Source of the DNA: a virus
Length of the DNA: 23,884 bases
Direction: 5' to 3' (one strand)
IMG/VR virus record: IMGVR_UViG_3300028400_000030
Span: 1-23,884 of that record
Shown here piece after piece: positions 1 to 23,884 of the stretch. The translations under genes and the position numbers were made by a program. Positions within the stretch are counted from its first letter, which is position 1; each line of letters begins with the position of its first letter. The notes under the pieces are model-generated. The model was not told where the DNA came from. It was given only the letters and a program-made list of their open reading frames with translations, and ran no database searches.

Positions 1-29
1 AATTTGCCCACCAACTTCTAAATCAGCAG
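1..29. repeat. Terminal redundancy, left copy (circular contig overlap)
   Basis: These 29 bases are identical to 23856-23884. Both lie inside one leftward fibre ORF, and merging them keeps that ORF open and in frame. The simplest reading is an assembly overlap of a circular or circularly permuted genome rather than a biological terminal repeat. Confidence 0.93.
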
Positions 30-444
30 TTAATGTTACTTTTTGGTTATTATCTATAGTTAAAGCTAATGATGTATTGGTTTTTATACTTAATGCATTT
101 GTGGTATTATCATATTTGATTTCGCCGATATTTGAATCTGTTTCGTCACCTAACTCAATAATTGCAGATTTTACAGAACTTGCAGTAACCTTAATAGTTG
201 CATCAGTTGTATCCGAACTAGATAATGTTAAAGTAGGTGCTGACTTATTAATAGTTAAATCACCACTTAATGTTCCGCCACTAAGTGGTAATGCATTTAG
301 TACATCTATATTGTCTTTAGCATAATCTAAGAAATCCTGTACTGAAATTTTACGAGAAGTTTCATTATCAAGCACACGAACATAATCATTAAGATCGAGA
401 TCATTCTTAGACATTGTAATTAAATCTGATTCTTTAATTGCCAT
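1..444 (-). CDS. Tail fibre protein, 5' (N-terminal) part, split by the window ends
   Basis: The N-terminal 148 codons of a phage fibre start at ATG 444-442 and run off the left edge without a stop. They continue in frame at 23855 down to the stop at 23349, giving 316 aa in the circularised genome. The first eight residues, MAIKESDL, are identical to those of the fibre at 22553-23044. Next comes a VRVLDNETSRKIS segment that is also shared in diluted form, so this is probably a common anchor to the tail. The following part is Ser/Thr-rich beta-type sequence with SGGTLSGDLTI and an NALSIKTN block, typical of repetitive fibre shafts. The start lies 8 nt inside the end of the gp4-like gene, which suggests coupling. 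Fibre assignment is firm; the receptor is unknown. Confidence 0.82.
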   Translation of the reverse strand, partial: MAIKESDLITMSKNDLDLNDYVRVLDNETSRKISVQDFLDYAKDNIDVLNALPLSGGTLSGDLTINKSAPTLTLSSSDTTDATIKVTASSVKSAIIELGDETDSNIGEIKYDNTTNALSIKTNTSLALTIDNNQKVTLTADLEVGGQI

Positions 445-446
445 TT
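420..446. repeat. 27-bp direct repeat over the start of two fibre genes (copy 1)
   Basis: These 27 bases recur exactly at 23020-23046. Each copy covers the first eight codons of a fibre gene (MAIKESDL) plus the bases just before the start. The identity at DNA level marks a recent duplication or recombination of the fibre anchor segment. Confidence 0.9.
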
Positions 447-934
447 GTAGATTCCGTGGTTAAAATAATTGCTTCATCATTTGATAAACTAGATTCATCA
501 TTGGTTTCGATAACATCTTCATCATTATTAGTATAAAAATTTGAACTAGTATTAATATTATTACCAGCACCAACCGGTAAATTATCAGGAAATGAAGTTT
601 CATTTAATGTTATGGTATTTTCAATTAACCATTTATAACTATCATTTGCAACTGCAATTAATGCTGGTGTTACTTGAATACCAAAACTAGGTGCTAATCT
701 CAATGCTAGATGATAAACCATTGCTTCTTCAGCCCAATCCGGACTTGTTATTTTATCTGTACTATTATTAATTTTAGTAAACCCAAGATGAATACTTTGT
801 TGTGCCCATGCAGTCATCATCCTATTAAGTTTTCTAATACCAAGATTTATTTCTGATGATGTGAGGTCTACTTCACTATTTTTAATTTCAAGTAAATCGT
901 AAGCATCATTTATAATTTCAATTGCTGTAGTCAT
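434..934 (-). CDS. P22 gp4-like tail accessory / head-completion protein
   Basis: A 166-aa protein, taking ATG 934-932 as start because an AAAGGA ribosome site lies 7 nt upstream; the longer reading would begin with TTG at 937. The N-terminal half has the pattern of the P22 gp4 tail-accessory family: an early helix (AIEIINDAYDLLEI), then a Leu-rich helix with LNRMMTAWAQQ, then LALRLAPSFGI. In P22, gp4 binds the portal ring and begins closure of the filled head. The C-terminal 60 residues are Asn/Asp/Glu-rich and low in complexity. It overlaps the preceding 133-aa gene by 17 nt. Its place after coat and before the fibre and gp10 genes fits the P22 order. Family call is from motif recall, not a search. 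Confidence 0.75.
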   Translation of the reverse strand: MTTAIEIINDAYDLLEIKNSEVDLTSSEINLGIRKLNRMMTAWAQQSIHLGFTKINNSTDKITSPDWAEEAMVYHLALRLAPSFGIQVTPALIAVANDSYKWLIENTITLNETSFPDNLPVGAGNNINTSSNFYTNNDEDVIETNDESSLSNDEAIILTTESTNGN

Positions 935-1319
935 CAAACAATCCTTTCTCTTCTATTACCTTATTTATTCGTTCTTTCAGAGTTTTTATTTTCCATCTTT
1001 TATCAACTTTCATATTAAGGAAATTTTCAGCAAATTCTCTTAATGCTAACTCATCTTTACATTTGTCGATATTCAATAAAAAATTCATAATTTGTGACAT
1101 ATCATCAGCTAAAGTAATAAATTCAGGTGAATTTCTTAAACTTTCTTCTTCACTAAATTCAGCTGGCGAAAGTCTCCATCCTTCATTATATAATTCTTTA
1201 GCTTCATTAGCAGTAACAATCTGAGCTTTTATTTCACCATTAACTCGATTATAAATCCAGGTACGATATTCGCTATCTTCTTCGGGTATAATTTCTGTTG
1301 GTAATACTTTCTCAGTCAT
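918..1319 (-). CDS. Hypothetical virion-region protein, 133 aa
   Basis: Starts at ATG 1319-1317 behind a strong AAAGGAGAG ribosome site. The N-terminal part has IYNRVNGEIKAQIV followed by a GWRLSPAEF motif. The C-terminal half is helical, charged and Lys-rich, ending FDDYSN. It is the first gene after the coat gene and its terminator, and it overlaps the gp4-like gene. Position suggests a minor capsid, head-tail or DNA-associated protein, but I do not recognise a family and the function is unknown. Confidence 0.7.
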   Translation of the reverse strand: MTEKVLPTEIIPEEDSEYRTWIYNRVNGEIKAQIVTANEAKELYNEGWRLSPAEFSEEESLRNSPEFITLADDMSQIMNFLLNIDKCKDELALREFAENFLNMKVDKRWKIKTLKERINKVIEEKGLFDDYSN

Positions 1320-1349
1320 TTATCTCTCCTTTACTTTTATTTATGAAAT

Positions 1350-1380
1350 AAAAAAGCCCCTACAGTGAGGGGCTTTTTTT
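1350..1380 (-). terminator. Rho-independent terminator after the coat gene (likely partial)
   Basis: GCCCCT pairs with AGGGGC around the 6-base loop ACAGTG. It is flanked by an A-run on one side and a T-run on the other, so it can act on either strand. On the leftward transcript it falls 17 nt past the coat stop and before the 133-aa gene. This should lower expression of downstream minor proteins relative to coat. Confidence 0.88.
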
Positions 1381-1396
1381 GGGCTTGTGTTAGCTA

Positions 1397-2623
1397 TTAT
1401 GCGCCAACATGACGAATAGCCATTCCTGGGTTTTGAGCTTCAACTCCGTAAAGAATATCAAAACGCCAGGTGTTGGTATCAGTTAATACATCATAATCGC
1501 CAACTAGACGAAGTGATACTCCATCCATTGTTTCACGACCATATTCAACATTACCAACAGGCTTAACAAGCTGACCAAAAGCTACTGTAATAGCATCTTT
1601 GTGGAATGCAAGGTTCTGACTGTAAGTATTACCAGCAGTACCCGAGGTTACAGTAATAGCAGCATTATCAGCCGGAGCAGCATCAACAGTTTGGTTTGGT
1701 CCACTAGTGATAATAGCTGGGCTAATAGTTAATGTAGCATTACCAGCAGCATCAGAAGTAGCATCTGAACGAACTACAAATGACTGTAGACGACCGGTTG
1801 ATTCACGAGTGCGTGGATTCACTGCATAAACACCGTCAATAGTGAAAGTATCACCTTCATTAAGAACAGCAGTAGATGCAGTCCAACCATCAGTAACTAA
1901 TGTCTGAGTGTACCCATCCTTGGCAGAAGTATAGGTTACATTCTGACCAGCACCGTTAACAAGAGGTGTACCACCATGATTACCAACAGTATGATTTTTA
2001 ATGCTTTGGCATTCATAAACTTCAAATCCAGCATACTTGTTAATGAAAGCTTCTTCGATTGCGCGTTCAGCAATCTTTTGTGGAAATACACCTTTAAGAC
2101 CATCAGCTAATGAAAGAGCAGCAGCTGGTGTATAAAATGCATTTCTATCGCTGTGAGGAACACCACCTTCTGAAAGAATAGTACCAGCAGTACCAATTTC
2201 AAGGAAAGTACTTGGATTAGTTCCTGGAGTACCGGTGAAGTTCCAAATCTTCTTGTATTGATCAGCAATTGAACTTTCTACTTGTTGTGCAAGTTCAATC
2301 ATAGCTGGACGAATATAACGCTCAGCAAATTCATCAATATCAAGAGAAAGTTCTTTTGAATCAAATTGAATTGCAACAACACGACGCTGATCAAGTGTTA
2401 CAGGTACTTTACCTTCAACAGTGTCATTAATATTTGAAGTAATATCAGCAGCAGTATGAGCAGTATAGCGTACACGCTTACGAACATTTACTGTGTCGCC
2501 AATTTTACCTTCAAACAAAGGGTCAAGCTGACGGTCAACTTTTTCAAGCATAACCATAGCATTTTTGAATTCGACCATTGCTCGCTTAGTAATGATCGAA
2601 GGATTTAATAGTGAGTTAGCCAT
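1397..2623 (-). CDS. Major capsid (coat) protein, P22 gp5-like fold
   Basis: A 408-aa protein directly after the scaffold gene, the canonical place of the coat gene. The N-terminal arm (MANSLLNPSIITKRA) and the GDTVNVRKRVRY stretch, followed by a helix with RPAMIELAQQVESSIADQY, match the P22-type coat family with its N-arm and spine helix. The middle, roughly residues 215-340, is Thr/Gly/Ala-rich beta sequence with NGAGQNVTYTS and GDTFTIDGVYAVNP, and probably forms an inserted Ig-like or I-domain. The C-terminal part returns to conserved core sequence (GVSLRLVGDYD, then WRFDILYGVEAQNP). Start ATG 2623 has AAGGAA upstream. The gene is bracketed by a structured 5' leader and a strong terminator, as expected for the most abundant virion protein. 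Codon use is more GC-rich than neighbouring genes. Confidence 0.9.
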   Translation of the reverse strand: MANSLLNPSIITKRAMVEFKNAMVMLEKVDRQLDPLFEGKIGDTVNVRKRVRYTAHTAADITSNINDTVEGKVPVTLDQRRVVAIQFDSKELSLDIDEFAERYIRPAMIELAQQVESSIADQYKKIWNFTGTPGTNPSTFLEIGTAGTILSEGGVPHSDRNAFYTPAAALSLADGLKGVFPQKIAERAIEEAFINKYAGFEVYECQSIKNHTVGNHGGTPLVNGAGQNVTYTSAKDGYTQTLVTDGWTASTAVLNEGDTFTIDGVYAVNPRTRESTGRLQSFVVRSDATSDAAGNATLTISPAIITSGPNQTVDAAPADNAAITVTSGTAGNTYSQNLAFHKDAITVAFGQLVKPVGNVEYGRETMDGVSLRLVGDYDVLTDTNTWRFDILYGVEAQNPGMAIRHVGA

Positions 2624-2656
2624 AATTTATTTCCTTAATCTATTAATCTTTATAAA

Positions 2657-2673
2657 ACTTCCAAATTGGAAGT
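2657..2673 (-). other. Near-perfect palindrome in coat leader
   Basis: ACTTCCAAATTGGAAGT can fold into a 6-bp stem with a 5-nt loop. On the leftward strand it is followed by TTTTAT, 34 nt before the coat start. It could be a weak terminator, an operator or part of the coat 5' leader. The sequence does not decide between these. Confidence 0.4.
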
Positions 2674-2716
2674 AAAAAACTATATTTACTTTTCGAGCGG
2701 GCCAAAGTCGACTCAG

Positions 2717-2767
2717 TTATGCTATTTGTTTTGCATTCAAATAGCTTTGCTGGCAAATTATATTCAT
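2717..2767 (-). CDS. Possible 16-codon leader ORF upstream of coat, containing hairpin A
   Basis: ATG 2767-2765 opens a 16-codon ORF ending in LNAKQIA. A 14-codon ORF before the scaffold gene (3652-3696) ends in LNAKQTV. No good ribosome site precedes this one. The shared peptide may merely reflect the conserved hairpin that both ORFs contain. Translation is uncertain. Confidence 0.25.
   Translation of the reverse strand: MNIICQQSYLNAKQIA
2721..2745 (-). promoter_or_regulatory. RNA hairpin A in coat mRNA leader (twin of 3655-3681)
   Basis: An 8-bp perfect stem (GCTATTTG with CAAATAGC) closes a 9-nt loop that reads AATGCAAAA on the transcribed strand. The loop and inner four pairs are identical to hairpin B before the scaffold gene. 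Two outer pairs differ by compensatory changes. It lies 98 nt upstream of the coat start. It may be an RNA-processing site or a protein-binding site; the role is unknown. Confidence 0.7.
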
Positions 2768-2791
2768 TATTTATATTCTATTTGTTAAAAT

Positions 2792-3619
2792 TTATGATTT
2801 TTTCAAAGCCATATATTGTCTATAATATTCATCCATAGACATTTCGTCATTATAACGAAAATCAGTATTGCCCCCAGATCCACCAGCAGCTACATCTTCG
2901 ATGGGTTCAGGAGCTTGACTAATATTTCGTTTCATAGTAGTAGGTATTTCATTACGCAATTGAATTTCTAATTTACCCATTTCCATATATGCTTGTGGCT
3001 CTGGCATAGCATTTAATTTATCTACTAATTGTGGATTCTTTAATAACATATAATCAAGCTGTGGACCAACTTCAGATGATAAAATAGCAGTTTGCACAGC
3101 TGGCGAATATTGAATTGCATTGCCGGCCAATTCAATTACTTTAGCATAATCTGGATTTTGTGCTGCAAATTCAGCAGCTTTCTGATCAAATTGCTTAGCT
3201 ATTTGCTGTTGTGTTAATTCTTGTTCACGAGCTCTACGAGCTTCTTCTTCTCGTTTCAATGCATCATGAATTTTCTTATCGACTTCATATTGTACTTTAG
3301 CAGCAATATATGCTTCTTCATCATAATCAAAATCTTCAAGTTTTGGTACCTTAGGTTCATTAGTTACTAATGGTTCTTCGCTAGGATTTGATTGTAATTT
3401 AGCTTGTTGTTCTTTGAGAGCTTTTAATTCACGCTCTTGTTGTTTCATCTGGAAGTAAAGTTTATTAAATTCTTCTTGATTTAATTTCTCTATACCGAGT
3501 TCTTCGTTAACATCTTCAGGATTAACTTCTTGATTTTCAACTTCTTGATTTTCAACTTCTTGATTTTCAACTTCTTGATTTTCAACTTCTTGATTATTTT
3601 CTACCACTTCATCTGACAT
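2792..3619 (-). CDS. Capsid scaffolding protein
   Basis: A 275-aa acidic protein between portal and coat, the place of P22 gp8. The chosen start is ATG 3619-3617, behind a perfect AAGGAGG site; a longer reading from TTG 3655 lacks one and would run through hairpin B. The N-terminus is almost entirely Glu/Asn/Val/Gln with four to five copies of VENQE. Residues about 40-75 and 110-145 are coiled-coil-like (KQQERELKALKEQQAKLQ and KREEEARRAREQEL). The C-terminal half carries the FRYNDEMSMDEYYRQYMALK motif, where scaffolds usually bind coat. Acidic N-terminal, helical core and short C-terminal coat-binding segment are the normal layout of a scaffold. It directs procapsid assembly and is expected to leave the head. 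Confidence 0.85.
   Translation of the reverse strand: MSDEVVENNQEVENQEVENQEVENQEVENQEVNPEDVNEELGIEKLNQEEFNKLYFQMKQQERELKALKEQQAKLQSNPSEEPLVTNEPKVPKLEDFDYDEEAYIAAKVQYEVDKKIHDALKREEEARRAREQELTQQQIAKQFDQKAAEFAAQNPDYAKVIELAGNAIQYSPAVQTAILSSEVGPQLDYMLLKNPQLVDKLNAMPEPQAYMEMGKLEIQLRNEIPTTMKRNISQAPEPIEDVAAGGSGGNTDFRYNDEMSMDEYYRQYMALKKS
3526..3597. repeat. 15-bp tandem repeat (minisatellite) in scaffold gene
   Basis: Four exact 15-bp units (cttcttgattttcaa, from 3526, 3541, 3556 and 3571) plus a partial fifth encode VENQE repeats in the scaffold N-terminus. Perfect repeats of whole codons change copy number by slippage without breaking the frame. Confidence 0.95.
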
Positions 3620-3651
3620 TTTAACATCCTCCTTATCTTTGCATGATAATG

Positions 3652-3696
3652 TCAAACTGTTTGTTTTGCATTCAAACAGTTAGGGAGATTCTTCAT
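3652..3696 (-). CDS. Possible 14-codon leader ORF upstream of scaffold, containing hairpin B
   Basis: ATG overlaps the stop of the 48-aa gene as ATGA, with GGAG just upstream. The ORF encodes MKNLPNCLNAKQTV and stops 32 nt before the scaffold start. The LNAKQ end matches that of the ORF before coat. Translation through it would melt hairpin B. Low confidence as a real peptide. Confidence 0.3.
   Translation of the reverse strand: MKNLPNCLNAKQTV
3655..3681 (-). promoter_or_regulatory. RNA hairpin B in scaffold mRNA leader (twin of 2721-2745)
   Basis: A 9-bp perfect stem (AACTGTTTG with CAAACAGTT) closes the same 9-nt loop, AATGCAAAA on the transcribed strand, as hairpin A. It ends 35 nt before the scaffold ATG. 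Stem differences from A are compensatory, which supports a structured RNA element. Confidence 0.75.
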
Positions 3697-3839
3697 CTCT
3701 CCTTTTTCTTTTCTTTTATCCAATTATTTATACATACTGCATATCGTTGTTTTCTATTAGAATATTCTTTATTCATATTTTCATCGGACATACAATCTGC
3801 AATAAAATCGTCTCGACGCTGTCCTTTATTTGGTTTCAT
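3693..3839 (-). CDS. Small 48-aa conserved-type phage protein (FIADCM...QRYAVC...W)
   Basis: ATG 3839-3837 shares its A with the portal stop (TAATG), so it is translationally coupled to portal. The product is basic and contains FIADCMSDENM, then RKQRYAVCINNW. The pattern of two Cys and a Trp in a short helical protein recalls small proteins, or N-terminal pieces, seen next to capsid maturation genes in other phages. That is recall, not a search. It lies between portal and scaffold, so a role in head assembly is plausible. It ends 73 nt before the scaffold start. Confidence 0.72.
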   Translation of the reverse strand: MKPNKGQRRDDFIADCMSDENMNKEYSNRKQRYAVCINNWIKEKKKER

Positions 3840-5986
3840 TATAATTCCTCTGATGGCTTAAAGCCTGGCGGCATTTGTGGTTGTATTACAGGTGAATTTT
3901 CTGCTGTGCCTATATTTTCAGGTGTCACTGGATCTTCATAATCAAGTGTTTCATTCATTTCTCTCATTACTTTAACACGAGATTGTAATTCAAGATCTTC
4001 AATTGGCATTTTTGCTGGAATACCTTGTTCTTCAAGAATCTTATTAATTTCAGTCTTTGTTTTAATATCATCAGTAAGATTATTTTGTGCCTGACTATAT
4101 TTGTATGCAATATCGGCTAATATCTTACGATTTTGATATTCTAAATTGTCAACTAATGCAGCTTGTTGTTCTAATTGCAACATAGACATCTTAAGATCAA
4201 TTTGTTCTTGTGGTGATGGCTGCATTTGTTTAGCTAATTCTTTAGCTTCGTCTTCTGTTGGTTGTACAATACCTTGTTTAATTAACTGAATTCTAATTCG
4301 TTTCTTAAGATCATCACTAAATGGGAAATCAAGTGATTGTGCAATTAAATCTGGTGCTACAGTTGCAAACAATGGATTTGATTGTGCAAGTTTGTTTAAT
4401 ACATTTAATTGTTCTACTCGTTGTGTTGCAAAACTTGGTGCAATAGTTGATGCAACTGAATAACGACCTTTACTCAAATCATTCAATACTACTTCTCTAC
4501 CAGTTTCTTTATCAATGATTGTTTGATTTATAATAACATTATCAACTACTTCATCTTCAGACATAATTGATACCATTCTTTCAGTATCATAAATTTTTGG
4601 TATTAAATCGATTAAGATTTCTCCGGTCCATTCAACAGCTTTAGCTAAATTATCAATAAGTTCATAAGTAGATGCATTAGCTTTTCTTTGTAATGCAAGA
4701 ATAGCGCGACCGCTCTGATCCGTTTGTTGATCACCTAGTGCAGGTGCATATTGACCAGTGGTTGATTGAATATCAGCGTCAGCCTGTTGAACTTGCGAAA
4801 TTAAAGCTGCTTGTACTGATGGTGCACCAGTTCTTTTTGGTGGTCCTGGCTCGTCTGGATCTGGATTATAAACCATAAACGGTTTATTTTTAAGATTAAA
4901 TGTTTCATACTCTCGTTCACGACCTTTAATTTGTTTTGGTGTTACCCAATATGGGTCTTTTGGTGTTAGTGCACTTGTTTCGATTGCTTGCGAAGTTGCA
5001 TAGTTATAAACTCGCTGTGAATCTTTGGCATGTCTAACCATGCCAAAATAATAATGTTGTCCATCAATCCATGCATTATATCCAAACACTGGCACAACTG
5101 GAATATGTTTACCTGCCCATTCAAAAGGACCGGCTAATATTTCAGCGGCTGAAATTTTATACATCATTACTTTATGAGTACGAATCTTTCTTGTTTTTAC
5201 AACAGTAATGCCTTGTTCGGCTAAATCATCAAGTACAGATACAGTTTTATCATTTAATTCGTATATAGATCCATCACTCATTAATACTGTTTCTTTAATG
5301 CATGGTACCTTAACCCAATAATCAGCAACACGGACTGTATTTCTTGTTTGCCAATCTTGTAAGTAACCACTCGGTAATTTAGTTAAATCACTTGCAGTAG
5401 CATTTGGATATTTTGCTTTGAATACATCAATATCCATATCGGTAGTAACCATCATCCATTGAGCATCACGCTTTAATTCATCTTTTGAAGATGGATCATA
5501 AAATACCGATGCGGCAGCTGATTTAATAGACTTAATTTTTAATACTTGATCGAATGATTTTTCATCTTCATATTCAGTAGTAATATACCAAGCGCCCATT
5601 CCGCCAGCAACAATTTCTTTGAAAGCTGTGTCTTTAACATCTTTGAATGATGACTGTGCTTGAATACCACGAATAATACCTGCAAATATATCGGCTACAT
5701 CTTTACTTGCACCCATATCGGTTGGGCGAACTTTAATATCAATTCTATTTTGGCGTTGTTCGCCAATGGCGTTATTTACAGGTACAATAATTTTATTAAT
5801 TTCGAATCGTGGACGATCTTTTCGCGCTGTTGCAGCTGAATCTTCCCATTGTGCACCTGGAACAAAACAAAATCGCATATCTTCTAAGCAATTTTCTCTT
5901 TCGGTTTTTTCAGCGGCATACGAAGCTTCATATCGTTTAATAGCTTCACTATGTATTTGTTCTAAATCTATTTTTTTCATTACCAT
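3839..5986 (-). CDS. Portal protein, P22 gp1-like
   Basis: About 715 aa, close to P22 gp1 (725 aa), directly after terminase large subunit and before the scaffold gene. It forms the dodecameric ring through which DNA enters and leaves the head. The N-terminal half has features of the family: REQ-type ENCLEDMRFCFVPGAQW, PRFEINKI, and IGEQRQNRIDIKVRP. The middle has GQHYYFGMVRHAKDSQRVYN and a DQQTDQSGRAILALQRKAN stretch. The C-terminal 130 residues are Gln/Glu-rich and helical, as in the portal barrel. Two starts are possible: ATG 5986, or ATG 5980, which overlaps the terminase stop as TAATG and gives 713 aa. The TAATG form matches other junctions in this operon. Confidence 0.93.
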   Translation of the reverse strand: MVMKKIDLEQIHSEAIKRYEASYAAEKTERENCLEDMRFCFVPGAQWEDSAATARKDRPRFEINKIIVPVNNAIGEQRQNRIDIKVRPTDMGASKDVADIFAGIIRGIQAQSSFKDVKDTAFKEIVAGGMGAWYITTEYEDEKSFDQVLKIKSIKSAAASVFYDPSSKDELKRDAQWMMVTTDMDIDVFKAKYPNATASDLTKLPSGYLQDWQTRNTVRVADYWVKVPCIKETVLMSDGSIYELNDKTVSVLDDLAEQGITVVKTRKIRTHKVMMYKISAAEILAGPFEWAGKHIPVVPVFGYNAWIDGQHYYFGMVRHAKDSQRVYNYATSQAIETSALTPKDPYWVTPKQIKGREREYETFNLKNKPFMVYNPDPDEPGPPKRTGAPSVQAALISQVQQADADIQSTTGQYAPALGDQQTDQSGRAILALQRKANASTYELIDNLAKAVEWTGEILIDLIPKIYDTERMVSIMSEDEVVDNVIINQTIIDKETGREVVLNDLSKGRYSVASTIAPSFATQRVEQLNVLNKLAQSNPLFATVAPDLIAQSLDFPFSDDLKKRIRIQLIKQGIVQPTEDEAKELAKQMQPSPQEQIDLKMSMLQLEQQAALVDNLEYQNRKILADIAYKYSQAQNNLTDDIKTKTEINKILEEQGIPAKMPIEDLELQSRVKVMREMNETLDYEDPVTPENIGTAENSPVIQPQMPPGFKPSEEL

Positions 5987-7386
5987 TCACTCATAAAGTT
6001 TAATGTTACATTTGTATCAATTTGTTCTGACATTCCAACATTAGCAAAACAATATATCAATGCATCTGCAATATTTGGTGATTTTAACCCTCTTTTCCTC
6101 ATATCTGCTTTACTTTCAATAAGAATTAATTGGTTTGTACCACTTCTTTTTCTTTCAATTTTAGTAAGTTCGGCTTTTAACTGATCGATATTATTGCAAT
6201 CTGAACTTATACTTATCATTTCTTCAGGATCTACATACTCACCGTGAACTATTGCTCTATAAGTATTTTCAAAACGATCTCTTAATAACCAATAATATTG
6301 TGCTCGTTTATTTCTAAACATATCTTTATTTGCAATATTATTTTTATATTTATCGTTTTCAAAATCTGGTTTAGCTGCACCAATAAAAGGTGTTTTTATA
6401 ATTAAATCATTTGGATCATATTGATTAAATTTTATTTTTGCGCCTGCACCAATGCCAGTACTATCATATACTATTTCTTGTACTGATTTTTCAACAGCAA
6501 AATTATATACTCGTTCAACACCTTCTTCTAATGTACCTTCTTCCCAATCTAATATATTTTCAATTACTGATCCATATCGATATACTGCGGCTTTATTATC
6601 ATTACCTTCGTCGGCTGGATCGAAACCAATTACTTTAGCGCCTCGAACTTTCCACTTTAATTTCTTGTGTGCGTCGATTGCTGCATCAAACCACTCGGGT
6701 TCAATAATACAATTTTCACTATGACCAATTGGCTCACCTTCATAAATGTGAAGATATTTTCTATAATTGGTTGTTTTTAATAAATCAATTTCTTGTTTAA
6801 TAGTATCTGGTAAAAATGGATTATCATAATAATTAACTTTAAGAATATAATGAAATGCATCAACATATTTGTTATGTTTTGATAATTCTTCAATATATGG
6901 CGTTATGAATTGTTTATATACAGCATCATTTTCATCAAAAGGGTTAAAACTCATCCATATTTCTGACCCTTCTTTACGAATTGTTGGTATAAGTATTTCT
7001 AAACTTCTCTCACTAATTGTCTCGGCTTCTTCAACCCAACAAATATCAATTGATTCTAATGATTTAATTTTAGTGATATTTGTTTTTAACCCATAAAACA
7101 TAAATTCCGACTGAGTTAATGGGTGAATAATTGAATTATTGGTTACATTGTAGCCGAGACTATATTTGTCATTAATATCACTTAATAGTTTATGTACTGA
7201 ATCTGCAATCGAATTTTGAAATTCACGAGTACATAAAATACGATATTTCTTTTTTAATCCTAATACCATTAATGCTAGTGCAATAGCCCATGATTTACCA
7301 CCGGCTCTTCCACCATATATGATTTTATTGCGACGCGGCGAAAATAAAAATTTGAAATGAGAAGGAATATTAATTTCTACTGTCAT
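5980..7386 (-). CDS. Terminase large subunit
   Basis: A 468-aa ATPase-nuclease that pumps DNA into the procapsid and cuts it. Walker A is GGRAGGKS at residues 25-32. The Walker B and catalytic Glu region is IDICWVEEAET near residue 119. The coupling-motif region is MSFNPFDEND near 145. The RNase H-like nuclease domain begins at VIGFDPADEG (Asp256), continues with IVYDSTGIGAG (Asp308) and ends with NIADALIYCF (Asp441), the usual three acidic residues. Length is normal. The start overlaps the upstream 81-aa gene by 17 nt and the stop overlaps the portal start. Confidence 0.96.
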   Translation of the reverse strand: MTVEINIPSHFKFLFSPRRNKIIYGGRAGGKSWAIALALMVLGLKKKYRILCTREFQNSIADSVHKLLSDINDKYSLGYNVTNNSIIHPLTQSEFMFYGLKTNITKIKSLESIDICWVEEAETISERSLEILIPTIRKEGSEIWMSFNPFDENDAVYKQFITPYIEELSKHNKYVDAFHYILKVNYYDNPFLPDTIKQEIDLLKTTNYRKYLHIYEGEPIGHSENCIIEPEWFDAAIDAHKKLKWKVRGAKVIGFDPADEGNDNKAAVYRYGSVIENILDWEEGTLEEGVERVYNFAVEKSVQEIVYDSTGIGAGAKIKFNQYDPNDLIIKTPFIGAAKPDFENDKYKNNIANKDMFRNKRAQYYWLLRDRFENTYRAIVHGEYVDPEEMISISSDCNNIDQLKAELTKIERKRSGTNQLILIESKADMRKRGLKSPNIADALIYCFANVGMSEQIDTNVTLNFMSEW

Positions 7387-7615
7387 TAAGGTTCCAGGTT
7401 TTCTTTTTATTATCGACGATTATTTTGTATATTAAATATCCAATACTTGCAAGAAAATCTTTCATTTCATCATCTTCGAGGTCTGGTGTCAACTCAATAA
7501 ATTCCATTAGTATTTGCGGTACTGTTATCTTCAGATAATAATCATTCATCTTCAATTCAGTTTGTGAATCCATTAAATCATAAAGATATTTTAGTTTATT
7601 GCTGTCCTTTGCCAT
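7370..7615 (-). CDS. Hypothetical protein between terminase subunits, 81 aa
   Basis: Acidic in the middle (TPDLEDDEMKDFLASIG) and Lys-rich at the end. It starts within the last 20 nt of the small terminase gene and ends inside the start of the large terminase gene, so it is translated as part of the packaging block. No recognised domain or membrane segment. Position suggests a packaging accessory factor, but there is no direct evidence. Confidence 0.65.
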   Translation of the reverse strand: MAKDSNKLKYLYDLMDSQTELKMNDYYLKITVPQILMEFIELTPDLEDDEMKDFLASIGYLIYKIIVDNKKKTWNLNDSRN

Positions 7616-8156
7616 CGTCTATAAATCTCACTTTAATTTCTTGTTGTAACGGATTATTTGGATCTCCACTTACTTCGGTCTTGTCAGCATAGTTAAATCT
7701 ATTTTTCATAAACATAATCCATACACGAGTATTAAAATTATCAATTCGACCTAACATAGCTTCGTACCCAAGCTGTTCAAAATGTTCTTGTTCTAACAAT
7801 TTCCCAAATTCTACAGCATCTTTGAATTCTGGATATCTCTCTTGCCATCTATAAAAAGTGTCATGTGTTATACCAATAGCTGCACATACAGCAGTCATTG
7901 TTTTACCTTGTGACAACATTTTAATTACTTTATTACAGAATTTTTTATTATATTTTTTATTTTTGTGTTTTGTAGCTCGTAATTCAAGACCTTTTTCTAT
8001 TGCTCTATCAAAGCCTGGATGAATTTGTCTCCAGCGACGGTATGTGTTATAATCAATATCTAGATAATCGCATACACCTTCGATAGTTGGTCTATCGTCG
8101 GATGCAAAATAATATAATGCATCTGTATCGTAATTGTTATTGTATTTTGATACCAT
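7596..8156 (-). CDS. Terminase small subunit, with two HTH repeats
   Basis: A 186-aa protein directly upstream of the terminase block. The start chosen is ATG 8156; an extended reading begins with TTG 8168. It contains two similar helix-turn-helix units. The first (about 25-60) includes VCDYLDIDYNTYRRW, then HPGFDRAIEKG. The second (about 87-120) includes VCAAIGITHDTFYRWQERYPEF, split here by KDAVEFG. Both read as 'C, D/A, G/D-I, T-Y/F, R-W, P-F-D/K-A'. Such motifs recognise the packaging site. The rest is a helical oligomerisation segment (NTRVWIMFMKNRFNYADK) common in small terminases, and a charged tail. It recognises phage DNA and loads the large subunit. Confidence 0.85.
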   Translation of the reverse strand: MVSKYNNNYDTDALYYFASDDRPTIEGVCDYLDIDYNTYRRWRQIHPGFDRAIEKGLELRATKHKNKKYNKKFCNKVIKMLSQGKTMTAVCAAIGITHDTFYRWQERYPEFKDAVEFGKLLEQEHFEQLGYEAMLGRIDNFNTRVWIMFMKNRFNYADKTEVSGDPNNPLQQEIKVRFIDDGKGQQ

Positions 8157-8174
8157 AATATTTCTCAAATAAGA

Positions 8175-8232
8175 TGAGGGGCCACATCAATTTAACAGGA
8201 ACAGAGAGATGAAGGCAATGTGAAACCCCTCA
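8175..8232 (-). promoter_or_regulatory. Long stem-loop just upstream of small terminase gene
   Basis: TGAGGGG (8175-8181) pairs with CCCCTCA (8226-8232), and CACAT (8183-8187) pairs with ATGTG (8218-8222), enclosing a 30-nt loop. The outer stem begins at the end of the 64-aa gene, and the structure lies 19 nt before the terminase small-subunit ATG. There is no U-tract, so it is not a standard terminator. It could be an mRNA structure controlling that gene, or part of a packaging site. Confidence 0.5.
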
Positions 8233-8424
8233 ATTCTTTTTCGCTAATTTAAGAGCAATTTGATATTTCTCCCATGCGTCTTTAACCGTTGGGTTATTTT
8301 TTCTTAAAAATTCTTCTTCTGACATACGCATAATGGCTTCTTTTTCGTATTTATATTTACTTACTGCCTGTTGCTGTTGGTTTATTGCTCCTTGTAAAAC
8401 ACCAATTCCAAACATATTTAGCAT
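8230..8424 (-). CDS. Hypothetical small protein, 64 aa
   Basis: A helical, Gln- and Lys-rich product with GVLQGAINQQQQAVSKYKYE near the N-terminus, then EEEFLRKNNPTVKDAWEKYQ. It has a short hydrophobic start (MLNMFGIGVL) but no full membrane segment. It sits between the exported first gene and the packaging genes. Small proteins of this type are common next to terminases, but the function is unknown. The ribosome site is AAAGGATAACAAAATG, with moderate spacing. Confidence 0.65.
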   Translation of the reverse strand: MLNMFGIGVLQGAINQQQQAVSKYKYEKEAIMRMSEEEFLRKNNPTVKDAWEKYQIALKLAKKN

Positions 8425-8442
8425 TTTGTTATCCTTTTTAAT

Positions 8443-8808
8443 TTACCAATTTATTTTCCACTCAAAAGTGAGTGTGTGCTCTGATTGAAACCGTGATGAT
8501 CCTGGGATATACCCCACCCTAAAATTCTTATAATCTATATATGGTCTTAAATATGGAATCGGATTTTCGGCATAACCACTGACAAGTCCAATATTAGTAC
8601 CAATATTAATAGTCGGAGTTAATTTCTTCTCAAAAATCACTCCACCATGAATCGACAGTTCGCCATAAGAATTTTTATAAAATCCAAAATCTAATTTATT
8701 ACATTGAATAGTAATACCTGGATTGAATTGATTATAATCTGATCCATAATCATTACTTAAATGAAGTGAACCAATAGCAATTACTAACAGACATGTTTCG
8801 AGCATCAT
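8443..8808 (-). CDS. Exported, outer-membrane beta-barrel-like protein, first gene of late operon
   Basis: A 121-aa protein starting at a double ATG behind a strong AGAGGAG site. It begins with a short hydrophobic stretch (CLLVIAIGSLHLS) that can act as a signal peptide. The rest is alternating beta sequence with the pattern N-Q-F-NPGI, GFYKNSYGELS, GYAENP and a final FEWKIN ending in an aromatic residue region, all typical of small outer-membrane barrels. Similar PagP-like or superinfection-exclusion-type proteins occur in phages, but this assignment is by pattern only. As first gene after the late promoter it should be highly expressed. Possible role: change of the host outer surface, or lysis. 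Confidence 0.6.
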   Translation of the reverse strand: MMLETCLLVIAIGSLHLSNDYGSDYNQFNPGITIQCNKLDFGFYKNSYGELSIHGGVIFEKKLTPTINIGTNIGLVSGYAENPIPYLRPYIDYKNFRVGYIPGSSRFQSEHTLTFEWKINW

Positions 8809-8831
8809 ATATTCTCCTCTATATGTTTTTA

Positions 8832-8861
8832 TTTATACAAGAAATGTCTTTTTCATGTCAA
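8832..8861 (-). promoter_or_regulatory. Sigma-70-like promoter for the late operon
   Basis: On the leftward strand, a consensus TTGACA (8861-8856) is followed after 18 bp by TATAAA (8837-8832). It lies 24 nt before the first late gene's ATG. CATTTCT occurs twice, once upstream of the -35 box and once in the spacer, and could be an operator. A phage-encoded RNA polymerase is not needed to explain late transcription. Confidence 0.75.
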
Positions 8862-8947
8862 CAGAAATGACAATTTAAAAAAAAAAAATTAATTAAATCC
8901 AATCCAATTCAAAAGGCTCTTGTCCTCCAATGGATTTCCAATTATTA

Positions 8948-9180
8948 CTATATAGTGTAACTAAAATTAAAAACCTCAGTGTTTATGCGGGTTACAGCGT
9001 GGTCTATGCATAGTGTAACTAAAATTAAATTATAACTAAAGTTATATAAAAAATTATAACTAAAGTTATATTCAAAACCTATGCATAGTGTAACTAAAAC
9101 TATTACTTTAGTTATATTCAAAACCTATGCATAGTGTAACTAAAATATCTTAGAATTTATGCGTAGTGTAACTAAAATTT
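8948..9180. repeat. Five iteron-like direct repeats (core TAGTGTAACTAAAA)
   Basis: The core begins at 8953, 9011, 9086, 9132 and 9164. Copies 2 to 5 are preceded by TATGCA or TATGCG. Copies 3 and 4 lie in a 36-bp exact direct repeat (9064-9099 and 9110-9145). Between them are two perfect ATAACTAAAGTTAT palindromes (9032-9045, 9056-9069) and an inverted TTTAGTTA (9107-9114). Spacing is irregular (58, 75, 46, 32 bp). Likely binding sites for a replication initiator or regulator. Confidence 0.88.
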
Positions 9181-9303
9181 AAGTGTATCGAAATTAAAAT
9201 TTAATTTGTCAAAATAATTGATCTTAACTAAATAAACTATGTAATCAAATATGTGAGCATTTAGTAGTTGGGTTGAGAAAGGTTTACCTCTAATTGATTT
9301 CAT
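9172..9303 (-). CDS. Possible 43-aa protein antisense to polymerase leader
   Basis: ATG 9303-9301 follows TAGGAGAATAT. The 14 bases AGGAGAATATATGA are identical to the initiation site of the first late gene (8818-8805). The product begins MKSIRGKPF; the divergent polymerase begins MKSIQRF and shares its first 12 bases, ATGAAATCAATT. The rest is hydrophobic and aromatic (AHIFDYIVYLVKINYF), and the stop lies in iteron copy 5. It may be a real small gene, or an inverted duplicate of the polymerase start. A transcript through it would be antisense to the polymerase mRNA leader. Confidence 0.45.
   Translation of the reverse strand: MKSIRGKPFSTQLLNAHIFDYIVYLVKINYFDKLNFNFDTLKF
9218..9245 (+). promoter_or_regulatory. 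Weak candidate promoter for polymerase gene
   Basis: TTGATC (9218-9223) and TGTAAT (9240-9245), with a 16-bp spacer, are partial matches to sigma-70 boxes. A start near 9252 would place the hairpin arm at the very 5' end of the transcript. Other AT-rich boxes nearby are possible. Confidence 0.35.
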
Positions 9304-9339
9304 ATATTCTCCTACTCGGCCCAACTACTAAATGTTTAC
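9253..9339 (+). promoter_or_regulatory. Long leader hairpin before polymerase gene
   Basis: CATTTAGTAGTTGGG (9258-9272) is a perfect 15-bp inverted repeat of CCCAACTACTAAATG (9320-9334). With G-U pairs in RNA the stem extends to about 25 bp (9253-9277 with 9315-9339), around a 37-nt loop. The loop holds AATTGATTTCAT (9292-9303), exactly complementary to the polymerase start region 9358-9369. The ribosome site AGAGG (9345-9349) lies just outside the stem. Confidence 0.85.
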
Positions 9340-9361
9340 TAAAAGAGGTAGTAAAAAATGA
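9332..9361 (+). CDS. Possible 9-codon leader ORF coupled to polymerase
   Basis: The ORF MFTKRGSKK starts in the right arm of the leader hairpin. Its TGA overlaps the polymerase ATG as ATGA. Ribosomes translating it would disturb the stem and finish on the polymerase start. No clear ribosome site of its own is seen. Comparable coupled leader ORFs control plasmid rep genes (established), but function here is inference. Confidence 0.35.
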   Translation: MFTKRGSKK

Positions 9362-10941
9362 AATCAATTCAAAGATTTTGTGAACTTGCTCACGCCAAAT
9401 TATCCACAGATTTCCCTTCATTGTCAGAGAAAGATCGAACTAAAATTATCAATAGATATATTACTACAGTAACTAACGAAATCAATGATAAACTTAGATC
9501 TTTCAACCAACCAGGTTCAAATTGTTTTTTCGTTAGTCTTCGAAACATTCAGATAAAAAGTAAAAGTACAATAAACGGCAAACAACAATATATGAATAAG
9601 TGGTTTGAGCAGAATTGTCCACTCTATCTAATTTTAAACAAAGGAAACAATTTAATCAAACAATATACGGTGGTTAAAATGAATTATAATCTAAAAATTG
9701 ATATCGACATGGCTTACGCACAAGCTATTAGTGAAAACGGTATTCCAGAATCTGAAATGCTCGAAATCCTTCAGAAGATGTATTCACCGGAATTGTTTGT
9801 AATTATTGAACAAGCCAATGATGATTTAGTTGATTTTGTACCGATTGCAATGAATAATCTAAAAGCATATATTAGTAAAACCGAACATATTATCAAACAA
9901 TCCCCAAATAACAAACTAGAATTAAATCTTCGTGAAGCAAAGAGAATATATGTAATTGCTCATTGCTGTAATGGCGAACTAATTCAAATTAAAAATGAAA
10001 GTGATTTTGGAAGATTATATTATAAAGGTCCAAACTTACAAAGTTGCAGTAAAGAAGTAAGACATGCAGCACTTGGTCCATGCTATGAATATGATATTGA
10101 AAATAGTGTTTATGCCTGGCGATATAACGAAGTAACGAGAATTCTAAATGAATTTAATATGGATATTAAATTTACTTATACGCTTGATTATATCGATCGA
10201 AAAGAATATTGGCGGAAAGAATTAGCTAGATATGTTTTTAAGAATACAAAACTATCAGAAGATTATAAAATTAAATTAATTAAGCAAGTATTTACTGCAA
10301 TTGGGTTTGGTGCTAAAGGTAGTAAAGCCGCTATATTTTGGGGTCAAGGCAATAATAAACAAACACTTGCAATTAATAGTATTATAAAAAATAAAGAAGA
10401 TAGAGAACGACTACTATCTCATGAATTTATTATTGGATTTATAAATGAACAAAATGACATAACCAATATTATTTTTGAGTACTATAAATCAAAAATTAAT
10501 ATTGATTGTATAAAACAAGGTGGTAGAATTGCGAAAAGTAAATTAATTTCGTATCTATACCAGAAACAAGAGCGTGTATTACTTGAAGTAGCAAGTGAGT
10601 GTTTTGATAATGTACTACTTAAGGTGCATGATGCATTTTATACTAAAACAAAAAATATTGATGCATTAGCAAATGCAATTTATAAATTAAAACAATATAA
10701 TTCAGAATTAACACTCAATAGAACAGACATTAAACCCTGGACTACATTCGATAAGGCTGTAGAATATCATAAACAGTTTATTATAAACGAAGAAATAAAA
10801 GTAAAACATTATAATAATCAATATGTTATTGATGTAAGTAGAAATCCAAATTATATTGATATTATAATTCAAGACAGTATGCCATATATAGAAAATCATC
10901 ATGTAGGATATAATAGAGATGAAGACCCATTTTATAACTGA
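9358..10941 (+). CDS. Divergent superfamily-A-like nucleic acid polymerase (TV-Pol / prim-pol type candidate)
   Basis: A 527-aa protein and the only recognisable replication protein. Three separated blocks match, in order, the palm motifs of family A DNA polymerases and T7-like RNA polymerases. The motif A-like block is CYEYDIENSVYAW (Asp246), preceded by GRLYYKGPNLQSCSKEVR. The motif B-like block is IKQVFTAIGFGAK, with Lys and Gly at 309-320. The motif C-like block is LLKVHDAFY (His424, Asp425). No 3'-5' exonuclease, helicase or Toprim domain is seen. The first 200 residues are unassigned and could carry priming or DNA binding. A family of compact family-A relatives in mobile elements and viruses (TV-Pol) was proposed to combine primase and polymerase; this fits that pattern by motif recall only. 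Start ATG 9358 has AGAGG 8-12 nt upstream and a structured leader. Confidence 0.62.
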   Translation: MKSIQRFCELAHAKLSTDFPSLSEKDRTKIINRYITTVTNEINDKLRSFNQPGSNCFFVSLRNIQIKSKSTINGKQQYMNKWFEQNCPLYLILNKGNNLIKQYTVVKMNYNLKIDIDMAYAQAISENGIPESEMLEILQKMYSPELFVIIEQANDDLVDFVPIAMNNLKAYISKTEHIIKQSPNNKLELNLREAKRIYVIAHCCNGELIQIKNESDFGRLYYKGPNLQSCSKEVRHAALGPCYEYDIENSVYAWRYNEVTRILNEFNMDIKFTYTLDYIDRKEYWRKELARYVFKNTKLSEDYKIKLIKQVFTAIGFGAKGSKAAIFWGQGNNKQTLAINSIIKNKEDRERLLSHEFIIGFINEQNDITNIIFEYYKSKINIDCIKQGGRIAKSKLISYLYQKQERVLLEVASECFDNVLLKVHDAFYTKTKNIDALANAIYKLKQYNSELTLNRTDIKPWTTFDKAVEYHKQFIINEEIKVKHYNNQYVIDVSRNPNYIDIIIQDSMPYIENHHVGYNRDEDPFYN

Positions 10942-11113
10942 ACTCGAAAAAGACCTGGAGAAGAAATTAGCCAAAATAGATTTACCAGAATCTGGTAATA
11001 TTCATATTAGATATAATAAAGGTCCGCATTGCGGACTCTATTGTGGTAATAAGTGGCTTTGTTGGCTTACACCAGAAGATGAATTTATATTAAAACGAAA
11101 TGGTGTTAAATGA
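10919..11113 (+). CDS. Small Cys-rich protein after polymerase, 64 aa
   Basis: Starts 23 nt inside the end of the polymerase gene, so it is coupled to it. The core HCGLYCGNKWLCWL, with one His and three Cys in a short span, could bind a metal ion. The N-terminus is a charged helix (TELEKDLEKKLAKI). The stop touches a strong terminator. It is the only partner gene of the polymerase, so a replication accessory or early regulatory role is plausible; the family is unknown. Confidence 0.68.
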   Translation: MKTHFITELEKDLEKKLAKIDLPESGNIHIRYNKGPHCGLYCGNKWLCWLTPEDEFILKRNGVK

Positions 11114-11133
11114 GGGGTTTTACCCCTTTTTTT
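11113..11133 (+). terminator. Rho-independent terminator of polymerase operon
   Basis: AGGGGT (11113-11118) pairs with ACCCCT (11122-11127) around a TTT loop, followed by a T-run to 11133. It begins at the stop codon of the 64-aa gene. Confidence 0.92.
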
Positions 11134-11159
11134 AATGAAGTAATAATCTGATAGCGATC

Positions 11160-11183
11160 ATAGGTAAAAACCACCTATTTTTT
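11160..11183 (+). terminator. Second, weaker rightward terminator
   Basis: ATAGGT (11160-11165) pairs with ACCTAT (11173-11178), followed by six Ts. It is a likely backup to the terminator 27 bp upstream. The stretch 11184-11280 after it holds no gene that I can see. Confidence 0.6.
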
Positions 11184-11280
11184 AATATTTTAATTTTATG
11201 CTTCTATATGTATTGATCTTGTAGAGATCTACCCCAAAAATGCTGCTAAATGTTATTAAAATTCCAGTAAAAATTTTATC

Positions 11281-11310
11281 ATAAAAAAATACACTTCATT
11301 GAGTGTATTT
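11281..11310 (-). terminator. Terminator of the leftward late operon
   Basis: AAATACACT (11287-11295) is a perfect 9-bp inverted repeat of AGTGTATTT (11302-11310). On the leftward strand it is followed by a T-run (11289-11283). It lies 37 nt past the stop of the last late gene. Confidence 0.85.
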
Positions 11311-11346
11311 GTTAAATATCTTTAAGACATTGTTGTTTTTTCCTAA

Positions 11347-11970
11347 TTAACCCCGTATTTTGCGGGGTTTTCTTTTGGTTACTTTTGATTCTAATTCACC
11401 AAATAATTTCCAATATTGATTTTTGAAATAGAGTAAATTTGTAATACCATTAGGTGGTACAATAGGACTCTTATTTGTCATTAGAATTAAATTTTGTGTT
11501 GATGTTATTGTTAGTGGCTCTGGTGATAAATTAATAATTCTAATTTGTAGACCAATATTATATGGTTGAGATGGAATATGAAAAGTTCCGGTGGTATTAC
11601 CTTCATTAACAAAAATATCATTTTTATGTACTTCGTTAGTAAGTGTATATTCATTAAAGAAAGTAATTGTTTTATTATTTAATTTTCGATTTAATAATTT
11701 ATTTCCGTTAAGATCTAGATCACCAAATAATTTAATAATGCCGTTTTTTGGTTTTATTTCGATATCAATGTTTTCGTTAATACCATTAACAGCAATTATT
11801 GGATTTCTTGTGTTACTAATTTCAAAATAATTGGTTGCATTACCAACATCAATAAAATTAAGTAAGGTATTATTATTTGCTGTAATTCTAGTATCACCAA
11901 CAATTTTTAATGGGCCGTTGATATATAACAACCCATTTTCATCAACATTTATAATAGCATAATTATTCAT
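11347..11970 (-). CDS. Fibre- or decoration-like beta protein, last gene of late operon
   Basis: A 207-aa protein of mostly beta sequence. The pattern NYFEISNTRNPIIAVNG followed by IDIEIKPKNG and LFGDLDLNGNKL is the sort of repetitive motif seen in phage tail fibres and appendages. A second half (IRIINLSPEPLTITS, then ITNLLYFKNQYWKLFG) resembles a compact beta C-terminal domain that recurs in phage fibres. It has a basic tail (KRKPRKIRG). It starts 8 nt after the phosphoesterase stop. It lies far from the other fibre genes, so it may be a separate appendage or a variable receptor-binding part. Confidence 0.65.
   Translation of the reverse strand: MNNYAIINVDENGLLYINGPLKIVGDTRITANNNTLLNFIDVGNATNYFEISNTRNPIIAVNGINENIDIEIKPKNGIIKLFGDLDLNGNKLLNRKLNNKTITFFNEYTLTNEVHKNDIFVNEGNTTGTFHIPSQPYNIGLQIRIINLSPEPLTITSTQNLILMTNKSPIVPPNGITNLLYFKNQYWKLFGELESKVTKRKPRKIRG
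11349..11376 (+). terminator. Rightward terminator embedded in the end of the last late gene
   Basis: AACCCCG (11349-11355) pairs with CGGGGTT (11363-11369), followed by TTTTCTTTT on the + strand. The hairpin codes for the PRKIRG end of the opposing fibre-like gene. It would stop rightward read-through from entering the late operon, while lacking a T-run for leftward transcripts. Confidence 0.8.
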
Positions 11971-11978
11971 AATGGTAT

Positions 11979-12686
11979 TTATACTTTTTTATTCCATCGC
12001 CCGTTGTCATTTAATACCATCGGAATTAAAATTGGTTTATTATTGATAATTGCACCACATCCAAGAACTGGTCGATTAATGGTTGCACCGCGGCCGTAAT
12101 TAAATGCGGGACTATGGGTGTCAATTAAACAACCAGTTGTCATACTCCATCTAATCATATCTGCATCTGCATAATAACAAATTTGAAAATTACTATGAAA
12201 ATGACCTTGTATCGTACAAAAACTGTGTTTTGCTGCATTGTTTAATGTGCTACTACTCATATTATGAACAATCATGCATTTTTGTCCATTTGACAATTCA
12301 AAGAATTCTCTACTAGTCCAATTCCATCCAGGTGTCTCATATAATTCATTATATGATTTAATATGATCAAGAGGGATACATGCCTCTTTTGCTTTACGAT
12401 ATGACATCGAACTGTGATTTCCTATAATCATAGTCATTTTAGGAAATTCTTCATGTAATTTTTTCATAAACTGCTTTGCTTGTTCGTGTTCTTCCTTAGC
12501 AGATAAAGTATTATATTCAATAGTATGAAATGAACCACTGTGGTTGTCTATTGCGTCACCAACACATTTTACATGTTTAATATTATACTTGTTTTTTACT
12601 GCTTTAAGAAATGTAAGAGCATCACGGTGTTGATATGGGGCATGTAAATCACTAATAATTAAAATATTTCCTTTTAGTTTAGACAT
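11979..12686 (-). CDS. Calcineurin-like metallophosphoesterase
   Basis: A 235-aa enzyme with the metal-binding motifs of the family in order: SDLHAP (Asp13, His15), CVGDAIDNH (Asp44), IIGNHSS (Asn90, His91), IVHN (His141) and IQGHFHSNF (His162, His164). The usual GNHE/D has Ser in place of the acidic residue. Members split phosphodiesters in nucleic acids, nucleotides or proteins; the substrate here is not predictable. Phage homologues are common and may process host or phage nucleic acids. It has a leader of 14 nt after the 52-aa membrane protein gene, with weak AAGGAA. Confidence 0.85.
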   Translation of the reverse strand: MSKLKGNILIISDLHAPYQHRDALTFLKAVKNKYNIKHVKCVGDAIDNHSGSFHTIEYNTLSAKEEHEQAKQFMKKLHEEFPKMTMIIGNHSSMSYRKAKEACIPLDHIKSYNELYETPGWNWTSREFFELSNGQKCMIVHNMSSSTLNNAAKHSFCTIQGHFHSNFQICYYADADMIRWSMTTGCLIDTHSPAFNYGRGATINRPVLGCGAIINNKPILIPMVLNDNGRWNKKV

Positions 12687-12700
12687 TGTTGTGTATTTCC

Positions 12701-12859
12701 TTATACAAAAAATTTATTAAGTACTGAGATTAAAATATCGATGCAAATTAAAAAAGAAATGATAGATATTCCTAATTCGATTCTTTTAATTTTAGATTCA
12801 ATCTCAGCATGTTGTTTAAGAATTGTTTTTATAGCAGATTCAAATATTTTATTATTCAT
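12701..12859 (-). CDS. Small membrane protein, 52 aa
   Basis: ATG 12859-12857 opens 2 nt after the stop of the 66-aa gene. The first 28 residues form a charged helix (KTILKQHAEIESKIKRIE). Residues 30-46 are a hydrophobic membrane segment (GISIISFLICIDILISV), followed by NKFFV. The helix-plus-C-terminal-anchor layout resembles small phage membrane proteins of lysis or exclusion type, but there is no family evidence. Confidence 0.62.
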   Translation of the reverse strand: MNNKIFESAIKTILKQHAEIESKIKRIELGISIISFLICIDILISVLNKFFV

Positions 12860-12861
12860 AA

Positions 12862-13062
12862 TTAAAAATCTATATTTGAAATGTCATTTTCGATATCTTG
12901 CCAGAGATATACTACTTCTCGACGATGATCTCGAATTTCAAGTAATAAATTAATATTACCATCTTTTAATGCATGTCTTTCTGCTATTTCAATTAATTGA
13001 TATGATCTACGCAATAATTTACGAGCTTCAAGTAAATTTAATAATTGATCTAATTTGTCCAT
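12862..13062 (-). CDS. Hypothetical helical protein, 66 aa
   Basis: A charged, almost fully helical product rich in Leu, Arg and Glu (LLNLLEARKLLRRSYQLIE), with a Trp in VVYLWQDIEND. It starts 9 nt after the 90-aa gene and ends 2 nt before the 52-aa membrane protein gene, so they are likely coexpressed. A coiled-coil pairing with that protein is possible. No recognised family. Confidence 0.6.
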   Translation of the reverse strand: MDKLDQLLNLLEARKLLRRSYQLIEIAERHALKDGNINLLLEIRDHRREVVYLWQDIENDISNIDF

Positions 13063-13071
13063 TATTTTTTC

Positions 13072-13344
13072 CTATGTTAATTTAATCCAGTTCTTCCATT
13101 TGTCATTTTTTGATGTCAACCGATTAAGAACTGTTTGTCTATTATTAAGATTGTATTCATTCATTATTTCTGTTAAGGATACATATAGCTTTCCATCAAT
13201 CATATACTTAAATTTTACTGTATATTTTAATTGCGGATTACTATATCGTTGAGTTTCAAACCACACATTGCCGGTTCGAAGATTCAATACTGCTGAAATA
13301 TCTTCGTCGCTATTGTGGACAATATCCCAAAATTTAATTTTCAT
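13072..13344 (-). CDS. Hypothetical protein with possible C-terminal HTH, 90 aa
   Basis: The N-terminal half looks beta-rich (LNLRTGNVWFETQRYS, then YTVKFKYMIDGKLYV). The C-terminal part, SLTEIMNEYNLNNRQTVLNR, followed by a Trp-rich end, resembles the short DNA-binding helix-turn-helix modules found beside phage HNH endonucleases, but no HNH motif is present. Its ATG lies within the last 11 nt of the preceding gene. It could be a small DNA-binding protein; confidence in function is low. Confidence 0.6.
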   Translation of the reverse strand: MKIKFWDIVHNSDEDISAVLNLRTGNVWFETQRYSNPQLKYTVKFKYMIDGKLYVSLTEIMNEYNLNNRQTVLNRLTSKNDKWKNWIKLT

Positions 13345-13507
13345 ACAATCTCTCTAATATCTTTAACTTATTTAAGTTTTCTTTATTTGGATTATCTAAG
13401 TATTCTCTATATTGCTCTTGTATTGCTTTATTGTTACTATAAGTAACAACACGAGCATTTTGAATACTTAACAATAAATTATTTGCTTGTTTCAAAGAAT
13501 TCATCAA
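13334..13507 (-). CDS. Hypothetical protein, about 57 aa
   Basis: The frame is open from 13588 (84 aa), but the part before ATG 13507 lies fully within the 151-aa gene and looks like its shadow. I prefer the internal ATG, giving a helical, Asn-rich product (SLKQANNLLLSIQNARVV, then QYREYLDNPNKENLNKLK). It overlaps the upstream gene by 29 nt and the next by 11 nt. No clear ribosome site. Function unknown. Confidence 0.5.
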   Translation of the reverse strand: MMNSLKQANNLLLSIQNARVVTYSNNKAIQEQYREYLDNPNKENLNKLKILERLYEN

Positions 13508-13934
13508 ATAATACTGTTGGGATTTTTGGTCCTTTTTTAACACTTGGTCTTTCACCTCTTTTAGTAATAATAGCGGCATCGGGAACATTTAATTCGCAAA
13601 ATGCACTATTCCAACGATTAATTGTTGACTTTGATGGGTCGGTATATTTGCCTGTAGTAATTTGAGTATAAAGATCGATAATTGCATCTGCTACAGTGTA
13701 AAATGTTTTATCTTTTTTACGATGCTTTTTTAATTCGCGTCCATAAACTAATTTCGATTCAACCGGTAATTCTTCAAAATCAGCAAGCATCTGGTGATAG
13801 TAATCGGATACATATTCGACTAATTTATCGTGTTCTTCTTTTTTGGCACGATAATATTCAGTGATGGCACCTTGAGGTTGATTAGGCCCAGGCTTATCGA
13901 AAGTTTTTATATATTCATAATAAAATGTAAACAT
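13479..13934 (-). CDS. Hypothetical protein, 151 aa
   Basis: Starts behind a near-perfect TTAGGAGG ribosome site. It has an aromatic N-terminus (MFTFYYEYIKTFDKPGPNQP), a charged helical middle with GRELKKHRKKDKTF, and a C-terminal STINRWNSAFCELNVPDAA block followed by a basic linker. The Ser-Thr-Ile-Asn-Arg-Trp stretch could sit in a DNA-binding helix, but I do not recognise a family. The strong ribosome site suggests high expression; it heads a subcluster of small unknown genes. Confidence 0.68.
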   Translation of the reverse strand: MFTFYYEYIKTFDKPGPNQPQGAITEYYRAKKEEHDKLVEYVSDYYHQMLADFEELPVESKLVYGRELKKHRKKDKTFYTVADAIIDLYTQITTGKYTDPSKSTINRWNSAFCELNVPDAAIITKRGERPSVKKGPKIPTVLFDEFFETSK

Positions 13935-14002
13935 TGTTTTTCCTCCTAATTGTATAAAATATTTACCAAAAAGAGGAAAAAATGGGGGTTTAACGGGGGA
14001 TT

Positions 14003-14191
14003 TTAAACCAAAAAGTTATCAAATGTATTTTCTGGATCATATGGTAACGAACCATCAAAACGGAAATGGTATTTTAGCGCATCGGCGCAAACAATATTTT
14101 TGTCGACAATATGACCGTATTTTTCTTTGGCTTCTTTAATGCCGTGGATTTCATTATTGCCACTTTCGGCCGGTTTTAAGGTACCAATCAG
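14003..14191 (-). CDS. Small coding-like frame without a standard start codon
   Basis: The frame is open from 14203 to the stop at 14003-14005 but has no ATG, GTG or TTG; CTG at 14191 is the best alternative. It looks coding: AESGNNEIHGIKEAKEKYG, then CADALKYHFRFDGSLPYDP. It lies in the +1 frame relative to the end of the holin-like gene and overlaps it. It could be made by a rare start or by +1 frameshifting at the CTTAAAACC stretch (about 14172-14180), or an indel may have split one longer gene. A competing ATG at 14154-14152 (TAATG) gives only 26 aa. Confidence 0.4.
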   Translation of the reverse strand: MIGTLKPAESGNNEIHGIKEAKEKYGHIVDKNIVCADALKYHFRFDGSLPYDPENTFDNFLV

Positions 14192-14402
14192 TGACTTTGC
14201 CGGCTAGTCCAAATACAGCTGGTACACTTATTCCAAGGAATCCGCTGACCATAGCAGTTCTTTCATCGGCTGGTAAATTCATATACCATTGGGTTATGTC
14301 AATAATATAATATCCAGCGAAAAATAATATTCCAAATAGGACAATTCGTGGTATTATTCGAAATGCATCAATTATTTCGGCTAATTGCAAATATTTGTTC
14401 AT
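14154..14402 (-). CDS. Holin-like small membrane protein
   Basis: An 82-aa protein with two predicted membrane segments, about residues 20-36 (RIVLFGILFFAGYYIID) and 50-68 (MVSGFLGISVPAVFGLAG), and a basic tail (KTGRKWQ). The N-terminal pattern LAEIIDAFRIIPR, followed by a Trp-containing short loop (QWYMNLPADERTA), recalls small membrane proteins seen near the ejection or lysis genes of marine phages and often labelled holins. Holins time lysis by making holes in the inner membrane. It starts 35 nt inside the end of the glycosyltransferase-like gene. No endolysin is recognisable next to it. Confidence 0.6.
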   Translation of the reverse strand: MNKYLQLAEIIDAFRIIPRIVLFGILFFAGYYIIDITQWYMNLPADERTAMVSGFLGISVPAVFGLAGKVTDWYLKTGRKWQ

Positions 14403-15279
14403 AATTATGTTTTAATATATCATAACAATCATTTATGATTTTAGTTTGTGGAATTTTAGTTAATTTTTGTGCTTCGTTTAATGCTGCTAACCATCTTTCT
14501 TTATTATCACTTATTTCATCGTATGATTCGTCAATAATTCCATTAAAAGTTTTGAAACCGAGCTTTCTAAGATTTTTTAGATAATATTGTCCACTAATTA
14601 CAATAAATAATCTTCCGGCGATTATTGGTTTCACTATTTTTTCAGTAAAGAAACTAAATTCATTTATTGCAAATGTTTCGGGTATAATTGAAAATGCAGC
14701 TTTATCGTAAATCTTTTTTGGTAATACCTGGCTTGGTAACATTCTATGATTATTATAAATTACCATATTATTATCAATTATAATATCATTTTCCCAATAT
14801 TCATTTTTTTGAACTACTTCATTATTAACTGATTGCATTTGTAAAAAAGGTGTTTCAAAAACCTTATCTCTGAATTTATTTATATTTGCACATATAAAAA
14901 GTCTATGTTGTTTAATTGTTCCATACATTACTTCAAAATAATATGGTTTCTCATGAGTATCAATTGTTGTGAAATTATTATAATATGATGCTGTTGTTTT
15001 AATCCAATAATTATTATTAATCAAAGTAGATTTAGTTGATTCATTTATTATACCTGGAATATAATAAGTATATTCTGGTTTATCGTTTGCTTTTATAAAT
15101 TCATAAATGTCAGGCCTTAATTCAATTGAATGAAATTCAATTGGAGTGGATATTTTGTCAATTAATGGTTGAGTTATTGATGCAGGATATTCGGGTTTAA
15201 AATGAATAACTGCTGACGAATAATCAGCAGTTATTTTTTTAGTATCATTTGGTAGATAACAGTTATAAGTATAAATCAT
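14368..15279 (-). CDS. Glycosyltransferase-like phage protein
   Basis: A 303-aa protein with a C-terminal block seen in many phage and viral glycosyltransferase-like proteins. SIIPETFAINEFSFFTEKIVKP (split here at FTEKIVKP) is near residues 197-218, followed by LFIVISG, LKNLRKLGFKTF and DESYDEI. The E-T...F-F-T-E-K...P spacing resembles the nucleotide-sugar binding end of fucosyltransferase-type enzymes. The N-terminal half is beta/aromatic and unassigned. It overlaps the 87-aa gene by ATGA. Likely modifies a virion protein or a host surface glycan; substrate unknown. Confidence 0.55.
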   Translation of the reverse strand: MIYTYNCYLPNDTKKITADYSSAVIHFKPEYPASITQPLIDKISTPIEFHSIELRPDIYEFIKANDKPEYTYYIPGIINESTKSTLINNNYWIKTTASYYNNFTTIDTHEKPYYFEVMYGTIKQHRLFICANINKFRDKVFETPFLQMQSVNNEVVQKNEYWENDIIIDNNMVIYNNHRMLPSQVLPKKIYDKAAFSIIPETFAINEFSFFTEKIVKPIIAGRLFIVISGQYYLKNLRKLGFKTFNGIIDESYDEISDNKERWLAALNEAQKLTKIPQTKIINDCYDILKHNYEQIFAISRNN

Positions 15280-15539
15280 AAAAGTGTATTAATGCCACGC
15301 AATATCTTATTAATCATTTTCTTTTCTATTTTTTGTCGATCAATAATAGCATTCCAGTATGCATTTTTTGATAAAGTTAATTTATATTTATATCTGGTAA
15401 AATCATCTGGGCTCATATCAACGCCAGGATTTATTTTTATAAATGATTCATAATCTGGAAAATCCTTTGTAATTTCGAACATGTCATTAACATATTGTAA
15501 ATATTTTTCGTACTGGTTATTAAATTCTTGTTCGGTCAT
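15276..15539 (-). CDS. Hypothetical protein, 87 aa
   Basis: An acidic N-terminal half with aromatic residues (FNNQYEKYLQYVNDMFEI) and a helical C-terminus with NAYWNAIIDRQKIEKKM. The stop TGA overlaps the next gene's ATG, so it is coupled to the glycosyltransferase-like gene. It lies 4 nt after the ejection-protein gene, with AAGGAA as ribosome site. No recognised domain. Confidence 0.62.
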   Translation of the reverse strand: MTEQEFNNQYEKYLQYVNDMFEITKDFPDYESFIKINPGVDMSPDDFTRYKYKLTLSKNAYWNAIIDRQKIEKKMINKILRGINTLL

Positions 15540-15543
15540 ATCT

Positions 15544-16881
15544 TTATTTTCCTTTATTTCTTGTAATTTGTACAGGTTTTTTCATTGACTTGCGTCGAAG
15601 AAAATCATCTCTTTTTGCTTTTTTAATGATTCTTTCAGTTACTGATTTTTCTTTTTTTAATAATTCTTCTTCGGCTTTTTTCATTGCTTTTTGTTCATTT
15701 TTTGATTTTTTACCTTTAATTAATTGTTTTTTAATTAAATTAGTAATAATACGAACAGCTCTTTGTGATGCCCAACCACCTAGACCTGGTAATGTTATGT
15801 GGCCAAGGATACTTGCAACCGCTTCGTTTTTATTTTGTGGTAAAATTTCTTTTGCAACTTTTTTAACTAATGCAACAGTTCGACCATCGCCGAATGGCAC
15901 TTTTACACTTTTAGATATTTTTTTAGCTAATATATCATATTGTTTATCTAATATTTTATTTCCCGCGGCGGCACCTTTAACTAATCCAACAGTTAATGCA
16001 CCAGTAGCTGCACCAGTAGCGGTATCTTTAGCAAATTCACCTACTTCGCCTCGAGTTAAATCAGCTCTAGATTTACCAGCAGCATAGGTACCTCCAGCGG
16101 CACCAGTAGCTAAAGCACTTTTTAGTGATGCACCAGCAGCTTTTGATGCTATACCGCCAGGTATCGCAGAAGTAGCAATAGCACCAGTAACTTCACCAGC
16201 AAGATATGAGTCTGGATTATCTACCTCAGCACGAGCAATATTATCTCTTTCGTCATCTCTTACTTTACGATATTCAGATAGATATTCATCTAATTGATCA
16301 TTAGCAACACGACGAACAAAAGTTTTAAGTGCTGGTATTGCAAGACCTATTGGCCCACTTACAACTGCTAATACATCTGATGGATTCATATCTTTGAGAT
16401 CAACTCCAGCTTTAGCTATTGCTTTTAATTCATCAGAAAAACCAAATGTTGCTCCTTGTTGGAAACCAATCCAAGCTGATTCAAGGGTACTCATTGGATC
16501 TTTATATTTTCCTTTAAGTACTTCAGCTTTTTCAAGAATTGATTTAGCTGTTTCTAGATCGTTAGAATTACGAGCAGCAACAAACTCACCTTTTAGATAA
16601 TCAATATATTCAGGAATCGACAACCCAAGAGATTCGGCTTCACTTAATGCAGTATTATATACTTCTTTGCCGCGGTCTGATAATGTCTCTAGACTTACTT
16701 CTGGTTTTGGTGTTTCGGGTGGTAAAACTTCTGGTTTTTTTAATTGTTCTGCTTCTTGCAAAATTTGTTCAGCAGTATCTAAATCACCATTTTGTCTTGC
16801 TGTTTGATAGCGTTCTTTTAATTGTTGTCGTAATGCATCTACATCAACCTTGCCATTTGAAGGGTTTATTGATGGTTCCAT
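15544..16881 (-). CDS. DNA ejection (internal virion) protein with Gly/Ala membrane-active segments
   Basis: A 445-aa protein. The N-terminal 115 residues hold two copies of a helical repeat, about residues 15-45 (ERYQTARQNGDLDTAEQIL) and 84-115 (EFVAARNSNDLETAKSIL). The middle has long glycine- and alanine-rich hydrophobic stretches (GEVTGAIATSAIPGGIASK; TGAATGALTVGLVKGAAAG) that can enter membranes. The C-terminus is very basic (KKAEEELLKKEKSVTERI). This plan is typical of podovirus ejection proteins, such as P22 gp16 or gp20, which form the trans-envelope channel for DNA. It is third in a row of such genes. Confidence 0.7.
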   Translation of the reverse strand: MEPSINPSNGKVDVDALRQQLKERYQTARQNGDLDTAEQILQEAEQLKKPEVLPPETPKPEVSLETLSDRGKEVYNTALSEAESLGLSIPEYIDYLKGEFVAARNSNDLETAKSILEKAEVLKGKYKDPMSTLESAWIGFQQGATFGFSDELKAIAKAGVDLKDMNPSDVLAVVSGPIGLAIPALKTFVRRVANDQLDEYLSEYRKVRDDERDNIARAEVDNPDSYLAGEVTGAIATSAIPGGIASKAAGASLKSALATGAAGGTYAAGKSRADLTRGEVGEFAKDTATGAATGALTVGLVKGAAAGNKILDKQYDILAKKISKSVKVPFGDGRTVALVKKVAKEILPQNKNEAVASILGHITLPGLGGWASQRAVRIITNLIKKQLIKGKKSKNEQKAMKKAEEELLKKEKSVTERIIKKAKRDDFLRRKSMKKPVQITRNKGK

Positions 16882-16883
16882 AT

Positions 16884-18257
16884 TTAACTCCCGAACACAT
16901 CAGCAGCTCGTTGATCAAGTGCTTCAACATTATCATCCGGTGATGGACCTAACGGTACTTTACCTTTATTAAGCAAATTTAAATATCTATCGGTTGTAAC
17001 AAAACCACGCTTTTTATATTCTTTTGCTTCTTTTTTAGGAACAATTATTGGTTTTGTACCAACTGGTTTATTTGGATCAAAAAGAACTACTGAATTATAA
17101 ATTGATGATTTGAAACCATCGAGTGTATTCCATTTCTGTATATATGCTTCTTTTTCTTTTAGATAACGATCACGCTTAACACCAGCAGCTAGAGATGCAA
17201 CTAATAAAGTGCGGTTTGCTTCATCATCAGCGGTGATCGATGGTACTGTGATATCTAATGCTTCTCTTTCAGCATCTGAATCAATTGCGCGAGCACCAGC
17301 TTCTTTAGCAAATTCTTTAACAGTATTAAGACGAATTTTCATAAAAGTCTTATGTAATTTTTCGGTTGGTTCACTAATTGCTTTAGTTCTGCCGCCGAAG
17401 GTAACAATCCAACCTGTACCGCCAGTAGATGTATTACTATATTGTTCAAATTGTTTTAATGCTTCGGCAGTATCATTAACTAACATATCGGTTTGTTGGA
17501 TTGTTTCTTGTCGTTCGTTGGCTTTTTTAAGAAGTTCTTCACCTTCTTTTTCTCTAGCTTTTAATTGAATTCGATTTTTAATTTCTCGTGGTTTACCTAG
17601 ATCATATGTCTCGCCGAGGTCATTTTTGAATGGTGTCCAAATTTTTGGTTCTTCTATTGTTGTATCTTCAGGTAAACCGCCTTCTTTTAATGGCCCAATA
17701 GGTAAATCATTTTCACTTTGTTTAGATGACTTAGCGCCGGCAGAAGTATTAGAGAATGGACGATCAACTTCATATCGATCTCTATTAGCAAGTAATTCAG
17801 ATTCTGGTACATAAACATTCTTGCCAGTCTTAATATCATAGGCTTTATATACTTTATCTCTTGGTGCTGGCCCCGGTGATTCAAGCCAGCCGCGAGATTG
17901 TAGATATTGAGTCATACCTTGAAATGCAAGTAACTGATCCGAAGGATTAAGATTCAGAAACTTTTTAGTTGCGGTCATATCTCGTCCGGCATTTTCTTGT
18001 TCTATAATATACTCTTGTAATGCCTTTTGTCTTTCTTGATATGGCAAATGTGCAAATTGGGCAACATCACCATAATTTCTTAAAAGTTTATTTTTATCTT
18101 TAAGTATTGCAAGAGCTTCTTGTTTTGATTCAAGAGTAATATCGTTTTCTTTTATTGATTGTTTGTTTTGTTTAATTTCTTGTCCAAAACGAATACCTCG
18201 AGCAAAACTAAGTGCTGGCCCTTCGTTTTTAATTGTATAATCAAATGGTTGTGGCAT
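16884..18257 (-). CDS. Internal virion / DNA ejection protein, 457 aa
   Basis: A long, hydrophilic, mainly helical protein. It begins MPQPFDYTIKNEGPALSFAR, with a Pro-Phe and Ala-Phe pattern shared by many podovirus ejection proteins, followed by a Gln/Lys coiled coil (FGQEIKQNKQSIKEN). A long helix with EEGEELLKKANERQETIQQ-type charge lies near the middle. The C-terminal part has FVTTDRYLNLLNKGK. It sits between two other ejection-type genes, starting 12 nt after the first. Probably the gp20-like partner; identified by context more than by motif. Confidence 0.65.
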   Translation of the reverse strand: MPQPFDYTIKNEGPALSFARGIRFGQEIKQNKQSIKENDITLESKQEALAILKDKNKLLRNYGDVAQFAHLPYQERQKALQEYIIEQENAGRDMTATKKFLNLNPSDQLLAFQGMTQYLQSRGWLESPGPAPRDKVYKAYDIKTGKNVYVPESELLANRDRYEVDRPFSNTSAGAKSSKQSENDLPIGPLKEGGLPEDTTIEEPKIWTPFKNDLGETYDLGKPREIKNRIQLKAREKEGEELLKKANERQETIQQTDMLVNDTAEALKQFEQYSNTSTGGTGWIVTFGGRTKAISEPTEKLHKTFMKIRLNTVKEFAKEAGARAIDSDAEREALDITVPSITADDEANRTLLVASLAAGVKRDRYLKEKEAYIQKWNTLDGFKSSIYNSVVLFDPNKPVGTKPIIVPKKEAKEYKKRGFVTTDRYLNLLNKGKVPLGPSPDDNVEALDQRAADVFGS

Positions 18258-18269
18258 TATATTTCTCCA

Positions 18270-19094
18270 TTAATCTTTTGTTCCGTAATATATTCCAGCC
18301 AAAGTAGTTAAATTATTAATACCTGATTGCCACGCAGCGGCTCTTCCTAATGCGCCGCCGGCTTGTGCTTGACCAGCCTGTGTATATGAATTTGCAATCT
18401 GTCTACTAGATTCTAAACTTGCACCGGATAAAGCGCCGCCGGCTCTCAATCCAATATCTGTAATACCAGCAACTCTATTATAATAATTACCAAAATCTTG
18501 TAATGCAAGGCCTTGATTAAATTCACTAATTGCTTTCAATCTACTACCTCCGCCGCGGCCGGTAGCTGCAACATTATTTTCAATACCGCGCATTCCTTGT
18601 GATCTTAACCAAGCAACACCAGGGCTTTCTTGATATGATTCATACGCAGCTTTTTGTGCGTCAGGACCATATAAACCAAGCAATTCTTGCTGTAATTGAA
18701 GACTTGATTTTGGTTGCATTCTATATGCCGCTATATCACGATTATATCTCTCTAATGCAGCCTGATATTTTTGTTGTGCTGTTTTACGATTTGGATTTAT
18801 AATTTGTACCGAATGAGCAAATCGTCCGGTACCTTCTTTCTTAGTAATATATGATGGATCATCAGTAAAATCACTCAGAACTGGTTTCTTTGGCATATTC
18901 ATTTGTCCAGCACCAGTTGCAGCCGAAATAAATGGCATTAAAATATCTTTATTTTCGCGATATATTGCTTTTTGCACTTCAGCTGAATTTTTTGCGGCTT
19001 CTACTTGTGCATCTGACGCATCAGATGCAGCATCACTTGACATTTTAGCGCCAGCAACTGTTGCTAAAGCTACCGCAGCATATCCCCATGGCAT
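18270..19094 (-). CDS. DNA transfer / ejection protein, P22 gp7-like
   Basis: A 274-aa protein. It begins with a hydrophobic Ala-rich segment (GYAAVALATVAGAKMSSDAA), then a helix of Ala/Glu. The region PGVAWLRSQGMRGIENNVAA, followed by TGRGGGSRLKAISEFNQGLA, and DFGNYYNRVAGI (about residues 160-215) is a conserved block of phage DNA-transfer proteins carried inside the head. In P22-type phages such proteins leave the virion with the DNA and help it cross the cell envelope. The 2OG-oxygenase gene ends 2 nt before its start. Confidence 0.75.
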   Translation of the reverse strand: MPWGYAAVALATVAGAKMSSDAASDASDAQVEAAKNSAEVQKAIYRENKDILMPFISAATGAGQMNMPKKPVLSDFTDDPSYITKKEGTGRFAHSVQIINPNRKTAQQKYQAALERYNRDIAAYRMQPKSSLQLQQELLGLYGPDAQKAAYESYQESPGVAWLRSQGMRGIENNVAATGRGGGSRLKAISEFNQGLALQDFGNYYNRVAGITDIGLRAGGALSGASLESSRQIANSYTQAGQAQAGGALGRAAAWQSGINNLTTLAGIYYGTKD

Positions 19095-19095
19095 A

Positions 19096-19668
19096 TTACT
19101 TTTCTCCTTTAATACATACTATCATTGCTATTCTATCTTTGGTACTATTATTTTTTACCCAATGAATATACGAATTATCAAATTTATAAACTTCGCCTTC
19201 GTTTGGTTTTATAACTCCATCAATAAAATAAAATTCTGCACCTTTATCATTTTGAATAGGAACAAAATATTTGTCATAATATTCGGCGTGCCAGCCACTA
19301 TCTGTGTGTGGATATACCTGACCACCTGGTGGTAATTTAGTAATCAATACACCACCTAATTCTTTACCATTAACAAATTTCATAATATCAGTTACTGGCT
19401 CTATTACTTCCGGAATCTTACTTGCAATAGGATACCAAATACTTCTATGTTTATCTGCAAATTCACTAAAAGGTTTTTCACCTCTTTCAAATGGTGTAAT
19501 ATCGTTATATCTGACCCAAATATCAGTAACTTCTCTATGTGGTGATTGATCATGTGCAGTTCTATGTTTATATTCACCAAAATATTCGGGATGTTTAACT
19601 AAATTTTTTCTTAAAGGTTCTACATTTACCGTTAAATCAATCTTTTCAAAAGATTTTACCACCTTCAC
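19096..19668 (-). CDS. 2-oxoglutarate/Fe(II)-dependent oxygenase
   Basis: A 190-aa double-stranded beta-helix enzyme starting with GTG 19668 behind GGAGA. The iron triad is visible: H121 and D123 in YPHTDSGWHAEYYD, then H169 in SYIHWV. R179 in KDRIAM is placed to bind 2-oxoglutarate. The sequence between (VYKFDNSYIHWVKN) is of the aspartyl/asparaginyl hydroxylase or prolyl hydroxylase type. It hydroxylates a protein or small molecule. It lies between virion genes and overlaps the sulfotransferase-like gene by 23 nt, so it may modify virion proteins, but the substrate is unknown. Confidence 0.85.
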   Translation of the reverse strand: MKVVKSFEKIDLTVNVEPLRKNLVKHPEYFGEYKHRTAHDQSPHREVTDIWVRYNDITPFERGEKPFSEFADKHRSIWYPIASKIPEVIEPVTDIMKFVNGKELGGVLITKLPPGGQVYPHTDSGWHAEYYDKYFVPIQNDKGAEFYFIDGVIKPNEGEVYKFDNSYIHWVKNNSTKDRIAMIVCIKGEK

Positions 19669-20158
19669 TCTCCACTAATTGTTCATAACTTTCGATATCT
19701 ATTTCGTATGGCTCTTTTACTTGTATATTTAGCCCTTTTAATACTTCAGCCCGTTCACCATCAAAAGGTATATCAGTTACATAAGTCCAAATAGTTTCGA
19801 GATTGATGTCAATATCATGAAAAGGAATATGCAAACCTTTAATATTATCAAGTCTTTTCTTCCATTTAATTATATCAGTAGTGATATCTGTTCCGTATGT
19901 TTGTCTTGCATACTCAATTGCTGGTTCAACATCGTTATCAATTACAATTATTTTAGTGTTTGAAAACAAATATTTTTCGAAATTAAATTGATATAAACCA
20001 GTATTTGCATCGCCAATATTCTTACCTAATTTCAAAAAATAATCTTTTAGTGTTTTACATCCATTTAACCCTTCATGATAACAAAACAAACCGTCATATG
20101 ATAGGAAATTTGATAACCAGGCAGTTCTACTTCTTGGTAATCCCATTATAATAAACAT
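19646..20158 (-). CDS. Sulfotransferase-like P-loop protein
   Basis: A 170-aa protein that begins with a P-loop-like GLPRSRTAWLSNFL, the 5'-phosphosulfate binding loop of sulfotransferases (PAPS as donor). A conserved hydrophobic segment, NTKIIVIDNDVEPAIEYARQ, follows near residue 70. The enzyme is shorter than typical cellular sulfotransferases (250-300 aa) but matches small phage forms. The start ATG adjoins the stop of the 69-aa gene. Paired with the oxygenase by a 23-nt overlap. Target unknown; it may act on surface glycans or virion proteins. Confidence 0.72.
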   Translation of the reverse strand: MFIIMGLPRSRTAWLSNFLSYDGLFCYHEGLNGCKTLKDYFLKLGKNIGDANTGLYQFNFEKYLFSNTKIIVIDNDVEPAIEYARQTYGTDITTDIIKWKKRLDNIKGLHIPFHDIDINLETIWTYVTDIPFDGERAEVLKGLNIQVKEPYEIDIESYEQLVESEGGKIF

Positions 20159-20368
20159 TTAATACCTCCCAAATCGAGGACCATAAAATAAAAATGGATT
20201 TCTTAAATATCCAAATGGTTGCTGTAAATTTACTGATTGTTGATTTTCTGTAAATCGAGGGAACATAATCAATTGTGGTTCAGGTGCAATTGATTTATTA
20301 CGAGGCATTTCGTTTATCGTTACTGGTAATAGTCTTGAACTAAATCTATTATTATAGAACATTATCAT
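20159..20368 (-). CDS. Hypothetical small protein, 69 aa
   Basis: A proline-, phenylalanine- and arginine-rich product (FYNNRFSSRLLPVTINEM, later NPFLFYGPRFGRY) without regular helix or membrane segment. The start is ATG 20368 or ATG 20362. It overlaps the fibre gene upstream by 4 nt and abuts the sulfotransferase-like gene. Probably a minor virion or fibre-associated protein; unknown. Confidence 0.6.
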   Translation of the reverse strand: MIMFYNNRFSSRLLPVTINEMPRNKSIAPEPQLIMFPRFTENQQSVNLQQPFGYLRNPFLFYGPRFGRY

Positions 20369-21081
20369 CTTATCCCAACAACAACTTCAATAACTGCATC
20401 ACCTTCGGAATCTTCAAGTGCTTTTCCAATTACAGAACCAAGTTTTGGATTTTCTTCGGCTCGAGCGCCACCTTTACCGTCGGCAACGAGCATATCACCT
20501 TTCTTAATTGTTCCGCTAACTTTACAAGGAACGCGACCTTGCAATGCAACCGGAATACCATCAGCATTACTATTCATTAGATATGCCGGGTTAGTTGAAA
20601 CAACACCAGCTACACGAGTATCCATATCTGTTAGACAGCGTGTTATTTCTGCTGATCCCCCAAATGATACAACAGTGCCTGGTTCGATATTTTCATCGGC
20701 TACATAAATTTCAGCTAAGTCAGCGTATTGTGCTGTAGTTGCTTCACCTTGAAATAAAACACTATATACATTATTATATCTATAAGTTGGATTACCTAGA
20801 TCAATTGTTGCATCAGTGGTTGGCATTATATTGCCACTATGTGTATCATTTACATCACTACGCAAAAATGATGTTGCTTCTAACCCATCAACTGTATCGG
20901 CATCTAATCCACTACCTGGACCTTCAACAACATCAAATACACCATTATCAGATAAAGTCAATTGGTTACCGGCAGTATATGATAAATTTTGTAATTCTTC
21001 AAACAGTTTTTGATATTGGTGAATAATTGAATTTGCATCAATTAATGGTACATCTCGTCTTGGTGGTATAATTCGTGACAT
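20365..21081 (-). CDS. Fibre/appendage protein with autoproteolytic-type C-terminal domain
   Basis: A 238-aa protein. The N-terminal 40 residues are helical. Residues about 55-110 follow the phage fibre pattern GLDADTVDGLEATSFLR and TIDLGNPTYRYNNVY. The C-terminal 130 residues (YADLAEIYVADENIEPGTVV, later VAGVVSTNPAYLMN, GRVPCKVSGTIKKGDMLV) match a domain common on cyanophage and other marine phage fibres, related to the peptidase_G2/intramolecular chaperone type. That domain can trimerise and in some families is cut off after folding. Its ATG overlaps the gp10-like stop as TAATG. Confidence 0.78.
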   Translation of the reverse strand: MSRIIPPRRDVPLIDANSIIHQYQKLFEELQNLSYTAGNQLTLSDNGVFDVVEGPGSGLDADTVDGLEATSFLRSDVNDTHSGNIMPTTDATIDLGNPTYRYNNVYSVLFQGEATTAQYADLAEIYVADENIEPGTVVSFGGSAEITRCLTDMDTRVAGVVSTNPAYLMNSNADGIPVALQGRVPCKVSGTIKKGDMLVADGKGGARAEENPKLGSVIGKALEDSEGDAVIEVVVGIR

Positions 21082-22553
21082 TATTGTCTCCTTGCATTAC
21101 CATTAATATTTATTGCCATTGAATAAAAATCAACTGGTACAGTATCATCTGTTTCTACTTTGAACATTACCTGGGATGGTATTCTACCTAATCTACGCCA
21201 AATCATTCGTTTATAATATTCACCGCTTCTACCAATTTTACGAGAACCAAGTGAATTATAAGTATTTCCTTGATCAGTTGAAATATATAATGTTACTAAT
21301 GGATCATCATCGGTTGAACCACTTGTGTTACCAACACCAACAGTAGCTCTTATTTCTAATTCGCTAATTCTAAACGAATACCCATTATCATGTAAATAAC
21401 CAGTTGAAAACGATCGTGTTACTGCTTGATTATATTCTGTAGTAATATCTCTACTCATATAACCAACTTTGCCGTCGATATTATCAATAACAATATTCTT
21501 ACCAAACATATTTGCTACATCTTCTACTCTATGTTTAGTGTTATTTGTTAATCTTTCATGCCATACAGATCTTTGCTGAATCATACTTGCTGTTGCATCA
21601 TAAACTAAAGTACGATCTGGTAAATTAAATCCAGCAAACCAACTGCCGCCATCACTATAAGTCCAAGCGGTTATTGATGCAATTTCACTATCTGAATATG
21701 TGTCTAATATTGCATCAATTGCAGAATTTGATATTTTTGATGCACTACCTGGTTCACCACGCCATATTGCTGGCGGTTCATTACTACTTGCACCAACAAA
21801 TACAAAACTATTATCAAATGGGACAAGACTAAATCTTGCTAACAATCCTTTTTCAATTGTAGCACCTGGAATACGCACATAAGGAAAACCACTTCCGGTT
21901 GTTACTTGATAAACTTCAATTGTTTCAGTACCAAAAATATATAATTCATTCTTAATACTTTCTGCTTTAACAATTGGATCAGGTTTTACTTCGGCATCAT
22001 CGTAATCTAATGCATCAAAATCTTGTCCGTTGTTTACCGTTGTTGTAGAACCAACAAAAAATTCATCATCGGTGGTATAAATAAATCTACTATCTTTATA
22101 ACAAACTGAAGTGACTCCACCATTTGAATTTGTCATAAAATCAACAAATGTTGCATCAGTAATCTCGGTTAATCCGCCTGCATTTGTATAAAAATATCCT
22201 TTACTACCTGGCACAATTATGCATAAAGTAATACCGTTCCAGGCCATTGATACTCTACCTGACCCAACAATTGTACCTATAGTAACAATTGTATTAACAT
22301 CGGTCTTTTTATATAAAATATTCCCAGCTACAATATAAAGAACATTATTAAAGGTATCTTTAAGTATGCCTCTACCAACACCATCTACGGTATTAAGTTG
22401 AGAAAGACCGGGTGTTCTATACAAAGCACCTTTTGTCGACGCATCTAATGTTTCTGGATGTTTTGGATAGAGATTGGTGCATGACTGAAACACCATTGGC
22501 GGTGTTTCACTTTCATAAAATCCTTTATCAATTGAGAATGAAATTTTACTCAT
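21081..22553 (-). CDS. P22 gp10-like packaged-DNA stabilisation protein
   Basis: A 490-aa protein, close to P22 gp10 (472 aa). The start is ATG 22553, which overlaps the preceding fibre stop as TAATG; the longer form would begin with TTG at 22568. The N-terminus has FQSCTNLYPKHPE, then YRTPGLSQL. The body is a beta-rich propeller-like region with SVCYKDSRFIYTT, ELYIFGTETIEVYQ, AWTYSDGGSWFAGFNLPDRT and RSVWHERL, a pattern characteristic of the gp10 family. In P22 it closes the portal vertex after gp4 and before the tail needle. No separate needle (gp26) gene is obvious. Confidence 0.88.
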   Translation of the reverse strand: MSKISFSIDKGFYESETPPMVFQSCTNLYPKHPETLDASTKGALYRTPGLSQLNTVDGVGRGILKDTFNNVLYIVAGNILYKKTDVNTIVTIGTIVGSGRVSMAWNGITLCIIVPGSKGYFYTNAGGLTEITDATFVDFMTNSNGGVTSVCYKDSRFIYTTDDEFFVGSTTTVNNGQDFDALDYDDAEVKPDPIVKAESIKNELYIFGTETIEVYQVTTGSGFPYVRIPGATIEKGLLARFSLVPFDNSFVFVGASSNEPPAIWRGEPGSASKISNSAIDAILDTYSDSEIASITAWTYSDGGSWFAGFNLPDRTLVYDATASMIQQRSVWHERLTNNTKHRVEDVANMFGKNIVIDNIDGKVGYMSRDITTEYNQAVTRSFSTGYLHDNGYSFRISELEIRATVGVGNTSGSTDDDPLVTLYISTDQGNTYNSLGSRKIGRSGEYYKRMIWRRLGRIPSQVMFKVETDDTVPVDFYSMAININGNARRQ

Positions 22554-23044
22554 TATACTATAAACCAATCATTTCCGTTAGTAATAAGTGTAACAGTCGA
22601 CATACTGCCACCCGATAATACATAATTAGCAACGCCATTAATTAAATCGGCACCTTGAGGGGTAATGGTTACAGTATTAGTATCAGTTGTAATTTTATTA
22701 ATTGTAAATTGTTGTGCACTTGAATTTGTTAAATTATAAATTGATGCAGCAGTTGGTAAAGTAACAATAATATTACCTAAACTAGTATCACTTAAAATTA
22801 CACTATCTGATGAAGTAATAACATGATCAGCGGTAATAGTTGTAATTTTCCTTGTTTGGGTAAAATTAGATGGTGTTGAACTTGTCGTTATAAAACCAAG
22901 ACTTTCTAAGACAGATTGTATTGATTTACCAAATTCAGATAAAGTAATATTTCTCGATGTATTATCATCTAATACCCTCACTTTATCATTAGAACTAAAA
23001 TCATCTGATGTAATTATTGTTAAATCTGATTCTTTAATTGCCAT
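22553..23044 (-). CDS. Short tail fibre protein sharing its anchor with the split fibre
   Basis: A 163-aa protein. The N-terminal MAIKESDL and the later VRVLDDNTSRNITL mirror the split fibre (444 downwards), and the DNA over the start is identical for 27 bp. The C-terminal part is a beta domain with SDSVILSDTSLGNIIVTLP and TVTITPQGADLINGVANYVL, a small module seen at the ends of fibres and spikes. It probably forms a second fibre on the same docking site, or a cap. The end overlaps the gp10-like start as TAATG. Confidence 0.75.
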   Translation of the reverse strand: MAIKESDLTIITSDDFSSNDKVRVLDDNTSRNITLSEFGKSIQSVLESLGFITTSSTPSNFTQTRKITTITADHVITSSDSVILSDTSLGNIIVTLPTAASIYNLTNSSAQQFTINKITTDTNTVTITPQGADLINGVANYVLSGGSMSTVTLITNGNDWFIV

Positions 23045-23046
23045 TT
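23020..23046. repeat. 27-bp direct repeat over the start of two fibre genes (copy 2)
   Basis: Identical to 420-446; see that entry. This copy covers the start of the 163-aa fibre. Confidence 0.9.
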
Positions 23047-23056
23047 ATTTCTCCGT

Positions 23057-23344
23057 TCATCTTGATGTAAAATGAATTACTAGTGCTGTAATTACTGGTA
23101 CTGCAACTATAATAAAACTACCAACAAGCCACAAAGTAGTAGTAGTTTTAGTCTGAATTTCATTAAATTCTTTTAATGTTTGATTAATGTTATGAAATCT
23201 TTCTTCATCATGTCGTTCATGATCAGCAAATTGTTGATTTAAAATATCTTGTTTTACTTCTACTCGTATTAGTCTTTCATGATTGTCGAGATCAAATTCT
23301 CGACGAGTATCTTTTGTTTTGTTTGTCATTACTTCTTGTTCCAT
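23057..23344 (-). CDS. XhlA-like small membrane protein with C-terminal anchor
   Basis: A 95-aa protein between two fibre genes. The first 65 residues are charged helix with heptad character (RLIRVEVKQDILNQQFADHE and NINQTLKEFNEIQTK). Residues 71-91 form one hydrophobic segment (LWLVGSFIIVAVPVITALVI), followed by a short HFTSR tail. This layout is that of haemolysin/XhlA-type phage proteins, which help lysis, and of some tail-associated membrane proteins. A second ATG at 23329 is possible. It is 4 nt after the fibre stop. Confidence 0.6.
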   Translation of the reverse strand: MEQEVMTNKTKDTRREFDLDNHERLIRVEVKQDILNQQFADHERHDEERFHNINQTLKEFNEIQTKTTTTLWLVGSFIIVAVPVITALVIHFTSR

Positions 23345-23348
23345 AATA

Positions 23349-23884
23349 TTAAATTTGATATGTTACCACAAAAGTGAATAAAAAACCAGCTGTTAATTCA
23401 GATACTAACAAACCAGATGTACCTGTAGTACTATCCCATTTATATAAATCAATATAATTATTATTTGCGGCTACTTTTCCGGTAATATATTCGCCGGCGG
23501 CAATTGATAAATTCTGTGCATCACTAAACACAGCTATACCCGAAGCCGATACACCTGCTTTTGCATTAAAAGGTAATCCGGTAATTCTAACAGTATTTGT
23601 TGAAACCATTGATCCTAAATTGTCATTAGCTAGATAACCATAACATACTACATTATTTCCGATACGAACATAAGTGCCTTCGGTTGCAGATGTTTTATTT
23701 GAACTATTTCCAGCTGAATCAACTACTTCTATTGTCCAAGAACCAGTTTCGTACGGAAGTCGAGACTCGACATAAGCCTTGGTAGCTACATCTTGTGCTG
23801 CTGTTGGATCTGCAACATTAGTAATCTTATTTGATCCTAAATCGAGGTCAGATGTAATTTGCCCACCAACTTCTAAATCAGCAG
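23349..23884 (-). CDS. Tail fibre protein, 3' (C-terminal) part, continuation of 1-444
   Basis: The frame is open from the right edge to the stop at 23349-23351 and joins the left-edge fragment exactly in frame. The first residues past the joint, LGSNKITNVADPTAAQDVAT followed by KAYVESRLP, are a hallmark of phage tail fibres. The C-terminal 90 residues form a beta domain (RITGLPFNAKAGVSASGIAV, later TAGFLFTFVVTYQI) likely to bind receptor or cap the trimer. A shorter call from ATG 23609 would lose half of it. Confidence 0.82.
   Translation of the reverse strand, partial: ADLEVGGQITSDLDLGSNKITNVADPTAAQDVATKAYVESRLPYETGSWTIEVVDSAGNSSNKTSATEGTYVRIGNNVVCYGYLANDNLGSMVSTNTVRITGLPFNAKAGVSASGIAVFSDAQNLSIAAGEYITGKVAANNNYIDLYKWDSTTGTSGLLVSELTAGFLFTFVVTYQI
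23856..23884. repeat. Terminal redundancy, right copy
   Basis: Identical to 1-29; see that entry. Confidence 0.93.

Follow-up and report, generated by a model that had tools for sequence, protein, structure and literature searches.

A predicted leader pseudoknot that would cover the start codon of a family A DNA polymerase gene in two phage types

The window analyzed in this study is the whole of the virus record IMGVR_UViG_3300028400_000030, a stretch of 23,884 nt. A direct repeat of 29 nt is present at its ends (1-29 and 23856-23884) and one tail-type frame seems to continue through their junction, which makes a complete, circular genome of about 23.86 kb probable. This size is small for a P22-like phage. 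P22-like structural genes for terminase, portal and DNA ejection were found. The minus strand carries nearly all genes of the window, and the plus strand carries the polymerase gene (9358-10941), which is followed by a small gene. That this is the only polymerase of the phage, as proposed in the first-pass annotation, fits the genes scanned, but several small genes are without assignment. Two other phage records possess a TerL 73% identical to that of the window. On this flank of their terminase genes lies a different gene of 277 aa (L003:1010-1843 and L005:838-1671), and no polymerase match was found in these two records, so that an exchange of the replication module seems to have taken place. 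The features of the polymerase region are given below.

8952-9182, no strand assigned: five iteron-like repeats ATAGTGTAACTAAAATTAAA, between 8808 and 9358 and upstream of the leader
9218-9245, plus strand: weak promoter candidate TTGATC-16-TGTAAT, with 9/12 consensus matches only; predicted start near 9253
9253-9277, plus strand: 5' arm of the long stem S1, pairing 25/25 with 9315-9339
9278-9314, plus strand: hairpin loop of 37 nt
9292-9303, plus strand: anti-start AATTGATTTCAT, 5' strand of the proposed second helix S2; same plan at L075:2445-2456
9300-9313, plus strand: TCATATATTCTCCT, a 14-nt exact complement to the start and ribosome site of gene 8443-8808 (copy at 8805-8818)
9315-9339, plus strand: 3' arm of S1, pairing with 9253-9277
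9344-9349, plus strand: Shine-Dalgarno-like AGAGGT of the polymerase gene, from sequence
9358-9369, plus strand: start codon and codons 2-4 of the polymerase gene, 3' strand of S2
9358-10941, plus strand: family A DNA polymerase, 527 aa, from fold comparison and conserved residues

The ATAGTGTAACTAAAATTAAA repeats are probably iterons of a putative origin. The earlier assignment of gene 9358-10941 as a polymerase is confirmed by its family A fold. No Pfam, NCBIfam or useful PHROG match was obtained for the window protein, and none of the 15 family members scanned gave a convincing Pfam match. A structure model from the single sequence was useless, and the AlphaFold model built from 15 sequences has a mean pLDDT of 77.6. 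This model matches Klenow with a Foldseek E value of 1.5e-5, Pol theta with Z 16.0 and rmsd 3.8 over 275 residues, and T7 DNA polymerase with Z 14.9, the matches to Pol theta and T7 lying over residues about 155-460; its best matches among solved structures are family A DNA polymerases. Residues D246, K309, G318, H424 and D425 are conserved in the 15 relatives, and a Pol I-type palm and fingers fold with motifs A, B and C is present.

Single-sequence searches revealed no close relatives of the polymerase in phages, plasmids (one distant Polaromonas match) or viral contigs. The relatives were recovered by protein and profile searches, of which the profile searches were needed, and they come from viral contigs and two Polaromonas plasmids. 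No closer family member was found in about 1,170 prokaryote genome searches. The members on the small Polaromonas plasmids pH8NP1 and pW9NP1 (L006:4368-5873 and L008:37-1653) are distant and annotated as hypothetical or Clp N-terminal domain proteins. The polymerase frame at L066:2980-3123 looks broken by an early stop, and the gene in a Thiomonas assembly (L054:4950-5792) seems cut short, with the C-terminal part only.

A long inverted repeat, with 15 bp perfect and about 25 bp when G-U pairs are counted, had been noted upstream of the polymerase start. Read as RNA of the plus strand, its arms indeed form 25 of 25 pairs (S1), namely 21 Watson-Crick pairs and four others (9255/9337, 9257/9335, 9273/9319 and 9274/9318), all of which read G-U on the plus strand. 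The perfect 15-bp core is CATTTAGTAGTTGGG. Folding of 9240-9400 gives -50.1 kcal/mol (z = -6.7), a value that none of 200 shuffles reached. The loop 12-mer AATTGATTTCAT (9292-9303) is, as claimed before, the exact reverse complement of ATGAAATCAATT (9358-9369); among 20,000 dinucleotide-shuffled window loops, three had a complement of at least 12 nt to the positions -20..+15. The start at 9358 is backed by the alignment with the polymerase of the nearest relative, L075, from residue 1. As a background, all ATG ORFs of 100 aa or longer in the fetched loci were screened, 514 in number. An upstream complement of at least 11 nt to the positions -8..+12 was present in the window and L075 only, and a stem of at least 15 pairs in the 150-nt leader was present for three of the 514.

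The exact S1 core has 34 matches among viral contigs, about the chance level for a 15-mer by our own estimate, and no match was found there to the exact loop 22-mer. At the gathering score, Rfam gave no match in the window or in 13 relatives, with sub-threshold matches only. Rfam microRNA matches on L075 were discarded, as they only reflect the long perfect hairpin. An intrinsic terminator was ruled out, as no T run follows the stem. Inversion of the loop as DNA was also rejected: a stop ends the inverted frame ahead of the polymerase (MKSIRGKPFSAQLLNVY followed by a stop, read by eye), and no recombinase was identified among the genes scanned.

L075 (IMG/VR 3300033049_000058; 36,331 nt with a 239-nt end repeat) is a siphovirus-like phage with an integrase and differs in phage type from the window, whose terminase has no match in it. 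A near-twin, L076, has the same leader. The polymerases of the window and L075 are sisters with support 99/99 and show 44% identity, in an alignment that begins at residue 1. Just upstream of its polymerase leader, L075 has a likely origin in the form of a tandem duplication of about 120 nt (2119-2360).

The hypothesis of two helices was fixed before L075 was examined. The leader stem of L075 has 25 pairs and is perfect (2408-2432/2461-2485), with a loop of 28 nt. In this loop GTTCATAATATA (2445-2456) exactly complements TATATTATGAAC (2521-2532), the positions -6..+6 of its start, and five of 20,000 shuffled L075 loops matched as well. When S1 is compared from base to tip between the two phages, 13 of the 25 pairs are changed on both sides, two on one side, ten are the same and none is broken. 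In S2 both phages share an ATGAA/TTCAT core and differ at position +6 on both sides; the other six pairs are found on the 3' side of this core in the window and on its 5' side in L075. The leader sequences are thus largely different and the two-helix plan is the same. Covariation, proposed as a check in the first-pass annotation, is found in L075 with both helices kept, in one independent relative only; covariation depth is absent, since there are only two distinct leaders. The comparison with L075 is the decisive evidence for the predicted two-helix leader, and the part of S2 identical in both phages counts against it.

We consider it probable from these comparisons that the leader is a cis-acting H-type pseudoknot which would hide the start codon and lower translation of the polymerase. 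Such a pseudoknot had already been suggested, and it is the best reading because the hairpin and the anti-start loop are real and the covariation test was passed by L075: both helices are above chance, and both are kept there by compensating change. The loop lengths of the window and L075 sterically permit the fold. In the nascent mRNA, 9253-9339 would fold first into the hairpin of 25 pairs, holding a single-stranded antisense of its own start in the loop. As the start region emerges, 9292-9303 would pair with 9358-9369 and close the pseudoknot, which would bury the start codon and keep polymerase output low. S2 is short and rich in A-U pairs, so that it should act as a competitor of ribosomes and not as a full block on the gene. 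Rough energies of S2 are modest, with -4.6 kcal/mol in the window and -3.0 kcal/mol in L075, and a local hairpin downstream of the stem in the window (-10.2 kcal/mol) competes for the start. The modest stability and the competing hairpin fit a rheostat better than a lock, and they are also the chief weakness of the pseudoknot reading. The level would most likely be set by ribosome competition, and RNase III cleavage of the stem or a bound protein may add further control. Helix formation in the cell, repression and relief are what we infer. A phage that has only one small polymerase needs to adjust the amount of it with few regulators, and a leader carrying the antisense of its own start would do so by RNA alone.

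In phage T4, gp43 and gp32 govern their own translation via a leader hairpin and a leader pseudoknot, respectively (PMC3014915). The window resembles T4 gene 43 in the position of a leader hairpin upstream of the start of a phage DNA polymerase, where it controls initiation in T4 (PMC3014915). However, gp43 belongs to family B, its hairpin is short and lacks evidence of a pseudoknot, and the protein is needed for repression, whereas the window encodes a family A polymerase and has an antisense of the start codon in the loop itself. Sequence conservation of hairpin and loop among related phages, as for the gene 43 type, was not found: the stems of the window and L075 share 10 of 25 pairs by position, and the loops differ. 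The likeness to T4 gene 32 is a leader pseudoknot on the mRNA of a phage replication gene, which in T4 serves translational control (PMC3014915). The gene 32 pseudoknot differs in being compact, lying 67 nt upstream of the start and nucleating the binding of gp32, and it forms no pairs with the start codon. According to a review on T4 it may be the sole viral example of a pseudoknot in translational autoregulation (PMC3014915). The window leader would act on the same step as gp43 and gp32 through a different construction, with a loop antisense to the start codon. A differently built pseudoknot on a DNA polymerase gene in two phage types would suggest a recurring solution.

Several other explanations were weighed against the start-codon pseudoknot. 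The leader may be an autogenous operator: binding of the hairpin or pseudoknot by the polymerase, or by some other phage protein, would stabilise the closed state in the manner of T4 gp43, with the anti-start helix as a lever worked by the protein. Between phage types the leader plan moves together with the polymerase gene, and T4 gp43 and gp32 govern their own translation in this way (PMC3014915). Stems and loops are nevertheless largely different at 44% polymerase identity, a difference that one would not expect of a sequence-specific protein site, and we regard this explanation as unlikely. Much the same standing, on the improbable side, is given to an RNase III switch, in which a cut in the stem would detach the antisense loop and turn translation on. 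The 25 continuous pairs in both phages are long enough for RNase III, and such a switch is compatible with the start-codon pseudoknot as its relief step; cutting within the leader might, however, also destabilise the mRNA, and the stem is a candidate substrate. The leader of lambda N provides a parallel, as a long RNase III-sensitive hairpin before this early phage gene affects translation in dependence on N and NUT. The lambda hairpin, unlike that of the window, is not known to have a loop antisense to the start codon. It is highly improbable that the repeat works at the DNA level, as a protein operator, a cruciform or part of an origin, with the loop match being secondary. Iteron-like repeats do lie just upstream in both phages, but pairing is kept where arm sequence is not, the four stem mismatches are all G-U on the plus strand, and the loop match to the start codon in both phages would be left unexplained. 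We give hardly any credence to a minus-strand gene start in the loop (AGGAGAATATATGAAATCAATT, a 43-aa ORF from 9303 down to 9172) that would make the match to the polymerase start a by-product. This ORF has a good Shine-Dalgarno with good spacing, and 14 nt are identical to the start of gene 8808. Its counterpart in L075 reads ATG AAC ACA TTG TGA, a dead end of four codons, yet L075 keeps the complementarity to the polymerase start although the ORF is lost.

Copy control of the plasmid type, in which a minus-strand antisense RNA, a translated leader peptide and the pseudoknot together set polymerase synthesis, is very unlikely. Control similar to that of the IncI/IncB/R1 type had been the initial proposal; membership in this type is not supported, as the pairing partner is the start codon, the leader ORF is unsupported and the controlled gene is a family A polymerase. 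The nine-codon ORF 9332-9361 (MFTKRGSKK, with its stop in an ATGA overlap) does exist, and its end on the start codon speaks for this model. Its role as a leader ORF is not supported, because it lacks a Shine-Dalgarno, such an ORF is expected in about 12% of random leaders of the same base composition, and an ATG counterpart is absent from L075, whose one comparable ORF has a GTG start (2482-2511), lacks a Shine-Dalgarno and ends 15 nt before the start. A promoter-like site on the minus strand (CTGACA-17-GATAAT, 9427-9399, 10/12; best in L075, 9/12) would suit an antisense RNA, but the 27 promoter-like sites of the region are near the shuffled expectation of 21.4 (sd 4.4). The leader does resemble those of repZ and repA in IncI-alpha, IncB and IncL-M plasmids in having a stem-loop of which the loop has a distant pairing partner close to the start; Asano and Mizobuchi in 1998 and Athanasopoulos in 1999 (both listed in PMC10724649) are said to have described pairing of the rep leader loop near the rep start into a pseudoknot. 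In IncI-type leaders the pseudoknot switches translation on, and antisense RNA and a translated leader ORF are needed. The loop partner of those leaders lies upstream of the rep Shine-Dalgarno, whereas it lies at 9358-9369 in the window and at -6..+6 in L075, and neither a coupled translated leader ORF nor a RepA/RepZ initiator as the controlled gene was found. With the start codon as the partner, closure of the pseudoknot should repress, a sign opposite to IncI, which argues against copy control of this type. The CopA/CopT-tap region of R1 (IncFII) likewise has a leader stem-loop upstream of a replication gene. Its control reportedly depends on the CopA antisense RNA and the tap leader peptide (ascribed to Blomberg, 1992, as listed in PMC10724649), and CopA-like antisense RNA and a tap-like leader peptide are unsupported in the window.

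The loop of the window hairpin has a second putative target, which was missed in the first-pass annotation. The 14 nt at 9300-9313 overlap the anti-start by TCAT and match the start of gene 8443-8808, a PagP-like gene divergent from the polymerase gene. A match of at least 14 nt to any of 31 other starts was present in four of 4000 shuffled loops, and the duplex of the loop segment with the start of gene 8808 has an energy of -21.8 kcal/mol. No second target was found in L075, where the best other start matches over 9 nt. A trans effect of the released loop on gene 8443-8808 is possible, and we take it only as a lead.

A different leader was found in nine distinct relatives of the sister clade, at the loci below. 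It has two neighbouring hairpins, and their loops, with an exact complementarity of 6-8 nt, may kiss.

L055:3315-3365, kissing-hairpin leader
L056:3355-3405, kissing-hairpin leader
L057:3752-3800, kissing-hairpin leader
L061:2153-2200, kissing-hairpin leader
L062:615-660, kissing-hairpin leader
L063:236-280, kissing-hairpin leader
L066:2872-2920, kissing-hairpin leader
L071:2452-2500, kissing-hairpin leader
L072:2452-2500, kissing-hairpin leader

The letters of the two loops change together (CTGATAG/CTATCAG, TTAGACC/GGTCTAA, TTGACG/CGTCAA and TTGGCG/CGCCAA), and own pairs average 6.6 nt compared with 3.2 nt for mismatched partners, in segments chosen by eye. Strong promoters lie just upstream of the leader in L056 (12/12) and L072 (11/12), and Rfam gave no match to the kissing-hairpin leader. 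RNA structure in the leader is common in the polymerase family, which raises the prior for the window case. Leader RNA may tentatively be viewed as a general control point of this family, although we hold this broader view with less than even confidence. It would comprise the anti-start pseudoknot of the window and L075, the separate, undescribed kissing hairpins of the sister clade, and possibly silencing in trans by the excised window loop; the anti-start loop would change its letters and keep its plan across phage types. A general anti-Shine-Dalgarno switch in the sister clade is not claimed, as only L056 (10 nt) and L072 (9 nt) are above background. The leader at L069:2820-2925 has two GC-rich hairpins, and GGGCTCGC upstream is complementary to GCGAGCCC in the downstream loop.
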